This document shows, piece by piece, positions 1 through 64,000 of a stretch of 64,000 bases of DNA. Below the pieces are notes generated by a model. That model did not search any database, was not told the DNA's origin, and saw only the letters and a list, made by a program, of their open reading frames with translations. Each line of letters opens with the position of its first letter. Position 1 is the first letter of the stretch. The stretch covers positions 1 through 64,000 of the forward strand of contig JAPLOL010000090.1 of assembly GCA_026400735.1 (NCBI GenBank), read 5' to 3'. The position numbers and the translations under genes were made by a program. Source of the DNA: Alphaproteobacteria bacterium (GTDB lineage: Bacteria; Pseudomonadota; Alphaproteobacteria; Caulobacterales; Aquidulcibacteraceae).

Positions 1-885
1 CTGCCAGACGGCGAGTACGAAGCCTTCATCGACTCTGACCACGATCCGAAGGGCTCGCTGACCTACGGTGAATACTTCCTCCAAGGCGAGAGCGACGAGA
101 TCTTCCTGTTCTCGGCGCACTGCTGCCACCCCTCACTCGCCAACGACAATTGCTCGGGCATGAGCGTCAACACGCACCTCGCCCAAGCGCTCACGTCGCT
201 CCAAGGCAAGACGCGTTACTCGTACCAATTCATCTTCGCCCCAGGCACGATCGGCTCGATCACCTGGCTCAGTCGCAACGAAGACAAGATCAAGCGCATC
301 AAGAACGGCCTGATCCTGTCATGCGTCGGCGATCCAGGCGGCCCGACGTACAAGCGCAGCCAAGCCGGCGATGCGATAGTCGATCGCGCTGTCGAAAAGA
401 TCCTGCGTGACGAAGAAGCCAACCCGAACATCGTCGACTTCTGGCCGTACGGCTATGACGAGCGCCAATACAACTCGCCAGCGTTCCGCCTGAACGTCGG
501 CCTGCTGCTGCGCTCACGCTTCGGCCTCTTCCCGGAATACCATACGTCAGCCGACAACATGGAATTCCTGAAGCCGGAAGCACTTGAGAAGTCGTACAAG
601 CACACGCTGCAAATCATCGACGTGCTCGAGAACGAGTACAAAACGGTGAACCTTGCGCCGCACGGCGAGCCAAACCTCGGCAAGCGCGGCCTCTACGGCG
701 CGATCGGCGGCGATAAGAAAGCCTATGACGCCAACCTGCCGGTGTTCTGGATGCTGAACCAATCCGACGGCCAGCACTCACTGCTCGACATCGCCCAGCG
801 CGCAAAGCTCCCCTACGAGCGCATCCACGATGCGGCAAAGGTGCTGAGCGAGAACAACCTGCTGGAAGTTCTCGAAGCGAAGTAA
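1..885 (+). CDS. DUF4910 aminopeptidase-like protein, 3' part
   Basis: The reading frame is open from the first base of the window, so the N-terminus lies outside. It contains a zinc-peptidase-like segment (SAHCCHPSLANDNCSG, around bases 115-162) typical of the DUF4910 aminopeptidase-like family. The last ~70 residues resemble a winged-helix module (LPVFWMLNQSDG onward, then LLDIAQRAKLPYERI). Family members usually sit in O-antigen or capsule gene clusters, which fits the exopolysaccharide genes further along the window. The reaction and substrate are not established. A hairpin terminator follows the stop codon. The family call is fairly secure; a role in polysaccharide metabolism is inferred. 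Confidence 0.8.
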   Translation: MPDGEYEAFIDSDHDPKGSLTYGEYFLQGESDEIFLFSAHCCHPSLANDNCSGMSVNTHLAQALTSLQGKTRYSYQFIFAPGTIGSITWLSRNEDKIKRIKNGLILSCVGDPGGPTYKRSQAGDAIVDRAVEKILRDEEANPNIVDFWPYGYDERQYNSPAFRLNVGLLLRSRFGLFPEYHTSADNMEFLKPEALEKSYKHTLQIIDVLENEYKTVNLAPHGEPNLGKRGLYGAIGGDKKAYDANLPVFWMLNQSDGQHSLLDIAQRAKLPYERIHDAAKVLSENNLLEVLEAK

Positions 886-907
886 CCGTCAACGGGCGGG
901 GAAAACG

Positions 908-944
908 AAAGGCCGCGGCGCTTCAGTGCGCTGCGGCCTTTCTC
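908..944 (+). terminator. Rho-independent terminator
   Basis: A 14-bp stem (908-921 with 928-941, one G-U pair) with loop TTCAGT begins AAAGGCCGC and ends GCGGCCTTT, then TCTC. It lies 22 bases after the stop of the aminopeptidase-like gene. Confidence 0.75.
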
Positions 945-1011
945 ATGCGTTCATCCTGGCGATTGGCGATCACGCCGCCTTGGCGCTAAGGTTCGCAGCT
1001 GAAGGTGAGAC

Positions 1012-1803
1012 GTGCTTCACGAACCCGGGCAAAGGCACAAGAGAGCACGCCATCCGCTGGCAGCCTCGTCGGCGTTGCTGGCGACAATGCTCACGGCGCC
1101 CTGCGCACAGGCCGAGCCGGGCCTCGCCGATGAAGCGGAATCTCCGATCGTGGCAGCAGGCGCGAGTGAGATTTCCCTGCGCTCCGGCCAATTGGTCGGC
1201 GGCGAAAGCGGTCACGACTGGCAAGTGCGCGCAGAAGCCAACTACGCCTACACAAGCTGGTGGCGCGTCGGCGCCGCCGCTGCCTGGCAGAGCACCGCCG
1301 GAAACGCCGCCCTCACCGGGCTCGCGATCGAGAACGTTTTCGATTTCATCCCAAGCCGGCGCTGGCCGGTACATTTTGGCGCCTACGCCGAATACGAACG
1401 CAACATGAGCGAGGGGCCGGATCACTTCGAATTCAGATTGCTATTGCAACGTCAGCGCGGCCCGCTGGATCTACGTTTCAACATCACCAGCGAGCGCGAG
1501 ACCGGCGACCATTCCGACAATCGATGGGAGTTCGGCTACGCAGCGCAGGGTTCGTATCGCGTCACGCCTTCATTGCGCCTAGGCGTCCAAGGCTTCGGCG
1601 ACACCGGGTTCGACGATCAGCTCGGCGACGTCGACGACTACGCCCACTATTGGGGACCAATTGCGCAAGTGCGCCTCGCCAACGTACGCGATCGCCAATT
1701 GAGCCTTCGCGCTGGATATCTGTTTGGCTCTGGTCACGCGGACGCAGATGGCCAAGCTAGAATGCAGCTCGAATGGTCGTTCGGCGGAGATGACGACGAC
1801 TAG
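1012..1803 (+). CDS. Outer-membrane beta-barrel protein, hypothetical
   Basis: The predicted protein is 263 residues with an Arg/Lys-rich start and a hydrophobic stretch ending in an Ala-x-Ala site (PCAQA, about residue 34), consistent with export. The rest alternates polar and hydrophobic residues with many aromatics, ends in a strand containing MQLEWSFGG, and looks like a porin-type barrel. The GTG start is chosen because AGGTGA lies just upstream (1003-1008); an internal ATG at 1087 would remove most of the signal peptide. The final residues are a run of Asp. The stop codon overlaps the convergent phosphoesterase stop by 4 bases. No specific function is recognised. Confidence 0.65.
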   Translation: MLHEPGQRHKRARHPLAASSALLATMLTAPCAQAEPGLADEAESPIVAAGASEISLRSGQLVGGESGHDWQVRAEANYAYTSWWRVGAAAAWQSTAGNAALTGLAIENVFDFIPSRRWPVHFGAYAEYERNMSEGPDHFEFRLLLQRQRGPLDLRFNITSERETGDHSDNRWEFGYAAQGSYRVTPSLRLGVQGFGDTGFDDQLGDVDDYAHYWGPIAQVRLANVRDRQLSLRAGYLFGSGHADADGQARMQLEWSFGGDDDD

Positions 1804-2774
1804 CCTCGCGTGATCTGCGCCTCGTAGATCACCGCCTGCTCCCGATCGTGGAAGCGCAACGTAAGCGCCTCGGCGCCAAGCGCACAACTCGCGAACCCCA
1901 CATCGGCGTACGCAAAGCGCGATTGCTCGACGGGGTCCACCTGTCGCGACATTGCGCCAGATCCCGAGCACACATAGTTCACGCCCGCATGCACCAAGTG
2001 CTCAAGGTCGTGGTCGTGGCCATTGAAATAAGCCTGCACCCCGTAGCGCTCCAGCAATGGCCGGATACGTTCCGCGACCGCAGGCGTGTCACCATGATTG
2101 CCGCTCGAGAAAATCGGATGGTGCCCAACCACAATCTTCCATGGCGAGGTATCGGTCGAAAGCCTCTGCTCCAGCCATTCCAGCTGTTCGCGCGCCTCGT
2201 CGGAGCTACCGAGCATCGGCACGAACGCGGCCGCATTGCTCAGCCTGGCTATCGGCGTTGTATCCAGAAAATAGAATGTCGCCGCCACGCCGCTCACATC
2301 CATTTGCTCAGTCCAATAGCGCGCCGGCATGCGCCAGCGCGTGCTACGTGCCGTGTAGGCAATCTCGGCGTTCGGCGCCCCCTCGTAGTCATGATTGCCC
2401 AGCACGACGTACCAAGGCCGCTGCAGCGACGGCGCCGAATAGATCGCCTCAAACGACTCCTGAAATTGCGGATCGCTCACTGAGCCGACGCCGCGCGGGT
2501 AGAAATTGTCCCCGGTTGAAATGATAAAGCGCGCGTCTGTCTGAGACGCGACGGCGCCCATGGCGCCGGCAACTTGCCGCTGCTGGTCCGATGCCTGCCC
2601 CCAATCGCCGATCACCAGAAAATGCAGTGCCTGCGACTGCGCAAACGCCTGCGGGGCGATCAAACAAGATCCGACCGCCAGAAGGACGCTGCGCCGCGAT
2701 GACTTGCCATCAAGAGGGTTCACGATCCGGACGTTAACCGACGCAAAAGCCGCGAACAAGTTTCGCGACGGCAT
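1800..2774 (-). CDS. Metallophosphoesterase, purple-acid-phosphatase-like
   Basis: This is a secreted phosphoesterase of the calcineurin-like superfamily, closest in motif order to tartrate-resistant acid phosphatases. Metal-binding motifs appear in order: GDWG, GDNFY, GNHDY, GHHPI and GHDHD. A twin-arginine-like segment (SSRRSVLLAVG) followed by PQAFAQ suggests Tat export to the periplasm. The start is uncertain: ATG at 2774 is used, but it leaves over 30 residues before the Arg pair. A GTG at 2723 would give a more usual signal peptide, and a GTG at 2822 is also open. It is monocistronic between a convergent barrel gene and a divergent small gene. The substrate is unknown. Confidence 0.8.
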   Translation of the reverse strand: MPSRNLFAAFASVNVRIVNPLDGKSSRRSVLLAVGSCLIAPQAFAQSQALHFLVIGDWGQASDQQRQVAGAMGAVASQTDARFIISTGDNFYPRGVGSVSDPQFQESFEAIYSAPSLQRPWYVVLGNHDYEGAPNAEIAYTARSTRWRMPARYWTEQMDVSGVAATFYFLDTTPIARLSNAAAFVPMLGSSDEAREQLEWLEQRLSTDTSPWKIVVGHHPIFSSGNHGDTPAVAERIRPLLERYGVQAYFNGHDHDLEHLVHAGVNYVCSGSGAMSRQVDPVEQSRFAYADVGFASCALGAEALTLRFHDREQAVIYEAQITRG

Positions 2775-2910
2775 AGGCCGCCACCAAGCTTGTGTGCGCT
2801 CAATCACGCGTTTGGCATTCACAACAACGCGAGAACCGCCACACTACACGCGTTGGTGATTGCGCGCGGCTTGTGCGTCTTAGCGAACGTGCGCTCTCCT
2901 TCTCATTGTT

Positions 2911-2916
2911 AGGAGG
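2911..2916 (+). promoter_or_regulatory. Strong Shine-Dalgarno that fixes the start at 2927
   Basis: AGGAGG sits 10 bases before ATG 2927 and selects this start over an upstream GTG-type extension of 45 codons. Confidence 0.75.
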
Positions 2917-2926
2917 GAAGACAATC

Positions 2927-3217
2927 ATGTCCTACAAATTGAAACTCGGTGTAGCTCTGGCTGTTGCTGCGTTGGCCTTGCCAACGCTTGCGACTGCGCA
3001 GGATCCAACCACCCGGCTCGACATCACGGTCGTCGGCGCTGTGCTGAACAACGGCGATGAAGTCGCGGATGCCAACGCTGTTGCGGCGCCGGCACTGCCG
3101 GTCGTCTATGAAGACGAAGCGGCCGCGGCCACCGAAACGACGACTGCAGCGGCGAACGCGGAAGCGTCAACCGCCGACGCGAGTGCGAACCTCGGCCATG
3201 GTGTCGAGTCTGAGTAA
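2927..3217 (+). CDS. Small secreted acidic Ala-rich protein, hypothetical
   Basis: A 96-residue protein with a clear Sec signal peptide (MSYKLKLGVALAVAALALP, cleavage near ATA/QDP). The mature part is acidic and Ala/Thr-rich (TETTTAAANAEASTADAS) with a short ordered-looking start (TRLDITVVGAVLNNGDEV). No family is recognised. Its 3' end overlaps the convergent transglutaminase gene by 51 bases, so the last 16 codons are antisense to that gene. A strong AGGAGG ribosome-binding site suggests good expression. Confidence 0.7.
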   Translation: MSYKLKLGVALAVAALALPTLATAQDPTTRLDITVVGAVLNNGDEVADANAVAAPALPVVYEDEAAAATETTTAAANAEASTADASANLGHGVESE

Positions 3218-4600
3218 GCTCGCCAACTGACCAGCGGCGGCGATCGAACGTGGATCGCCGTCGCCAATTGTCAGCGCGATGTGCGCGCTATCGAATTCCC
3301 GCAACGCCAGATCAAAGCTCCGCCAGCGTCCGTCGACATACGCGACGACCCAGCTGTGCGGAATGAACGCGTTGCTCACCCCATGATAGCTCTGCCGCGA
3401 ATACGAAACCCCGCTCGCCACGCGCGTCGGAATCCCCGCCGCACGGCCAAGCGCCGCGAGCAGCACCGCCGCCTCCGTGCAATCGCCGCGGCGGCGATCA
3501 AGCGTATCCAACGCCGAATAGTGACCGTTGAAATCCGCTTCTTCCAGATACGGAATCGCGCGCTGCAACAGCACTTCCATCTTGCGTGCATCCGAAACGT
3601 CGTAGCCACGCGCAGCCGCCGCCATTGCCTGAAGCCTCGGGTGATCGCTCTGCAGCCACGTGGTCGGCCGCAACGCCGACGCGAGGTAGGCCGCATCTGT
3701 CGGTAAACCTGGCCCGCACGTGTCGCAAATATCTAATGTGATGAAGCCGCCATCCGCATGAGCCCTCTGCTCGCCGGTTTGCGGCAGCGGAAACGTCAAT
3801 CCATCGCGAAATTCGTAGCGATAGCGAATGTGACCACGCCGCGCCTCTTGCGAGATCTGAAACGGCGCGCGCTGCGCCATGTTCGGGATCACCTGATACG
3901 GGGGATGCCGCTGCTCAGCCGTCGCGCGATCAGTGAGCCGCACACGAAAGGTTTCGCCGAACATCGGCTGCGCCACTTCAAGCAGTTGCCGGTCAGCTAG
4001 CACCAAGCGAGAGACGCCGCGTAAGTCTTGGCCCTCATAACGCCAGCGCACTGCGTTGATGCGCCCTTGCGCATCCGGAGGGCCTAGCGCTTCGACAACG
4101 ATGCGTTCAACGGCCATGGAGTCACTGTCGAAGTTCAAGAACTCCAAACGCGGCGTACTTTCCGGCGTCCAGCTCTGGACCAACGCGTCGCCGTCATCAA
4201 AGCGCACATCAGCCGGTAGCATAATCGTTTCGCGGCCACTCCCCGCCGGCGTCTCGCGCAACACGTCCACGCGGTCGGCGTGAACCGTGGCGCGCGTCCG
4301 GGTCAAAAATCGTCCCGTGCGCGCAGTGGACTCAATCGACGACACCCGCCCGCCCGACTCTTCGCGAACCACGGTGCGCGTCGTGGTCCGGTTGGCGACG
4401 CCACCCCGCTCACGCAGATAGATCTGTTGGCTCTCGATCAGATCACGGCCGTCAGCGCGCGGCTCTACCTGAAGCGAAACATGACCCAAGGTCGCGCCGC
4501 TATCGGTAACGATCGTGTACCAAGTCGTCGGTTGATCTGCGGAGGCAAGCGTCACGCCCGCCGCCAACGCCACGCAAATGAATGCCACAAACCGCCTCAT
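3167..4600 (-). CDS. Transglutaminase-like domain protein, periplasmic
   Basis: A 477-residue exported protein (signal peptide MRRFVAFICVALAAGVTLAS). The C-terminal third has the transglutaminase/protease core: catalytic Cys in RRRGDCTEAAVLLAALGR, His in FIPHSWVVAYVDG and Asp in WRSFD. The N-terminal ~280 residues are beta-rich and of unknown role. Family members act as peptidases or cross-linkers; the substrate cannot be told. The gene ends inside the 3' end of the convergent small secreted protein gene. It lies 62 bases downstream of the ABC-F gene on the same strand, so the two may be co-transcribed. Confidence 0.8.
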   Translation of the reverse strand: MRRFVAFICVALAAGVTLASADQPTTWYTIVTDSGATLGHVSLQVEPRADGRDLIESQQIYLRERGGVANRTTTRTVVREESGGRVSSIESTARTGRFLTRTRATVHADRVDVLRETPAGSGRETIMLPADVRFDDGDALVQSWTPESTPRLEFLNFDSDSMAVERIVVEALGPPDAQGRINAVRWRYEGQDLRGVSRLVLADRQLLEVAQPMFGETFRVRLTDRATAEQRHPPYQVIPNMAQRAPFQISQEARRGHIRYRYEFRDGLTFPLPQTGEQRAHADGGFITLDICDTCGPGLPTDAAYLASALRPTTWLQSDHPRLQAMAAAARGYDVSDARKMEVLLQRAIPYLEEADFNGHYSALDTLDRRRGDCTEAAVLLAALGRAAGIPTRVASGVSYSRQSYHGVSNAFIPHSWVVAYVDGRWRSFDLALREFDSAHIALTIGDGDPRSIAAAGQLASLLRLDTMAEVRTRVGG

Positions 4601-4662
4601 GTCACGACGCTAGTTCAGCCCGCGCCGCCCTCCGCCTCACGTCTCCGCGAGCGGCGCGGCGA

Positions 4663-6243
4663 TCACTGCAACGTGAGCCGCCGCGTAACGCCCACTGCAG
4701 TCAGGAAAGCCTCGTCGTGGCTCACAATCAGCAAGGCGCCATCGAACGCACGCAGCCCCTCCTCCACCGCCTCGATCGAGTAGATATCGAGATGGTTGGT
4801 CGGCTCATCCAAAATCAGCAAGGGCGGCAGCATCTCGCCGCCCAGAACGCACGCCAGTCCCGCGCGCAACATCTGCCCGCCACTCAGGGTACTGACGATC
4901 TGCAGCGCCGCATCGGCGCGAAACATGAACCGCGCCAGCGCCGATCGGCATGCGTTCTCGTTCGCGCCCGGATTAATCTTCAAAAAGTTATCGCGGATCG
5001 AGAGCGCAGGATCGAGTACACTGACACGCTGATCCAACAACGCGTACTTCGTCATCACACGCACTGTCCCGGACCAAGGCTGCATTGCACCGGTGATCAG
5101 CGCCAAGAGCGTCGTCTTCCCCGATCCGTTCGGGCCCGTGATAGCCACACGTTCCGGCCCGGTGATCGAAAACGAAAGTGCATTCAGCACCGGCCGCCCC
5201 GGCTCATATCCGACGCTGACATCCTTCAGCTTGAGCACATCCCTTTGCGCAGCCAGCTGCGTCGACGGCAGCGATACTGTGAACGGCTGCAACACTTCAA
5301 TTCGTTCGCGCGCCGCACTGAGATCCGCCTCGGCATCATCACGCTGTCGTTCCGCCAGTCGCGACATGCTCCCACTCGTCTCTTCCGCCTTGCGCTTCAG
5401 CCCACCGATGATGATCCGCGGCATGTCTCCTTTCGCCGCCTTGCGCTTGCCCACGCTATCCTTGCGAGCCTTGCGCTCAGACATCATCTGCACCGTCTCG
5501 GCAACGTCAGCGATGCGCTTCTCTGTGTCCGCCAAGTCATGCTGCGCCGCCGCCAACTCCAGCGCCTTGCGTTCGCGATACGCACCCCAATTGCCGCCAT
5601 AGCGGCGTACGCCCAGCGTCGTCATCTCGACAATCGCATCCATTGAATCGAGTAATTCGCGATCATGACTCACGACCACCCCGCCCGCGCGCCAGCTCGC
5701 CAGCAACTCAATCACCGCCGCGCGGCCATCGCGATCGAGGTTGTTCGTCGGTTCATCGAGAATGATGAAATCGGGTTCCGCAAACACCAACGCGGCCAAC
5801 GCGGCTCGCGTGCGCTGACCACCCGACAATGCGCCGAGCAATGTCGCCGCATCTGCATCAAGCCCAAAACGCGCCAGCGCTTCGGCGAGCCGCGTCTCAA
5901 GCGTCCAGTCCGCGTGCGCGAGATCGTCCGGATCCGCTTCGCCTAGTTCCGCCCGCTGCAGGACGGCCAACGCATCGCCAATCCCAAACAGGTTAGCGAT
6001 CGTTTCATGCGGATCGACCTGCACCATCTGGCGCAACACAGCGACGCGCCCAGTAACGGACACGCCGCCGCTGCGCGGCTGCACGTCGCCGGCAACGATC
6101 TTCAGCAGCGTGGTTTTGCCCACACCGTTGCGGCCAACGAGCCCCGCTCGTTCGGCGCCAAAAGTGAAATCGAGATCGGCAAACAGCTCACGCCCATCAG
6201 GCGTGGCCCAACTCAAGTTGGAAAGCGTGATTGTAGCAGGCAT
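4663..6243 (-). CDS. ABC-F family ATPase
   Basis: A soluble protein of about 526 residues with two ATP-binding cassettes and no membrane segment. Walker A motifs are GRNGVGKTT and GPNGSGKTT; signature motifs are LSGGQRTR and LSGGQMLR; Walker B segments are FIILDEPTNNLD and LLILDEPTNHLD. A charged, Lys/Arg-rich linker with several Glu-Arg stretches joins the two domains. ABC-F proteins bind the ribosome E site and relieve stalling or give antibiotic protection; which paralogue this is cannot be decided. Start ATG 6243 (MPATITLSNL) fits the family N-terminus; ATG 6255 is an alternative. Confidence 0.85.
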   Translation of the reverse strand: MPATITLSNLSWATPDGRELFADLDFTFGAERAGLVGRNGVGKTTLLKIVAGDVQPRSGGVSVTGRVAVLRQMVQVDPHETIANLFGIGDALAVLQRAELGEADPDDLAHADWTLETRLAEALARFGLDADAATLLGALSGGQRTRAALAALVFAEPDFIILDEPTNNLDRDGRAAVIELLASWRAGGVVVSHDRELLDSMDAIVEMTTLGVRRYGGNWGAYRERKALELAAAQHDLADTEKRIADVAETVQMMSERKARKDSVGKRKAAKGDMPRIIIGGLKRKAEETSGSMSRLAERQRDDAEADLSAARERIEVLQPFTVSLPSTQLAAQRDVLKLKDVSVGYEPGRPVLNALSFSITGPERVAITGPNGSGKTTLLALITGAMQPWSGTVRVMTKYALLDQRVSVLDPALSIRDNFLKINPGANENACRSALARFMFRADAALQIVSTLSGGQMLRAGLACVLGGEMLPPLLILDEPTNHLDIYSIEAVEEGLRAFDGALLIVSHDEAFLTAVGVTRRLTLQ

Positions 6244-6611
6244 GGCGAGGCGCATTTCTCTTCGAGACAAAACAATTGGGTTTGCTCAGAGAATTTCCAT
6301 CGCCGCACGCATCTCTTCGGTTGAACGCTACGCCTACGAACGTAAGCGCCGCGAGCATCACTTCAAGTACAAAATTCGCAACGTCGCGTTTTTCGCCTTG
6401 ACGTCGCCACGAACCGCGATCATACACCCGCCCCTTCGCGCACGGCAGTCGCGCACGAAGAAATGAGAAAGACCGATGAGAAGCAATTTCGCATTCATCA
6501 CGCCAGCGCTGACCACGCTCAATCCATTGGGTTGGGTTGCGGTTGATGCACGCGCGCTTTCTTGTGGAGGTGAGATGGGCTGATCCCATTTCAGATGTTC
6601 GACGTTTCGAA
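6244..6611. other. Intergenic stretch, possible small RNA at its right end
   Basis: No credible coding sequence on either strand. The left part must hold the promoter of the ABC-F gene. On the right, a hairpin AGATGGG/CCCATTT (about 6573-6592) precedes a strong terminator, so a short plus-strand transcript may end at 6648. GGAGGTGAG followed by ATG GGC TGA (from about 6567) would encode only two residues. Confidence 0.4.
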
Positions 6612-6648
6612 CCCCTCCCGAGCTCACTGCTCCGGAGGGGTTTTTGTT
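6612..6648 (+). terminator. Strong rho-independent terminator insulating the RNA array
   Basis: The stem CCCCTCC-C-GAGC pairs with GCTC-C-GGAGGGG (6612-6623 with 6629-6640, one C-C mismatch), with loop TCACT and tail TTTTTGTTT. There is no obvious gene directly upstream on this strand. It could end a small RNA and shield the downstream RNA array from read-through. Confidence 0.85.
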
Positions 6649-6681
6649 TCCGCCTCTCCGAAGCCTTCGTCATGCGGAAAC
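6646..6681. repeat. Inverted repeat GTTTCCGC...GCGGAAAC ahead of the RNA array
   Basis: A perfect 8-bp inverted repeat (6646-6653 and 6674-6681) whose loop holds a small CGAAG/CTTCG palindrome. It starts within the U-tract of the preceding terminator and ends 18 bases before the first array unit. It could be an operator, a leader hairpin or an anti-terminator. It does not carry the conserved array motifs. Confidence 0.5.
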
Positions 6682-6699
6682 AAAGGAGATTTTTGACAT

Positions 6700-6767
6700 T
6701 CCAGGTGGTGAAGAGGCGGAGTTCTTCGTTCTCCAAAACCAAAGGCCGCTTCGACCGTTCCCCTGGA
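6700..6767 (+). ncRNA. Array unit 1, short form
   Basis: Terminal stem TCCAGG/CCTGGA (6700-6705 with 6762-6767). Conserved TGGTGAAGAG follows, then GTTCTTCG. An inner hairpin GGAG (6718-6721) / CTCC (6731-6734) is present. At 68 bases it has no T-arm or D-arm sequence and may represent the minimal Ro-binding stem. Confidence 0.7.
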
Positions 6768-6774
6768 TACATTT

Positions 6775-6959
6775 TTGTCGGTGGTGAAGAGCGCGGATAC
6801 TTCGCTCTGGATAAAGCTGGTTCGAATCCAGCCGGCGCATGCATCGTACCGTGGAGGCGATCCCGCAAAGATCGTCGTGACGCGGGCTCCGAGCGCGAGA
6901 CCTTGTCTCAAGCTTTGCGATGATGATGGCTTGGCCCGTTCTCGACCGTTCCCCGACAA
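6775..6959 (+). ncRNA. Array unit 2, long form with T arm
   Basis: Terminal stem TTGTCGG/CCGACAA (6775-6781 with 6953-6959), conserved TGGTGAAGAG, then ATACTTCG. A textbook T arm is present: GCTGG, loop TTCGAAT, CCAGC (6816-6832). No convincing acceptor or D arm follows; instead about 115 bases contain other hairpins (CCCGC/GCGGG; GAGAC/GTCTC). At 185 bases it is the longest unit. Confidence 0.75.
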
Positions 6960-6970
6960 GACGAATGTCA

Positions 6971-7122
6971 CAACGGTGGTGAAGAGATCTGTTACTTCGA
7001 TTAGGGCGACGGTGTCGCGGGTTCGAATCCCGCCAGGTCCAACACTTTGGGGCCTGTAGCTCAGTCTGGTAGAGCACGTGCTGCCGAAAGGCAGCGTCTC
7101 AGATTTCGCCCGTTCCCCGTTG
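6971..7122 (+). ncRNA. Array unit 3, complete permuted tRNA-like module
   Basis: Terminal stem CAACGG/CCGTTG (6971-6976 with 7117-7122). After TGGTGAAGAG and TTACTTCGA comes the T arm GCGGG-TTCGAAT-CCCGC (7017-7033). An acceptor-like helix follows, CAGGTCC (7034-7040) with GGGCCTG (7050-7056), closed by the loop AACACTTTG. Next are TA and a D arm GCTC-AGTCTGGTA-GAGC (7059-7075), then a GAAA-capped hairpin (7080-7095). The order T arm, acceptor, D arm is the reverse of a tRNA: a circularly permuted tRNA body whose anticodon side opens onto the terminal stem. Confidence 0.88.
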
Positions 7123-7133
7123 CGGCTGCCAAT

Positions 7134-7255
7134 TTGGCGGTGGTGAAGAGATCGCGTTCTTCGTGCAGGGACAAAATGCTGGTCCGCCCCAGGGCGTGCA
7201 GAGCGTGTCAGCTTCCGCAAGGAAGCAGTTTCGCGTCTCGTCTGTTCCCCGCCAA
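7134..7255 (+). ncRNA. Array unit 4, degenerate tRNA-like module
   Basis: Terminal stem TTGGCGG/CCGCCAA (7134-7140 with 7249-7255). A T-arm-like hairpin CTGG-TCCGCC-CCAG (7179-7192) lacks the TTCRA loop. AGAGCG may be a D-arm relic. A GCTTCC-GCAA-GGAAGC hairpin (7211-7226) matches the GNRA hairpin position of unit 3. Confidence 0.72.
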
Positions 7256-7299
7256 TGCCATTGCTGCGCCGGTCGCAACGATCGGTGCGGCGTTAAGTT

Positions 7300-7437
7300 T
7301 GGCGGTGGTGAAGAGTACGAGTGCATCGGAAAGAGCACCGCATCGCGAGATGCGGAGGTCGCGCGTTCAACTCGCGCCAGGGCAACCTGTAGCTCAGTTT
7401 CCCGCAAGGGAGTTCTCGTCTCGATCGTTCCCCGCCA
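7300..7437 (+). ncRNA. Array unit 5, tRNA-like module with miniature acceptor stem
   Basis: Terminal stem TGGCGG/CCGCCA (7300-7305 with 7432-7437). A CCGCATC-GCGA-GATGCGG hairpin sits where an anticodon arm might be. The T arm is GCGCG-TTCAACT-CGCGC (7361-7377). The acceptor is only CAGG/CCTG, capped by GCAA (7378-7389), and is followed by TAGCTCAG of a D arm whose loop has become a CCC-GCAA-GGG hairpin. Confidence 0.8.
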
Positions 7438-7445
7438 TCCGAGGT

Positions 7446-7532
7446 CAGCCGGTGGTGAAGATGTCCGCTACTTCTTTGGTGAAGCTCGACCCCATGGGTC
7501 GAACACGCGGAGATCACAGCGTTCCCCGGCTG
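7446..7532 (+). ncRNA. Array unit 6, short form
   Basis: Terminal stem CAGCCGG/CCGGCTG (7446-7452 with 7526-7532). The conserved strand is TGGTGAAGA, then CTACTTC. The inside has nested hairpins: CCGC/GCGG (7465-7468 with 7507-7510) enclosing TCGACCC/GGGTCGA (7486-7492 with 7496-7502). There is no tRNA-like sequence. Confidence 0.72.
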
Positions 7533-7551
7533 GCATTTGGTTTTGTGAAAT

Positions 7552-7571
7552 TTGGCGGTGGTGACCGCCAA
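7552..7571 (+). repeat. Collapsed array unit
   Basis: TTGGCGG, then TGGTGA, then CCGCCAA: both terminal stem strands of a unit-4-like element with the interior and GTTCC strand missing. It looks like a deletion remnant and marks turnover of the array. Confidence 0.6.
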
Positions 7572-7577
7572 GTCGTG

Positions 7578-7718
7578 CGTCAGCAGGTGGTGAAGAGGTC
7601 CGTTACTTCGACTGTTAATCGCGTGGTCGCGGGTTCGAGTCCCGCCAGGTCCTCCACTGTGGACCTGTAGCTCAGTTGGGAGAGCACGAAACGGTCTCGT
7701 CTGTTCCCCTGGCTGACG
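7578..7718 (+). ncRNA. Array unit 8, complete permuted tRNA-like module
   Basis: The terminal stem CGTCAGC-AGG/CCT-G-GCTGACG (7578-7587 with 7708-7718, one bulged G) is the longest in the array. The T arm is GCGGG-TTCGAGT-CCCGC (7629-7645). The acceptor CAGGTCC/GGACCTG (7646-7652 with 7661-7667) is fully Watson-Crick and closed by TCCACTGT. The D arm is GCTC-AGTTGGGA-GAGC (7670-7685). Upstream, CTGTTAA (7612-7618) looks like a tRNA-Asn anticodon loop. It lies closest to the Ro60 gene. Confidence 0.88.
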
Positions 7719-7778
7719 TTCTTTCGGCGATTGTCGCCAGCGTACAATGATGATGGAGTAGGAAGTGTAGGTGATGAG

Positions 7779-9101
7779 ATGGTGAAGCTGAACAAACCCC
7801 AGGCCGTGCGCACGCATGAGGGCGCAAAGGGCCGCGCGTTCACGCCGGAGGCGCAACTGCGCCGCGCATTGATGAACTCGATGCTCTGGGAAAACCAGTT
7901 CTACGAGGACGGCGTCGCCATCGCCGAGCGCATGGCTGCGCTCGTTCCGAAGGTGAAGGCCGAGACCGTCGCCGCGCTCGCCATCAAAGCACGCGAAGAT
8001 ATGAAGCTGCGTCACGCGCCGCTTTTGATCGTGCGTGAAATGGCGCGTCATGAAACGCATCGCGCGCTCGTGGCCGATACGCTTGAGCGCGTCATTCAGC
8101 GTCCGGACGAATTGACCGAATTCCTCGCCATCTACTGGGCCGATGCGCTCGGACCGATGCAGCAACGCAAGAAGGCTGCGGTCTCGGCGCAGATCAAGAA
8201 GGGCCTGGCGCGCGCATTTGCGAAGTTCGAGGCCTACCAGCTCGCCAAGTACAACCGCGATGGCGCTGTGCGCCTGCGCGACGTGCTGTTCATTACCCAC
8301 GCCAAGCCGAAAGACGAGGCGCAGGAAAAGATCTGGAAGCAGCTGGTCGATGGCAAGCTAACCTCCCCCGACACGTGGGAAGTCGCGCTGTCGGGCGGGG
8401 CCGACAAGAAGGAGACGTTCGAACGTCTGATCGCCGACAAGAAGCTCGGCGCCCTCGCTCTGTTGCGCAACCTGCGCAACATGCAGGTCGCCGGCGTTTC
8501 GAAGAAGGCGATCGGCAAGGCGCTCGATGAGATGCGTACCGATCGTGTTCTGCCCTACCGCTTCATCGCGGCCGCGCAGCACGCCCCGGACCTCGAACCC
8601 GAACTCGAACACGCGATGTTCCGTTCGATCGAGGGTCACGCAAAGCTGACGGGCAAGACGATCCTGCTTGTCGACGTTTCGGGCTCGATGGACTCCCCGC
8701 TTTCGGGGCGTTCGGAGATGCGCCGTCTCGAAGCCGCGAACGGTCTGGCCATTCTCGCACGCGAGATCGGTGAGGACGTCGAGATCTACACGTTCTCCGA
8801 TCACGTGAAGAAAATCGCGCCGCGCCGTGGCTTTGCACTGCGCGATGCGATCACCTCTTCGCAGCCGCATAACGGCACGTGGTTGGGCAAGGCCGTCACC
8901 GAAGTTGACCGCAAGGACGCGCGTTTGATCGTCTTCACCGACGAGCAATCGCATGATCCGGTGCCCGCGCCGAAGGGTGTTGGCTACATGGTCAACGTCG
9001 CGTCGTACCAGCACGGCGTTGGCCACGGCGATTGGCGTCGCGTCGACGGTTTCTCGGAAAAGATCCTAGATTGGATCATCGCCAGCGAAGCCGCGGAGTA
9101 A
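7779..9101 (+). CDS. rsr: Ro60-family RNA-binding protein (TROVE + vWA), Rsr
   Basis: A 440-residue orthologue of Ro60/Rsr. The N-terminal ~280 residues are the helical-repeat TROVE ring that binds Y RNA on its outside and RNA ends through its centre. The C-terminal part is a von Willebrand A domain with a MIDAS motif (DVSGSM near residue 301), a Thr in GTWLGKAV and an Asp in LIVFTDEQ. Bacterial Ro proteins work with Y RNAs, and in studied species with nucleases such as PNPase, in RNA quality control. Start ATG 7779 has AGGTGA upstream; an upstream TTG would add 16 residues from the leader. The protein is shorter than the ~530 residues usual for Ro60. The RNA array directly upstream supplies obvious ligand candidates. 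Confidence 0.92.
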   Translation: MVKLNKPQAVRTHEGAKGRAFTPEAQLRRALMNSMLWENQFYEDGVAIAERMAALVPKVKAETVAALAIKAREDMKLRHAPLLIVREMARHETHRALVADTLERVIQRPDELTEFLAIYWADALGPMQQRKKAAVSAQIKKGLARAFAKFEAYQLAKYNRDGAVRLRDVLFITHAKPKDEAQEKIWKQLVDGKLTSPDTWEVALSGGADKKETFERLIADKKLGALALLRNLRNMQVAGVSKKAIGKALDEMRTDRVLPYRFIAAAQHAPDLEPELEHAMFRSIEGHAKLTGKTILLVDVSGSMDSPLSGRSEMRRLEAANGLAILAREIGEDVEIYTFSDHVKKIAPRRGFALRDAITSSQPHNGTWLGKAVTEVDRKDARLIVFTDEQSHDPVPAPKGVGYMVNVASYQHGVGHGDWRRVDGFSEKILDWIIASEAAE

Positions 9102-9105
9102 AACG

Positions 9106-9140
9106 AAGGCCCGCGTTCCGTTAGGAGCGCGGGCCTTTTG
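9106..9140 (+). terminator. Terminator of the Ro60 gene, possibly bidirectional
   Basis: A 10-bp stem AAGGCCCGCG/CGCGGGCCTT (9106-9115 with 9128-9137), then TTTTGTTTT on the plus strand. The minus-strand side reads into TTCGTTTTA, so it may also stop the convergent RmlC-like gene. Confidence 0.85.
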
Positions 9141-9159
9141 TTTTCACTATCGATGTCGC

Positions 9160-9735
9160 TTAGAACCGCACTGGCATCGAGCTTGGCTTCACGCCGCTCT
9201 TTTCCGGTTGCACGAAATCCGGCCAAGCCTTGTCCTTGTCCGACATCTCCGAAACGGGCAGCGGCCACTTTAGTCCGAAAGCCGGATCGTCATGGCGATA
9301 GCCACCGTTTGAGTCCGGCACGTACATCGCCGAACAAAGATAGCTCACCTGCGTGTCGTCCACGAGCGTCTGGTAGCCGTGCGCAAAACCACGCGGCACA
9401 TAGAGCTGACGGCCGTTCTCGAACGACAGGTCGAACCCTTCCCACTTCAGATACGTGCTTGAGTGCGGGCGCATGTCGACGATGATGTCGTGCACGGCGC
9501 CTTGCAGCGCGCGGACGACCTTCACTTCGTAATGCGGATCGACTTGGAAGTGCATCCCGCGAACGGTGCCCTTCGTCTTCGAGTAGCCGGTGTTGTGCTG
9601 CGGGTAGCTGACCTCGAGATTGTTCTCGGCAAATTCCTTCATGCAGAAGGAACGGCCGAACCAACCGCGATTGTCGCCGAACGGCGTCATCTCGATGACG
9701 ACGACGTCCTGCAGTGTCGTCTTGTTGAATTTCAT
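9160..9735 (-). CDS. dTDP-4-dehydrorhamnose 3,5-epimerase family protein
   Basis: A 191-residue cupin of the RmlC/RfbC family, which epimerises C3 and C5 of dTDP-4-keto-6-deoxyhexoses. It shows RGMHFQ (catalytic His region), the family segment YVPRGFAHGYQTL, and a Tyr-containing stretch GGYRHDDPAFGLKWP. The family consensus RGLHYQ is slightly changed. Its ATG overlaps the stop of the upstream SDR epimerase by 4 bases, so the two are translationally coupled. The substrate may be rhamnose precursor or another nucleotide deoxysugar, because rmlA, rmlB and rmlD are not in the window. Confidence 0.85.
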   Translation of the reverse strand: MKFNKTTLQDVVVIEMTPFGDNRGWFGRSFCMKEFAENNLEVSYPQHNTGYSKTKGTVRGMHFQVDPHYEVKVVRALQGAVHDIIVDMRPHSSTYLKWEGFDLSFENGRQLYVPRGFAHGYQTLVDDTQVSYLCSAMYVPDSNGGYRHDDPAFGLKWPLPVSEMSDKDKAWPDFVQPEKSGVKPSSMPVRF

Positions 9736-10784
9736 TCCGCGGCCACCGCTTGCGCACCAGGACGCAGTTCGTTGGTGAGCATATCGTCAGCAAGCAGCTT
9801 CTTGATGTGCTTGATGCGGTTGTAGCGCGTACCTTCGAACTCTTCGACCGTGATGCCGCTCTTCTTATAGGCAGCGTACAGTTGCTCGGCGCCCTTCACG
9901 GCATCCCATTGCGGTTGGAAGCCCGGGAGCGTCTTCTTGATCTTCTCGAAGCTGACGCGATACGAGCGCGGGTCGGGGCCGGCTTCGCTGGTGAGCTCAA
10001 TCGTCGTGTTCGGCACGATGTCGCGCACGATCTCGGCGATCTGACGGACGGTGTAGTTGTGCGCCGTTTGGCCGACGTTGAAGGCTTCGCCGCGAACCAG
10101 ATCGGCCGGAGCTTCGAGCGCGGCGATAAAGGCGCGCGAGATGTCTTCGATGTGAACGATTGGGCGGATCGGCGTGCCATCCGACTTCAGAAGGATGACG
10201 CCCTTGGTCATGCCCCATGCGACGAGATTGTTCAGCACGATATCGAAACGCTGACGCGGTGACACGCCGTAAGCCGTCGCCGGGCGGATGAAGACTGGGC
10301 AAAAGTTTTCGTCTGCCATCGGCTTCACGTCGCGCTCAACCAGCACTTTCGATTCACCGTAGGCCGAGACCGGCGCGAGCTTGCCGGTTTCGTCGATCAT
10401 CTCGTCGCCTTCGGTCTTGCCGTAGTTCGAGCACGACGACGCGAAAATGAATTTCGGCACGCCGGCCTTCTTGGCCAGTTCAGCGATTTTGACCGACGCG
10501 AGGTGGTTCACGTCGTAGGTCAAGGTCGGGTTGAGATCGCTCAGCGGGTCGTTCGAGAGCGCCGCGAGGTGAATGATGGCGTCGAAGCCTTCGACATCTT
10601 CCAGGCGCACATCGCGCGTGTCACGGATGATGGTTGGGATGTCGTGAATCTTGCCGCCATCTTCAAACGTGCAGCGCGAGTAAAGATCAGCGTCGAGGCC
10701 GACAACTTCGTGCCCAGCCTTCATCAGCATGGGCGTCATCACCGTGCCGATATAGCCGCGTGAACCCGTCAACAGCACCTTCAT
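9732..10784 (-). CDS. NAD-dependent sugar epimerase/dehydratase (SDR)
   Basis: A 350-residue extended short-chain dehydrogenase: Rossmann motif GSRGYIG at the start, LAALSNDP region, Ser triad region FASSCSNYG, and catalytic Tyr-Lys in YGESK. It acts on a nucleotide sugar in the cytoplasm, most likely to make a precursor for the polysaccharide assembled by the neighbouring genes. The stop overlaps the RmlC-like start by ATGA. Which sugar it modifies cannot be read from sequence. Confidence 0.85.
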   Translation of the reverse strand: MKVLLTGSRGYIGTVMTPMLMKAGHEVVGLDADLYSRCTFEDGGKIHDIPTIIRDTRDVRLEDVEGFDAIIHLAALSNDPLSDLNPTLTYDVNHLASVKIAELAKKAGVPKFIFASSCSNYGKTEGDEMIDETGKLAPVSAYGESKVLVERDVKPMADENFCPVFIRPATAYGVSPRQRFDIVLNNLVAWGMTKGVILLKSDGTPIRPIVHIEDISRAFIAALEAPADLVRGEAFNVGQTAHNYTVRQIAEIVRDIVPNTTIELTSEAGPDPRSYRVSFEKIKKTLPGFQPQWDAVKGAEQLYAAYKKSGITVEEFEGTRYNRIKHIKKLLADDMLTNELRPGAQAVAAE

Positions 10785-10903
10785 GGAATTCTCGCCTCTC
10801 TCGTTAGCCCGCGCGTATCCAGCGTGCGGTCGTTTCTATTCTATGCTGCGAGCGCGCCCCGCCCCAAGGCCGGACACGTCCGCGTACTGATGTTTGTTCA
10901 TGC

Positions 10904-10929
10904 AAAAAGCGCCCCTCGCGTGGGGCGCT
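10904..10929 (-). terminator. Terminator after the sugar transferase
   Basis: On the minus strand AGCGCCCC/GGGGCGCT (8 bp, loop ACGCGA) is followed by TTTTTG. It begins 10 bases after the sugar transferase stop and separates that gene from the epimerase pair. Confidence 0.85.
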
Positions 10930-10938
10930 AATTCCGGC

Positions 10939-11766
10939 TCAAAGTGCGCCGGGATCTTTCTTCCAGAACAGCAGCGCCGCCGTCGCAGCGACGATCTCAA
11001 TCTCGCGCCACCAGGTCCAGTTGCGAACGTACTCGACGTCGTACTTGGTGCGGGCGCGGATCTTCTCTTCCGTTTCCGTCGGCCCACGGCAGCCGTTCAC
11101 TTGCGCAAGGCCAGTGACACCCGGGCGCGCGGTGAAGCGCTCCGGATAGGTCGCGTCGACTTTATGGAAATAGATGTCGTGTTCCAGCGCATGCGGGCGC
11201 GGGCCGATGATCGACATATCGCCCATCAACACGTTGAAAAGCTGCGGAAGCTCATCCCAGCTTGAGCGGCGCAGGAACGCGCCCAAACGCGTGATCCGCG
11301 CATCATGATGGACGGCTTGAACGACGCCGCGGTTTTCCATGACCGACATCGTACGGAATTTCCAAATCCTGAAGGTCTTGCGGCCGAGGCCACCGCGCTC
11401 CTGGCGGAAGATTGCATCGCCGGGGCTGTCCATTTTCACGGCGATCGCGGTCGCAACCAGGAGCGGCGCAAGCACGACCAGCGCGGAGGCGGACGAGCAA
11501 ATATCGAAGGCGCGCTTTGACCAGCCGCCGACCGGACGCTGCGCGGGCACGACGGTGGTCGCCGCCTTCCGTACAACTTCAACTTGGGGCTGCGGCTCCG
11601 CCAGAACCGGCGGCGCAGGCGAAGTAATCGCAGTAAGACGCGGCGCGCGCGACGTCGAGGGCGCGCGAACTGGTGCTGCGGCGCTAGCGCTTTCTCCGCT
11701 GGCTTTCGACTTCTCCTGCATAGCAACCCCGCGTGGCTCGCCTCGTTCTGTGCGAGCTCTCAGCAT
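10939..11766 (-). CDS. Undecaprenyl-phosphate sugar-1-phosphate transferase
   Basis: An initiating transferase of the bacterial sugar transferase family (PssY/ExoY type). It has an N-terminal Pro/Ala-rich cytoplasmic extension of ~90 residues, one membrane helix (ALVVLAPLLVATAIAV), then the catalytic core with FRQERGGLG, FRIWKFRTM, SSWDELPQL, GPRPHALEHD and ARPGVTGLAQVNG. It transfers a sugar phosphate to the lipid carrier, the first step of repeat-unit synthesis. ATG 11766 is preceded by AAGTGA; ATG 11721 is another option. It lacks the extra membrane helices of WbaP/WcaJ. Confidence 0.88.
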   Translation of the reverse strand: MLRARTERGEPRGVAMQEKSKASGESASAAAPVRAPSTSRAPRLTAITSPAPPVLAEPQPQVEVVRKAATTVVPAQRPVGGWSKRAFDICSSASALVVLAPLLVATAIAVKMDSPGDAIFRQERGGLGRKTFRIWKFRTMSVMENRGVVQAVHHDARITRLGAFLRRSSWDELPQLFNVLMGDMSIIGPRPHALEHDIYFHKVDATYPERFTARPGVTGLAQVNGCRGPTETEEKIRARTKYDVEYVRNWTWWREIEIVAATAALLFWKKDPGAL

Positions 11767-11919
11767 TTTCACTTAAAGACACCGTGAGCTCCTATTGCAA
11801 GCGCTCACTGATATCTCAGTACCGAATTCCAACCTTGCTCGCCCAACGCGCGAAGCAAGCACCAAAGCGAAACAGTTCGCTCAACACCTGTGGAAAACTC
11901 GCGTCCGGCGAAAACTGTC

Positions 11920-14112
11920 TCAGCTCTTCGAGAAGTCGTACGTCGGGTACGAGTAATAACCGGGCACGCGACGATCCAAACCGTTGAGTGCAACACCGCG
12001 AATGTTTGCGCCGGCATCGTTCAACTGCTGAAGCGCTGCGCGCACCGCGCGCATCGGCGTCTTCTGCCAACGTGAAACCAGCACTACAGCGTCAGCCTTC
12101 GCAGCGGCGACCCGCGTCTCGGCGACGGCCAACACTGGCGCGCAATCGAGAACGATGAGATCAAACGAGCCGCGAAGTTCCGCGATCAGACGGCTCATAT
12201 CCTCTGCGCCGAAGATTTCCTTCGGCGTGAAGCCAGAGCCGCTCACCGGCAGCACACACATGCCGCTGGCTTCATCGAGGTAGATAGCCTCGCGCCAAGT
12301 GGCCTCGCCCGAGAGCACTTGGAGGAGACCCACGTCCGGCTCGATGTCGAGAACTTCCTTCACCGAACGGCGGCGCAGGTCGCAATCGATAAGGAGCACG
12401 CGCTGGCCTGAGAGCGCTGCAACACGCGACAGGCAGAGCGATACCGTCGTCTTGCCTTCGTTCGGCAAAGCAGAAGTGATTGCCACAACTTGCGTTTTCG
12501 GTTGACCGGCCGCGAACAGGATCGTCGTCCGCAAAACCCGGAAGGCTTCCGTGAACGCCGACATCTGGCGCTCGATCATGTAGGCGGCCGGATGCTGGGC
12601 CGTAGTTGGAGACTGGCGAAGCTCGCTGCGACGGACCTGCGGGATGCTGGCAAGCGCCGGTGCGCCCGTCTTGCGTTCCACGTCGTCAGAGCTGGCGAAG
12701 CCATCATCGAGAGCTTCCGCGAGGAAGGCGCCGGCGAGGCCGAGGCCGAGCGCCAGAGCAAATGACATCACGAAGGAGATCGATAGGCGCGGCGAACTTT
12801 TTTCGTTCGGGACCGCTGCCGCAGAAATCAGTTCCGCCGGCGCCGTGTTGATCGTGCCTTGGTCGGCAAATTCGTGCGCGCGCTGGAGGAACGTCTCATA
12901 GACGGTGCGCGCAGCCGCGGCTTCACGCTCCAGTTCCCGCAGGCGAACCATTTCTGGGCCACCGCCGGCAAGCTCACGGCGCAGCGCGTTCAACGCTCCC
13001 TCCGCCTGAGCCACACGCGCGGCAGAAATATCAACATCGTTGCGCATGCCCGCTTGGATGCGGCGAGTCTCCGCCGTGATCTGGCTGCGGATGTCCGCAA
13101 GCTCGGCGCGCACGTTAGCGATCGCTGGGTGGGCTTCGCCGTAGCGGTTTTGATAATCGGCAAGCTGGCGGGCGACAGTCGCCTCTTGAGCCCGCAGCTG
13201 GCTGATGACCACCGAGTTCAAAACCACACCGACAGAGTCCGCCGAACCGCCCGAGTTCAGCATGTCCTGGAGCTGCGAGTAACGCGCCTGGCGCTCAGCT
13301 TGGTCCGAGCGCGCTTGGTTCAGGACATTCTGAGCGTCTGTAATCTGTTGCTCGATCAGCAGCGCGCCCTGGGTGGAAACCAAGCCGGTGCTGGCGCGGT
13401 ATTGCTCGACTTCGCTTTCCTTCGCTTCGACGTCGGAGCGAAGCTCGGCGAGGCGCGACGACAGCCAAGTGTTGGCGCGCGCGGCGCTCTCGATGCGGGC
13501 TTCGATTTGATAACGCTGAAACAATTCAACGAGGTGGTTCGCGAGCTGAGCAGCGCGTTCCGGATTTTGCGAGGTCGCCGAGACTTCCGCAGCGTAGGTC
13601 AGGCCACGGCGACGAACCGTGATCGCCCCGCTCACGGCCTTCACGACGGCCTGGCGGACTTCAGCGCGGTAAGCCACGGCAGCCGGGCTTTCATCGGTCG
13701 CCAGCGGCGCATCAGTATCGTCGAGAGCGCCGTTCCACTCCGGATCGCTCATCAGGTTCAAAGAATCGACCAAGCGGCCGGTCAACATGTCCGACCGCAG
13801 CACTTCAAGCTGAGAATCCACGACCGGCGCGGTCGGCGGTTGGTTTACGCGGCCATTCGGATCTTGCGGGCCAGGCAATTGCTCGCCGCCGCCGCTCATC
13901 ATGACGAGCGCCGTGGCGCTGTATTGCGGCGGCTGGATCATGAACACGGTGAATGCAAGTGCGAACGAGACCGCGCCGATGGCCGCGATCAACATCCAGC
14001 GGCGCATCAGGAATGCGAAGATCCATTTCAGGCTGAACGTACCGAGTTCGCCACCATCCTCGGGTGGGAGATTCATCTCACCCGTGGGCTTGCGAATGGC
14101 GATTACGTTCAT
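11920..14112 (-). CDS. Wzc-like polysaccharide co-polymerase / tyrosine autokinase
   Basis: About 730 residues: N-terminal Wzz domain with a membrane helix near residue 40 and a second near residue 450, long periplasmic coiled coil between them, and a C-terminal BY-kinase. Kinase motifs are Walker A ALPNEGKTT, Walker A' VLLIDCDLRR and Walker B FDLIVLDCAP. A tyrosine cluster (YYSYPTY) closes the protein, as expected for autophosphorylation. The family controls chain length and export of exopolysaccharide. ATG 14112 has AAGGA eight bases upstream and is preferred to an upstream in-frame start. It heads a minus-strand group with the sugar transferase. Confidence 0.9.
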   Translation of the reverse strand: MNVIAIRKPTGEMNLPPEDGGELGTFSLKWIFAFLMRRWMLIAAIGAVSFALAFTVFMIQPPQYSATALVMMSGGGEQLPGPQDPNGRVNQPPTAPVVDSQLEVLRSDMLTGRLVDSLNLMSDPEWNGALDDTDAPLATDESPAAVAYRAEVRQAVVKAVSGAITVRRRGLTYAAEVSATSQNPERAAQLANHLVELFQRYQIEARIESAARANTWLSSRLAELRSDVEAKESEVEQYRASTGLVSTQGALLIEQQITDAQNVLNQARSDQAERQARYSQLQDMLNSGGSADSVGVVLNSVVISQLRAQEATVARQLADYQNRYGEAHPAIANVRAELADIRSQITAETRRIQAGMRNDVDISAARVAQAEGALNALRRELAGGGPEMVRLRELEREAAAARTVYETFLQRAHEFADQGTINTAPAELISAAAVPNEKSSPRLSISFVMSFALALGLGLAGAFLAEALDDGFASSDDVERKTGAPALASIPQVRRSELRQSPTTAQHPAAYMIERQMSAFTEAFRVLRTTILFAAGQPKTQVVAITSALPNEGKTTVSLCLSRVAALSGQRVLLIDCDLRRRSVKEVLDIEPDVGLLQVLSGEATWREAIYLDEASGMCVLPVSGSGFTPKEIFGAEDMSRLIAELRGSFDLIVLDCAPVLAVAETRVAAAKADAVVLVSRWQKTPMRAVRAALQQLNDAGANIRGVALNGLDRRVPGYYSYPTYDFSKS

Positions 14113-14690
14113 TTCGACGTTCCTTGCCCGCGCAATTCTTCGGCGGGGCCCCGGCGTTTGAAAGCAATTACTCCGCCAGAACAAAAACGCTAGCGCGTCT
14201 TAACTTGGCACACAGAATTGGCAGTGCGTGCTTGATGAAAACGTCGCCAGTGTCGCTTTTGCGTCGCGGATTTTTGCCCGTAGCTGTCGCGAGAATGCAG
14301 ATATCGCGCGAGCCCATTGCGATACGCTTTTCGCCCGAGGCGCGAAGAAAAATGACAGTTGGCGTAATGTGCTTTCGCGGGCGTGGGAGCGCCGAGGACG
14401 AGTGGGCGAGTTGTGCGAATTGAATTCGCCTCATTGGGGAATTCATACTAGAGTTGCTAACAGTCGCAGACCTCGCTGCGTTGCACCCAAAGAGAGGCGA
14501 GCGAAGACACGGGAACTTGAAAGACGGGGCTGCGTTACCCCCAGGATCGACTGAAAATTGTCCGAAATTTAACTGACCAGAACCGATCATTCTGGCCCAT
14601 CAACTTTCGGGATAATTCCCGGCTCTTAGCGCCAAGAGCTTCAAGTCTGGCGATTGTGGATTGAGCGAGCGGACAGAGACTTTGGCTTAC
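14113..14690. other. Divergent intergenic region
   Basis: About 580 bases between the Wzc-like gene and the rightward small membrane protein gene. It must contain promoters in both directions. No convincing gene, terminator or repeat was seen, and the minus-strand open frame across it reads like non-coding sequence. Confidence 0.4.
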
Positions 14691-14870
14691 ATGGTTCCCC
14701 AGCCGCAGGCCGTCATTTCCAAGGCGGACATGCACATCTCTGCGGCGCCCCGGCCCGTCCAGAAGCGCTGGCCTATGGCGCTTTCGATATGGGCGGCGAT
14801 CGCGGTGAGCCTTGCTCTCTGGGCTGGCATCGTCTGGATCATCAGCGCGTTCATGGGCCTCTTCGCCTAA
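14691..14870 (+). CDS. Small single-helix membrane protein, hypothetical
   Basis: A 59-residue protein with a hydrophilic N-terminal half (MVPQPQAVISKADMH) and one membrane helix (ALSIWAAIAVSLALWAGIVW) near the C-terminus. A TTG at 14661 would add ten residues. It precedes the glycosyltransferase gene by 99 bases on the same strand. No family recognised. Confidence 0.5.
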   Translation: MVPQPQAVISKADMHISAAPRPVQKRWPMALSIWAAIAVSLALWAGIVWIISAFMGLFA

Positions 14871-14969
14871 TCCCCACCTCAAGCAGCGGGCGGCTTTGAC
14901 GGCCCGACTATTGCTCTGGCAGCACCTTGAATTCACCCGTCCAAGCGGGATTTTTGGGCTGCCTGATTA

Positions 14970-15983
14970 ATGCCGACCGCTTCCCCCTCTCCGGCCAAGC
15001 CGCTCGTGGCGGTGATCACGCCTTGCTATAACGGCGAGCGGCACGTCGAGAACGCGATCAAGGCGGTCCAGGCGCAGACCTACCGGCCGTTGGTCCACTG
15101 CATCGTCGATAACGCCAGCACTGACGCGACGCCCGAGATCATCGCCCGTTACGCCAACGCCGAGGTGCCGATCATCACGATCCGGAACCCCGAGACGATC
15201 ACCTTCCAGCAGAACTCGAACAAGGTCGCGACGCTGATCCCGGCCGAGGCGACCCACTTCCGCATGCTGCACGCGGACGACACCATGCCGCCCAACGCCA
15301 TCGCCGACATGATGGAGGTCGCGCTGGCGGACGAGACGGTCGTCATGGTTGCCGGCATCGAGAAGATGAACGGCGTCCTACGGAACCACGACTTCCCTGC
15401 TGAATGCACCTTCTATGAATCCAGCAACATGCTTGCCCGCTTCCTCTCCGATGAAGCTCACATCCCAACCGCCCACGTGCTCTTTCGCACAGATGTGATG
15501 CGTCCGGGCGAGGACTTTTATCCGAACGATATCGTCGAGTGCTACATCGCCTCGGTCTGCCGCACGCTCTCACGTGGCAAGCGCGCAGGCTTTGTACATA
15601 AGTACATCGCCGATACGATCCGCCATAAGGACTCGGGTTCACTAGTGTTCACGCTGGCGCCGAAGGTTAAGGCGGTGATCTGGGAGAAGCTGCTCTTCAT
15701 CGAGCGCTACGGCCCCGCGGCGCTTTCCAACACCGAATACAAACGCGTGCTGAACCGCTTCCTGCGCGTGTTCTACCGGCGCATTTTGTTCTGGGCTGTC
15801 TCCGGCGCCAGCGCCATCGCTAAGCGCGACCTCGGCCGTCTCGCCTCGCGCGGTCACAAGCCGAGTCCGCTGGACTTCATCGCATCGGTTGCGGTGTGGC
15901 CGTACTATCTGTTCTTGAAGCGCGTGAAGCGCCCGCAAGCGCCGCCGCGGTGGCCGGCGGATTCCACAACCGCCGCAAGCTAG
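14970..15983 (+). CDS. Family 2 glycosyltransferase
   Basis: A 337-residue GT-A fold transferase. It has VAVITPCYNGERHV (nucleotide-sugar binding start), IVDNASTDATPEII, and FRMLHADDTMPPNA carrying the Asp pair that binds the metal. The C-terminal part has an amphipathic or weakly hydrophobic segment. It probably adds one sugar of the repeat unit at the inner membrane. Its stop overlaps the convergent pyruvyl transferase stop by 4 bases. Confidence 0.85.
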   Translation: MPTASPSPAKPLVAVITPCYNGERHVENAIKAVQAQTYRPLVHCIVDNASTDATPEIIARYANAEVPIITIRNPETITFQQNSNKVATLIPAEATHFRMLHADDTMPPNAIADMMEVALADETVVMVAGIEKMNGVLRNHDFPAECTFYESSNMLARFLSDEAHIPTAHVLFRTDVMRPGEDFYPNDIVECYIASVCRTLSRGKRAGFVHKYIADTIRHKDSGSLVFTLAPKVKAVIWEKLLFIERYGPAALSNTEYKRVLNRFLRVFYRRILFWAVSGASAIAKRDLGRLASRGHKPSPLDFIASVAVWPYYLFLKRVKRPQAPPRWPADSTTAAS

Positions 15984-17140
15984 GCGCTCAGATCGAGCGC
16001 CTTTAGCGCGGCGATCAGTTTCGCCTTCATTGCCGCTACTTTCTCGCGCACTTGCGCGGCGTAGGTTTCGCGGCCCGTCACCATCTTCTCGACTTGCTGC
16101 GTCAGCCGGTCGAAGTCGACGTGGTCGAGGTCCTGGCAAAACTCGCTCAGACCCATGTCGGCCATCAGCGCATCGGTTTTCGGCCCGTAGCTCAATCCGA
16201 TCAACGGCCGGCTCATTTTCAGCGCGGCAATCTGCACGTGATAGCGCGAGGCGATCACCAGATCCGTCTCGGCGATCACCGCCATCGCATCGTGAATGGA
16301 CGTCGCGTTCTCTTCGCGTGGCGTCAGCACCTTTTGTTTCAGGCGCGCATCCACATCACGCGCGGCGCCGACATCCGCTGGCGTTTGGCCGAGGATCATC
16401 CGCACGCCGTAGCCTCGTGCTTGCAGCCATTCGATAAGGCGCGCGTGCTGATCAATGTATGCGTCGTAGACGCCGGCGCTGCTGTGCCAGCCGTGGTATG
16501 TCATCATACCAACGCCAACGACAAGCGGCCCGCCTGCAGGACGCTCAGCATCCGCAACCGGCGGCAACAAAAACGCCAGATCAGGCACCACGCCATCGCT
16601 CGGTCCATCGACGCCAAGCTTTTGCATGAACTGATATGAATCGTCGTCGCGATACAGCCGCTGATGCGCCAGCGAACCGGAGAGCTTGAACATCTGGCGC
16701 CCGATCGGATTAACGATCGGCCCGGCGCCCACGCTGATGAAACGCCACTGCACGCCCTTTATGCGCGCGGCCAGACACCAGCGCAGCAGTACGCTCGGCC
16801 AACCAAGCGGCGTATCGCGAAAGTCATCGAATACGCCGGTGCCGCCGGAGAGGATCACATCGTAATCGTTCAGCAGCTTCAGCGTGCGCGCCCAGTTTCG
16901 CCATGTGCTGGGCTGGCGAAGCATCAGCGTATCGAGCTTGCGCCAAATACCCTCGGGCCGCGGCGCGGCGATGCCGACGGCCTTTACCTCAAAGCGTTTC
17001 GCTGTCGGCTCGGGCTTACTACAGATGGCCGATATTTCGGCGTTAGGCATCTCAGCGCGCAGGAAATCGCGCAGCGCTTCGAACGACGCGTCGTTGCCGA
17101 AATTGCCCGTGCCGTAGCCGCCGAAAATGCCGATGCGCAT
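15980..17140 (-). CDS. Polysaccharide pyruvyl transferase family protein
   Basis: A ~386-residue enzyme of the pyruvyl transferase family, which attaches a pyruvate ketal from phosphoenolpyruvate to a sugar of the polysaccharide. It shows MRIGIFGGYGTGNFGND, DVILSGGTGVFDDF, a central GPLVVGVGMM, and the conserved late segment DLVIASRYHVQIAALKMSRP. ATG 17140 fits the family start; a GTG 17155 would overlap the upstream glycosyltransferase. A 4-base gap to that gene suggests an operon. Pyruvylation adds negative charge to the polymer. Confidence 0.85.
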   Translation of the reverse strand: MRIGIFGGYGTGNFGNDASFEALRDFLRAEMPNAEISAICSKPEPTAKRFEVKAVGIAAPRPEGIWRKLDTLMLRQPSTWRNWARTLKLLNDYDVILSGGTGVFDDFRDTPLGWPSVLLRWCLAARIKGVQWRFISVGAGPIVNPIGRQMFKLSGSLAHQRLYRDDDSYQFMQKLGVDGPSDGVVPDLAFLLPPVADAERPAGGPLVVGVGMMTYHGWHSSAGVYDAYIDQHARLIEWLQARGYGVRMILGQTPADVGAARDVDARLKQKVLTPREENATSIHDAMAVIAETDLVIASRYHVQIAALKMSRPLIGLSYGPKTDALMADMGLSEFCQDLDHVDFDRLTQQVEKMVTGRETYAAQVREKVAAMKAKLIAALKALDLSA

Positions 17141-17144
17141 CGCG

Positions 17145-18287
17145 TTAACGCCCACGCGCCGGCGCGGCGTTCATCGCCTCGCGCAGCACATCCCAATAGC
17201 GATCCTTGATCGCGGTAGCGCTGAACGTCGCCGCGCGCGCTTCCGCTTTTGCGCCATACTCACCGCGACGTCGCGGATCATCCAGCGCGCGGATCGCATC
17301 CGCCATCGCTTCAGGATCGCCGACCGGCGTCAGCACGCCATGCTCTGCAAAGGTGAGCCCGCCAATGTCGCTACGCGGTTTCTCCGCGAGAATCTCCGAT
17401 GGACCGGAGTTGCAATTCGTGGAGATCACCGGACGGCCCAGCGCCATGCCCTCAATCAGTGCGTTCGGATAGCCTTCCGAGTTCGAAGACAGCACGAAGA
17501 TGTCAGCCTTCGCCATAAGTGGATATGGGTTCGCGATGTAGCCTGGCAGGGTCACACGATCGCCAACGCCCAATTGCCGCGCCAGCCCTTCAAGAATCGT
17601 ACGCTCCTCACCCTCGCCTGCAATCACCAGCTTGCGGTTGTCGCCAGCCGCAGCGAACGCGCGGATCAACATGGCGAAGTTCTTCACGCCGACCAGACGG
17701 CCCGCTGACATGATGAACGGCCCGTCGATCGCCACAGGTGACGCCTGCTTAGCCTTTTCGCGGATGCCGGCCGCATCGACCGGATTCGGAATGCTGATGA
17801 GCTTGCTGGCCGGAATACCGAAATTGTTGCGCAGATCGCGCTCAACACCGTCGGACACAGCAATGATACGCGTCGCACGGGGATAGAGGTTGCGGACCAT
17901 AGTGCGGGAAACAGCACCGCGCAGCCCTTTGCCCAGATGGTGCGAGGTATGCGCGCGCTCACTGATCACGCACGGCGTCGGTGCAATCAGAGCCGTCGCC
18001 AAATTGGCGCGCGTCAGGAAGCTTAACGACACATCCGGTTTCAGTTCAGCGTAGAGCTTGCGTACCGCCATGAAGCTGCGGGCCAGTGAAAAGCGGCAAT
18101 CGAATTGGTGAACGTCGACCCAATCCGGCGGCATGTTGCCGGCCGGTTCGTTGTCGAGCACCGCCAGTGAAATATCAAACTCGGCACGCTCTGGCTCGGA
18201 ATGGCTCAGCAAGGTGCACATGACCCGCTCAGCGCCGCCGCCAGTAAGAGAGTTAATCAAGAAGAGAGCACGTTTGCGCTTCGTCAC
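17145..18287 (-). CDS. Family 4 glycosyltransferase
   Basis: A GT-B fold enzyme of about 380 residues: acceptor-domain motif NSLTGGGAERVM near the start, SAGRLVGVKNFAMLI in the hinge and the donor-site segment NSEGYPNALIEGMALG with the EX7E pattern. The GTG start at 18287 is chosen because GGAGGAG lies 5 bases upstream. It likely transfers a hexose to the growing repeat unit at the cytoplasmic membrane face and is followed closely by the pyruvyl transferase gene. Confidence 0.88.
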   Translation of the reverse strand: MTKRKRALFLINSLTGGGAERVMCTLLSHSEPERAEFDISLAVLDNEPAGNMPPDWVDVHQFDCRFSLARSFMAVRKLYAELKPDVSLSFLTRANLATALIAPTPCVISERAHTSHHLGKGLRGAVSRTMVRNLYPRATRIIAVSDGVERDLRNNFGIPASKLISIPNPVDAAGIREKAKQASPVAIDGPFIMSAGRLVGVKNFAMLIRAFAAAGDNRKLVIAGEGEERTILEGLARQLGVGDRVTLPGYIANPYPLMAKADIFVLSSNSEGYPNALIEGMALGRPVISTNCNSGPSEILAEKPRSDIGGLTFAEHGVLTPVGDPEAMADAIRALDDPRRRGEYGAKAEARAATFSATAIKDRYWDVLREAMNAAPARGR

Positions 18288-18434
18288 GCCGCTCCTCCTT
18301 CTTGTTTGCCCGGCAGCCGCATCAAGCAAGCAAGAGCCGATCCACGCGCGCCGCACAAGTCTTGCTTACAATACATCGGGCGCCCCACAGTGAAATGATC
18401 TGCGGCGCGCGTGCTATGGGCTGAGTTAATTATC

Positions 18435-19763
18435 ATGTCGAACGAACTCGGCTTAGCCTCGCCAGCGCTTCCGGCTTACTTCCTCTACCCGGTCGCGCTC
18501 CTCAGTCTGTTAATCATACTGTTCGTTATGGCGCGCGTGCGCGATCGCGCCGGGGCATTCGTGATCGGCGCGTCGTGGCTGCGCTACGTCATGTCGGCGT
18601 TCCACACGATCACGTACCGCCCGCTGGCGGCGGGCATGTCGGCGAACGCCTTGGCATCGATGGGCCTCGTTGTCGTCGGCCTGATGAACATCAATCTGCG
18701 GCACCTACAGCTGCGGTTTTTGCTGCCCTTTTATGTGCTGATGGCGCTGGCGGTCGTTAGCGCGATTGCGAACGGCGGCTTCAGCTCGGGCTTGGTCACC
18801 GTCATCTCCAAGCACGCCTACCTGATGATCGTCATCCTCTCGGTTTACGGCGCGATGACCCGCGCACGCGGCGGCGACTTCATGGCCTCGATGCTGTGGT
18901 CGTTTCTGCCCGTGTTCATCTGGCAGTTGATTTCCATCGCATTCGGCTACGGCAAGATGACCGAAACCGACGTCAACTCCATGAGCTATATCGGCGGCTA
19001 CAACCACGAGGCCGCGTTCTCAGTAACGTTAGCCACGTGCTTAACGGCCGCTTGCTTCGCCACCGGCATCCAAAAGCAGCTCAAATTCTCTGTGATCGTA
19101 ATCTGCGTCGTCGGCATTTTCCTCGCCAACTATCGAACGACCTTGGTCGCGATTGCGCCACTGCTGATAACCTATCTCGCCGCATCATCGCTCGGACGCT
19201 TCCCACTACGAGATCGACCCTTTGTCGCGAGCTTCTTGATTGTCGCCGGCGCTTTGACGCTAGGCATCCTCAGTCTCTTCCTCGCCGAGCGCTTCAACGA
19301 CGTTACAGTCGCGGGCTCCGGAGATGTGAACTTCTTCAAGCCGCCATCGGAATACACCGTTGATGAGGGCCGTTTGCTCTCGGGGCGCCCGTACATCTGG
19401 AGTTCGTATTTCTACGCCTGGCTAAGGGGCGATTTGACGGAATACGTCATCGGCTTTGGACCGGAATCTTGGAACGACGCCTTCCCGCTCTACGCCCACA
19501 ACACGCTCGTCAATTACCTTTACGAATACGGCGTCGTCGGCGTTGTCGTGATCTTGTGGGTGTGGATGTCGATGCTGGTGTCGGCGTTGCGCGTTCGGCA
19601 CCCGCAGGGAGGCGTGCTCGTCGGCGCACATTTGAGTTACATCGTGCTCAACATGGCGACGATGCCGATGTGGATGGTCGAAGGAAATATTCTCTACGGC
19701 CTGATCTGCGGCTACACCCTCTATCTGCTCTCGCTGCAGCGAAAACAGCCTCAAAACACTTAG
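18435..19763 (+). CDS. Wzy-like polysaccharide polymerase / O-antigen ligase family
   Basis: About 442 residues with roughly ten hydrophobic segments and a large periplasmic loop near residues 290-350 (VDEGRLLSGRPYIW ... GFGPESWNDAFPLYAHNTLV). The R-x-x-x-W loop and an H-N-T-x-L motif are typical of O-antigen ligase/Wzy proteins. It would join repeat units at the periplasmic face, together with the Wzc-like co-polymerase. ATG 18435 is preferred to GTG 18411; the ribosome-binding site is weak. Its stop overlaps the convergent asparagine-synthase-like gene by 4 bases. Confidence 0.82.
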   Translation: MSNELGLASPALPAYFLYPVALLSLLIILFVMARVRDRAGAFVIGASWLRYVMSAFHTITYRPLAAGMSANALASMGLVVVGLMNINLRHLQLRFLLPFYVLMALAVVSAIANGGFSSGLVTVISKHAYLMIVILSVYGAMTRARGGDFMASMLWSFLPVFIWQLISIAFGYGKMTETDVNSMSYIGGYNHEAAFSVTLATCLTAACFATGIQKQLKFSVIVICVVGIFLANYRTTLVAIAPLLITYLAASSLGRFPLRDRPFVASFLIVAGALTLGILSLFLAERFNDVTVAGSGDVNFFKPPSEYTVDEGRLLSGRPYIWSSYFYAWLRGDLTEYVIGFGPESWNDAFPLYAHNTLVNYLYEYGVVGVVVILWVWMSMLVSALRVRHPQGGVLVGAHLSYIVLNMATMPMWMVEGNILYGLICGYTLYLLSLQRKQPQNT

Positions 19764-21679
19764 AGCGAACGCGCCGCCATCCAGCTCTGCAGTTGCAGCA
19801 CTGACCAGAGGCGCGCCTCTTCCATCGTGCCGCCGCGCTGATAGCGCGACCAGAAATCGCGGACGCGTTGCGTGTCGAGCAGGCCGTGGCCTTCGAGGCG
19901 TGCGGGTGAAAGCAGATCTTCCGCCCACTCGCGCAGCGGGCCGAGCAACCAGCTTTCCAGCGGCGGCGAAAAGCCAGTCTTCGGGCGGTCGAACATTTCA
20001 ACCGGCACATCGCGCGCGAGCAGCTCGCGTAGGATGAGCTTGCCTTTAGCGTCCTTCATCCGCAGCTCTTCCGGCAGCGTCATCGCGAAACGCACAACGT
20101 CCGGATCTAGCAATGGGATACGCGTTTCGAGGCTCACCGCCATCGATGCGCGGTCGACCTTCGCCAGAATGTCGCCCGGCAGATAATTGCGCATGTCGTG
20201 CAGGCAGAGCTGATCGATCTCGCTCTCCGGCAAGAAGCCGTGATCGCGGCCATTGAGGTGACCAACGCCCGGCACCACCGGCTCATTGCTCGGCCATTTC
20301 TCAAGGCTGAGCTCATGCAGATTAATCAGCGACGTCGCGCCAAGCCACGGCGCCACGCGCTTCAACGTCGGGCCAACATCGCCGCCTGCGCCGTAGCGAT
20401 CGGTGAAGCCTTTGAGAAAACCCAAACCGAGGTTCAACGCCGACACCGGTGTTGCATTAATCATTGCACCAGCCGCGCCACGCATCGGCAGCTTGCGCAT
20501 GCGATGCCAGAGCTTTGGCGTCGCAAAGTGACGGCGATAGCCGGCAAAGCCTTCGTCGCCGCCATCGCCCGAAAGCGCGACCGTGACGTGCTTTCGCGCC
20601 ATCTCGGACACTAGATACGTCGGGATCTGCGAAGCATCCGCCAACGGCTCGTCATACATGCGGCCGAGCCGCGTCACGACGGAGCGCGCTTGATCGGCGG
20701 TCACCACTTCTTCGATGTGGTTCGTGCCAAGATGCCTCGCGATCGCGCGGGCATGGTCGGCTTCGTTAAAGCGCGGATCTTCGAAGCCAAGCGTCAGCGT
20801 GGTTACCGGCCGCGTTGCGCACTTCTGCATCGCCGCCGTCACGAGCGATGAATCGATCCCGCCCGAGAGGAAAACGCCGACCGGCACATCTGCTGACATG
20901 CGCTCCGCGACCGACGCCTGGATCAAGCGATCCAGCTCATCCACGGCTTCAGCCATACCCATCGGCCGGCGTTCGGCGATCGCGCCGCGCGCCATGTCAT
21001 CGATCGACCAGTATTCGACGATCTTCGCCTGCTCGCCCGCCTTCCACGTCAGCAGCGACGCTGGCGGCAGCTTGAAGACGTTTTCGTACATGCTGAACGG
21101 CGATGGCACGTAACCGCACGTGAAGTAGCGCGCGACGTTATCGCGGCTGACTTTGAGATCGAGCGCTTTGAATTGCTCCAGCGCCGCCAGCTCCGACGCA
21201 AACGCGAGCCCCTCACCGCGAACCGCGTAGAACAGCGGCTTTTCACCAAACCGGTCACGCGCCAGAAACATGCGCTTCTCGCGCCGGTCCCACAGCGCGA
21301 AGGCAAACATGCCGTCGACCTTCTTCAACGCCGCTTCGACGCCGCGCCGCGAAATAAGTTCGAGCAGAACTTCGGTATCTGAACTGCCGCGCCAATTGTG
21401 CGCGGACTCCGCGTCCAGCTCGGCGCGCAATTCGTTATGGTTATAGATCTCGCCATTGTAGGTGATGACATAGCGCTCATCGGCCGAGAACATCGGCTGG
21501 TGACCGGCTGGCGAGAGATCAACGATCGAGAGCCGCAGATGGCCGAAGGTTACGCTGTCTTCTGACCAGAAGGCTTGGTTATCCGGTCCACGATAGCGGA
21601 TCGCGGCGACCGCAGCTTCCACCTGCGCGCGCGGGACTTCGAAGCCCCGGCCTTCAACAACGCCCACGATTCCGCACAT
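19760..21679 (-). CDS. AsnB-type glutamine amidotransferase (asparagine synthase)
   Basis: A 639-residue protein with an N-terminal Ntn glutaminase (catalytic Cys2 in MCGIVGVVEG, FNGEIYN-like ITYNGEIYNHNEL) and a C-terminal ATP-pyrophosphatase synthetase domain (P-loop FLSGGIDSSLV, then SGDGGDEGFAGYRRH). It may make asparagine, but position inside a polysaccharide cluster suggests it amidates a uronic-acid sugar or another cluster intermediate. It is 12 bases downstream of a glycosyltransferase gene and co-oriented with it. Confidence 0.88.
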   Translation of the reverse strand: MCGIVGVVEGRGFEVPRAQVEAAVAAIRYRGPDNQAFWSEDSVTFGHLRLSIVDLSPAGHQPMFSADERYVITYNGEIYNHNELRAELDAESAHNWRGSSDTEVLLELISRRGVEAALKKVDGMFAFALWDRREKRMFLARDRFGEKPLFYAVRGEGLAFASELAALEQFKALDLKVSRDNVARYFTCGYVPSPFSMYENVFKLPPASLLTWKAGEQAKIVEYWSIDDMARGAIAERRPMGMAEAVDELDRLIQASVAERMSADVPVGVFLSGGIDSSLVTAAMQKCATRPVTTLTLGFEDPRFNEADHARAIARHLGTNHIEEVVTADQARSVVTRLGRMYDEPLADASQIPTYLVSEMARKHVTVALSGDGGDEGFAGYRRHFATPKLWHRMRKLPMRGAAGAMINATPVSALNLGLGFLKGFTDRYGAGGDVGPTLKRVAPWLGATSLINLHELSLEKWPSNEPVVPGVGHLNGRDHGFLPESEIDQLCLHDMRNYLPGDILAKVDRASMAVSLETRIPLLDPDVVRFAMTLPEELRMKDAKGKLILRELLARDVPVEMFDRPKTGFSPPLESWLLGPLREWAEDLLSPARLEGHGLLDTQRVRDFWSRYQRGGTMEEARLWSVLQLQSWMAARSL

Positions 21680-21691
21680 TGGCTCGCCCCG

Positions 21692-22846
21692 TCAGGAGGC
21701 CGAGACGAGCGCGTTAGGACGCTCGATCTCGGAGCCGTGGAAAGGCGCGATGCCCCGGTAGATGTCAAGCGTGCGCTCGGCGACCTTCGTCCAGGTCAAA
21801 TAGCGCCCGGCGTCGGCCACATAAGCTTGCGGATCGGCCAATGCGCGCTTCAGCGCTTCTGCGATGGATTCCGGTGAGTTGGGATCGAAGTAGTTTTGCA
21901 GCGGCATGCCGAAGTCGCGATTTTCGGGGATATCGCTCAGCAAGATCGAGCACCCCGCGCCAATCGCTTCCAGCACCGCGTTCGAGCTGCCTTCGTGCAG
22001 CGACGCGTTAATATAAATCTTCGAGCCGCGATAAAGCGGCGCCATGGCGCTGCGGGTGAACTTGCCGGCCAAAACCGTGCGTTCCGTCAGCAATGGCTGC
22101 AAGCCCTCGACGTAGTCTATTTCATCGAGGCCACCGGCGACGATCAGCTTCGGTGGATTGGCCTTGCTCTTGGCAAATATCTCATAGCCACGAATGAGAT
22201 TTGCGACGTTCTTCTGCGCCGTAACGCGGCCAACCGAGAGGATATAGTCCCCGACCGGCTGATTGGCGCTCGGCTCAACCGGCGGCAACGGATCGGCGGC
22301 GTTGGCAATGACGTGGACATTGCCTTTGATGCCGCGACGCGCCAGTCGCTCAGCTAGAGCCGGCGTCACCGAGATCACGGCATCTGCAAAGCGCAGCTGG
22401 AATTCCGCGAGCAGGAAGCCGAGCTTGCCGAGCGTGCCCCACTTGCCGACGAGATAATCCGCCGAGCCGTAACGCACGACCGTCTTCGCGCCCATAAGCT
22501 TGTACGCCCACAGGAAGATCGCCGAGCCCAAGCCTTGGAAATGAACGATCCGCGGACGCAACCGCATCGCCATGAAAATCGCGGTCACATAGTAAAGGAT
22601 CTTGTCGGTCTTCATGAAGTTCGAGCGCGGCGCCTTCATCAAGCGGACGCCTTTGAACTCTTCGGACTTAATGTTGTCAGCGAGGCCGACCAGCGTCACG
22701 CGATAATTGCCGCTCGCCGCCACCAGCGGAAACAGCATTTCCGCGTTCTTTTCCGCACCGCCTTCAACGTCAGGAATGCCGCGCGCGCCGACCACGAAGA
22801 TCAGCGGGGCTTCTCCACCGGACTTTGATTCTGGTGTTTGCGACAT
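21692..22846 (-). CDS. Family 4 glycosyltransferase
   Basis: A 384-residue GT-B enzyme with the N-terminal motif GARGIPDVEGGAEKN, typical of rhamnosyl/glucosyl-type GT4 members. Hinge motif LSVGRVTAQKNVANLI and donor-site NASLHEGSSNAVLEAIGAG follow. It is transcribed with the amidotransferase gene 12 bases downstream. Donor and acceptor are unknown; it probably builds the same repeat unit as the neighbouring transferases. Confidence 0.87.
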   Translation of the reverse strand: MSQTPESKSGGEAPLIFVVGARGIPDVEGGAEKNAEMLFPLVAASGNYRVTLVGLADNIKSEEFKGVRLMKAPRSNFMKTDKILYYVTAIFMAMRLRPRIVHFQGLGSAIFLWAYKLMGAKTVVRYGSADYLVGKWGTLGKLGFLLAEFQLRFADAVISVTPALAERLARRGIKGNVHVIANAADPLPPVEPSANQPVGDYILSVGRVTAQKNVANLIRGYEIFAKSKANPPKLIVAGGLDEIDYVEGLQPLLTERTVLAGKFTRSAMAPLYRGSKIYINASLHEGSSNAVLEAIGAGCSILLSDIPENRDFGMPLQNYFDPNSPESIAEALKRALADPQAYVADAGRYLTWTKVAERTLDIYRGIAPFHGSEIERPNALVSAS

Positions 22847-22973
22847 GTCTCGAATGCAGCTGGCAGTGGCGAAGCGGGAGGTCTCACCACACGCTCGCTT
22901 TATGCCTCAGCGACGAGCGTAAGCAACGGTTCTCACCTGCGACGCTATTGCTTCGCGCAGTACGATTGGAGGT

Positions 22974-24224
22974 TCAGTCGTTAGCCATAACCGCGTGGAA
23001 CTGCGGTTCACCGATCAGCATGCCGGAGCGGATACGACCTTCGTCATTGCCCCAGTTCAAACGCGGGCTGTTAATCGTAACGCCGCGAATTTTGACGACG
23101 CCGACATCGTGATTGAACTCGATGATCGGCGTTGCGTCGTGATCCGAAATTGTGAGGTTTGCGATGTCGATGTCGATGTTCTCTTCGCCGCCAATCCAGA
23201 CGTGACACGGGCTGGCGTTTTCGTTGGCGTCGCGGCCGCGGAAATTAGGATCGCGGCTGGTGCAATTGGTGAGCGTCGCGTGGTCGCCCCAGATGCGGAA
23301 GTTGCGCTTGTTGTCTTCGGCAATGCAATCGGTCAGCACCAAGTCGCGACTCTTGCAATCGAAGCCGCCGTCGGTAGAGCCACGCGCTTCGCAGGCTTCG
23401 TAGCGGATGTTGGCGTTGTCCGGCTCATCGGAGAAGCCGTCGCCGTTCCAGTACTCGCCGCCGTTAAGTTGTTGAAAGCCGCCCATGACCACACGCCGAT
23501 AGGTGATGTTGCTCGCGCGGTCGTCGAGCGCACAGCCAACGGGGATGCGCCCACCATCGTTCGTGGTGCCTAACGCGTTACAATCTTCGACGAGGCCATC
23601 GCGCGAATTGTAGCGGATGCGGAGAAATCCGCGCTCAACACGCGAACCACGGCACCGGCGCAGCACAAAGCCATCAATGCTCGCGTGCCCCTCACCGTCG
23701 CCCGCGGTGTTTTCGAAGAAACGGTAAATGTTCTCGAACGCGCAATCCTCGATGGTGATGTTCGAGACCGCGCCGGCGACGCGAAATGCGCCATTGCCGA
23801 TGTCGCGAAAATCAAAGTGCGAGAACTTCACGTGGCTCGCGCCGCGCAGCAGCTTGAACACCTCTGGCCCCTCGTCGCCGGCCTGATTGCCGCGAACCAC
23901 AGCCTGCATCGGCGCACCGGTCGCTGCATTCACGCCGCGAATCCGGATTTCTTGGCTCGCACGCCCACCGCGCGCAATTTCAACTGCGTCCTCGATTGCG
24001 TACTCACCACGATCTGCGGCGATCAACACTTCGCCGCCCGGCTCCAAATGCTCGATCAAATCAGCGATTGCCGAAAACGAGGCCGCGGCGCTCCACGACG
24101 ATCCGTCGCCTTCGCCATCCGGCGTCACATGAATGACGTTAACGCGCGCGTCTGCTTCACCCGCGCATCCCATCAGCGGAATAGCGGCAAGAACGGAGCG
24201 GCGAGACATGCGCATAGCCTGCAT
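22974..24224 (-). CDS. Secreted right-handed beta-helix protein
   Basis: A 416-residue protein starting with a Tat/lipoprotein-like signal (MSRRSVLAAIPLMGC). The body has the short repeating turns of a pectate-lyase-like parallel beta-helix (VKFSHFDFRDI, ITIEDCAFENI, FVLRRCRGSRV, IRYEACEARGS, LVLTDCIAED). Such proteins bind or cleave polysaccharides. Beside a polymer cluster it could be a lyase, epimerase or matrix protein, but no catalytic residues can be assigned. Three in-frame ATGs (24224, 24215, 24209) are possible. Confidence 0.72.
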   Translation of the reverse strand: MQAMRMSRRSVLAAIPLMGCAGEADARVNVIHVTPDGEGDGSSWSAAASFSAIADLIEHLEPGGEVLIAADRGEYAIEDAVEIARGGRASQEIRIRGVNAATGAPMQAVVRGNQAGDEGPEVFKLLRGASHVKFSHFDFRDIGNGAFRVAGAVSNITIEDCAFENIYRFFENTAGDGEGHASIDGFVLRRCRGSRVERGFLRIRYNSRDGLVEDCNALGTTNDGGRIPVGCALDDRASNITYRRVVMGGFQQLNGGEYWNGDGFSDEPDNANIRYEACEARGSTDGGFDCKSRDLVLTDCIAEDNKRNFRIWGDHATLTNCTSRDPNFRGRDANENASPCHVWIGGEENIDIDIANLTISDHDATPIIEFNHDVGVVKIRGVTINSPRLNWGNDEGRIRSGMLIGEPQFHAVMAND

Positions 24225-24269
24225 CTAGCTCTCGCAGTGCGGCGGCGTCCACCGTGCGCGCTTAGCGGG

Positions 24270-24740
24270 TTAGCTTGGCTTCGGCTGAAACGCTTTTTCC
24301 CCAGGCCGCGGATCACGCTGCTGGATCGGCTTAAAAACACCGGTGCCGGTAATCAGCGTGCGCTCGCCAGACCAAATGCGCCCGCGCACGACATAGAGGC
24401 CATCTGCTGTGGACAGCACTTCGCTCGCCCCTTCCACCCAATCGCCCATATGAGCGCTGGACAGAAAGTCGAGCGTGAGCCGCACCGTCACCCAATAGGA
24501 CGATGTTTCAACTGATACGACGTGCCCCCACGCCATGTCGGCGAAGCTCATCAGCATGCCGCCATGCGCATTGGTCATGCCGTTGGTGTGATGATCCTCG
24601 ACGCGGAAGCCCATCGTGTAGGCGCCGTTTTGGGCGCGCCGATAAAGCGGACCGATCTGGCGCACGAAACCACGCCGCCACTCAAGCGCGGCGTAGCCCT
24701 CGGGAATTTCAAATTGCGGCGGCGAGACATCGTCTGACAT
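24270..24740 (-). CDS. PaaI-family hotdog thioesterase
   Basis: A ~156-residue single hotdog domain. [16 protein letters not shown] is the family helix with the catalytic Asp and His-Gly-Gly, and [19 protein letters not shown] is the following strand. It likely hydrolyses acyl-CoA thioesters in the cytoplasm; the acyl group is unknown. ATG 24740 is used, with an upstream start adding 13 residues of low-complexity sequence. It is not part of the polysaccharide operons by function. Confidence 0.82.
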
Positions 24741-24800
24741 GCCGCATCCATTCCGCGCAGGCGCGCGCGATGCAAGCAATTCCTTGGCTCAGAAATGACG

Positions 24801-24836
24801 AAGGGCGCGGCCAGGAGGATGAGGCCGCGCCCTTCG
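24801..24836. terminator. Bidirectional hairpin terminator
   Basis: A perfect 13-bp stem GAAGGGCGCGGCC/GGCCGCGCCCTTC around a 10-base loop lies between two leftward genes. The T-run on either side is short, so termination efficiency is uncertain. Confidence 0.55.
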
Positions 24837-24868
24837 TGCCGAGACCCGCCCAGGGTCATACGGGTGGA

Positions 24869-25222
24869 CTATTCAAAGACGAGGTCGTCGTCCGAATTGT
24901 CAAAATCTTCGACAAAGGATTCGACCGGCGCCGCCGGGCGCTTTGCAGTCGAACCGGCAACGCGGGGCATGCCGTTGACCATGTCGCTGCGCACATCGAA
25001 GCGCGCGGCGCGGATAGCAGGATGGAAGCCGACATTGTGCAACATGATCTGCACTTTCTGACCACGCTCCGCCCAATACGCTTCGATCTTGAGCTTCAGC
25101 GATTGAGCGCCGTCACGCGAACAGAAATCGGACTCGCCGCTTCTATTTGGGCCACCGAAGTAATCATCGTCGCTTGATGACATCTCTTCAAAACGTTCCG
25201 CGTTGCTTGCCGCCATCAACAT
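24869..25222 (-). CDS. Conserved hypothetical protein, acidic tail
   Basis: A 117-residue soluble protein with Asp/Glu-rich ends (SSSDDDYFGG near the start, DFDNSDDDLVFE at the end) and a central basic ordered stretch (KVQIMLHNVGFHPAIRAARF). I do not recognise a named family. A GTGCA-N6-TGCAC palindrome lies 19 bases upstream of its ATG and may control it. ATG 25216 is an alternative start. Confidence 0.6.
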   Translation of the reverse strand: MLMAASNAERFEEMSSSDDDYFGGPNRSGESDFCSRDGAQSLKLKIEAYWAERGQKVQIMLHNVGFHPAIRAARFDVRSDMVNGMPRVAGSTAKRPAAPVESFVEDFDNSDDDLVFE

Positions 25223-25240
25223 TCTGTCAATCCCTTAACT

Positions 25241-25256
25241 GTGCAAAAATATGCAC
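25241..25256. promoter_or_regulatory. Palindrome GTGCA-N6-TGCAC, possible operator
   Basis: A perfect 5-bp dyad with an AT-rich centre (AAAATA) sits in the divergent region, 19 bases from the leftward hypothetical gene and about 125 from the rightward receiver gene. No regulator can be named. Confidence 0.35.
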
Positions 25257-25380
25257 GAGCTCAGGCCCGCGGTGAATTCCCCAAAGGTCGTGCATGAAGC
25301 GCTAGGCAACGGCCTATGCCGTCCGGCCTAAGTCACGTGTTCAGCTGACGCGACCTGCCGCGACGTGGTTGAATAAAGCT

Positions 25381-25761
25381 ATGTCGGCGACGCGCCCCCT
25401 CATCCTTCTGCTTGAAGATGACTCCGCCTCGGCAGAAGCGATGCAACTCGTTTTGCGTGATTGGGGCGCAGACGTCGTCTATGGCGCAGATGCGGAGGAC
25501 GTCACTTCCGCCGCCGGATCACGCGCCGAACAAGCGCACATGATCATCACTGACTTTCATCTCACGGAGACTGACGGCGTCTCCGCGGCGAAAAAATTGC
25601 GCAAGCGTGCGCCGGATGCCCGGGTGCTGGTGCTCTCAGGTTCGCTTAGCAATGATGCAAAGCACGCAGCCAAAGGCGCCGGATACGCATTCATGCAAAA
25701 GCCGGCGCCGCCGCGTGAACTCATCGCGTGGCTTGAGCGAACCTACACGCTGGTAGAATAG
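25381..25761 (+). CDS. Single-domain response regulator (receiver only)
   Basis: A 126-residue CheY-like domain with no output domain. LLLEDDSASAEAM carries the acidic pair, MIITDFHLTETDG the phospho-acceptor Asp, VLVLSGS the conserved Ser/Thr, and FMQKPAPP the Lys-Pro. It is followed 39 bases later by a histidine kinase gene and probably receives phosphate from it or relays to the NarL-type regulator beyond. ATG 25381 is preferred to a TTG four codons earlier. Confidence 0.87.
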   Translation: MSATRPLILLLEDDSASAEAMQLVLRDWGADVVYGADAEDVTSAAGSRAEQAHMIITDFHLTETDGVSAAKKLRKRAPDARVLVLSGSLSNDAKHAAKGAGYAFMQKPAPPRELIAWLERTYTLVE

Positions 25762-25800
25762 CGGCTTGCGCTGCTTAGGCGCGGGGGCGAAAAGGCGTTC

Positions 25801-26439
25801 ATGGACAGCGAAAGCGCAAAAACGCGTTTCCTAACGGCAATTGGCCATGACATGCGCCAGCCGTTGCATGCGCTATTGCTTTATCTCAGCGCGCTCGAGC
25901 GCCGCGTAAAAGACGGCGAAGCGCGGGAAATCCTCAACAAGGCTGACCGCGCGGCACAATCTCTCGCCGGCATGATCGAAGGCCTGATCCAGCTCGCGCG
26001 CCTCGACGCCAACAAGGTCGAACCTGAACTTGAGCGCGTGTCGCTGAAGGCATTGTTCGACGACCTTATCGCCAGCACGCCCCATGCTGCGGCGGACACA
26101 ACAGAACTTTACGTGCACTCCGATCCAGTTCTGCTTGAAACGATCGTGCAGCAGCTCGTCGCCAACGCCGCCAAGCATGGCGGCGGCAGCGCGCACCTCA
26201 GCGCTGAGGAAAAGGACGGCGCAGTCGAGATTAAGGTTCGCGACAGTGGACCGGGTATCCCAACCGAGGATCAAGAACGGATCTTCGCAGAATTTGTTCG
26301 CCTCAACGGCAGCGACGGCGGGCTCGGACTCGGCTTGACGATCGCGAACAAATTGGCCGCGCTGATGAATCACAAGATGGAAGTGCGCTCTGCGCCGGGC
26401 CAAGGCGCAACATTCATCGTTCGCGCCGAGCGCGCTTAG
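25801..26439 (+). CDS. Soluble sensor histidine kinase (HisKA-HATPase only)
   Basis: A 212-residue kinase with only the catalytic core. H-box AIGHDMRQPLHAL, N-box QLVANAAKHGG, G1 RDSGPGIP and G2 GLGLGLTIA are all intact. There is no membrane helix or sensor domain, so input must come from a partner protein, perhaps the preceding receiver. The H-box form GHDMRQPL is typical of hybrid-kinase families that pair with NarL regulators. Its stop overlaps the convergent NarL-type regulator by 4 bases. Confidence 0.88.
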   Translation: MDSESAKTRFLTAIGHDMRQPLHALLLYLSALERRVKDGEAREILNKADRAAQSLAGMIEGLIQLARLDANKVEPELERVSLKALFDDLIASTPHAAADTTELYVHSDPVLLETIVQQLVANAAKHGGGSAHLSAEEKDGAVEIKVRDSGPGIPTEDQERIFAEFVRLNGSDGGLGLGLTIANKLAALMNHKMEVRSAPGQGATFIVRAERA

Positions 26440-27074
26440 CCAGCTTTGCTCATCTTCGCGATCGCTTCAGCGCGCGTGCGTACGCCGAGCGCGCGATAGA
26501 TAGCAGCCAAGTGAATCTTCACAGTGCCTTCGGCGATATCGAGCGTGCGCGCGATTTCCTTACTCGCCTGCCCTTTGAGCAATTCTTGCAACACGTCACG
26601 CTGGCGCAATGTGAGCTTGTCCTGATCGAGCTTGAACGCACCGCCAGCGCCGCCTTCCCCAGGTGCGCCCTCGCGTTTGCCCATCGCGGGCGGCACAAAG
26701 ATGCGGCCTTCGAGGATGCCCTGCAGCGCCGCAGCGATCTGTGTCGATGCGAGCGACTTCGGAATGTAGCCGTGCACGCCAGCGCCGAGCGCGGCCAGAA
26801 TATCGGCGCGATCTTCCCAAGCCGAAATGACCGCGACCTTCGCTTCCGGAAATCCATCCCGCAGCGCCGCCAAGGATTCAGCGCCGGACATTCCGGGCAT
26901 GCGCCAGTCCACCAGCACGAGATCGCCCGCGCCCTCTGCGGTCAAGATTTCGAGCGCGCGATCCATGCTTTCTGCTTCACGCACATCTTCGGCATGAAGC
27001 ACATCTATTAGAAGCTGCTTCATCCCACTGCGAAACAGCTCGTGATCGTCAGCAATCAGTGCGCGGATCGCCAT
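26436..27074 (-). CDS. NarL/LuxR-family response regulator
   Basis: A 212-residue regulator: receiver domain (IRALIADDHELFRSGM, phospho-Asp in LVLVDWRMPGMSG, KSL lysine) joined by a Gly-rich linker to a LuxR-type helix-turn-helix (LTLRQRDVLQELLKGQASKE, EGTVKIHLAAIYRALGV). It is likely the DNA-binding output of the neighbouring kinase and receiver. It is convergent with the kinase gene rather than co-transcribed, which allows separate control. Confidence 0.88.
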   Translation of the reverse strand: MAIRALIADDHELFRSGMKQLLIDVLHAEDVREAESMDRALEILTAEGAGDLVLVDWRMPGMSGAESLAALRDGFPEAKVAVISAWEDRADILAALGAGVHGYIPKSLASTQIAAALQGILEGRIFVPPAMGKREGAPGEGGAGGAFKLDQDKLTLRQRDVLQELLKGQASKEIARTLDIAEGTVKIHLAAIYRALGVRTRAEAIAKMSKAG

Positions 27075-27157
27075 GTTCCGTCTTGCTCAGGCGCGCGTTA
27101 GCGCATTGCCGGACATTGCGACGGATTCCCTAGCGGCTCAACTGTGATTTTAAGCGG

Positions 27158-28501
27158 CTATTGCGAAGCCGAGCCGCTCGCACTGATTGGACGTGCAACC
27201 GCCTCATGCACCGGATTTTCGCGGGCGCGGACCTGGCGCAGCGTGTTGATGCGCTCGCGCTCGATCATGAAGAGTTCCAAGGCGCGGCCGGTGAGGTTCC
27301 GTCCATTCGCAACGCGAAGGCTCATTGGGTTCACCTGCTGACCACGGCGCAGCACCTCATAGTGCAGGTGCGGGCCCGTCGAACGGCCGGTTGTTCCCAC
27401 ATAGCCAATGACTTGGCCCTGGCGCACGCGAGCACCGGCCCGCATCCCCCGCGCAAAGCGCGACATGTGCGCGTAGGCCGTCTCGTAGCCATTGGCGTGA
27501 CGAATGCGGACGTAGTTGCCGAACGAACTAAACGGCCCAGCGCGTTCGACGACGCCGTCGCCCGCAGCGAGAATTGCCGTGCCGGTTGGCGCGGCAAAGT
27601 CGGTGCCACGGTGCATACGCGAATAGCCAAGGATCGGATGGCGGCGCATGCCGAAGCCAGAGGAAAGCCGCGCGCCGTTGATCGGCGTCTTCATCAGGAA
27701 GCGCCGCGCGCTCTTGCCTTCAGCATCATACCAATCAGGGCGTGAGTCGCCCGGCGCCATAAATTGATAGAATTCCCGCGAACCGCGGCTCGACTCCAGC
27801 GACACAAAAAGCAGGTCGCCGGTCCGGACCGTATTGCCCTCGTCGTCATAGAAGCGTTCGAACACGAGTTCGAAGTTGTCGCCGGGACGGACATCGCGTT
27901 GGAAATCGACGTCGTAGGAGAATGCGTCGGCCAGCGCCGCCACTTCGCGATCCGTAGCCCCGAGCGTCAGTGCGCTTGAATACAAACTCGTTTCGACCGG
28001 CGCGGCGATCCGCGCGATCTCGAACGTGAGCGGCATTTGCACTTCGCGCGCTTCGAACCCGCCAGTGGTGGTGCGGTTGGCCGTCACCGAAGCCCCCGGC
28101 TCTGAGCGGAACGCAACGCCCGTCAGCTGCGCTTCACCCTCGTCGCGCTGGAAGTAGAGGCTGATCGCCTGCCCTGGACGCAGACGGCGTGGATTATAGA
28201 CATCAGCGATCGAATTCAGCGCCGCGCTCGCGTCCGAGGACGAAGCGCCCGCGCGCGTCAGCAATCCCGCCAACGTCTCGCCACTGGCGACGCGCATCTC
28301 TTTCGTTTCGTGACGGAGATAAACCTCAGTGAAAGCTAGTTGCTCAGCGCGGCGCGCCGCTGCTTCACGCATGGCAGCGTTTTCAGCCGCAGCCGCTGTG
28401 GCGGCGCCGCTGAAGAGGCCTGCGTTCCAGGCCAGCCCCAGACCAACCAGGAAAGCCGCCGCCATAAGGCCGGCAGCGGCCATTCCCTTACGGGCCTTCA
28501 T
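27158..28501 (-). CDS. M23-family metallopeptidase (LytM/OapA-like)
   Basis: About 447 residues with an N-terminal membrane anchor (AAAGLMAAAFLVGLGLAWNA), an OapA/LysM-like middle (VASGETLAGLLTRAG; RPGQAISLYF), and a C-terminal M23 domain. The zinc ligands lie in MHRGTDFAAPTG and GPHLHYEV. It should cleave peptide cross-links of peptidoglycan or activate amidases at the envelope. ATG 28501 is used; a TTG at 28528 with GGAG upstream is also possible. Confidence 0.86.
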   Translation of the reverse strand: MKARKGMAAAGLMAAAFLVGLGLAWNAGLFSGAATAAAAENAAMREAAARRAEQLAFTEVYLRHETKEMRVASGETLAGLLTRAGASSSDASAALNSIADVYNPRRLRPGQAISLYFQRDEGEAQLTGVAFRSEPGASVTANRTTTGGFEAREVQMPLTFEIARIAAPVETSLYSSALTLGATDREVAALADAFSYDVDFQRDVRPGDNFELVFERFYDDEGNTVRTGDLLFVSLESSRGSREFYQFMAPGDSRPDWYDAEGKSARRFLMKTPINGARLSSGFGMRRHPILGYSRMHRGTDFAAPTGTAILAAGDGVVERAGPFSSFGNYVRIRHANGYETAYAHMSRFARGMRAGARVRQGQVIGYVGTTGRSTGPHLHYEVLRRGQQVNPMSLRVANGRNLTGRALELFMIERERINTLRQVRARENPVHEAVARPISASGSASQ

Positions 28502-28690
28502 GAGCCGGTGAGCGAATTCTGCTCTCAATCTCGTGCTCCAATAGCTGCCATCTGGAAGAAAAGCACCATCACAAGTGTTTTCCGCCGTTTGGTTATTCAG
28601 CCAGAAACCGTAATGGCGTCATTCAGTTAGCTTGTAAGACGCCTCAGAAAGCGGCTTTAACCCAACCAGGACCACGCCAAGCAGAAGAGT

Positions 28691-31600
28691 ATGGCACACA
28701 GGTCTAACCAGGCCGTTGCGAGTCAAGAACGAGAGCTAAAAAAGCTCCCGGAAGACCCGCCGCCCCCACGTCGGCTGATTGCCGGCTGGTCCATGGCGCT
28801 CGGCGCCTTGGGTATAAGCTTGATTTTGCTGGGTTCTGGGCTCTGGTTCGTCCGCTATTCGATCGCGTCGTTCATGCTCGGCGCGGCGCTCTCTGAGCGT
28901 GGCGCGGATGCCGATTTCCAGTTCGTTAACCTCGATTTGAACAGCGCCGCCTTGGCGAACGTGCGCTTCGGCTCGGCCGAGACGCCGGACGCGACGATCC
29001 CGCTGGTTGAGGTGCGCTGGCGCTGGGACGGGATTTCACCTCGCGTTCACTTTCTCCGCGTCGTCCGCCCCCGCCTCCACTTGCGTATGGATGAAGGTGG
29101 CCGCGTCTCGGCTGGTGCACTTGAACGTCTAAGCGGCGGCAAGCCTGGCCGCCGGCGACCTAACATCCCGGCCATCGAGCTTGAGATCCTCGAAGGCCAG
29201 GCGGTCCTCGACACACCTTTCGGCCCGCTCAACGCCACGCTGCGGAGCTCTGGCACGCTCGGTGAGGACTTTTCAGCGATTGGGGCGATTGCAGCGACCT
29301 CGCGCCCAGGCGAGACCTACGCACTCGAAAACGGCGCCGCCGAACTGGTCATGGTTTCGCGCGATAGCAACATCTCGTTCCGCCTTAGCGCGAACGCTAA
29401 CACGCTCACTTGGGACGGCGCGCGCGTCGTGGCGCCAGCAGTTCGGGTCCTGGGCCGCGTGCCGCTTGATCTGTCGCGCTACAATTTCGAGCTGAGCAGT
29501 CGCGCCGCCGCGTACCGGAGCGAAGGCATTTCCGCGCAAGCCATCACCGCAGCTCTGAGCTTCGAAGGCATCGCGCGCCCAACCGAGCTGGCGCCCGAGA
29601 CCTGGGCCTCCGAGGCCCACGCGACGGCCGGCGAACTTCGGCTCAGCGATAGTTCTTTGCAGCACGCGCGCTTCGATGGCCGCGTTGACGGCGCCGATGT
29701 GCGCGGTCAGGGCCGCTGGTCGCTATCGGGCGGCCGCTTCGACGGCCTTGCCCTCATCTCCGACCAACCGAGCGCCAACGGCGTCTTCCGTTTTGAACTG
29801 CAAGGCGACGAAACACTTTTCGGCGAAGCGCGCGTCGTGTTTGCGCAATCGCGTCTCAATGAATCGGCTCAGCAAGACCTACGCGCCGCATTCCCGGATA
29901 TCCCTGACGCGCCAGTCGGCCCGACATTCGCGCAAGCCGAGCGCGCGCTCGACGCGGCGGTAGACCGCTTCGACCTCTCCATTCCCTTAGCGATCAACGC
30001 GACCGAAGCCGGCGTTCGCGTTCAAATTTCCGCACCAGCTGAAGCACACGCTGCCACTGGCGCACGCTTGCAATTGGCCCCGCTCCGCCAAGACAGCCCA
30101 GCGATGGTGCTGCAATGGCCCGGCCCTTCGCTTTCAGGCGCGATCGCACTTGAACTCTCCGGCGGCGGCACCCCGAACGCATCTTTGCTGCTCGATACGC
30201 TCGATTGGACGCCGAATGCGCCGTTCGAAACCGACGGCACACTGACGCTTTCGAATTGGAGCGCAGGAAACGCCAGCATCTCCACCAACGAACTCGGTGT
30301 CGGCATCGCAATCCAACCCCAAGGCGGCGGACGCATAGATCTCCGAGGCCCTGCCCACATCACCGGACCGCTTGGTGATGGTGAAGTTCGCGATCTCGTC
30401 GCGTCGCTCGATCTTGGCGTTCAATGGGGCAATGGTTGGCGCGTAACGCCGAACAGCGGCTGCCTGCCGATCCGCCTAGGCGGCATCGACGCTGCCGGAC
30501 TTTCATTCGCGAATGGCGCCTTCTCACTATGCCCGCTCAACGGCGCGCTCATTGCTGCCGACGCCTCGCACAACATGTCCGGCGGCTTTTCCATTCGCGG
30601 TCTCGCGCTCAACGGGCGCATGTCGGGCCCTGAAGGGCAGGCTGCGCACTTGAATGCAAGCAACGTCGTCGGCCTCTTCCGCGGCCGCACTGGCGATTTC
30701 ACACTCGCAGTCGAAGCGCAGAGCCCGAGCCTCACCATCGACATGGCCGAGCAACGCACACTCGCCGTCACATTGCAGCGTCTCACTGCAGACGCGCACA
30801 TCGCTGAGGGCTGGACCGTCGCCGGCTCGTTCGATGCCGGAACGCTGACCGATCCGGCGCTCCCCGGCTCGATCTCTGCCATCGAAGGCTCGTGGACCGC
30901 GCAGCCCGAAGACGGCAAGCCCGTCATTCACGTCAACGCCGGCGAAGCGTTGCTGACCGCAAACCGCCCGGCCAGCGACGAAGACCGGCCGCTTTTCAAT
31001 CCGCTGCGCATCGTCGAAACCACGGGCACTTTGCAGAACGGTGAAATCACTGCTTCCGGCGCCATCGTGCTCGATGCACGCGACCGTCAACTCGCGCGCT
31101 TCAACGCGCGCCACGATATCGGCGAAGGCGCGGGCGTCGCCAGCGTGAACGCCGAGCGCATCGAGTTCGGTCCGGACCTGCAGCCTTACGAAATCACCGA
31201 ACAAGCGCGCGGCCTCGTCGAAGGCGTCCGAGGCCCGATTGCGGCCAGCGCGGACATCACCTGGACGCGCGGCGAACTCCTGGGCACTGGTTTGGTTCGC
31301 CTCGACGGCATCTCGCTCTCGACCGCGACGATCCCCATCCTCAACGATGTGCGCGGCGAAGTGCACTTCGACGATCTATGGGCGCTGACCACACCACCCG
31401 GCCAGCGCGTCACCATCGGTGAACTCAATCCCGGCATCGCTGTGCGCAACGGCCGCGTGAGCTTTCAACTGCTCACCGAGGAACGTGTCGCCATTGAGAA
31501 TGCCGAATTCGATTTCGCCGCCGGCACTCTCGCGATGCGGCCCACGACCATCACGCTTGGCGCCGATGAAACACGCTTCGAACTCGCCCTGCGCGATGTC

Positions 31601-32122
31601 GATGCTGCTGAGTTGTTGCGCACACTCGGTGTGCCTGACCTCACCGCAACCGGAAAACTTGAAGGCAGCTTCCCGCTGCTGCTGACTCGCCGTAGCGCTT
31701 TCGTTGAAGGCGGCGTCATTCGCGCGCAAGGCGATGGCGGTGTGCTTTCGTACACCGGCCAAGCCGGCGAAGGCGCAACCGGCGTCTCGCGCATCGCCTT
31801 CGACGCACTACGCAGTTTCCAATACGATCAGCTGTCCCTCACGCTCGATGGCGATCTCAACGGTGACGTCGTCTCCTCGATCGCGTTCAGCGGTCACAAT
31901 TCCGGCCGGCCCGTCGATCTTGGCCCGATCGCGCCTATCCCGGGCGTCGGCCGCATTACGGTTCGCGGCGTGCCGTTCGATTTCAACGTCCGCGTGACCG
32001 CTCCCTTCCGGCGCTTGGCCCAAACTGCCGCAACGATCACCGACCCCAGCGTCCTGATCAACCAAAGCCGCGAGCAAGAAGCGCAAGAACAGGTTGACCC
32101 GGCCACCCCGCCGCCAAGATAA
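28691..32122 (+). CDS. ydbH: YdbH-family AsmA-like envelope lipid-transport protein
   Basis: An 1143-residue protein with one N-terminal membrane helix (GISLILLGSGLWFVRYS) and a long beta-rich periplasmic body, as in AsmA/TamB/YdbH bridge proteins that move phospholipid between membranes. The last ~300 residues match the YdbH C-terminal domain (DVRGEVHFDDLWALTTPPGQ; GPIAPIPGVGRITVRGVPF). The next two genes encode YnbE-like and YdbL-like proteins, the same order as the enterobacterial ydbH-ynbE-ydbL operon, which strongly supports the call. ATG 28691 follows GCAGAAGAGT. Confidence 0.85.
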   Translation: MAHRSNQAVASQERELKKLPEDPPPPRRLIAGWSMALGALGISLILLGSGLWFVRYSIASFMLGAALSERGADADFQFVNLDLNSAALANVRFGSAETPDATIPLVEVRWRWDGISPRVHFLRVVRPRLHLRMDEGGRVSAGALERLSGGKPGRRRPNIPAIELEILEGQAVLDTPFGPLNATLRSSGTLGEDFSAIGAIAATSRPGETYALENGAAELVMVSRDSNISFRLSANANTLTWDGARVVAPAVRVLGRVPLDLSRYNFELSSRAAAYRSEGISAQAITAALSFEGIARPTELAPETWASEAHATAGELRLSDSSLQHARFDGRVDGADVRGQGRWSLSGGRFDGLALISDQPSANGVFRFELQGDETLFGEARVVFAQSRLNESAQQDLRAAFPDIPDAPVGPTFAQAERALDAAVDRFDLSIPLAINATEAGVRVQISAPAEAHAATGARLQLAPLRQDSPAMVLQWPGPSLSGAIALELSGGGTPNASLLLDTLDWTPNAPFETDGTLTLSNWSAGNASISTNELGVGIAIQPQGGGRIDLRGPAHITGPLGDGEVRDLVASLDLGVQWGNGWRVTPNSGCLPIRLGGIDAAGLSFANGAFSLCPLNGALIAADASHNMSGGFSIRGLALNGRMSGPEGQAAHLNASNVVGLFRGRTGDFTLAVEAQSPSLTIDMAEQRTLAVTLQRLTADAHIAEGWTVAGSFDAGTLTDPALPGSISAIEGSWTAQPEDGKPVIHVNAGEALLTANRPASDEDRPLFNPLRIVETTGTLQNGEITASGAIVLDARDRQLARFNARHDIGEGAGVASVNAERIEFGPDLQPYEITEQARGLVEGVRGPIAASADITWTRGELLGTGLVRLDGISLSTATIPILNDVRGEVHFDDLWALTTPPGQRVTIGELNPGIAVRNGRVSFQLLTEERVAIENAEFDFAAGTLAMRPTTITLGADETRFELALRDVDAAELLRTLGVPDLTATGKLEGSFPLLLTRRSAFVEGGVIRAQGDGGVLSYTGQAGEGATGVSRIAFDALRSFQYDQLSLTLDGDLNGDVVSSIAFSGHNSGRPVDLGPIAPIPGVGRITVRGVPFDFNVRVTAPFRRLAQTAATITDPSVLINQSREQEAQEQVDPATPPPR

Positions 32123-32185
32123 AGTCCAGCTTCAGAGCGTATTCAGCTTGAGGCGGCTACGAGAGTAACCCTGGAGTTTCGCGTG

Positions 32186-32386
32186 ATGCGGGCACACTTG
32201 TTGACTGGCTTGGGTGCGGCGATCCTCGCCGCTGGCTGCATTCCGGTGCAGATCCAAGCACCGGACCGACCCATTGAGATCAATCTCAATGTGAACATCC
32301 GCCAAGAAGTCATCGTGCGCCTTGAACGCGACGCTGCTGAACTACTGGATCAGAACTCTGATCTTTTCGGAGGCACCACGCCATGA
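32186..32386 (+). CDS. ynbE: YnbE-family lipoprotein
   Basis: A 66-residue lipoprotein with lipobox LAAGC and the family segment VQIQAPDRPIEINLNVNI. YnbE is the outer-membrane lipoprotein partner of YdbH, where it caps the periplasmic bridge. GGAG lies 9 bases before ATG 32186; a GTG directly ahead is also possible. Its stop overlaps the next gene by ATGA. Confidence 0.85.
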   Translation: MRAHLLTGLGAAILAAGCIPVQIQAPDRPIEINLNVNIRQEVIVRLERDAAELLDQNSDLFGGTTP

Positions 32387-32784
32387 AACGCCGTTTTGTT
32401 TTTGCTGGCATCGCCGCCATCGGTTTGGCGCTGAGCGCCACGGCGGCATTAGCGCAAGCGCAGGATTCGGCGCTGGCCCAAGCGCGCGCCGGCGGCCTCA
32501 TCGGCGAACAAGCCGACGGCTACCTGGGCTTTGTGCCCGGCGCTACGATTTCCGCCGATCTCCGCGGCCGCGTCGATCAAAACAATATTCAACGCCGCCA
32601 GCTCTACACCCGCCGAGCCACCGAACGCAGCGTGTCCGTCAACGAGATGGCCGCCGCTGTCGCCTGTGAAGTCTTCCAGCGCCCGCGTATCGCGGTCGGC
32701 GAAAAATATCGCAACGAGGCCGGCCAATGGCGCCAGCGCACAGCCGGCGCGGCCATTGATGTTCCGAGTTTTTGCGCCGACTAA
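32383..32784 (+). CDS. ydbL: YdbL-family periplasmic protein (DUF1318)
   Basis: A 133-residue secreted protein (signal peptide ending ATAALAQ). The mature part has DUF1318 features: ARAGGLIGEQADGYLGFV, a central NIQRRQLYTRRA and KYRNEAGQWRQR near the end. YdbL modulates the YdbH-YnbE bridge in enterobacteria. It overlaps ynbE by 4 bases, so all three genes are co-expressed. Confidence 0.85.
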   Translation: MKRRFVFAGIAAIGLALSATAALAQAQDSALAQARAGGLIGEQADGYLGFVPGATISADLRGRVDQNNIQRRQLYTRRATERSVSVNEMAAAVACEVFQRPRIAVGEKYRNEAGQWRQRTAGAAIDVPSFCAD

Positions 32785-32809
32785 TTATCGTCGGGAACCA
32801 GATGGAACC

Positions 32810-32840
32810 GCCGCCGTTTAAAATCGGCGGCAGTTTATTT
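32810..32840 (+). terminator. Hairpin between ydbL and the heme oxygenase gene
   Basis: GCCGCCG/CGGCGGC (32810-32816 with 32825-32831), loop TTTAAAAT, then AGTTTATTTG. It may terminate the ydbH operon. Its downstream arm also holds the only ribosome-binding-like sequence for the heme oxygenase start. Confidence 0.55.
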
Positions 32841-33396
32841 GTACGACTCCTCTCTCTCGATCAGGCGCCGCCTGAAGCAGGCAACCGAGCCAGCGCACGC
32901 GTCTCTAGAGGCGCGCATCGGCCCCCTCACAACTCAAATTGAGTACAATGAGTACTTGCGGGGTTTGTATGCTTTTAGGTCGACGACTGAAGACTGGCTT
33001 TTTACTAACGGCGCGAAAGCAACGGGAACTTGGACACCGCAAACTATTGCACGGGAACTTCACGAAGACATCATTGATCTTGCATTGACCCCGCTTTCCG
33101 TGTCTCCAGTGGATTGGGGGCCGGCAGCACGCGAGTCATTTGCATTGGGCGTTCACTACGTACTGGAAGGCTCCGCCCTCGGGGCTCGCATTTTGTGCAA
33201 GCAAGTTGAGCCGCTGGGGCTCAGTCGCGAGCACGGCGCACGGCACTTGTGGGCCCAGGCTGAAACCCTCGAAAGCTGGCGCGGTTTTCTTGCCGTCTTG
33301 AGCGAACACGAAGGCGACGAAGACGCGCTCTTCGCGGGAGCGAACACAGCGTTCAACGCCGCCGCTGGCGCGATGGAGCGCGCCGCGAATGTATGA
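32839..33396 (+). CDS. Biliverdin-producing heme oxygenase
   Basis: A 185-residue heme oxygenase: proximal His in ATEPAHASLE and the flexible distal-helix glycines in EGSALGARIL. It opens heme to biliverdin, the chromophore of the phytochrome encoded next, with which it overlaps by 8 bases. This coupling is known from other BphO-BphP operons. The start is unsure: TTG 32839 is the best fit and lies right after a hairpin. The first ~350 bases are less GC-rich than neighbouring genes, which hints at separate origin. Confidence 0.87.
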   Translation: MYDSSLSIRRRLKQATEPAHASLEARIGPLTTQIEYNEYLRGLYAFRSTTEDWLFTNGAKATGTWTPQTIARELHEDIIDLALTPLSVSPVDWGPAARESFALGVHYVLEGSALGARILCKQVEPLGLSREHGARHLWAQAETLESWRGFLAVLSEHEGDEDALFAGANTAFNAAAGAMERAANV

Positions 33397-35929
33397 CGTC
33401 AAAGACGTAAACCTCAGCAATTGCGATCGCGAGCCGATCCATATCCCCGGCACCATCCAGCCTCACGGCTGCTTGATCGCGTGCGACCAGCAACTCGGCA
33501 CGATCCTGCGCACGTCGGCGAACACCGCGTCCTTCCTCGGCCTCGGCGACACCGAGTTGAATGGTCGCGAACTCTCGCAAGCGCTCGGCGGCGATTTCGT
33601 TCACACACTGCGCAACGCTGCCGCCACAGCATCCGAAGGCTCGCGGGCCGTCGCGCTTGTAGGCCAAAGCCTGACCTCAGATGGGCCAACCTTCGACATT
33701 TGCGTGCATCGCTATAAAGGCGCGGCGATCATCGAATTTGAGCACGCCGATGCGCCTTCCTCCGCTGGCCCGCTCGAAATCTCTCGCACGCTCGTGTCTT
33801 CCGTGGCGCGCTTTACCGATCTCACAGATCTCTTCGCCAAAACCCCGCGTCTGATCCGCGGCGTGCTCGGCTATGACCGAGTGATGATCTATCAATTCGC
33901 GCATGATGGATCAGGCAAGGTCATCGGCGAGGCCAAGCGCAGCGACCTCGAGAGCTTCAACGGCACCTACTTCCCTGCCACCGACATTCCCCAGCAGGCG
34001 CGCAGACTTTATCTACAAAATCGCATTCGCGTCATCTCCAACGCCAACTGCGAACGCATGCCGATCGTGCCCGAGTACGACGCTTCGGGTGAACCACTTG
34101 ACCTCTCCATGGCGCACTTGCGCAGCGTCTCGCCCATCCATTGCGAATATCTTCGCAACATGGGCGTTGGCGCTTCGATGTCGATTTCGATCGTCGTCGA
34201 CGGCGCGCTCTGGGGCCTGATCGCCTGCCATCATTACGGACCGCGCATTCTCTCGCTGCCGCAACGCATCGCCGCCGAGATGTTTGGCGAGTTCTTCTCG
34301 CTGCAAATCGAAGCGATGAGCCGCAAATGGCGCCTTGATAGCGCTGCACGCGCACGCCGCTCGCTCGATCGCATAATGCGTGACGCCTCGTATCAGGGCG
34401 ACATCATCGGTTTCTTGCGCGAGAAGCTCGACGATTTCCGCCGCCTCGTTCCATGCGATGGCGTTGGCCTCTGGATCAACGGCACCTGGAGCACGAACGG
34501 CGACGCGCCACCTTCGAAAGCGGCGCCATCGCTGATGCGCTTTCTCGGCACCGTCACTGAAGGCCGTGTCTGGGCAAGCCACGAACTCAGCACCGGCCAC
34601 CCGGCCGCTTCCGCATACGCCGACAAAGTCTCTGGCGTCCTCGCCGTACCTCTTTCACAAACGCCGAAGGATTACCTCGTCCGCAAAGAGGTGGTGCACA
34701 CGCTCGAATGGGCCGGTGATCCGAACAAAAAATACGAAGTCGGCCCGCACGGCGATCGGCTTACGCCGCGCAAGAGTTTTGCCATCTGGAAACAAACGGT
34801 CGAGCGCCAATCTATACCGTGGACGGAAGACGATCGTGAAATGGCGGAAGCAGCGCGTACAGCGTTGCTTGAAGTCGTGATGCGCCACTCGGAAATTCTC
34901 GAGACCGAGCGCCAGACGGCCGACGTGCGCCAAAAAGTTCTCAACGAAGAACTCAATCACCGCGTCAAAAACATTCTCGCGCTGATCAAATCCGTCGTCT
35001 CGCAGCCGATCGACCCAGCGCGCGACCTCACCGACTACGTCGCCTCGCTGAAGGGGCGCATCATGGCGCTGGCGCAAGCGCACGACCAAGTCGTCCGCAA
35101 TGACGGCGGAGGCGCCCTGCGCGATTTGCTGGAGTCAGAACTCCGTCCCTACCGCGAAGCCGCATCGATCTCACTCAACGGTCCCGACATCGGCCTCGAC
35201 GCGCGCGCCTATTCTGTGCTCGCGCTTGTTCTGCACGAACTCGCCACCAACGCCGCCAAATACGGATCGCTCTCGCAAACCAACGGCGTGCTGCTCGTCG
35301 AGTGGCAAGTCACCGACGACGGCCGCTGCGATGTTCAATGGACCGAACGCGGCGGCCCGCCCACGAGTCCGCCAAAGCGCCAAGGCTTTGGCTCCATCCT
35401 TCTGACGCGCTCGATCCCGTTCGATCTCGGCGGTGTCAGCGAAATCCACTACGAGCGCGAAGGCGTCACCGCGCACTTCGTCATCCCCGCCAATTTCATC
35501 TCCGCACTGCGCCACGAAAAGCCAGAGCCGCGCGCGATGCAGAAAAACCAAGACCACCCGTCGCTTGATGGTCTCAAGGTGCTGCTGCTCGAAGACCAAC
35601 TCGTGATTGCGCTCGATGCGGAAGCCATGCTGCAAAGCTGCGGCGTTGGCGGCGTGGACACGACGGCCACCGCTTCGGAAGCGCTACGCACCCTGGTTGC
35701 GACAGCGCCTGATATCGCTGTGCTGGATGTGAACCTTGGCTCGGGTAATTCCTTCCCGGTCGCTGAAGAACTCCGGCGCCGCAAAATCCCGTTCATATTC
35801 GCGACGGGCTACGGCGATCACACCATCATTCCAAAATCGCTCGCCGACGTGCCAGTTGTGCGCAAGCCGTACGACCCCGACGCCCTCGCCGCAACGATGG
35901 CCCGGGCGCTCGCCGGCCGCGACGCTTGA
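33389..35929 (+). CDS. Bacteriophytochrome hybrid kinase (PAS-GAF-PHY-HWE-REC)
   Basis: An 846-residue red/far-red photoreceptor. The chromophore Cys lies in LSNCDREPIHIPGTIQPHG; GAF has FPATDIPQQARRLY and LRSVSPIHCEYLRNMG; PHY has the tongue motif TPRKSFAIW. The kinase is HWE/HisKA_2 type (LNEELNHRVKNILALIKSV; ELATNAAKYG). A C-terminal receiver domain (VLLLEDQLVIAL, phospho-Asp in IAVLDVNLGSG, Lys in VVRKPYDP) makes it a hybrid. Biliverdin comes from the overlapping heme oxygenase gene. In this group, HWE kinases with receivers often feed general-stress or photoresponse signalling; the target here is unknown. Confidence 0.92.
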   Translation: MYDVKDVNLSNCDREPIHIPGTIQPHGCLIACDQQLGTILRTSANTASFLGLGDTELNGRELSQALGGDFVHTLRNAAATASEGSRAVALVGQSLTSDGPTFDICVHRYKGAAIIEFEHADAPSSAGPLEISRTLVSSVARFTDLTDLFAKTPRLIRGVLGYDRVMIYQFAHDGSGKVIGEAKRSDLESFNGTYFPATDIPQQARRLYLQNRIRVISNANCERMPIVPEYDASGEPLDLSMAHLRSVSPIHCEYLRNMGVGASMSISIVVDGALWGLIACHHYGPRILSLPQRIAAEMFGEFFSLQIEAMSRKWRLDSAARARRSLDRIMRDASYQGDIIGFLREKLDDFRRLVPCDGVGLWINGTWSTNGDAPPSKAAPSLMRFLGTVTEGRVWASHELSTGHPAASAYADKVSGVLAVPLSQTPKDYLVRKEVVHTLEWAGDPNKKYEVGPHGDRLTPRKSFAIWKQTVERQSIPWTEDDREMAEAARTALLEVVMRHSEILETERQTADVRQKVLNEELNHRVKNILALIKSVVSQPIDPARDLTDYVASLKGRIMALAQAHDQVVRNDGGGALRDLLESELRPYREAASISLNGPDIGLDARAYSVLALVLHELATNAAKYGSLSQTNGVLLVEWQVTDDGRCDVQWTERGGPPTSPPKRQGFGSILLTRSIPFDLGGVSEIHYEREGVTAHFVIPANFISALRHEKPEPRAMQKNQDHPSLDGLKVLLLEDQLVIALDAEAMLQSCGVGGVDTTATASEALRTLVATAPDIAVLDVNLGSGNSFPVAEELRRRKIPFIFATGYGDHTIIPKSLADVPVVRKPYDPDALAATMARALAGRDA

Positions 35930-35963
35930 GCGCGTAGTAACGGCGCACCGGGCGGCGCACATA

Positions 35964-36203
35964 ATGCGCATGAAAATCGTCCTGCTCGTGATCAGCTTGA
36001 GCGCCATTCTGGCGGCGTCGTTGGTGTTTGAGCTCGCTGGCTGGGACAGTTCGTCCATGAGCATTCACGGCTGGATCGCACTTGGCCTCGGCACCTTCCT
36101 TTCGCTGGCTCTTGGCGGTGGGTTAATGGCGCTCGTGTTTTACTCCGCACGAAAGGGCTACGACGATCGCATCGAGGTCGACGTGCCGCCTGACCAGGAC
36201 TGA
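35964..36203 (+). CDS. Small two-helix membrane protein, hypothetical
   Basis: A 79-residue protein with two hydrophobic segments (IVLLVISLSAILAASLVFEL and WIALGLGTFLSLALGGGLMA) and a charged tail (YDDRIEVDVPPDQD). No family recognised. It lies between the phytochrome and nadE, co-oriented with both, and could be part of either transcript. Confidence 0.6.
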   Translation: MRMKIVLLVISLSAILAASLVFELAGWDSSSMSIHGWIALGLGTFLSLALGGGLMALVFYSARKGYDDRIEVDVPPDQD

Positions 36204-36245
36204 CCCCTTATGGTCAGTCTGAGCATAATGTGGTAGACTGACCCC
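36198..36245 (+). promoter_or_regulatory. Repeated GACTGACC motif overlapping the nadE translation start
   Basis: GACTGACCCC occurs directly repeated at 36198-36207 and 36236-36245, with an inverted copy GGTCAGTC(T) at 36212-36220 between. The inverted copy and second copy form a 9-bp hairpin ending just before ATG 36246, so it could hide the ribosome-binding site or act as an operator. Confidence 0.5.
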
Positions 36246-38270
36246 ATGGCCTCCCGAAAAGCCCAAAATGAAGCCACCACGCGGTTCAAGTCGCTTTACA
36301 GCCACGGCTTCGTCCGCGTCGCCGCCTGCGCGCCGGTCGTCGCCCCGGCCAACCCAGACGCCAACGCAGAGGCCATCCTGAAATTCTGGCGCGAGGCCGA
36401 TTCCGAACGCGCCGCCCTCCTGCTGACACCCGAGCTTTCGCTCTCGGGCTACGCGATAGATGATCTGCTGCTGCAGGAACCATTGCTCGACGCGGTTGAA
36501 GCGGCGATCGCGAAGCTTGTCGCTGCCAGCGAAGACCTTCTTCCGATCTTGGTCGTCGGCGCGCCGCTGCGCTCGCGTACTTCTGTGTTCAACTGCGCCG
36601 TCATCATTCATCGCGGCGCCATTCTTGGCGTCGTGCCCAAGAGCTTCCTGCCGAACTACCGCGAATTCTACGAAAAGCGTTACTTCAGCGTCGCCAGCGA
36701 CACTGAAGACGATCTCATCTCCGTCGCCGGTGATTTGGTCGATTTCGGCGCCAAGGTCGTCTTCACCGCGACCGATCTCCCCGACTTCGCATTCCATGTT
36801 GAGATCTGCGAAGACTTCTGGGCGCCGCAACCGCCATCGACGATGGGCGCGCTCGCGGGTGCAAACGTCCTCCTCAATCTTTCCGCATCGAACATCGTCA
36901 TCGGCAAAGCCGAAGACCGCGCGGTTCTCGTCGACAGCCAATCGCGGCGCGCGACTGCCGCTTACGTGTTCGCCGCCGCCGGCTACGGCGAAAGCACGAC
37001 CGACGTTGCGTGGGACGGGCAAGTCATCGCTTACGAGATGGGCGAGAAGATCGCCGAAGGCGAGCGCTTCTCACGCGAGCCCAAACTTGTGACCGCCGAC
37101 ATCGATGTCACCCGCATCGCACAAGAGCGCCGCCGCATGGGCACGTTCCACGACGCACAGGCGCGCGTGAAAGACGACCTGAGCACATGGCGTCACATTA
37201 GCTTCGACCTGGGGGCGCCCGTCGAGGAAACGCCGCTTAAGCGCAAACTCGATCGCTTGCCCTTCGTCCCCGACGACCAGACCAAACGCGATCGCGATTG
37301 CTTTGAGGCCTACAACATTCAGGTTTCGGGCCTCGCCAAGCGCATCGAAGCCACAAACACCAAGCGTGTCGTCATCGGCGTTTCTGGTGGCCTCGATTCC
37401 ACACACGCGCTCATCGTCACCGCACGCGCGTTCGATATGCTTGGCTTGCCGCGCAAGAACATCATTGGCGTGACGATGCCGGGCTTTGCGACCAGCGATG
37501 CCACCAAGGCCAATGCATGGGCGCTGATGAATGCAATTGGCATCGACGCGCGTGAGGTTTCGATCGAGCCACTGGCGCAGCGCATGCTGGAGGATCTCAA
37601 TCACCCAGCGGCGCGCGGTGAGGCTGTCTACGACATCGCCTACGAGAACGTCCAAGCCGGCCTGCGCACCGACTATCTCTTCCGCCTCGCCAACAAAGAA
37701 GGCGGCTTCGTCGTCGGCACTGGCGATCTTTCTGAACTCGCGCTTGGCTGGTGCACGTACGGCGTCGGCGATCACATGAGCCACTACAACGTCAATGGTG
37801 GCGCGCCGAAGACGTTGATCCAGTATCTCATCCGCTGGGTCGCGGACTCAAAGCTATTCGACGCCAACACCTCCGCGACACTGATCAAAGTTCTTGAAGG
37901 CGAGATCAGCCCAGAGCTCATTCCGGGCGCCGCACCGCAGAGCACGCAGGCCGTCGTTGGCCCGTATGAGCTGCAAGATTTCAATCTCTTCTACTTCACG
38001 CGTTATGGCCTGAAGCCGAGCAAAATTCTCTTCCTCGCCTGGAGCGCATGGCGCGAAAAGTACGACTACGGGACCCTGAAGAAGTGGCTCACGCTCTTCA
38101 TCTCCCGCTTCTTCGCCAATCAGTACAAACGCAGCGCCGTACCGAACGGGCCGAAGATCGTCTCGGGCGGCGCCCTTTCGCCGCGCGGCGATTGGCGGAT
38201 GCCGAGCGACGCCAGTGCGGCGGCATGGTTGGCTGAACTTGAGGCAAACACACCTGAAGCGCTGGACTGA
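36246..38270 (+). CDS. nadE: NAD+ synthase, glutamine-hydrolysing
   Basis: A 674-residue two-domain enzyme that makes NAD+ from deamido-NAD+, ATP and glutamine. The N-terminal nitrilase-type glutaminase has Glu in LTPELSLSGYAIDD, Lys in VPKSFLPNYREFYEKR and Cys in VEICEDFW. The synthetase domain has the P-loop GVSGGLDSTHALI, then TGDLSELALGW. Length matches the long bacterial glutamine-dependent form. Repeats around its start codon suggest post-transcriptional or operator control. Confidence 0.93.
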   Translation: MASRKAQNEATTRFKSLYSHGFVRVAACAPVVAPANPDANAEAILKFWREADSERAALLLTPELSLSGYAIDDLLLQEPLLDAVEAAIAKLVAASEDLLPILVVGAPLRSRTSVFNCAVIIHRGAILGVVPKSFLPNYREFYEKRYFSVASDTEDDLISVAGDLVDFGAKVVFTATDLPDFAFHVEICEDFWAPQPPSTMGALAGANVLLNLSASNIVIGKAEDRAVLVDSQSRRATAAYVFAAAGYGESTTDVAWDGQVIAYEMGEKIAEGERFSREPKLVTADIDVTRIAQERRRMGTFHDAQARVKDDLSTWRHISFDLGAPVEETPLKRKLDRLPFVPDDQTKRDRDCFEAYNIQVSGLAKRIEATNTKRVVIGVSGGLDSTHALIVTARAFDMLGLPRKNIIGVTMPGFATSDATKANAWALMNAIGIDAREVSIEPLAQRMLEDLNHPAARGEAVYDIAYENVQAGLRTDYLFRLANKEGGFVVGTGDLSELALGWCTYGVGDHMSHYNVNGGAPKTLIQYLIRWVADSKLFDANTSATLIKVLEGEISPELIPGAAPQSTQAVVGPYELQDFNLFYFTRYGLKPSKILFLAWSAWREKYDYGTLKKWLTLFISRFFANQYKRSAVPNGPKIVSGGALSPRGDWRMPSDASAAAWLAELEANTPEALD

Positions 38271-38297
38271 TCTCCGCACCCTGCTTAAGCCCGCCCT

Positions 38298-39104
38298 ATG
38301 ACGCTCGACGACCTCATCGCACTCTCTCTCGCTGCGGGCCGCGAGATCATGGCTGTGCGCGCAGCGGGCATCGATGCGCAAACCAAGGCTGACGGATCGC
38401 TTGTCACCATCGCGGATCAACGCGCTGAGGCGATTATCGAGGCGCGGCTGAAAGAGCTTGCGCCGGATATTCCGATGCTCGGCGAAGAAGCTGTCGCGGC
38501 TGGCCGCGTTGCCGATTGCAGCGGACGCTTCTTTTGCGTCGATCCACTCGACGGCACACGCGGCTTTGCCAAAGGCGGCGATGAGTTCACCGTCAACATA
38601 GCGCTCGTCGAAAATGGCTCTCCCACGATCGGTGTTGTGTACGCTCCAGCGACGGGCGAACTTTATGCAGGCGAGCCCGGCAAGTCGCTCTCGGGCAAAT
38701 GCCATCCGCAAACGGCGCAATTGCTTGAGCCGATGGAGCCGATCAGCGCGCAGACCGCGTTGCCGCAGCAACCGCGTGTCGTGGCGTCGGATTTTTCCGG
38801 TCGCAACGAACGCACTGGCGAATTCATCAAGGCGCTCGATGGCGTCATCACGCACGCGAGTTCGTCGATAAAATTTTGTCGTGTCGCAGAAGGCGCGGCG
38901 GAATTGTATCCGCGCTTTGGCGATGTCAGCGAATGGGACGCGGCCGCGGGTCACGCGATACTGAAAGCCGCAGGCGGCGACATCATGCTGCTGGACGGCT
39001 CTCCTCTCCGGTATGGCGGCAAGCAGGGTGACTTCCTGATCCATGGTTTTGTCGCGTACGCGAACGAGGCGGTTAGGGCGGCGGCGCTGAAGGCGCTGAA
39101 CTGA
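38298..39104 (+). CDS. cysQ: 3'(2'),5'-bisphosphate nucleotidase CysQ
   Basis: A 268-residue inositol-monophosphatase-fold enzyme that removes the 3'-phosphate of PAP/PAPS in sulfate metabolism. Metal-binding motifs are GEEAV (with the preceding DIPML), DPLDGTRGF and EWDAAAGHAIL. It follows nadE after 27 bases and is probably co-transcribed. Inositol-phosphatase activity cannot be excluded, but motif spacing and the FAKGGDEFTVNIAL segment favour CysQ. Confidence 0.88.
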   Translation: MTLDDLIALSLAAGREIMAVRAAGIDAQTKADGSLVTIADQRAEAIIEARLKELAPDIPMLGEEAVAAGRVADCSGRFFCVDPLDGTRGFAKGGDEFTVNIALVENGSPTIGVVYAPATGELYAGEPGKSLSGKCHPQTAQLLEPMEPISAQTALPQQPRVVASDFSGRNERTGEFIKALDGVITHASSSIKFCRVAEGAAELYPRFGDVSEWDAAAGHAILKAAGGDIMLLDGSPLRYGGKQGDFLIHGFVAYANEAVRAAALKALN

Positions 39105-39637
39105 AGACGCGCGTCATCGTCGTGCGCCTCGCTTGATCGAGGCGCAGAAGACCGGGAGCTGGGCGCGTGGGGACGCGCTGAGTTAGTTTCTGACGCGACA
39201 TTCGATCGCTCGAACACCGCCGCGTGTCGCCACGCGCCCATTGCGATTGTTTTCCGCCAGGCCGTCACGGGGAGGTTTTCGCTCCCTTGAATCGGTCTCC
39301 CAGCGGCGTGCGGAGCGTTGCCATGCTCCGGTGCGCTTCCGTGGTTCGCCGCCATAAGCGGCTGTCCCACAGGCTTCTGCTTGGCGGATCGTCTTGCCAT
39401 GCACCACGCTCATTCGCGTCCCTCGCGCTCGCTTGGCTCGGCTAGCCGATGAGCCTCCCGTGCGAGGGATGAGCGCATGATAATGGCGCTGAGCGGGTGT
39501 GGGATAGATTTTGGAAGACGCCGCTATTTTGTTGGGCTGGAGCGGTGTTTGCTGTGGGATAGAGTTTTCACAACATCCGCATTTGGCCCGGAGCGGACGC
39601 TGGCCTGCTGCTCACGACACAACTAGAGAGTTCGGTG
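39105..39637. other. Unassigned intergenic stretch
   Basis: About 530 bases. A hairpin TGCGCCTCG/CGAGGCGCA (about 39122-39146) lies just after cysQ without a T-run. A minus-strand frame of 76 codons (39413-39183) has GAGGGA upstream of its ATG but its Arg-rich composition does not look like a protein. Two direct occurrences of GTGTGGGATAGA / CTGTGGGATAGA near 39497 and 39551 may be a short repeat. No mobile element is recognised. Confidence 0.35.
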
Positions 39638-40063
39638 ATGCGCGACGTTCCAACTACCCATCGTGCACTGACACCCGACGAACGAGGTGCGATGGAAGCC
39701 GCACTTCACCTTGCGGCCAAGTTGGCCAACGAGCCCTTGCCCCTCGGGTTTGCGCAGGTTCAGCGCCTCTACGACGCGATGCTCGCACAGACGGAGCGGG
39801 ACGAGGACGAAGTTATCGCGCTGGGGATGGCGTTCGGCGCTGCTATTAATGAGCGTGCGAGGTTCGATTGGGTGCGAGTGTCCGATCAGTGGGGTGATGA
39901 GACTTGTGTTGGACCACCTCACAAAACCATTCACGTCGCGCCAATTTCGATGGTTCAGAAGCGTCTAGTCCGCAACGAAGTTATTGACTTGGAACAGTTT
40001 GCCGACAGCGTGATCGGCTCAGTCAAATCCAAGATCGCTGGAAATCAGACAGATAGTTGGTAG
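39638..40063 (+). CDS. DUF3806-like hypothetical protein
   Basis: A 141-residue soluble protein. ALGMAFGAAINERARFDWVR followed by VSDQWGDETCVG and APISMVQKRL resembles the DUF3806 pattern (helix, then a Trp strand and an Asp-x-x-Gly turn, then Met-x-x-Lys-Arg). Function of this family is unknown. A GTG precedes ATG 39638 directly. It stands alone after a 530-base gap. Confidence 0.55.
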   Translation: MRDVPTTHRALTPDERGAMEAALHLAAKLANEPLPLGFAQVQRLYDAMLAQTERDEDEVIALGMAFGAAINERARFDWVRVSDQWGDETCVGPPHKTIHVAPISMVQKRLVRNEVIDLEQFADSVIGSVKSKIAGNQTDSW

Positions 40064-40182
40064 CCCGACGCGAATGTCCGCTTCCGGCGAGAACACGCCA
40101 TTGCCGCGTGCATTAGGCGTGGCTCAACTTCTGACTCGCCCACTCAACCGATCGCTGCGCAATCGCCCCCTCGCGGGACGCA

Positions 40183-41334
40183 CTATGCACTTAGCCGTGC
40201 GATCAGGCGCTTCATGAATTGAGCGCCCTCTTCGATCTGGGTGCGCTCGATCCACTCGTCTGGCTGATGCGCTTGTTCAATCGAGCCTGGGCCGCAAATG
40301 ATTGCGGGGATGCCGGCGCGCTGGAAGAGGCCCGCTTCGGCGGCGTAGGCGACGGCGCGGGTTTCGTTGTCGCCGGTGAGTGCGCGAGCAAGCGCCTCGG
40401 CTTCGCTGTCGCGCTCGATCGCGAGGCCGGGCGTGTTGGTGCGGCGCGTGATGGTGACGCCGCCTTCGGGCGCACGCGATTTGATGTTTGCATCGACCTC
40501 AGCGGCGACGGCGCGGAAGCGCTTCTCGATTGCATCGCCTTGCGCGGTTTCGGGGCAACGACAATCCCAGATAAACGAACAGCGGCGCGCGAGGATGTTG
40601 CCGGCGGTGCCGCCGTCGACTTTGCCGATCGTCATGGTTGGGCCCGGCGGATTGAAGAGCGGATGCGTGAGGCTGCGCGCCTCCTCGCCCATGTCCGCGA
40701 CCAGCGACATGAGCTTCACAGCTTCCATCACGGCGGAGACGCCTTGATCGGGCAGACTCGAATGACCCTCGCGTCCGATCACGTCGACGATGAACGAGCG
40801 CACGCCCTTGTGCGCCGACACGACTTTCATGCTCGTCGGCTCGCCAACGATCACTGCGGACGGTTTGTTGGTTTGCGCCGCGAGTTCGGCGATCATCGAC
40901 GGCGCGCCGAGGCAGCCGATTTCCTCATCATAGGACAAGGCCAATACGATTGGACGCTTCAGCACCGCAGCGCGCGCTTGATCAACATGCGCGAGCGCAA
41001 GCGCGATGAACGCTTTCATGTCGGCTGTGCCGCGACCGTAGAGCTTGCCCGCACGTTCGCTCAGCACCCACGGATCACTCGACCACGGTTGATCATCGAC
41101 GGGCACGACATCGGTGTGCCCGGAGAGCACGACGCCGCCGGCAACGTCAGGACCGATTGAGGCGTAGAGATTGGCCTTCGTGCCGTCGGCGTTAGCGACA
41201 CGCCGCGAAGCAATGCCGCGCTGATGAAGGAATTCCTCCACCCACGCGATGAGCTCCAGGTTCGAGTTGCGCGACGTTGTATCGAACGCGATCAAACGCG
41301 TCAGAATATCAAGCGTCGCGCCAATCTCGCTCAC
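40183..41334 (-). CDS. argE: Acetylornithine deacetylase
   Basis: A 383-residue M20-family metallohydrolase that releases ornithine from N-acetylornithine in arginine synthesis. Zinc ligands lie in LSGHTDVVPVDD, GRGTADMKAF, SYDEEIGCLGA (catalytic Glu pair) and VGEPTSM, with CGPGSIEQAHQPDE carrying the last His. The GTG start overlaps the upstream FKBP stop by GTGA, so it is translated with the two genes before it. Succinyl-diaminopimelate desuccinylase is a less likely alternative. Confidence 0.87.
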   Translation of the reverse strand: MSEIGATLDILTRLIAFDTTSRNSNLELIAWVEEFLHQRGIASRRVANADGTKANLYASIGPDVAGGVVLSGHTDVVPVDDQPWSSDPWVLSERAGKLYGRGTADMKAFIALALAHVDQARAAVLKRPIVLALSYDEEIGCLGAPSMIAELAAQTNKPSAVIVGEPTSMKVVSAHKGVRSFIVDVIGREGHSSLPDQGVSAVMEAVKLMSLVADMGEEARSLTHPLFNPPGPTMTIGKVDGGTAGNILARRCSFIWDCRCPETAQGDAIEKRFRAVAAEVDANIKSRAPEGGVTITRRTNTPGLAIERDSEAEALARALTGDNETRAVAYAAEAGLFQRAGIPAIICGPGSIEQAHQPDEWIERTQIEEGAQFMKRLIARLSA

Positions 41335-41837
41335 TGCGGGGCTGTGACTGGCTGTCCGCCCGGCTCTTGGAACGCCAGCAGTGCGATGCGGAAGCGCAGC
41401 GCTGCGTTTGGCGGGATCGGGCCACTACCCTCTGCGCCGTATCCGAGCGAGCCCGGGAAAGTCGCGATCAGTTCATCGCCTGGACGCATGTGCGTGATCG
41501 CTTCGGCGAAGCCGGGCACGACGCGGGCCAGCGGGAAATCAACCGGCTCGCCGCGCGCGAACGACGAGTCAAACACTTCACCGTTGTCGACGAGGCTGCC
41601 TTCGTAGTGCACTAGCACCGTGGCATCCATCGTCGGTTGCGCCAGCGCTTGGTTGGCGCCGCGGCGCGTGAATTGAATTTCAAGGCCGGACGGCAAGGTT
41701 TGCGATTGTTCGTGCACTTCAGCTCCCAATCCCGGAATGGAGGCGGCTGGCGTTTCCTCCTCCATGCCTTCCATCACACTGCGATTGCCGCACGCCGCGA
41801 GCGTCAACGCCGCGGCCACAAGTAGAAATCTGATCAT
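41331..41837 (-). CDS. FKBP-type peptidyl-prolyl isomerase lipoprotein
   Basis: A 168-residue lipoprotein (lipobox LAAC at residues 13-16) with a C-terminal FKBP domain (VLVHYEGSLVDNGEVFDSSF, VVPGFAEAITHMRPGD, FPGSLGYGAEGSG, IPPNAALRFRIALL). It should assist proline isomerisation of proteins in the periplasm. It overlaps argE by 4 bases downstream and the GST gene by 4 bases upstream. Confidence 0.88.
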   Translation of the reverse strand: MIRFLLVAAALTLAACGNRSVMEGMEEETPAASIPGLGAEVHEQSQTLPSGLEIQFTRRGANQALAQPTMDATVLVHYEGSLVDNGEVFDSSFARGEPVDFPLARVVPGFAEAITHMRPGDELIATFPGSLGYGAEGSGPIPPNAALRFRIALLAFQEPGGQPVTAPQ

Positions 41838-42499
41838 CTGTAAAGCGCTTCCGATTGTTCAATGGTCCAAGTTTCAGCTTCGCCCGCGCTCTCCCATTCA
41901 CGGAAGGCAGCATCGGCGAAAATTGCGTCGCAGTATTTTTGCGCGAATGCAGGGATGGTCACGTGATAGGTGCGCAGTCGCGTGCAGACCGGCGCGTACA
42001 TCGCGTCAGCGATCGAGCGTTGGCCAAACAAGAACGGCCCGCCGTATTTGGTTAGCGCGCGTTCCCACAGAGCGAAGAGCTGATCTAGATCGGCGCGGAC
42101 GTTGGCGCTCCAGTTCGGCTCCGTCTCTAGGCGGCGACGGATGTTGCACGACATGGCCTCACGCACCGCAGCGAACCCAGCATGCATCTCCGAGGCGGCG
42201 GCGCGTGCGTCAGCGCGGACAAGCGCATCGGCGGGCCACAGCGACGACGCCTGCTCGGCGGCCCATTCGCAAATGGCCAAGCTCTCATAAATCACCACGT
42301 CGCCGACATGCAGCGCCGGTACGCGGCCGCTCGGTGAAACTTCGCGCACTTCCTTGATCTGCGAGCGCCCGTAGCCCTCGCCGCCCAGCGGAATGATCTT
42401 TTCGTCGAAAGCAATTGCGCCCCATTTGAGCGCCAACCACGGGCGCATCGACCAGGACGAGTAATTCTTGTTGCCAATATAAAGGACGGGCCGCGTCAT
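41834..42499 (-). CDS. Glutathione S-transferase family protein
   Basis: A ~221-residue GST: thioredoxin-like N-domain (LYIGNKNYSSWSMRPWLALK; SPSGRVPALHVGD; YESLAICEWAAE) and an all-helical C-domain (GPFLFGQRSIADAMYAPVCT). The SSW motif at the active site is seen in bacterial GSTs of unknown substrate. It is first in a three-gene run with 4-base overlaps (GST, FKBP, argE). ATG 42499 is preferred to an upstream start. Confidence 0.86.
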   Translation of the reverse strand: MTRPVLYIGNKNYSSWSMRPWLALKWGAIAFDEKIIPLGGEGYGRSQIKEVREVSPSGRVPALHVGDVVIYESLAICEWAAEQASSLWPADALVRADARAAASEMHAGFAAVREAMSCNIRRRLETEPNWSANVRADLDQLFALWERALTKYGGPFLFGQRSIADAMYAPVCTRLRTYHVTIPAFAQKYCDAIFADAAFREWESAGEAETWTIEQSEALYR

Positions 42500-42615
42500 G
42501 GGCTGGCTTGTTTCAGAGGCCGCCCGGGAGATCAAGCCGCCGGGACAGGCTTCCTGTGAGCCTACGAGGCCCAGCCCTTGCGACGCCTCACGCGCGAACA
42601 GCGTGAGGATAATTC

Positions 42616-43683
42616 GTGCGTCTCGAAACGGTACACCCGCGTGAAATCAGTGCGTCCGACGCCGCCTTGTGGCGCGCGCATCAAACGGCGGACCCTGCCC
42701 TGCAGAGCCCGTATTTGACCCCGGACTGGGCGCAACTAATCGGTTCGGTGCGCGACGATGCGCGCGTGTGCGTGATCCAGGATGGCGCGGGCTTCTTCGG
42801 CGCGCAGCGCCTCTCGCGCTTTGCCGCCATGGGCATGGGCGCGCCGATTTCGGACTATCAAGGCATTGTCGGCTTGGCCGATCTGCCGGTTAACGGCGGC
42901 GATATCTGCCGCGCGCTGAAGGTTGGGCGCATCGATCTCACGCACGCGCCGGCTGGGCAGACAATGCTTAAGGGTGCGGTCGCGGGCCAAGAAGGATCGT
43001 GGATCGCAAACGTCGCCGGTGGGCGTGATCTTTACGAAGCGGCGCTGAAAGAACGACGCGGCGAATTCGTCCGCCAAACCGACAAGAAGCGCCGCAAGCT
43101 TGAGCGCGAGCATGGCCACATTGAATTCCGCGCTCAATCGGCTGAGCGCGCCGACTTCGAAACATTATTGACGTGGAAAAACGCGCAGCTGAAGCGCAGC
43201 GGTCAGCCTGAGATTTGGGCCGCGCCATGGATCGCGCAGACGCTTAACGGCTGCTTCGAAACGCGGGGCACGCAATTCGGCGGCGCGCTGTTTACGATGT
43301 CGATCAAAGATAAGCTCGCGGCTGGCGCGTTCTGTTTGCGTAGCCCGAAGGTGCTCCACTTCTGGGTCGTCGCACACGACAATGCATACGATTCATATTC
43401 GCCGGGCGTGCAACTCGCGCGATGGATCGCTGGCTGGGCTGGCGAACAAGGCATTCACGAACTCGATTTTGGGCCTGGCGATTATCAGTACAAGCGTCAA
43501 CTCTCGACCGGTCAGCGCATGCTTGAACGTGGCGTCGTCGCCGGCAATTCGTGGTCAGCAACCGTGCGCCGCGCCGAGAATGCAGTGCGTGCGCGTATCG
43601 AAAAACTCCCACAACCTCGCTTGGCCGAACTGCCCGGCAAGGCCATGCGCCGCATCGATTTGATGCGCGCGCTGCACGCCTAA
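42616..43683 (+). CDS. GNAT-fold acetyltransferase (BioF2-like/CelD)
   Basis: A 355-residue protein of the GNAT_6/BioF2-like group often found with polysaccharide genes. The central part has FVRQTDKKRRKLEREHG and the late part YSPGVQLARWIAGWAGEQGIHELDFGPGDYQYK-type residues (a single acetyl-CoA fold split over two GNAT halves). GTG 42616 is preceded by GAGGA. The substrate is unknown; a cell-envelope amino-sugar is a reasonable guess. Confidence 0.75.
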   Translation: MRLETVHPREISASDAALWRAHQTADPALQSPYLTPDWAQLIGSVRDDARVCVIQDGAGFFGAQRLSRFAAMGMGAPISDYQGIVGLADLPVNGGDICRALKVGRIDLTHAPAGQTMLKGAVAGQEGSWIANVAGGRDLYEAALKERRGEFVRQTDKKRRKLEREHGHIEFRAQSAERADFETLLTWKNAQLKRSGQPEIWAAPWIAQTLNGCFETRGTQFGGALFTMSIKDKLAAGAFCLRSPKVLHFWVVAHDNAYDSYSPGVQLARWIAGWAGEQGIHELDFGPGDYQYKRQLSTGQRMLERGVVAGNSWSATVRRAENAVRARIEKLPQPRLAELPGKAMRRIDLMRALHA

Positions 43684-43801
43684 AACTCGCCCCACACGAG
43701 CCCGTTCTTCCGTGACCTCCCCGTAATGGCGTGGTAAATCCAGCGCCGAGGGATAGGTGGGCGTGCGCATTCTCTTCGCGCCGCTCGGATGGAGGGTGAG
43801 A

Positions 43802-44743
43802 ATGCGTCAAATTTTCAACGGCTTGGCGATGGCCATCGTGGTCAGCGCTGGCTTGGTAGCGACGGACGCGCATGCGCAATTCGGCCGTCCGCGCGCCACG
43901 CAAAGCCAAACGCCGACAGTGCCGCACTGTGCGCAAAGCCTCGGCACCATCTCAATTCAAAACGGCGACACCTATCAAGGCTGGCGCCAATACAACCTTC
44001 AGCCACCGGCCGGCCTGTTGCGCGTGGTGGTTCTGCAATCGGGCTGCTTCACCATCGTTGAACGCGGCACCGGCCTTGAGGCGGTGCAACGCGAACAAGC
44101 GCTCGCTGGAGGCGGCCAGTTGCAACGCGGCTCGAACGTCGGCGGCGGCCAAGTGCGCGCGGCTGACTATGTGCTGCTCGCGGACGTTGTTGCGTCCGAC
44201 AACAATTCCGGCGGCGGCGGCGTAGGCGCAGCTGTCGGCGGCGCAGTCGGCGGCACGATCGGCGGCATCATTGGCGGCATGGGCACACGTTCGCAGACGG
44301 CGCAGACAACGCTCTCACTGATGAACGTGCGTACGTCGGAAACATCGGTCGTCACTGAAGGCAACGCCCAGAACCGCAACATCACCTGGGGTGGCGCAGG
44401 CTTCCTCGGCGGCGGTGGCGCAGCGCTCGGTGGCTACACCGACACGGAAATCGGTCGTGTCGTCACCGTCGCGTTCATCGACGCTTACACGCAGATGGTC
44501 ACACAGCTCGGCGGCGTGGATACGAGCCAGTCAGCGGCAGCCGCAGCGCCGCAACGCACGTACCGCACGACCCAAGCAACGCCGCTGCGCTCGCGCGCTG
44601 GTGGCGGCCAAACACTGCGCAACTTGCCATCTGGCGCGATCGTCTATCCGACAGGCGAGCGTGACGGCATGTGGTGGCGTGTTGCTGACGAGAACGACAA
44701 CGAAGGCTGGGTGAACAACGACTTCCTGCAGCCTGCGCAATAA
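43802..44743 (+). CDS. CsgG-like protein with C-terminal SH3 domain
   Basis: A 313-residue exported protein (signal peptide ending DAHAQ). The middle resembles the CsgG/HfaB curli or holdfast secretion fold (SGCFTIVERGTGLEAVQRE; ADYVLLADVVASD) with a glycine-rich membrane-like hairpin. The last ~65 residues form a bacterial SH3 domain (TPLRSRAGGGQTLRNLPSG, WWRVADENDNEGWVNNDFL). There is no lipobox, unlike CsgG. ATG 43802 follows GGAGGGTGAGA. An envelope-associated role is inferred. Confidence 0.7.
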   Translation: MRQIFNGLAMAIVVSAGLVATDAHAQFGRPRATQSQTPTVPHCAQSLGTISIQNGDTYQGWRQYNLQPPAGLLRVVVLQSGCFTIVERGTGLEAVQREQALAGGGQLQRGSNVGGGQVRAADYVLLADVVASDNNSGGGGVGAAVGGAVGGTIGGIIGGMGTRSQTAQTTLSLMNVRTSETSVVTEGNAQNRNITWGGAGFLGGGGAALGGYTDTEIGRVVTVAFIDAYTQMVTQLGGVDTSQSAAAAAPQRTYRTTQATPLRSRAGGGQTLRNLPSGAIVYPTGERDGMWWRVADENDNEGWVNNDFLQPAQ

Positions 44744-44767
44744 GCGCGACCGCAGTCGCTAAATCGA

Positions 44768-44800
44768 GGGCCGCGCACCGTGAGGTGTGCGGCCCTTTGA
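44768..44800 (+). terminator. Terminator after the CsgG-like gene
   Basis: A 12-bp stem GGGCCGCGCACC/GGTGTGCGGCCC (one G-U pair) with loop GTGA is followed by TTTGATTTTG. Confidence 0.8.
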
Positions 44801-44808
44801 TTTTGTAG

Positions 44809-46629
44809 CTAAGCGGCGACGGCGGAAGCTGGATCGTGTTCCGCCACGAAATGACCAGAGCCAACTTCGATCCATTGCGGGCGATATTGAACCGCGTCGG
44901 GATTGTCGATGATGCGCGACTTCAAGAAGCGCAGCGGCGCGCGCGTATCGAGCGGGCTGGGCAGATCACCGATCAGCCGCACGCGCGGCTTGTTGCGAGC
45001 GACATCCGGATCGGGCGTCGGCGCCGCAGCGAGTAGCGCCTTGGTGTAGGGGTGACGCGGATCACGGAGGATGACCTCCGCCGGCCCGTATTCCACGGCG
45101 CGACCGAGATAGAGCACAAGCACGTTGTGCGAAATTTCGCGCACCACGGCGAGATCGTGGCTGATAAAGAGGAAACTGGTTTTGTATTCGCGCTGCAGAT
45201 CCGCAAGCAGCTTCAAGATTTGCGCTTGGATTGAAACGTCGAGGGCGGAGACGGCTTCGTCGCAAACGACGAGCTTCGGTTTCAGGATCATCGCGCGCGC
45301 GACGCCAACGCGCTGGTTCTGGCCACCCGACAGTTCATGCGGATAGCGGTTGATCAGATCTGGATCGAGCCCAACCTGCCGCATGATCTCTTTCACGCGC
45401 TCTTCGCGTTGATCGCGCTTCAGCAACGGCTCGAAGGCGAGCAACGGTTCAGCGATGGATGAGCCCAGCGTCATACGCGGATCAAGGCTCGCGAGCGGAT
45501 CTTGGAAAACGATCTGCAGATCCTTGCGGGACTGACGGATCGCTTCGCGCTCACTAGGCATCAGATTGCGGCCACGGAACGTCACGTCGCCAGCGTTGCG
45601 CGGCAGCAATTGAACGACAGCGCGCGCCAAGGTGGACTTGCCGCAACCGCTCTCGCCGACAATGCCAAGCGTCTCGCCTGCATTGAGCTGGAAGCTGACA
45701 CCATCAACGGCGCGCAAAGGCTTACTCGCGCCGCCGAACAGGCCGCCTGCCTTCACTCTCACCGGAAAAGTCACGCGGACGTCTTCCGCTCTCAGAATTG
45801 GCGGACCTTCTTCCGGCGGCGCAAGTGGCACGTAGCGCTCGCCGTCAATGCGCGGCACCGCTTTCAAGAGCATTTTCGTGTAATCGGCTTTTGGGCTCGA
45901 ATAGATGTCATCGACAGCGCCCGTCTCGACCACTTCGCCACGCCGCATCACCGCGACGCGCTGCGCCATGCGCGCGATGACGCCCATATCGTGAGTGATC
46001 AGTGCAACAGCAGCGCCTGTGTCCTTCCGAAGATCCTCGATCAGGTCGAGCACTTGCGCTTGCACGGTTGCATCAAGCGCGGTCGTCGGCTCATCCGCCA
46101 CGAGAAGCGCAGGTTCAGCCATCATTGCCATGCCGATCATCACGCGTTGACGCATGCCGCCGGAAAGTTCGTGCGGATATTGTGTAAGGCGACGCGCGGC
46201 TTCGGGAATGCGCACGCGCTCAAGCCATTCGACACAGCGCTCGCGTGCGGCGGCGCCGGATACCTTGAAATGATGCTCAAGCACTTCGCTCATCTGCGTC
46301 TCAATCGTGAGATGCGGTGTCAGCGCGGTGAGCGGATCTTGGAAAACAAAAGCGACGTGACGCCCACGCACTTGATCCAATTCTGAACGCGACATGCCCA
46401 GCACATCGCGACCCTGAAATTTCACGGCGCCGCTGACGCGTGCGTTCTGAGCCGTCAGTCCAAATGCCGAGAGAAAGGTCTGGCTCTTGCCCGAACCACT
46501 TTCCCCTACGATGCCCAGGCACTCACCCTTGTTGATCGAAAGTGAAATGCCTTTCACCGCTTCGACATCGCCATCGGGCGTGTCGAAGGTGACGGCGAGA
46601 TTGGAGATGTCGAGCACGGTCTCAGTCAT
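44809..46629 (-). CDS. Fused dipeptide/oligopeptide ABC transporter ATPase (DppD-DppF type)
   Basis: A ~606-residue protein with two ABC ATPase domains in tandem. Walker A motifs are GESGSGKSQ and GESGCGKST; signatures are LSGGMRQR and LSGGQNQR; Walker B segments are LLVADEPTTALD and LVVCDEAVSALD. Each half ends with the oligopeptide-transporter tail (PRIDGERYVPL; HPYTKALLAAAP). The second Walker B has Glu-Ala-Val instead of Glu-Pro-Thr. No permease or binding-protein gene is nearby, so it is an orphan or serves a system encoded elsewhere. Confidence 0.88.
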   Translation of the reverse strand: MTETVLDISNLAVTFDTPDGDVEAVKGISLSINKGECLGIVGESGSGKSQTFLSAFGLTAQNARVSGAVKFQGRDVLGMSRSELDQVRGRHVAFVFQDPLTALTPHLTIETQMSEVLEHHFKVSGAAARERCVEWLERVRIPEAARRLTQYPHELSGGMRQRVMIGMAMMAEPALLVADEPTTALDATVQAQVLDLIEDLRKDTGAAVALITHDMGVIARMAQRVAVMRRGEVVETGAVDDIYSSPKADYTKMLLKAVPRIDGERYVPLAPPEEGPPILRAEDVRVTFPVRVKAGGLFGGASKPLRAVDGVSFQLNAGETLGIVGESGCGKSTLARAVVQLLPRNAGDVTFRGRNLMPSEREAIRQSRKDLQIVFQDPLASLDPRMTLGSSIAEPLLAFEPLLKRDQREERVKEIMRQVGLDPDLINRYPHELSGGQNQRVGVARAMILKPKLVVCDEAVSALDVSIQAQILKLLADLQREYKTSFLFISHDLAVVREISHNVLVLYLGRAVEYGPAEVILRDPRHPYTKALLAAAPTPDPDVARNKPRVRLIGDLPSPLDTRAPLRFLKSRIIDNPDAVQYRPQWIEVGSGHFVAEHDPASAVAA

Positions 46630-46721
46630 GAGCGCGGAGACTAATCGCGGCGCCAAGGATGTCCATTGCCGGTAGCGGTTCCGTTCCGGTTGTGAGACAA
46701 GCGCGCGAGACGGAGCGACCC

Positions 46722-47846
46722 ATGGCGCAGATGAATTTCCTTACGCAGTGCACTTTCGATTTCGGCGCATTGGCGCAATTGCCGAAGGTGTTGAAGGCGA
46801 ACGGCGTGAGCCGACCGTTTGTGGTCACTGATGCCGGGCTAAAGGCAAACGGCTTGTTGGACACGCTGCTCGGCGCACTGGGCGAGCCACCCGCCGGCAT
46901 TTTCACTGACACGCCGCCAAACCCGACTGAGTCTGCTTCACGCGCGGCGGCGGATGCGTATCGCGCCTCGGGCGCCGACGGCATCGTTGCATTTGGCGGC
47001 GGCTCGTCGATGGACCTCGCGAAGGCGATGGGCCTGATGGTGACGCATGAAGGCCCGTTCGAGCGCTTAGGCGGATCGAAGCGCGGCATGAAATTCATCA
47101 CCAAGATTCCACCGCTCGTTGCGGTGCCGACAACGGCTGGCACGGGCAGCGAAGTTTCGCCGGGTGCGGTGGTAATTCTCGATAACGGCATGAAGGAAAC
47201 ATTCGTCTCCGCGCATCTCGTGCCGGTTGCAGCGGTTTGCGATCCGGAACTAACGCTTGGTTTGCCAGCATCGCTCACAGCGGCGACGGGCATGGATGCG
47301 ATGACGCACTGCATTGAAGCCGTGCTGACACCGGTTGTGCATCCGCCAGCGGAAGCGATCGGCGTCGATGGCGCTGAGCGGATCGGCAAGTGGCTGGAAG
47401 TTGCTGTGAAGGACGGCGGCAATCGCGACGCGCGCTGGCACATGATGATGGGCTCGTTCGAAGGCGCACTGGCGTTCGCGAAGGGCTTGGGCGCGGTGCA
47501 CGGCTTGAGCCACGCGCTCGGACGTATTCACGAACTAAAACTGCACCACGGCACGCTGAACGCGGTGATCCTGCCGCACTCGCTCGCCATGATCGGCAAT
47601 GCCGCGGAAGAAAAGTTCGCCCGTTTGCGCCGCGCGCTTGGCCTCGCGCCGAACGCGGATCTGCCGCAGTACATCGCCGACCTCAACGCGCGCATTGGCC
47701 TGCCGTCAGGCTTGGGTGCGATGGGCGTGAAGAGTGACCACGGCGAAGGCGCGATCGACTACGCAGTCGCCGATCTCGCGACGCTCTCCAACGCCGTGCC
47801 GTTCGATGGCGACAAATATCGCGAGTTGTTCAAGCGGGCGCTGTGA
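46722..47846 (+). CDS. Iron-containing alcohol dehydrogenase
   Basis: A 374-residue group III dehydrogenase. GGGSSMDLAKAMG binds NAD; TTAGTGSEVSPGAVV is the family signature; the metal ligands lie in TGMDAMTHCIEAVL and GLSHALGRIHELKLHHG. It oxidises or reduces an alcohol/aldehyde pair in the cytoplasm; the substrate is not evident. GGAG precedes ATG 46722. It overlaps the next small gene by GTGA and lies upstream of an AraC-type regulator that could control it. Confidence 0.88.
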   Translation: MAQMNFLTQCTFDFGALAQLPKVLKANGVSRPFVVTDAGLKANGLLDTLLGALGEPPAGIFTDTPPNPTESASRAAADAYRASGADGIVAFGGGSSMDLAKAMGLMVTHEGPFERLGGSKRGMKFITKIPPLVAVPTTAGTGSEVSPGAVVILDNGMKETFVSAHLVPVAAVCDPELTLGLPASLTAATGMDAMTHCIEAVLTPVVHPPAEAIGVDGAERIGKWLEVAVKDGGNRDARWHMMMGSFEGALAFAKGLGAVHGLSHALGRIHELKLHHGTLNAVILPHSLAMIGNAAEEKFARLRRALGLAPNADLPQYIADLNARIGLPSGLGAMGVKSDHGEGAIDYAVADLATLSNAVPFDGDKYRELFKRAL

Positions 47847-48124
47847 ACACAGCCGCCCTGCTCGATATCTTCCAACGCGCGCGCGATCTCGTCGCGCGTC
47901 CGGATAATGACTTTGCGTGGTCGAGCTGGCGCGACGCGGAACACGCACTCGAAGAAATAGACGGCATCATCTCGCGATTGCGCACTGGCGACACGCCGGA
48001 CACGTTCTCGATGTCGATCCTCTTCGCACCGACAGGTCCGATGCAGGAGCTGTCGATGAGTAGCGGCTGGGGTAATCGCTTCCTCCAACTCGCCAGTGAA
48101 TTCGACGAAGCGCTGGAAAACTAA
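47843..48124 (+). CDS. Small hypothetical protein translationally coupled to the dehydrogenase
   Basis: A 93-residue soluble protein starting at GTG, overlapping the dehydrogenase stop by 4 bases. It has helical segments (LLDIFQRARDLVAR; EHALEEIDGIISRL) and a middle FSMSILFAPTGPMQELSMSS. I do not recognise a family. Tight coupling argues that it is real and functionally tied to the dehydrogenase or its regulator. Confidence 0.65.
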   Translation: MNTAALLDIFQRARDLVARPDNDFAWSSWRDAEHALEEIDGIISRLRTGDTPDTFSMSILFAPTGPMQELSMSSGWGNRFLQLASEFDEALEN

Positions 48125-48131
48125 CACGGTT

Positions 48132-49001
48132 GTGATCGCAGGAGCGACGCACGCGCTTGCCGCGCCATTCGGCAGCGCGCACCCTAAGCCGATGTCGCTT
48201 GAAGCTTTTCACAGCACTTGGCCGCCAAGCCGCGCCGACCGCACCCGCGCCGTCAACGAGGATGGATGCGCCGCCGATCCCTCGGGACCCGCTGCTGAAT
48301 GGAAGTACGAGACCGCCGCGATTGGGTTCGTGGTGTCGGGCTGGTTTGAATACGCGAGCGAAGATCAAACGACGTTAGCGACACCAGGCTCGGTGATCCT
48401 CGGCAATGCCGGCGAGCCATTCCGCGTTCGCCACGTTGATGCGCATGGCAACCGACGCTTGGTTGTGAGCTTCGAGCGCAGCTTGCTCGAGGAAGTCGCC
48501 AACGAGACCGGCGCCAATGCGCGTTTCGAAACGATCGCGCTGCCGCCCTGTCAAACCGCGGCGCGCATGTTCGGCCTGATCCGTGCACTTTCCCGGCCGG
48601 GCGGCGAAGATATGCTCTATCCGCTGGCCCAAACGGCGTTGAACGCAAAGCATCCCCGCGCGCCCGAAAGCGTCAGCGCACGCGATCGCCGCCGCGTGCA
48701 GGAGGCTGTAGGCCATATAGAATCGCATTTTGGCGACGCGTGTACGATCCAGATGCTTGCCGATATTGCAGGGCTGAGCCGCTTTCACTTCGTGCGAATG
48801 TTCGGCGCTGTCGTTGGGCAAAGCCCGAACCAGTATTTGATCAATACGCGCATGCGCGCCGCGTCGGACCGGCTGCTAACGACACATACGCCGATCGCGC
48901 AAATCGCGTTCGACGTAGGCTTCAACGACATCTCGCATTTCTATTCATGCTTCCGCGACACCTTCGGCTGCACGCCGCGCCAGTGGCGAATACGCATGTA
49001 A
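48132..49001 (+). CDS. AraC-family transcriptional regulator
   Basis: A ~289-residue regulator with an N-terminal cupin-like sensor (FVVSGWFEYASEDQTTLATP, GSVILGNAGEPFRVRH) and a C-terminal AraC double helix-turn-helix (MLADIAGLSRFHFVRMFGAV; TPIAQIAFDVGFNDISHFYS; CFRDTFGCTPRQWR). The start is unsure: GTG 48132 is chosen from spacing to GGAAA, but ATG 48192 is plausible. It lies 7 bases after the small coupled gene and may control the dehydrogenase operon. Confidence 0.85.
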   Translation: MIAGATHALAAPFGSAHPKPMSLEAFHSTWPPSRADRTRAVNEDGCAADPSGPAAEWKYETAAIGFVVSGWFEYASEDQTTLATPGSVILGNAGEPFRVRHVDAHGNRRLVVSFERSLLEEVANETGANARFETIALPPCQTAARMFGLIRALSRPGGEDMLYPLAQTALNAKHPRAPESVSARDRRRVQEAVGHIESHFGDACTIQMLADIAGLSRFHFVRMFGAVVGQSPNQYLINTRMRAASDRLLTTHTPIAQIAFDVGFNDISHFYSCFRDTFGCTPRQWRIRM

Positions 49002-49028
49002 GGCAACATCGCCCAAGAATGCATGCCG

Positions 49029-49060
49029 CTCCCTCGCGCTGATGGCGTGAGGGAGTTTTC
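49029..49060 (+). terminator. Terminator after the AraC-type gene
   Basis: An 11-bp stem CTCCCTCGCGC/GCGTGAGGGAG (one G-U pair) with loop TGATG runs into TTTTCTTTT. Confidence 0.85.
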
Positions 49061-49071
49061 TTTTGACCTAT

Positions 49072-49818
49072 ATGGAAACTGCGGGACGCACGCTGCTCGG
49101 TCTTGGTGCGCTCGGACTTGGCGTCATCAGCCTGCTCTACGCAGACTTCGCGATCACATGGCAGCCGGTGCCGGAATGGGTCCCGATGCGTGCTGTGTTG
49201 GCCTACGCCAGCGGAGTATCGCTCACCGTCGCGGGTGTTGCGCTCGTCGCCAATCGCGGCGCGTGGATCGCGGCGGCATTCATCGCTGCATTTCTCAGCT
49301 TTTGGGGAATCGTGCTGCAAGCGCCGAAGCTGATCGCCGGCGAAGCAGCCGCTTGGCTGGCGCCGGCGGAAATACTCGCGGTTGCAGCTGGCGCGTGGAC
49401 GCTCTGGGTTGGCGCAAGCCAGACGGCATTTCGAGCGCGCGCGGTGCAATTGGGGACGACGTTCTTCGGCCTGATGCTGCCGATCTTTGGTGTGGCGCAC
49501 TTTATCTACATCGACTTCACCGCGTCGATGATCCCGGAATGGATTCCGTATCGCGTGTTTTGGGCTTGGTTCACCGGCGCCGGGCACATCGCGGCGGGGC
49601 TGGCGATCGTGCTCGGCGTCATCCCGCGCATTGGCTCCTTGCTGCTTGCTTTGATGTTCAGCAGCTTCGTGCTGCTCGTGCACATGCCGCGCGTCATCGC
49701 CAATGCCGACAACCGCACGGAATGGCATCTGCTCTCGACGGCGCTGTTGCTGACTGGCGCCGCGTGGATCGTCGCAAGCGCGATTGCGCGATCAACATCG
49801 CCCAAGACAGACGCGTGA
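49072..49818 (+). CDS. Integral membrane protein with internal duplication
   Basis: A 248-residue protein with about eight hydrophobic segments. Two halves repeat the same pattern: LYADFAITWQPVPEWVPMRA and IYIDFTASMIPEWIPYRVFW each follow a helix and precede another. This suggests an intragenic duplication of a four-helix DoxX-like unit. ATG 49072 is used; a TTG three codons earlier is open. Function unknown. Confidence 0.7.
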   Translation: METAGRTLLGLGALGLGVISLLYADFAITWQPVPEWVPMRAVLAYASGVSLTVAGVALVANRGAWIAAAFIAAFLSFWGIVLQAPKLIAGEAAAWLAPAEILAVAAGAWTLWVGASQTAFRARAVQLGTTFFGLMLPIFGVAHFIYIDFTASMIPEWIPYRVFWAWFTGAGHIAAGLAIVLGVIPRIGSLLLALMFSSFVLLVHMPRVIANADNRTEWHLLSTALLLTGAAWIVASAIARSTSPKTDA

Positions 49819-49861
49819 GAGCGGCATTAACTTGGGCGCAACAGTCAGGGTGGAGTACGCG

Positions 49862-50350
49862 ATGAGATCGATCGTTACGGCGCTAGTGTTCGCCTGCGCA
49901 TTCCTCGCGCCGTCAGCGCATGCCCAGATGGGCAGCATGGCGCCATCTGCGCCGCGTCAGGATCCTGCCGTGCCATATCAGGCGGGTGTCGCGGCGTTCA
50001 ATGCCGGCAATTACCCCGAAGCGATCCGCCAGCTTCGCACAGCGCGACGGGCGTCACCAAGTGATGGCACGATCAACTACGCACTCGGGCTCGCCTACAA
50101 CGCCAATGGCGAGAAGGAGGAAGCAAAGACTGCATTCGAGCGCGCTGTGCGTGCGTCGAATGCACCTGCGGCCGCGCACCTTCAGTTGGGTTTGGTCGCG
50201 CTGCAACTCGGCGATCGCGACACGGCCGTGGAGCAGCAGACGGCTCTGCAGCGGTCCATCAACGCATGCGATGCGGCGTGCGGCGATGCGCGGCGCGGAC
50301 AGATGCAGTCGTCGTTAGATCAGCTCACGCGCGCCCTGGCGACACCGTGA
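49862..50350 (+). CDS. Secreted tetratricopeptide-repeat protein
   Basis: A 162-residue protein with signal peptide (TALVFACAFLAPSAHAQ) and two to three TPR units (YQAGVAAFNAGNYPEAIRQL; INYALGLAYNANGEKEEAKT; AHLQLGLVALQLGDRDTAV). Two Cys near the C-terminus (NACDAACGDAR) may form a disulfide. It probably scaffolds a periplasmic complex; partners are unknown. The convergent hydrolase gene ends 3 bases away. Confidence 0.75.
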   Translation: MRSIVTALVFACAFLAPSAHAQMGSMAPSAPRQDPAVPYQAGVAAFNAGNYPEAIRQLRTARRASPSDGTINYALGLAYNANGEKEEAKTAFERAVRASNAPAAAHLQLGLVALQLGDRDTAVEQQTALQRSINACDAACGDARRGQMQSSLDQLTRALATP

Positions 50351-50352
50351 GC

Positions 50353-51252
50353 TCACTCCACGCGGGCCAGGAAATCCAGGATCGCATCCCAAGCGTCGGG
50401 CTCGTCTAGCTGCGGCGCGTGGCCGATGCCTTCGACGGTGACGGCTTCGATCGTATCGCCTGCCGTTCGCATGCGCTCGACACCTTCCGGAGTCAGAATG
50501 TCGGAGTGCTCGCCGCGCACGCTCAACACCGGCGTTTTCGCAAGCGTTTGAAAGTACGGCATGAGATCCGGCGCTGGCGCCTCGGGATCGAAATCCGCGA
50601 ACGCGAGCGCGATGTGCGGATCGTAATCCAGTTCGAACTGACCATCGTCGCGGGCGCGATGCGTGCGGCGCGCGAAGGCGAGCCAGAAGGCGTCGTCATC
50701 CAAACGGTCTGGAAATGCCGCGCCGTTGGTGGCGCGGATTGCCTCGGCCGCGTCTTGAATCGTCGCAACGGGTTGCACATTGCCGACATAGCTCGCGATG
50801 CGCGATAGGCCCGACGTGTTCACTTGCGGGCCAACATCGTTGAGCACCGACGCCGCGATACGGCCTTGCGTCGTCGCGGCGATGACAAGTGTGATGAGGC
50901 CGCCCATCGAAGTGCCGATGAAGACAGCCTTCGGAATGGCGAGCTGATCCATCAGCTTCAGCACATCTTGTGCGTAAACCGCCGGGACATAGTGCGCCGG
51001 ATCGGGATCGTTGGAGCTTTTGCCGCGGCCGCGCATGTCCGGAACGATGACGCGGCGGCCGAGCGCGGCGATGCGCGGCGCGATGATTTCGAAGTCACGC
51101 GAATTGCGTGTGAGGCCGTGTAAGCAAATGACGGGAAGCCCGGTGACGGGTTCAAGCGGCGGGTAGTCGCGTGCATAAAGCGCTAGATCATCGACAGTTG
51201 CGATGATGCGTTCTTCAAAGCCGCCGATGCCGATGGGCGCACCCGAATCCAT
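50353..51252 (-). CDS. Alpha/beta hydrolase
   Basis: A 299-residue hydrolase: oxyanion segment LHGLTRNSRDF, nucleophile Ser in FIGTSMGGLITL, acid in VRGEHSDILTPEGVE, and His in GIGHAPQLDEPDA. Motifs resemble esterase/haloperoxidase-type members. The substrate cannot be assigned. It follows the minus-strand protease and small-partner genes after only 11 bases, so it may belong to their transcript. Confidence 0.85.
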   Translation of the reverse strand: MDSGAPIGIGGFEERIIATVDDLALYARDYPPLEPVTGLPVICLHGLTRNSRDFEIIAPRIAALGRRVIVPDMRGRGKSSNDPDPAHYVPAVYAQDVLKLMDQLAIPKAVFIGTSMGGLITLVIAATTQGRIAASVLNDVGPQVNTSGLSRIASYVGNVQPVATIQDAAEAIRATNGAAFPDRLDDDAFWLAFARRTHRARDDGQFELDYDPHIALAFADFDPEAPAPDLMPYFQTLAKTPVLSVRGEHSDILTPEGVERMRTAGDTIEAVTVEGIGHAPQLDEPDAWDAILDFLARVE

Positions 51253-51263
51253 GCTCTTCTCCG

Positions 51264-51719
51264 TCAGCCCGGCGCGCGCTGCTGCGTCGCCGTTGCGTTG
51301 ACATCGACATACTCAACCGCGCGCATGGCCCGCAACCGCGCGCCCCAGCTTTGTTGCGCGGCGCCACGTTCACTCGCCGCAACGGCTTCGCAGGTGCGGA
51401 GCACGATCTCGGCGCCGCCCGCGGTGAAACGATCAAAGCAGAGGCCGGCGAAAGCAGACTGGCGGCCAAGTTGAACTTCAACTTGACGCTGCGCTGGCGC
51501 GATTTGTCCGCGCCCAGCGAGCGCTTGCGCGCGTGAGATGGGGCCGGAACCACGGAACTTTACGATGAAGCCGATCGGTTCCGCGCTTTGGGTTTGCGCC
51601 AATTGCGTCGTCGCTTGCGCGACGGCGGGCGTTTCGGGCTGCAGCGCAACCACGAGCGCAACCGCCATCAACGCGCCGGTGACGGCGATGCCCCAAGTGC
51701 GCAGAGCGTTCACATCCAT
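51264..51719 (-). CDS. Membrane-anchored small protein, possible protease propeptide-like partner
   Basis: A 151-residue protein with an N-terminal membrane segment (ITGALMAVALVVALQP-like, residues 10-26) and an outside domain. FIVKFRGSGPISRAQ and the ending RLRAMRAVEYVDVNATA resemble the start and end of I9-type subtilase propeptides/inhibitors. It lies 45 bases downstream of a subtilase gene on the same strand. An inhibitor or chaperone role for that protease is inferred, not shown. Two Cys (LCFDRF, LRTCEA) may pair. Confidence 0.55.
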   Translation of the reverse strand: MDVNALRTWGIAVTGALMAVALVVALQPETPAVAQATTQLAQTQSAEPIGFIVKFRGSGPISRAQALAGRGQIAPAQRQVEVQLGRQSAFAGLCFDRFTAGGAEIVLRTCEAVAASERGAAQQSWGARLRAMRAVEYVDVNATATQQRAPG

Positions 51720-51764
51720 GGCGTGACCTTGAGCCTCCGATACCGAGCCGTAAAGCGCTCTCGC

Positions 51765-53774
51765 CTATGGTGCCAAAGTCCGCGCCGCGAGCGCAAGATC
51801 AAGCCGCCCTCGCCCGCTCGGCCGCGCGCATGTGGTTGCGCCCGCGGAGATCGGGATGGCGTTGGCCGAGCGCGCGCATTCGACATCGCCGAAGTTAGCC
51901 GCGAACGGCGAGATGGCGCGCGTGAAGAGCGCGTTCTCCAGCTCACGACCGCGCAGGCCCGATTGCGATGCAAGCAATGCGAGCGCGGCGGAGACATGTG
52001 GCGCGGCCATCGAGGTGCCCTGCAGGAACGAATAATAGCAACGCTCAGTCGAGGTCGAGCTCAGCGGATCGTAGCAGCCGCTTTGGGTGGCGCGTGTGGA
52101 GAGCACGCCGTCGGGGCGACCGTCATTGTCGCTATCCGCGAAGACATCGCCACCCGGCGCGATGAGATCCACTTCCGGGCCGAAGTTGGAATAGAAGGCC
52201 AAGCCTCCCCGCGCGTCGCCGGCGCCGACGACGATGACGTTGTTGCAGTTCGCGGGCGCGTAGAGCGCGGTGCGATTGGCTTTGTTGCCGGCGGCGACAA
52301 CGACGAGCACGTTGCGCGCAACAGCTGCGTCGATCGCAGCTTGCATCGATGCCGGGCACGGCGCCTGGATCGTCAGGCTCATATTGATGATGTCGGCCTG
52401 CGTTTGATTGGCAATCTGCTGGCTTGTCGCCGTGATCGCGGGCGCGAGGCCAGCTGCCCAGCGGATGCCGGAGATGATGTCTGCGAGCTCGCCGCCGCAG
52501 CGGCCCAGAACGCGAACCGGAATTACGGTCACGTTCCACGCGCCGCCAGCGACGCCGACGCGATCGTTGGTGGCCGCCGCTCCTATCGTGCCGGCGACGT
52601 GGGTCCCGTGGTACGAGTTCTCAGTGGTTGCGCCACAGCGATCACCTGCGTCGTTGGCGTCCGCATCGACGCCGTCACCATCGCCGCCGCGTTCTGGGTT
52701 GTTGATGAGATCGATGCCCGTGGTGACATTCGCGGCGTTGCGCATGTCAGGGTGCGAAAGATCGAGGCCGGTATCGAGAACGGCCACACGAACAGTGCGT
52801 GCGCCAACCTGATGCGCTTCCCAGAACGTCACAAAGCCTGCGCCGCCTGGCGATGAGTTGGCGCCGGAGCTGGCGCGATAATTCCATTGCAGCGCGTATA
52901 GCGGATCATTAGGCACGCCGCCGATTGGCGCCGGCGCGGGTGTCGTTGTTGCGGGCGTTGTCGTTGCCGGTGGCGCTTGCGTTGTTGTCGCCGGCGGTGG
53001 CGGCTGCGGTTGATCGCGGCGCGGCGGACGCGTGAAGCCGCTATCGGCGATGTAGTTTGGCTCGACGTACTCGAAGTCGCCCGACTGCGTGAGGCGCTGG
53101 ATGGCGCAGCGCGTGGCGAGCGCGATGTCATTTTCAAGCTGCGCTTGACTGACAATGCGCGGGCAGCGGTCTGTTGGGCTCCATTCGATTGCAGCCGGCG
53201 CGTCTTCACTGCCTTCCGCTGCGATCTGTTTGTTGCGACGAAGCGCGGTGGGGCTAACGCCAGACGTGAGATCAACCGTCACAACTCCACCCGGCCGCAC
53301 GGTGATTTCGCCGTTGATGCCAAGGCGACGGAGCGTGTCTTGCGCGGCATTCGTCGCGACGGCCGCAGCTTCCGTTTCGGCGCGCGCGCGGACCTGTGTC
53401 GCCACTTCATCCGGCAGACGCTCGAGGCCGTCGATGCCTTCATTGCGAAGCGTGCGCGTCAGGCTCGTAGCGAGGCCCATATCGCTTGCCGCTTCAGAAA
53501 GCTGACGCTCCACTTGTGCGCCGACCAGGATTTGCCCAGGCGCGATCAGAACCGGGTCTGGCGCGAGGATTGCAGCCATTTCGGCTTGCGGTTGAACCGC
53601 GCCGGAGAGCGCGCGCGCAGCGAGGGGGACATCATCCAGAGGTGCGGGGCCAGGGCCTTCGACATGCGCCTGGCCAGTCATGCGGTTCCAAACGTCGCTG
53701 AGCTGGTCGCACGCGCCTAACGCCAAAATTGGCGCAAGCGCGAGGGCTGCCAGGCTCCACCGGCGTTGCGACAT
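51765..53774 (-). CDS. Subtilisin-like (S8) serine protease lipoprotein
   Basis: A 669-residue protein with lipobox LALGAC near residue 22. A ~230-residue N-terminal region ends in FEYVEPNYIADSG, like a propeptide, then a Pro/Thr-rich linker. The catalytic domain has Asp in VAVLDTGLDLSHPDM, His in YHGTHVAGTIG and Ser in LQGTSMAAPHVSAALALL; all three are intact. It should act at the cell surface or periplasm. A small membrane protein and a hydrolase follow on the same strand. Confidence 0.88.
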   Translation of the reverse strand: MSQRRWSLAALALAPILALGACDQLSDVWNRMTGQAHVEGPGPAPLDDVPLAARALSGAVQPQAEMAAILAPDPVLIAPGQILVGAQVERQLSEAASDMGLATSLTRTLRNEGIDGLERLPDEVATQVRARAETEAAAVATNAAQDTLRRLGINGEITVRPGGVVTVDLTSGVSPTALRRNKQIAAEGSEDAPAAIEWSPTDRCPRIVSQAQLENDIALATRCAIQRLTQSGDFEYVEPNYIADSGFTRPPRRDQPQPPPPATTTQAPPATTTPATTTPAPAPIGGVPNDPLYALQWNYRASSGANSSPGGAGFVTFWEAHQVGARTVRVAVLDTGLDLSHPDMRNAANVTTGIDLINNPERGGDGDGVDADANDAGDRCGATTENSYHGTHVAGTIGAAATNDRVGVAGGAWNVTVIPVRVLGRCGGELADIISGIRWAAGLAPAITATSQQIANQTQADIINMSLTIQAPCPASMQAAIDAAVARNVLVVVAAGNKANRTALYAPANCNNVIVVGAGDARGGLAFYSNFGPEVDLIAPGGDVFADSDNDGRPDGVLSTRATQSGCYDPLSSTSTERCYYSFLQGTSMAAPHVSAALALLASQSGLRGRELENALFTRAISPFAANFGDVECARSANAIPISAGATTCARPSGRGRLDLALAARTLAP

Positions 53775-53884
53775 CGCTTGAACTCCCCACCTAAACTCTA
53801 GGACAAAGAAACGTTAGCTTGGCGGTCCCCGATGACAAGGCGATGTCCGGGAACGTCCGTGGAGAAGGCCGGCATCGGCACGAA

Positions 53885-54577
53885 ATGAGCATTTTCCCCC
53901 TAGCGGCGAATCTTGCCGCAGCGCGTCTCCCTGACGCGCCGCGCGTGAGAACGGAAGACGAGGCCACCAGCTTGGCGGGTGGCCCGGTATTCCTTGCCGT
54001 GGAAGAATTGCCCGAGCTTTTCGAGACACCAGACGCGGCCGAACAAGCAGTTCCGGAACTATACGGTACGGGGCTCTACGAACTAATTTGGCGCGACGGC
54101 TGGCGTGTGACGATGCGCTACTGGCGCCCTGCTCCGCCGGCGCCTGTCGCGCGCACCGGCGCGAGCGCAGCGAAGAAGCCGCTCGGCCACGCGCGCACGC
54201 CCGAGGAAGCGCGAGAGCTGCTCGGCGCGCCAGCCGAACTCGCGAGCGAGGTGCTGCCGAAGCTCTACGCCGACCACAAGCAATTGATGAAGCGCTGGGC
54301 CGCAGTGGTGAAAAGCGGGCTCGGAGAAATCGTCGAGCGTGAAGGCAAGTTCGCGATCTCACTCATGTTCTGGCGGCCGATGCATGCGCCGGGCATCGCT
54401 GCGCCTCTGGCGCCGATCGAACGCATCGAGCTTGCCGAACGCGTCGCTGCGCCGATGCGCGGGCCGACGCCGCAAGCTGATCTCGATATCGGCCTTTTCG
54501 AAGAGCAAGCGACGGAAAATCCAAACGTCGTGCTCGTCACCGAAGAAGGCGACGGGCGCTTCAGGGGCTCAGAATGA
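53885..54577 (+). CDS. Hypothetical protein with duplicated domain
   Basis: A ~230-residue soluble protein with two similar halves, ending in WRVTMRYWRPAP (about residue 79) and KFAISLMFWRPMH (about residue 165). Each half has a helix followed by the strand with a Trp-Arg-Pro end. The two halves are joined by an Ala/Arg-rich linker. I do not recognise a family. ATG 53885 is chosen because it starts the ordered region; earlier starts are open. Confidence 0.6.
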   Translation: MSIFPLAANLAAARLPDAPRVRTEDEATSLAGGPVFLAVEELPELFETPDAAEQAVPELYGTGLYELIWRDGWRVTMRYWRPAPPAPVARTGASAAKKPLGHARTPEEARELLGAPAELASEVLPKLYADHKQLMKRWAAVVKSGLGEIVEREGKFAISLMFWRPMHAPGIAAPLAPIERIELAERVAAPMRGPTPQADLDIGLFEEQATENPNVVLVTEEGDGRFRGSE

Positions 54578-54578
54578 A

Positions 54579-54610
54579 AGCGGCGCCGGTGGTAGCCCAC
54601 CGGCGCCGCT
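54579..54610. terminator. Bidirectional terminator hairpin
   Basis: A perfect 14-bp stem AGCGGCGCCGGTGG/CCACCGGCGCCGCT with loop TAGC lies between two convergent genes. T-runs are short on both sides. Confidence 0.65.
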
Positions 54611-54631
54611 CAGTTTCAGATTAGCTCGCTT

Positions 54632-57326
54632 CTATTGGCGATAGCTGAACCGGATGTAGCCGAAGCGTCCCGGTGCATCATAGGTCGTTGGGTCGAAGTT
54701 ATTCAGACCGCAGGTGATGCAGCCTGGCGGATCTTCGTCAGTAACGTTGTTGATGCCGAGCGCGATGGTCACGCGATCATCGAGCATTGCTGGGCTCCAA
54801 CGGCCCTGCAGATCCCAGTAGGTCGTCGCGTTGAGCGAATTGGCGGCGCCTGCTTCATCCACTTGCGAGATGTAGCGAGCGGTAATCGAACCACCGAAGG
54901 TGTTGCGATCCCAATCCAGCGTCAGCGTCGACTTCACTTCCGGATAAGCTTGGTCCGGGCTGCCGCGCTCGGTGCCTTCGCGAGCGATGGCAACGATACC
55001 GCTTGAAGTCGGCACCAGTTCATTGAACTCCAACAAGAAGTTCGTCGACGACCGAACGGTGAAGGTTCCGAGCGAAGTTTCTGGCAAGGACCAATTCACC
55101 GTGAAGTCGATGGCCTGCGTTTCAAGACCACCGATGTTGATCAGCGGATTGGAGATCGCAGACACTGTGCCGGTCGCGGTGCGCGCGATGGTGCCGCACG
55201 CGAGTGCATCACCGGTTTGCGCGCAACGATCGAGCAGTGATTGGCCGTCTTGCGCTTTGATCGCGCCGTCCAGCTCAATGTTCGAGTAGTTCAGCTCGAA
55301 CGAGATGCGATCAGACCAGGCAGTGTTCGCCCAGAACGACGGCTGCCAGACGAGGCCGATGTTGTAGCCTTCGCTCGTCTCAGGCTGCAGGCTCGGATTG
55401 CCGCTGGTGATCACCGGCAGTTGCGGGTTGAGCTGCGTGTACGAACCATTCGACGGCACGCCATTGTTGATGCAGTTGGCCTGCACGTTGGCGGGCTGAG
55501 CCAGCAGGTTCGAGCACGGATCGGTCACTTCTTGGTCGAAGCGCGAGGCCGTGCCGTAGAGTTCGCCGATCGACGGAGCGCGGAAGCCCTCGCCCCAGTT
55601 GAAGCGAACCAGCACATCATCAGTTGGCCGCCAGTTGAGACCCGCTTGGAAAGTCGAAGCCTGCAGCCACGATCGGGTCCGGATCGAAGCGGCCGTCGGT
55701 GTGACGGTTTTCGATACCGAACGCGGCGCTGAGCGCACCGGCCGGCAAGGTCATGATGTCGCCGGTCATGTTGTAGCTGAAGTCGAGCAAGGTTTGCTCG
55801 GACGAGTCACGCTGAACGAAACCGATATAACCTAGCATCGCAGGCGTGATCGAACCGGCGCCGCCGAAGATGTTCAGCGGGACGCACGAGCCGGTGCAAG
55901 CATTCACATCGCCGAGTGCGCGCACGACGTTTTGTGCGTTCACGTTGCCGGTGAAAGTCTGCTCGGCCTTGTTCTCAGACCACACGACGTTGAAATCCCA
56001 ATCCCACGGATTGCCGAACAGCGAAGCGTCGCCGCGCAGTGAGGCCGTGAGGTTGAACGTATCGACGTTCTGCTCGTAGTGACGCGGGCCCGCTTCCACC
56101 AGGCGGCGGCCGACGAAGGTCAGCGTGCCCGGGCCAAGATCGAACCCGAATGGGTTGTACGGGTTGTTCGCTGCGATCACGACCGTATCGAGCAAGTTGC
56201 CGTTGCCGGCGTCCGGACCGACGAAGAGCGGCAGCGGCGCGGCTTGGTTGGCCGATTGGCGCTCGACGTACGAAGCGCGCAAACGCAGCTCCATGCCGTG
56301 CGGCAAATCCTGCACCAACTGGCCGAACATGCTGAGACGCTCGGATGGCGTCGCAACGTAGTTGAACGGCTGGAAGTTGAAGCGAAGGTTGGTCGCGAAC
56401 GGCACGAAATCCGGGCCGCCATTGGCGAGCGCCGGATTGTAAGTTGGGAAGCCGCCCGGCGGGAACGCCGAAGCGAGCGTCACGTCGAGCCCCTGGAGCG
56501 TGTTCGGGTCGGTGATGATGAAGCGGCCAAGCGGCGTGCCGGAGCTGCAACCACCAGCCAAGCACGATGTCGCGCCCGGCTGCGGGAAGAGCGAAATATC
56601 GCGGTCAGCCGCGAGCACCGAGTCTTGATCGACGTAGCCGACGCCCACGATCACATGCGTGCCCGGCGCGTTGATGCCGAACGAAGCGTTGTATTCTTGG
56701 GTAGCGCCGTCGCCGTAATCGTAGAAGCCGCCGTATTGCGCGGAGGCGATGAGGCCATCTTGCTCATCGCGGGTGAGAATGTTCACGACGCCGGCGATCG
56801 CGTCCGATCCGTAGATCGACGAAGCGCCTTGTTGCAGCACTTCGATGCGATCGATCATGCCGGGCGGGATGGTGTTCAAGTCGACTGAACCCGGAACACC
56901 CGAAGCCGATGCGCCGTTGACCCAGCGCAGACCATCAACGAGCACGAGCGTGCGAGGCGTGCCGAGATAGCGAAGATCTATTTCAGCCGAGCCGGCGCCG
57001 ACGCCGCCACCATCCGGTGGGTTGCCGAAATTGCCGGAGGAGTTGAAGCGTTGGTTCAAACCGCCGCCTGAGATTGGCGTGCGTTGGAGAATGTCGGCGG
57101 TGGACGAAAGGCCCGTCCGCGCGATTTCATCCTGGCCAATGTTCACGACCGGCTCGTTCTGCTGCAACGGCGATCTGATGCGTGAACCTGTAACGACGAT
57201 CGTCTCTCCTTCGTCGGTGTCCTGCGCGAACGCTGGCGCGGCGCTGAGCGCCACGACACCAAGAACGAGAGCCGACATGATTGGGCGCAGCACTGACGTG
57301 CTAAGCAAACGCTTGCGGCTAGACAT
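54632..57326 (-). pseudogene. TonB-dependent receptor interrupted by frameshift/internal deletion
   Basis: The N-terminal part (57326 down to about 55620) has a signal peptide, a TonB-box-like ETIVVTGSRI, a plug domain ([38 protein letters not shown]) and barrel strands, then stops at about 55620. The C-terminal part continues in another frame from about 55670 (FQAGLNWRPTDDVLVRFNWG, GFRAPSIGELYG) to the end at 54632. Related receptors carry several dozen residues between FDPDPIVAAG and the QAGLNWRP strand, so the break looks like an out-of-frame deletion near 55640-55670. GGGGAGGAATCT precedes ATG 57326. The receptor is probably inactive unless the break is a sequence error. Confidence 0.82.
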
Positions 57327-57458
57327 AGATTCCTCCCCGCCGGCGAATGTCATCACCGGCGGAGCAAGCGTAGGCTTGGTTAATCTTGCGCGGCATCAGC
57401 GCGCGTCTGGCGCGTGTGGCCGCGCGAGAGCGCTCGCTCGGCGGGAGAAAAAATGTGG

Positions 57459-59324
57459 CTAGGCCGGCAAAGTCACGCGCAACAGCGCGCCATTTTCGGC
57501 GTCGAGGATAGTGATGTCGCCGCCGTGTGCACGTGCAATAGAACGCGCCGCCGCAAGCCCGAGCCCAGCGCCCCGCGTGCCCTCTTCATTGAGCCGTACG
57601 AATGGCTCGAAGACCGTCTCGCGCTGGTCCTGCGGGATGCCGGGGCCGTCGTCTTCAACGTCAATGATCACGGCGCCGTCCGCGCTATGTAATTTTATGC
57701 GGGCAGCGTTGCCGTACTTCAGCGCGTTCTCGACGAGGTTCGCGAACAAGCGCTTTAACCCGAGCGACTGCCCGGTGATGATCAGGCGCTCGTCCCCTTC
57801 GAAAGTCACGCTGCGATTATGGTCGGCGTGGTCGTCGGCGATGCTCTGGAGCAACGCGGCGACGTCAAGCCTTACACGCGCCTCTTCCGCCGGATCGTCG
57901 CGCGCGAACGCGATAAAGCTCGCGACCAACGCTTCGACTTCACCGATTTCCTTGGCCATTTTCTCGCGCTGCTCGGGCGGGGCGTTTTCGGCCGCGAGGC
58001 GCAGGCGCATCAGAGGCGTGCGCATGTCGTGGGCGACCGCGGCGAGCGTTTTGGTGCGGTCCGCGATCAACGCACGCAGCCGCGCTTGCATCGTATTCAC
58101 CGCGCGGGCAGCGCCGCGCAGTTCTTGCGGACCCTCCTCCGCGACCGGCTCGCTCTGCGGATTGACGCCTACGGCTTGCACCGCGTCCGAGAAACTGCGG
58201 ATCGGGCGCGTCAGGTAACGGGCGAATAGAACCGCCAAAACCGAGAGGAGCAACAGTGTGCCGCCAATGATGCCGGCAGCGCGTCCAATCCAGCCAAGCT
58301 CGGCCCAGTTGCGCCCCTGGCGCATCACCAGCCACCTGCCGTCGGGAAGTTGCGCGCCGATTTCGAAGCCGGAGATGAGCACCACACCTGCTGGAGCTGG
58401 CGCAAACATGGGCGGCATCGGCGTTACCGGCGCGACGGGCGCAATGCGTGGCGTCGGCGACGGCGGAGTCACGGGCGTTGCGCGCGGAGCCGGTGTGTAG
58501 GGCGCTGGCGCCTCGGGCGGCTCAGGCGCTTCCGGCACATGCGGCGTGCGCACATTCACCTCAACATCGGGAACGTTGTAGCTCTGCACCGCTCCGTTTG
58601 GACCGTGGATCTCGACAGATTCGGTTTCGCCGTTATTGCGGTGAATGATGACCCGGCCGCCGTCGACCTGGACGCGCTGCTCCATGCGTTGAGCAAAGCG
58701 TTCTGCGGCCGCGGCCTGACGCTCAGCCGCGGCTTCCGCGCGCGCTTCGATGCGCTCGCGTTCGCGTTCGCGGCGAATCTCTTCGCCGGCTGCGCGCGCA
58801 TCCGTCGCCTCATTTTCCAGATCTTGGATGCGCTCACGCGCGGCTTGAAGACGCTCCGTCGCTTGCTCGTGCTCCAACTGCGCTTGCTCGGCTGCGGCCT
58901 GAGCATCCTCAATTGCTTGCTGCGACTGCTCCGTCCAATCTTCCATCTCCGCCACGCGAAACACGAACGTGTCGCTTTGCACCACGTTCGACGCTTGGAT
59001 GCGGATCTGATCTGGGCGCAGATCGATGGCTTCGGCGAGTTGGATCCGCGTACCGCTCATCGCCGGCGACTCGTCATCTTCATCCGGCGCTTCACTGCGC
59101 ACGTCCCAGACCATGCCGCGTTCGTTCATCGGCCGGTTGAGCGCGACCATGTGATCGTAGCCAGCTTGGAAATTGTCGGCGACGACGTCAGCCCGCATCA
59201 CATCCGGCGGACGCGGCGGCAGGAAGATCACGATCGCCAAAGTCGCGACAAACGCCGCCGCCAGGGCGATGGCGACGAGCATGCCGAGATAGGCTGCGAT
59301 GGGGAGACCGCGGGTTTCGCGCAT
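57459..59324 (-). CDS. Sensor histidine kinase with coiled-coil/Pro-rich periplasmic region
   Basis: A 621-residue kinase. First membrane helix at ~10-34; predicted periplasmic region to ~340 with a charged coiled coil (Glu/Arg/Ala-rich, ~130-215), the strand GGRVIIHRNNGETESVEI and a Pro-rich stretch; second helix near 350-370; HAMP; H-box VAHDMRTPLMRLRL; N-box NLVENALKYG; G1 DDGPGIPQD; G2 GAGLGLAAA. It overlaps the OmpR-type regulator by one base (TAATG), its evident partner. The signal is unknown, but the periplasmic layout resembles the EF-hand protein encoded nearby. Confidence 0.88.
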   Translation of the reverse strand: MRETRGLPIAAYLGMLVAIALAAAFVATLAIVIFLPPRPPDVMRADVVADNFQAGYDHMVALNRPMNERGMVWDVRSEAPDEDDESPAMSGTRIQLAEAIDLRPDQIRIQASNVVQSDTFVFRVAEMEDWTEQSQQAIEDAQAAAEQAQLEHEQATERLQAARERIQDLENEATDARAAGEEIRRERERERIEARAEAAAERQAAAAERFAQRMEQRVQVDGGRVIIHRNNGETESVEIHGPNGAVQSYNVPDVEVNVRTPHVPEAPEPPEAPAPYTPAPRATPVTPPSPTPRIAPVAPVTPMPPMFAPAPAGVVLISGFEIGAQLPDGRWLVMRQGRNWAELGWIGRAAGIIGGTLLLLSVLAVLFARYLTRPIRSFSDAVQAVGVNPQSEPVAEEGPQELRGAARAVNTMQARLRALIADRTKTLAAVAHDMRTPLMRLRLAAENAPPEQREKMAKEIGEVEALVASFIAFARDDPAEEARVRLDVAALLQSIADDHADHNRSVTFEGDERLIITGQSLGLKRLFANLVENALKYGNAARIKLHSADGAVIIDVEDDGPGIPQDQRETVFEPFVRLNEEGTRGAGLGLAAARSIARAHGGDITILDAENGALLRVTLPA

Positions 59325-60043
59325 TAGGATGTCGGCTTCACCGCGAAGAGATAGCCCTCACCCCGAATAGTCCGGATGATCTCGATGCCGCCGGGGCGCT
59401 CCAGCTTGCGACGTAGACGCGAGACTTGGACGTCGACAGCGCGATCGAACACGTCGCTATCGTTATCGAAAGCGTAGTCGAGGAGCTGTTCGCGAGAGAG
59501 TACACGCTGGGGCCGCTCAACGAACGCACGCAGCAAACGGAACTCGCCAGCTGAAAGCGGGATCACCACGTCATCGGGGTCGATCAGTTCGCGGCGGGCG
59601 ATATCGATGCGGAAGCCGGCGAAGCGAACGCTTTCGCCTGGCGCGCTGTTATCGTTGTCGCGACGACGCAACACGGCTTTGGCGCGCGCCACCAGCTCCC
59701 GCGGATTGCACGGCTTCGACATGTAGTCGTCAGCGCCGATCTCGAGGCCGACGATGCGATCTGCGTCGTCACCCAGCGCGGACAGCATAATGATCGCCGG
59801 ACGGCCCTTGCCCGAAAGACGTTTGCAAGCCGACAAGCCATCCTCGCCCGGCATCATCACGTCGAGCACGATCACATCCGCGCCCTTCGTGTTCAGCACC
59901 TTCTCCATGCTCGGCACGTCGCCAGCGGAAGAAGCAGCAAAGCCGGCGCGCTGAAACACTTCCACCAATCCTTCGCGGATGGCGGAATCGTCGTCGACGA
60001 TGAGGACGCGCGGCGGCTGGGCGATTTCGTTCATGAGCGCCAT
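59324..60043 (-). CDS. OmpR-family response regulator
   Basis: A 239-residue regulator: receiver (VLIVDDDSAIREGL; phospho-Asp in VIVLDVMMPGEDG; Lys in YMSKPCNPREL) and winged-helix output (PLSAGEFRLLRAFVERPQRV; DRAVDVQVSRLRRKLE; IRTIRGEGYLF). It is followed by its kinase with a one-base overlap and starts one base after the serine hydrolase stop, so all three form an operon. A start three codons later (60034) is possible. Confidence 0.9.
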   Translation of the reverse strand: MALMNEIAQPPRVLIVDDDSAIREGLVEVFQRAGFAASSAGDVPSMEKVLNTKGADVIVLDVMMPGEDGLSACKRLSGKGRPAIIMLSALGDDADRIVGLEIGADDYMSKPCNPRELVARAKAVLRRRDNDNSAPGESVRFAGFRIDIARRELIDPDDVVIPLSAGEFRLLRAFVERPQRVLSREQLLDYAFDNDSDVFDRAVDVQVSRLRRKLERPGGIEIIRTIRGEGYLFAVKPTS

Positions 60044-60044
60044 G

Positions 60045-61142
60045 TTATTGCGGCCGAGGTCCTGCCAACAGGGGAAACACTGTAGAGCCGACGGTCTCGC
60101 CGGCCGGGGGCTCGCGATTGGTGAGTGAAATCACCGTCCAAGCGCCATTGGCGAACAGCAGCGTGTTCACGCCGGGCGCTCCGCCTGCAAAGCCGATCCG
60201 GGGCGTGGCGCGGCCCGTTTCGGGCTGGCCGCGCAAAACCTGCGCGGTGAGTTCGGGATTGATCAGGCGGTGTTCGTGGAGTGCGTTATCGAACGCAAGC
60301 ATGTCCCGCACCGTCGAGTACGCATTGCCTGCAGCGCTTCCCGCAACACCGTGGAAACGTGTCACGTCTTCGGCGGGGCCCTCAGGCCCGCGCGGGTGAC
60401 CGGTGAAATGCGCGGTATCGGCTGGAAGTTGGTCGCTGCGCAGAAAGCCGCTGCGCGCCATGCCGGCGGCAGCGAACACGTGTTCAGCGATGTATTGCTC
60501 ATAGGGCTGGCCGCTGACGCGTTCGATGATTTCGCCAAGCACGACGTAGCAGCCGTTGCAGTATTCCTCGCGCTCGCCCGGTGCAAACATCGGCGGCTGC
60601 GCGGCGACGAATTCATAGTAGGCGTGGTTGTTGGTGAAGCTGCTCTTCGGCGCATCGCGGAACGCAGGGCCGAAGATGTCGGATATGCCGCCATGGTGGG
60701 TGACGAGCTGCTGGATGGTCGCCGTGCGTGAAGTCGCGTTCGGATAGTCCGGAATGACATCGGCGATCGTGGTCTCTGGCGTCAGCCTCCCCGCTTGGAT
60801 CAGTTGGGCGATGGCGACATGCGTGAACGCCTTGCCGATTGATGCGAGCGGAAAGCGATCGTCAACACCAAGCGCCGCGTTGGTCGCGAGATCACGCGTG
60901 CCGTAGGCGTGCGCGTAAATCTCCTGGCCATTCCGAGCAATCAGGAACGCGCCGTTGAACACGCCGTCGCGCTGCAGGCCGGCCAGCCAAGGATCAAGCG
61001 CCGCGCCAATCTGGGCGTCGGTCATTTGGGCATTAAGCGCCAAAGGCGGCAGCTGTGGGCGAGGCGGACCGTCATCCTGGGCCAAGGCAGGCGCGGCGAT
61101 CATGGCGAGCCCCAAAGCCAACGCTGCGAATTTGTTAGCCAT
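60045..61142 (-). CDS. Serine hydrolase, class C beta-lactamase family
   Basis: A ~365-residue secreted protein (signal peptide ending AAPALAQ). The SxxK motif is SIGK in FPLASIGKAFTHV, and the Tyr-x-Asn motif is YCN in REEYCNGCYVVLGE. The late KTG-equivalent is weak (GFAGGAPGVNTLL). Members include esterases and D-aminopeptidases as well as penicillin-binding enzymes, so true beta-lactamase action is not implied. AGGTGA precedes ATG 61142. Transcription with the two-component pair suggests a link to envelope sensing. Confidence 0.83.
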   Translation of the reverse strand: MANKFAALALGLAMIAAPALAQDDGPPRPQLPPLALNAQMTDAQIGAALDPWLAGLQRDGVFNGAFLIARNGQEIYAHAYGTRDLATNAALGVDDRFPLASIGKAFTHVAIAQLIQAGRLTPETTIADVIPDYPNATSRTATIQQLVTHHGGISDIFGPAFRDAPKSSFTNNHAYYEFVAAQPPMFAPGEREEYCNGCYVVLGEIIERVSGQPYEQYIAEHVFAAAGMARSGFLRSDQLPADTAHFTGHPRGPEGPAEDVTRFHGVAGSAAGNAYSTVRDMLAFDNALHEHRLINPELTAQVLRGQPETGRATPRIGFAGGAPGVNTLLFANGAWTVISLTNREPPAGETVGSTVFPLLAGPRPQ

Positions 61143-61293
61143 TTTCACCTGCTCCCAACCCGATCGAACTCTGCAGCAGAGATACGGGCGGTCTGTTTCG
61201 GCAATGTTTCAGCGCTGACGTACTGGGGAAACGTAGCAGTCCCATGGTCAGCCTACGTTCGGCCCGGCACTTGGGCGAATAGAGGGGAATGCC

Positions 61294-62184
61294 ATGAGAC
61301 TTTCCATCGCCCTGGGCATCGCCGCGGCCGCTCTGACGGTCGCCGCGGCCAGCGCTCAATCAAGCCACCGTGTCATGATCCGTCACGGCGGCGGTAGCGA
61401 CATCAATATCGACGCCAACGAAGACGGTTGGATCACGCGCGCCGAAGCTTCGTCAGCCTATGAGCGCATCTTCGCCGATCTCGACACCAACCACGATGGC
61501 AGACTGAACGATGCAGATCACGCCGCCCGCCGCGAGCGCCACGCCGACGCATCCGAGAATGTCCGCGTGTTCAGCAACGGCAATGGCCGCGAAGTGCGCG
61601 TCATCACCGGCGATGTCGACGAAGAAGCACAGGCTCGCATTGAAGCAGAGATCGACGAAGCCATGAGCCGCGCTGATGTCGAAATCGAACGTGCAGAGCG
61701 CGAATCCGATCGCGCCGAGCGGCAATCGGAACGTGCCGAACGCGATGCAGAACGCGCCGAACGCCAAGCAGAACACGCTGCCGAGCGCGCCGAGCGCCAC
61801 GTCCGCCGCATTCACAGCGACGGGGACCGTGAAGTCATTATCATCCGCACCAACGGCGAAGGCGGCTCATGGACAACGCTTGAAGGCGATGACATCGCGC
61901 CTCTGCCGCCGGTCCCGCCAGTTCCGCCCATACCTGGCGTTGCGCCGGTACCACCGGTGCCGCCTGTGCCTGCGATGCCGTTCATGATGCTGATCGCAAA
62001 CTCGGAAGAAGCCGATCGCGACGGCGATGGCGCACTCAGCCGCGAAGAGTTCGTCGCGCAGCATTTGCGCTTCTTCGATGCGAGCGATGCCAACGGCGAT
62101 GGCCGCGTCCGCTTCGAAGAGCCGCCGCGCCCGCCTGAGCCGCCGGCGCCCCCATCTCCACCCGAACCGCCGCGTCGGCGCTAG
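61294..62184 (+). CDS. Secreted EF-hand protein with charged coiled coil and Pro-rich linkers
   Basis: A 296-residue exported protein (signal peptide to ASAQ). Two N-terminal EF-hand loops (DANEDGWITRAE, DTNHDGRLNDAD), a heptad-repeat helix of ERAERxS/A units (~120-170), a strand GDREVIIIRTNGEG, a Pro/Val-rich linker, then two more EF loops (DRDGDGALSREE, DANGDGRVRFEE) and a Pro-rich tail. It should bind calcium outside the cytoplasm. AGAGGGGAATGCC precedes the ATG. The helix-strand-Pro order is shared with the sensor region of the kinase at 57459-59324. Confidence 0.78.
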   Translation: MRLSIALGIAAAALTVAAASAQSSHRVMIRHGGGSDINIDANEDGWITRAEASSAYERIFADLDTNHDGRLNDADHAARRERHADASENVRVFSNGNGREVRVITGDVDEEAQARIEAEIDEAMSRADVEIERAERESDRAERQSERAERDAERAERQAEHAAERAERHVRRIHSDGDREVIIIRTNGEGGSWTTLEGDDIAPLPPVPPVPPIPGVAPVPPVPPVPAMPFMMLIANSEEADRDGDGALSREEFVAQHLRFFDASDANGDGRVRFEEPPRPPEPPAPPSPPEPPRRR

Positions 62185-62187
62185 TTC

Positions 62188-62226
62188 GGGCCCGGCCGGG
62201 GTCTCATCCAACTCCGGCCGGGAGCC
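62188..62226 (+). terminator. Hairpin after the EF-hand gene
   Basis: CCCGGCCGG pairs with CCGGCCGGG around a ~14-base loop just after the stop codon; the tail (AGCCTTATCC) has few T residues, so it may be a weak terminator. Confidence 0.45.
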
Positions 62227-62239
62227 TTATCCACTGCAG

Positions 62240-62255
62240 TGTGACCGATGTCACA
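62240..62255. promoter_or_regulatory. CRP/FNR-type palindrome
   Basis: TGTGACCGATGTCACA is a perfect TGTGA-N6-TCACA dyad, 78 bases before the first micropeptide ATG. This is the consensus bound by CRP-family regulators. Confidence 0.6.
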
Positions 62256-62333
62256 GCGGCCGCTGCATCCAAACAATATCTTGGCTGCATCAGAGGTTCA
62301 GACGAACCGCAACGCCAAGTCAGGGAGCCAACA

Positions 62334-62426
62334 ATGTCCAAGTTTTTCTGCATCGCCGCCGCGCTGGCTTTCTTCGCACCGGTTGCGTTTGCCACCCTCA
62401 ATCAAGCTGCTTTGATCGTCGCCTGA
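62334..62426 (+). CDS. Micropeptide 1 (30 residues, signal-peptide-like)
   Basis: Basic N-terminus, hydrophobic core and AFFAPVAFA ending in an Ala-x-Ala site, then TLNQAALIVA. GGGAG lies 6 bases upstream of the ATG. A terminator follows 34 bases after the stop. It shares the core F-x-x-F-x-PVA-x-A and tail x-QAA-x-I-V-A with three neighbouring genes. If processed, a ~10-residue peptide would be released; otherwise it is a membrane peptide. Confidence 0.7.
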   Translation: MSKFFCIAAALAFFAPVAFATLNQAALIVA

Positions 62427-62460
62427 TCCCCCAAACCCGCCTGCGACGGTCAATTTAAGG

Positions 62461-62499
62461 AAGCCGCGAACCACCCTAGAGGTTCGCGGCTTTTCCTTT
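62461..62499 (+). terminator. Terminator of micropeptide cassette 1
   Basis: A 12-bp stem AAGCCGCGAACC/GGTTCGCGGCTT with loop ACCCTAGA is followed by TTCCTTTG. Confidence 0.85.
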
Positions 62500-62571
62500 G
62501 CGCGTTTGCATCCAAGGCGGCGACGCCGCGCATCCCATGAGCACGAGACAAGATCGCTCGAGGGAAATGAG

Positions 62572-62691
62572 ATGGAAAAAATTCGCACGTTAACGACTGC
62601 AGCGAGAACCACAGCGTTCGTCGCAGCTTTTGTGTTGTTCGTCCCCGTCGCGTTCGCGGCGCTGATGCAGGCCGCGCAGATCATTTCCTAA
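62572..62691 (+). CDS. Micropeptide 2 (39 residues, signal-peptide-like)
   Basis: The longest member, with a nine-residue longer N-terminus (MEKIRTLTTAARTTAFVAAF) before the shared core VLFVPVAFA and tail ALMQAAQIIS. GAGGGA lies 6 bases upstream of the ATG. It ends in Ser instead of Ala. A terminator follows 19 bases after the stop. Confidence 0.72.
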   Translation: MEKIRTLTTAARTTAFVAAFVLFVPVAFAALMQAAQIIS

Positions 62692-62710
62692 CGCCAGCGT
62701 CAATCTGCCG

Positions 62711-62742
62711 AAAGGCGCGAAGCTCTTCGCTTCGCGCTTTTT
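62711..62742 (+). terminator. Terminator of micropeptide cassette 2
   Basis: AAAG(G)CGCGAAG pairs with CTTCGCGCTTT (one bulged G), followed by TTCATTTTTG. Confidence 0.8.
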
Positions 62743-62888
62743 CATTTTTGTGAATGCGTCCGCTTCGCGCCGAACACGCATCTAACAATTGGGCAACGAG
62801 CCCGTTGAAATGCGCCGCGCCACTTTCCCTCTCTTGCGGCGCCTTCGGGAGAAAGCGCGGATCTTGGCCACAAGGTCCGCGCTTTTGT
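62743..62888 (+). repeat. Decayed micropeptide cassette with surviving terminator
   Basis: A terminator-like hairpin AAAGCGCGGA-T-CTTG/CAAG-G-TCCGCGCTTT + TGTTTG (62852-62888) stands here without a signal-peptide-like frame before it. ATGCGTCC...GCATCTAACA upstream resembles the leader blocks of the other cassettes. It looks like a fifth cassette that lost its peptide. Confidence 0.45.
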
Positions 62889-62954
62889 TTGAACAGCGAT
62901 GCGAAAACGAAGCGAAGAAAAATTCATCACGCCGCATCCAAGCGCAGAGGCGAC

Positions 62955-62971
62955 GGCATCTCATAGTCAAC
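62955..62971 (+). promoter_or_regulatory. Conserved leader block of cassette 3
   Basis: GGCATCTCATAGTCAAC, identical to 63215-63231 ahead of cassette 4, 29 bases before the ATG. Weaker relatives (GCATCCAA; GCATCCCATGAGCAC) precede cassettes 1 and 2. It may be a promoter element or an RNA-pairing site. Confidence 0.5.
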
Positions 62972-63000
62972 GAACCACGAAACACCTGAGGGAAACGAAA

Positions 63001-63093
63001 ATGACCAAGATTGCTTCTATCGCCGCCGCCTTTGTTTTGTTTGCTCCGGTCGCCGTCGCGATTTTTGCCCAAGCTGCCCAGATCGTCGCCTAA
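63001..63093 (+). CDS. Micropeptide 3 (30 residues, signal-peptide-like)
   Basis: MTKIASIAAAFVLFAPVAVA followed by IFAQAAQIVA. GAGGGAA lies 6 bases upstream of the ATG. The same hydrophobic core and tail as its neighbours, with Ile-Phe at the presumed mature start. A terminator follows 29 bases later. Confidence 0.72.
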   Translation: MTKIASIAAAFVLFAPVAVAIFAQAAQIVA

Positions 63094-63122
63094 CCCTGCC
63101 CCCGCAGCGACGGTCAACAACG

Positions 63123-63157
63123 AAGGCGCGGAGCTCGGGCTCCGCGCCTTTTGTTTT
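63123..63157 (+). terminator. Terminator of micropeptide cassette 3
   Basis: A 12-bp stem AAGGCGCGGAGC/GCTCCGCGCCTT with loop TCGG is followed by TTGTTTTG. Confidence 0.88.
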
Positions 63158-63214
63158 GGGCAAAATCTAAACGCGAAGAAATTCGCGCGCCGCGCATCCG
63201 CCGAGAGCGACACC

Positions 63215-63231
63215 GGCATCTCATAGTCAAC
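63215..63231 (+). promoter_or_regulatory. Conserved leader block of cassette 4
   Basis: Second identical copy of GGCATCTCATAGTCAAC, 35 bases before the ATG of micropeptide 4. Confidence 0.5.
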
Positions 63232-63266
63232 ACACAAACAACCAGTTCGATTTGAAAGCGACTACA

Positions 63267-63359
63267 ATGAAAAAATTTGCATTCGTCCTCGCAGCGTTCG
63301 TGCTCTTCGCACCCGTCGCGTATGCGGCGCTGTACCAAGCTGCTCTGATCGTCGCGTAA
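63267..63359 (+). CDS. Micropeptide 4 (30 residues, signal-peptide-like)
   Basis: MKKFAFVLAAFVLFAPVAYA followed by ALYQAALIVA: the most canonical signal peptide of the family, with Lys-Lys start and Ala-Tyr-Ala cleavage site. The ribosome-binding site is weak (GAAAGCG). A terminator follows 31 bases after the stop, then the convergent pbpC gene. Confidence 0.74.
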   Translation: MKKFAFVLAAFVLFAPVAYAALYQAALIVA

Positions 63360-63390
63360 TCCCTCCCCCGAGATCGCGACATCAGTTGCT

Positions 63391-63430
63391 AGGCGCGGAT
63401 CGTCCTCCCACGATCCGCGCCTTTTCTTTT
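63391..63430 (+). terminator. Terminator of micropeptide cassette 4
   Basis: A 12-bp stem AGGCGCGGATCG/CGATCCGCGCCT with loop TCCTCCCA is followed by TTTCTTTTG. Confidence 0.88.
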
Positions 63431-63433
63431 GCG

Positions 63434-64000
63434 CTAGCCGCTATCGCGAATGCGCACGCGAACATGGGCGCTTTGGCCGTCGGCATCGACAACAGTGACG
63501 TTGTAAAAGCCCGGCGCGGACGGGCGCCAAATCGAGCGACCGCTGGTGGATTCACCAGCGACGCGCTGGCCCTCCGCGTACCACGTCAGCGGCGCCCGCC
63601 CGCCGCGCGCTGAAAGCGAGAGACCACGGGAGTTCGATGTGTAGTCGAGCACAAGCACTTCAGCGCCTGACGGTGGGAAGAGGATCGAAAGGTCTTCGCG
63701 GTCGCCGTCCTCGAAGCGCGCCAGCGCCGGCGCGACCGGATCGTGATGTTCTTCCTCGTGCTCCGGCGGTGGTGGCGTGCCGAGCAGATCGAACGCTTCA
63801 AACAAGATTGGCAGCGCTTCGCTACGACCAGTGCGGCCAGGACGTGGCGCGCCGTCGGGACGGCCTACCCACACACCGATTGCGTAACCGTTCGACACGC
63901 CCATCGCCCACGCATCGCGGAAGCCGTAGGACGTGCCCGTCTTAAACGCGACTTGTGGCGCGCCTTGCGCGACAGAAGCCGGCACGCGTCCCGCCGGGTG
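63434..64000 (-). CDS. pbpC: Penicillin-binding protein 1C, C-terminal part
   Basis: The frame is open to the window edge, so only the last ~188 residues are present. FKTGTSYGFRDAWAMG is the KTG motif of the transpeptidase domain, then GVWVGRPDG. After a His/Glu-rich linker comes the C-terminal BiPBP_C-like domain (LSARGGRAPLTWYAEGQRV; PGFYNVTVVDADGQSA). PBP1C is a class A bifunctional peptidoglycan synthase in the inner membrane; catalytic Ser and glycosyltransferase lie outside the window. Confidence 0.88.
   Translation of the reverse strand, partial: HPAGRVPASVAQGAPQVAFKTGTSYGFRDAWAMGVSNGYAIGVWVGRPDGAPRPGRTGRSEALPILFEAFDLLGTPPPPEHEEEHHDPVAPALARFEDGDREDLSILFPPSGAEVLVLDYTSNSRGLSLSARGGRAPLTWYAEGQRVAGESTSGRSIWRPSAPGFYNVTVVDADGQSAHVRVRIRDSG

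What the first reader, a model, noticed from the sequence alone, without database searches (positions are those of the whole stretch)
6700..9101. Tandem array of seven Y-RNA-like units directly upstream of a Ro60 gene
Seven plus-strand units and one remnant share TGGTGAAGA and GTTCC strands, each closed by a different but perfectly complementary stem. They run into a TROVE-vWA (Ro60/Rsr) gene with no terminator between. Bacterial Ro proteins bind Y RNAs, usually one or a few per genome, some of which mimic tRNA. Here the ligand locus is amplified and diversified: short forms without a tRNA body (units 1, 6), partial forms (2, 4, 5) and full forms (3, 8). This could be a set of adaptors sending different RNAs or nucleases to one Ro ring.
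Basis: partly seen in the sequence, partly recalled or inferred. Interest (0 to 1): 0.95.

Follow-up and report, generated by a model that had tools for sequence, protein, structure and literature searches.

The report
Tandem tRNA-mimicking Y RNAs beside Ro60
Seven small RNA genes in a row, just before a Ro60-type gene, share one docking stem but carry different, mostly tRNA-like heads; similar arrays stand before the same gene in related bacteria and in bacteriophages, which makes them a natural toolkit for learning what bacterial Ro60 does.

Summary
Window 6697-7715 carries seven Y-RNA-like units and one collapsed remnant on the strand of the Ro (TROVE-vWA) gene that follows. The core (P1 stem with bulged U, GGUGGUGAAG, P2, UUACUUCG, GUUCCCC) covaries across 41 units. 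(1) The array is not peculiar to this genome: 4-7 units usually stand before the same Ro in Hyphomonadaceae and Bradyrhizobium, 2-4 in Acidobacteria, 5-8 in Caulobacter, Brevundimonas and Xanthomonas phages, where some are annotated as tRNAs. (2) Unit types keep their order within Hyphomonadaceae (12 of 12 loci) and within Bradyrhizobium, though not between these groups. (3) 'Partial' unit 5 is a nearly whole tRNA, circularly permuted, with the Ro stem grafted into its D loop: put back in tRNA order, ARAGORN of 8 such inserts, against 0 of 8 as they stand, 0 of 2400 shuffles and 0 of 495 other rotations. Units 3 and 8 are YrlA-type (Ro stem at the anticodon position); unit 2 has its own conserved domain. 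Most likely each unit is a Ro handle with a different head; what the heads bind is unknown. A test for mimicry of particular tRNA species was negative. New variant of a known kind.

The parts
6610..6642 (.). inverted repeat followed by a T run: intrinsic terminator just upstream of the array (would end an upstream transcript); recurs in 9 of the 10 other Hyphomonadaceae loci printed
   Evidence: L009 lacks it
6643..6684 (.). inverted repeat GTTTCC...GGAAAC (11-nt arms in the window) between terminator and first unit; operator or leader hairpin
   Evidence: I4; similar repeat read by eye in most Hyphomonadaceae loci
6697..6769 (+). U1, short Y unit without tRNA-like head
   Evidence: R1 E 7.2e-11 (a training member); reciprocal best partner in 9 of 12 loci
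6773..6960 (+). U2, Y unit with T-arm hairpin plus conserved ACCGUGGA...ACGCGG domain; shared with the first Bradyrhizobium unit
   Evidence: partner in 10 of 12 loci
6968..7124 (+). U3, YrlA-type unit (T, acceptor and D arms in permuted order, Ro stem at the anticodon position) with an extra hairpin
   Evidence: Rfam YrlA E 2.4e-8; partner in 12 of 12 loci
7132..7256 (+). U4, Y unit with non-tRNA hairpin head
   Evidence: R1 E 6e-10 (a training member); partner in 5 of 12 loci
7262..7292 (+). 14-pair hairpin between U4 and U5 with a poor U tail
7297..7439 (+). U5, Y unit whose head is a nearly complete tRNA (D, anticodon-like, T and closed acceptor arms) circularly permuted in the D loop
   Evidence: ARAGORN after un-permutation; same type in L014, L017, L019, L022, L033 and L037 by classifier, and by reading in L043 and G057; partner in 4 of 12 loci
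7444..7533 (+). U6, short Y unit
   Evidence: R1 E 1.1e-7 (a training member); partner in 6 of 12 loci
7552..7571 (+). collapsed remnant of a unit (TTGGCGGT GGTG ACCGCCAA hairpin)
   Evidence: sequence, fold
7579..7715 (+). U8, minimal YrlA-type unit next to the Ro start
   Evidence: Rfam YrlA E 1.1e-7; partner in 8 of 12 loci
7779..9101 (+). Ro60/Rsr ortholog (TROVE-vWA, 440 aa from ATG 7779)
   Evidence: fold match to Ro structures 9kop, 9l5y, 2nvo, 1yvp
9105..9138 (+). intrinsic terminator after Ro

Best explanation
The locus makes one Ro ring protein and a set of seven different Y RNAs. The units share a Ro-docking handle (closing stem P1 with GG-U-GG/CCCC, UGAAG internal loop, P2, mostly UUACUUCG) and each has its own head. 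Two short units dock without a tRNA-like head (U1, U6); two carry the YrlA tRNA elbow with the Ro stem in place of the anticodon arm (U3, U8); one carries a near-complete tRNA with the Ro stem grafted into the D loop and the acceptor end closed (U5); one carries a T arm plus the ACCGUGGA domain (U2); one carries plain hairpins (U4). The array and Ro are probably transcribed together and the units cut out as separate RNAs. By analogy with RYPER of Deinococcus, in which a Y RNA tethers Ro to PNPase, the heads would bring the Ro ring to different partners: PNPase, or enzymes that read the tRNA elbow. Shown: anatomy, covariation, fixed order of unit types within families, linkage to Ro, occurrence in phages. 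Inferred: co-transcription and processing, Ro binding by each unit, the adaptor role.
For: Core of 41 units: 84.4% of cells paired against 62.9% shuffled; covariation score 0.568 against 0.170, 0 of 500 shuffles; the P2 helix, which played no part in choosing units, has changes on both sides at 8 of 8 pairs. YrlA-type class: score 0.363 against 0.118, 31 sequences. U2 class: 0.432 against 0.208, 23 sequences. Reciprocal best unit pairs keep their order in 12 of 12 Hyphomonadaceae loci; in 12 Bradyrhizobium loci (the reference among them) the four units pair in order, in L025 three of four. 132 of 132 model R2 matches in 33 bacterial Ro loci lie on the Ro strand, upstream of Ro (partly training members). 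Phages not used in training carry the same cassette: CcrColossus 8 and CcrPW 8 contiguous units, Kabachok 5, Olaya 5. D-loop permutation of U5. Ro fold: the 13 best matches are Ro/TROVE structures, among them phage phiLo Ro60 and Deinococcus Rsr. Published parallel: a Listeria phage has three highly transcribed regions, proposed as Y RNAs, within 2 kb upstream of an Rsr-like gene (PMC12282133, passages read).
Against: No transcript, processing or binding data exist for this genome, which is an assembly of 173 contigs. Units fall below Rfam's YrlA gathering score. Order is not kept between families: against the window the Bradyrhizobium units pair weakly and mostly out of order, and L043 and L035 are out of order against Bradyrhizobium. 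Heads vary: U4 has a partner in 5 and U5 in 4 of 12 loci, and 8 U2-type units lack a standard T loop (L016, L017, L023, L030, L031, L032, L034, L038). Other Ro lineages of the class show only 0-2 model matches in the short flanks held (L058 1, L059 2, L060 0, L063 0, L064 1, L065 2). Units for alignments were chosen partly by their closing stem, which favours P1 pairing; one search is the unbiased stem test. The Ro model is only moderately confident (pLDDT 79.3, pTM 0.58).
Confidence: 0.55

Rival explanations
1. tRNA decoys: the tRNA-like units lack a cleavable anticodon and a free 3' end, and soak up tRNA-attacking or tRNA-modifying enzymes, protecting host or phage tRNAs; Ro stabilises them or captures damaged RNA.
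For: The cassette is carried by phages and tRNA-like heads are frequent: 45 YrlA-type, 7 D-permuted and 28 with a T arm but no D arm, of 133 bacterial units by a simple classifier. This genome also holds RtcB followed by five divergent tRNAs. [quoted passage not shown]
Against: Mimicry of particular tRNA species was not supported: D-arm and T-arm best matches agree no better than chance (386 of 3000 shuffles as high for 21 units, 822 of 3000 for 14 phage units; the reference was 35 distinct tRNAs of the window's genome from 31 loci scanned, 30 of its 45 tRNA hits having loci, so not the phages' own hosts). Short units and U2/U4 are not explained.
Confidence: 0.22
2. Leader-based autoregulation: the units are structured elements of the Ro mRNA leader; Ro binds the last unit and adjusts its own synthesis to the supply of free Y RNA.
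For: The last called unit ends 35-70 nt before the aligned Ro start in 26 of 32 loci with called units; no good terminator separates them in the window.
Against: Explains neither the conserved variety of heads nor arrays of up to 8; in Microcystis phage Mvi-JY20 the matches lie downstream of Ro. It can coexist with the main reading.
Confidence: 0.13
3. Decaying tandem duplication of one YrlA gene, with tRNA fragments captured at random and no separate functions.
For: A remnant lies in the array (7552-7571), unit numbers differ between relatives, and order is not kept between families.
Against: Compensatory changes in core and heads, fixed order of types within Hyphomonadaceae over Ro proteins that differ by up to about 22%, and the same type U5 beside a classical Rsr in G057.
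Confidence: 0.07

Closest known systems
YrlA (Y RNA-like A) bacterial Y RNAs, Rfam RF02553
   Same: U3 and U8 have T, acceptor and D arms in the YrlA order with a basal stem at the anticodon position; long stem formed by the ends; neighbour of a Ro gene
   Different: Below Rfam's gathering score (45.7 and 43.5 against 69 bits); no YrlA match reaches it in 18 relatives' and phage loci; seven units, of which U1, U2, U4, U5 and U6 are not YrlA in head
RYPER (Rsr-Y RNA-PNPase) of Deinococcus radiodurans
   Same: Ro ortholog plus Y RNA; the Y RNA tethers Ro to PNPase (PMC8394870, PMC7790460, PMC4726728: passages read)
   Different: One tether described there; here a set of different heads; PNPase tethering untested
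rsr-yrlBA-rtcBA RNA repair operon of Salmonella
   Same: Ro with more than one Y RNA in an operon (PMC7790460, passages read)
   Different: Here the RNAs come first and Ro last, seven RNAs rather than two, and RtcB lies on another contig
Phage-encoded Ro/TROVE proteins (jumbo phages, crAss001, Thermus phage phiLo)
   Same: Homologous Ro (51% identity in Brevundimonas phages); arrays of 5-8 Y units in Caulobacter, Brevundimonas and Xanthomonas phages
   Different: The passages read mention the protein or putative Y RNAs, not arrays of typed units
Permuted tRNA genes (red algae and others; recalled, no call)
   Same: 3' part precedes 5' part of the tRNA
   Different: U5 has no free CCA end, no constant anticodon loop and sits inside a Ro-binding stem

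Membership tests
Ro60/Rsr protein | TROVE domain plus vWA domain with Ro fold | tested here: met
   TROVE 3.5e-20 and VWA_2 3.5e-6 over cut-off, vWA_Ro60 below its cut-off (20.3 against 27.7 bits); fold matches Ro structures, TMq 0.59-0.72
Ro60/Rsr protein | binds Y RNA and ends of misfolded RNA | not testable with these tools
   needs binding assays
Bacterial Y RNA (YrlA, RF02553) | T, acceptor and D arms in YrlA order on a basal stem | tested here: met
   U3 and U8: Rfam E 2.4e-8 and 1.1e-7, helices covary except the D stem, which hardly varies. U1, U2, U4 and U6 lack the set; U5 has it in another permutation
Bacterial Y RNA (YrlA, RF02553) | Rfam gathering score 69 bits | tested here: not met
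   best 45.7 bits; 0 of 289 class genomes have a match over it, so the model may simply not cover alphaproteobacteria
Bacterial Y RNA (YrlA, RF02553) | gene next to a Ro gene | tested here: met
Bacterial Y RNA (YrlA, RF02553) | bound and stabilised by Ro in cells; modified by TruB/Dus | not testable with these tools
   property reported for YrlA (PMC8394870, passage)
RYPER | Y RNA tethers Ro to PNPase | not testable with these tools
   needs co-purification
tRNA (RF00005) | ordinary tRNA order with anticodon and 3' end | tested here: not met
   ARAGORN 0 genes in the window; the U5 insert is called only after un-permutation

The most novel reading that the evidence does not exclude
The Ro/Y array is a portable kit, shared by bacteria and phages, that displays several different faces of tRNA on one protein ring: elbow without anticodon (YrlA type), near-complete tRNA grafted through its D loop (U5 type), and further domains. 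It works in the conflict over tRNA between phages, plasmids and hosts, as decoys and docking points for tRNA nucleases, repair and modification enzymes. A number of 'tRNA' annotations in jumbo phages would then be misread Y RNAs.
Probability: 0.25. Interest if true: 0.92.

Novelty: new variant of a known kind. Interest (0 to 1): 0.74.

Why it matters
What bacterial Ro60 and its Y RNAs do is largely open. This locus turns the question into a comparison designed by nature: one docking handle and several heads, in a fixed order within each group, present in culturable Bradyrhizobium and in Caulobacter phages. It adds a second way of building a tRNA-like Y RNA (Ro stem in the D loop), shows that phages carry whole arrays, and points to mis-annotated phage tRNAs.

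Tried and rejected
Rejected: ordinary tRNA genes and other Rfam families. Mimicry of particular tRNA species: tested and negative. The U3/U8 likeness to tRNA-Lys(UUU) of the own genome is suggestive only. The reading that genomes without a window-type Ro lack Ro: one search found 11 of 60 and missed classical Ro proteins; PF05731 found 14 of 60, 13 over its cut-off. RF02553 as a genome probe: it also rings in 6 of 14 control genomes, so I built R1 and R2. Promoter scan: 0 hits; in five phages TTGACA stands shortly before the first unit (read by eye). crAss001: five TTACTTC-type copies beside Ro, but the looser motif is not confined to the gap (6 of 26), R1 gives nothing and R2 only E 0.07, so left open. 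cr106_1 and Streptomyces phage Satis gave no R1 match and were not given to R2. IMG/VR L112 gave two R2 matches 1.3-1.8 kb upstream (1e-8 and 0.006). Rotations of U5-type inserts other than the true cut, and shuffles, gave no tRNA call. Models match their own training units by construction. No paper search listed or showed arrays of typed Y units or D-loop-permuted Y RNAs (passages of the papers opened), but the main papers (Chen 2014, Burroughs and Aravind 2016, Sim and Wolin 2018, Wang 2018) were not held, so prior description cannot be excluded.

Dropped before counts: L003-L008, L010, L011 and L013 (the window's own contig or the same contigs as named loci); L018 (short contig) and L029 (one unit called) from the order test; 41 of 74 core sequences kept after removing near-copies; 31 of the 36 U3/U8 references printed used in A2; 18 of 24 Ro rows kept (L039, L040, L042, L043, L113 and L114 dropped after the stop-codon errors, which named L043).
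Full report
OBSERVATION. Window 6697-7715 holds seven units and a remnant on the + strand, followed by a Ro gene (ATG 7779, stop 9101). The 5' motif occurs 7 times here and the looser pattern nowhere else in the genome. Closing stems are complementary far beyond chance in a test that does not choose partners. A terminator-like repeat precedes the array and a strong terminator follows Ro; between them, on the + strand, the scan lists only overlapping hairpins with a poor tail at 7262-7292 and a weak site at 7451-7472.

WHAT THE UNITS ARE. I aligned the ends of 41 units from 12 loci, kept from 74 units of 15 loci after removing near-copies. The common core is P1 (variable, then GG-U-GG paired with CCCC), the UGAAG internal loop, P2 of about 8 pairs, a strand that mostly reads UUACUUCG, and on the 3' side a short loop ending in GUUCC. 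84.4% of cells pair against 62.9% after shuffling, covariation 0.568 against 0.170 with 0 of 500 shuffles as high, and sliding the partner by 1-3 columns destroys it. Units had been picked partly by P1 pairing, so P2, with double changes at 8 of 8 pairs, is the cleaner evidence. Heads differ. U3 and U8 are YrlA-type: Rfam's YrlA aligns to their T, acceptor and D arms (E 2.4e-8 and 1.1e-7, below the gathering score); over 31 sequences the T and acceptor helices covary while the D stem hardly varies. U2 has a T-arm hairpin and a conserved ACCGUGGA-hairpin-ACGCGG domain shared with the first Bradyrhizobium unit, covarying over 23 sequences; 8 such units lack a standard T loop. U1 and U6 are short. 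U4 has plain hairpins.

U5 IS A GRAFTED tRNA. Its insert reads: D-loop 3' half, D-stem 3' strand, anticodon-like hairpin, variable piece, T arm, acceptor 3' strand, short loop, acceptor 5' strand, D-stem 5' strand, D-loop 5' half. It is a tRNA cut open in the D loop, with the ends joined to the Ro stem and the acceptor closed. Swapping the halves back, ARAGORN calls a tRNA in 5 of 7 such inserts (L022 and L043 fail) and in 1 of 1 from G057; as they stand 0 of 8; dinucleotide shuffles 0 of 2400; other rotations 0 of 495. In 4 of the 6 calls ARAGORN could name no amino acid (tRNA-???), and the anticodon loops differ between loci (sequences), so decoding is unlikely. In YrlA the Ro stem sits at the anticodon; here it sits in the D loop.

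CONSERVATION. The one genome-contig scan gave 32 loci. Against the window units, reciprocal best pairs keep their order in 12 of 12 Hyphomonadaceae loci (U1 in 9, U2 10, U3 12, U4 5, U5 4, U6 6, U8 8). In 12 Bradyrhizobium loci (one of them the reference) the four units pair in order, except L025 with three. Between groups the order is not kept: window against Bradyrhizobium pairs weakly and mostly out of order, and the distant loci L043 and L035 are out of order against Bradyrhizobium. Shared descent means the loci are not independent trials, but within Hyphomonadaceae types have been kept over Ro identities of 78-95%. The YrlA-type model R2 gives 132 matches in 33 bacterial Ro loci, 132 on the Ro strand and upstream of Ro. 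Acidobacterial loci have 4 (L041), 4 (L042, one at E 0.004) and 2 (L040). L029 shows one unit only, and L018 is cut by its contig end.

LINKAGE TO RO. Of 60 family genomes 14 have TROVE, 13 over the cut-off. Full-length R2 matches with E below 1e-6 occur in 13 of these 14 (not G010; in G011 on another contig than Ro) and in none of the other 46; one of the 46 (G058) has a partial match to the tRNA-like part (E 5.4e-7), and five more (G039, G045, G049, G056, G029) have matches at E 1.6e-4 or weaker. G057 has a classical Rsr (vWA_Ro60 3.2e-63) with its own array: by reading and folding, short, YrlA, YrlA, short and D-permuted units. In the class 9 of 385 genomes have TROVE; clusters of three or more motif copies on one stretch occur in 3 of these 9 and in none of the other 376 (counted from its list). 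Six of the nine carry other Ro lineages, with 0-2 R2 matches in the 1.5-kb flanks held.

PHAGES. tblastn finds 75 phage records with this Ro, at 50-53% identity in Brevundimonas, 51% in Xanthomonas and 48% in CcrColossus phages. I looked at 11 phage loci, one plasmid and three IMG/VR contigs. Model matches upstream of Ro: CcrColossus 8 contiguous units (2217-3415 of L071), CcrPW 8, Kabachok 5, Olaya 5, Kikimora 5, Gurke 4 by the models plus one by rule, Deinococcus gobiensis plasmid 2, IMG/VR L113 and L114 3 each. Rhizobium phage RHph_Y65 has eight GTTGCGA repeats, all in the gap before Ro, and 4 model matches. Microcystis phage has 2 just downstream of Ro. crAss001 gave only a weak R2 signal, cr106_1 and Satis no R1 match. 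Annotated tRNA-Gln of CcrColossus and tRNA-Ser of Kikimora and Gurke lie inside Y units (with 102). In the Ro tree the alphaproteobacterial proteins of the window type form one clade (29 rows, 100/98); Caulobacter, Brevundimonas and Xanthomonas phage proteins form another (8 rows, 98/98) that includes one bacterial protein, G022, and one IMG/VR contig; the other phages stand apart on long branches whose places are unsure.

MECHANISM. A common handle and maintained, different heads fit a set of adaptors on one Ro ring, on the model of RYPER (PMC8394870, PMC7790460, PMC4726728: passages read). A decoy role in conflicts over tRNA is the main rival; its sharpest prediction that I could test, agreement of D arm and T arm on the same tRNA species, was negative, with the caveat that the reference tRNAs were those of the window's genome. 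Leader-based autoregulation is possible since the last unit ends 35-70 nt before the aligned Ro start in 26 of 32 loci. Expression is not shown here; a Listeria phage study reports three highly transcribed regions upstream of an Rsr-like gene and proposes Y RNAs (PMC12282133, passages), and a review reports the crAss001 TROVE gene among the early genes (PMC10136315, passage).

NOVELTY. Ro and Y RNAs, YrlA mimicry, and Y RNAs in phages are known. Typed, ordered arrays, the D-loop graft, the U2 domain and the phage arrays did not appear in the search listings or passages I saw; the main specialist papers were not held, so part of this may be in print.

Noticed in passing
G000:C32:20983-22813 (L111, L115), another contig of the same genome: RtcB (E 3.6e-129) is followed directly by five tRNA genes (Asp, Met, Tyr, Pro, Glu) whose sequences differ strongly from other copies found in the genome; a second RNA-repair-like island.
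   Followed up: partly
L071 2631-2698; L073 3269-3343; L078 2769-2843: tRNA annotations (Gln, Ser, Ser) in Caulobacter and Brevundimonas phages lie inside Y units and are probably wrong.
   Followed up: partly
L076 4321-5225 (crAss001, downstream of Ro): Repeats with TTACTTC and tRNA halves in ordinary order around them; Rfam calls a tRNA across 4594-4737 with a large insert.
   Followed up: partly
L069 7300-7555; L073 6844-7189; L078 6345-6690: Brevundimonas jumbo phages encode a permuted tmRNA over Rfam's gathering score.
   Followed up: no
window 6540-6645: A stretch ending in a terminator before the array, with a GTTCG...CGAAC inverted repeat, recurs in relatives; perhaps a small RNA of its own.
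   Followed up: no
L014 2162-2304: Rfam calls a tRNA (44.9 bits) across two neighbouring permuted units: adjacency of permuted units can fake a linear tRNA.
   Followed up: no
G011:C88:275-433 and C84:8109-8236: Y-like matches on two contigs of a genome with classical Ro on C84; one match lies away from Ro.
   Followed up: no
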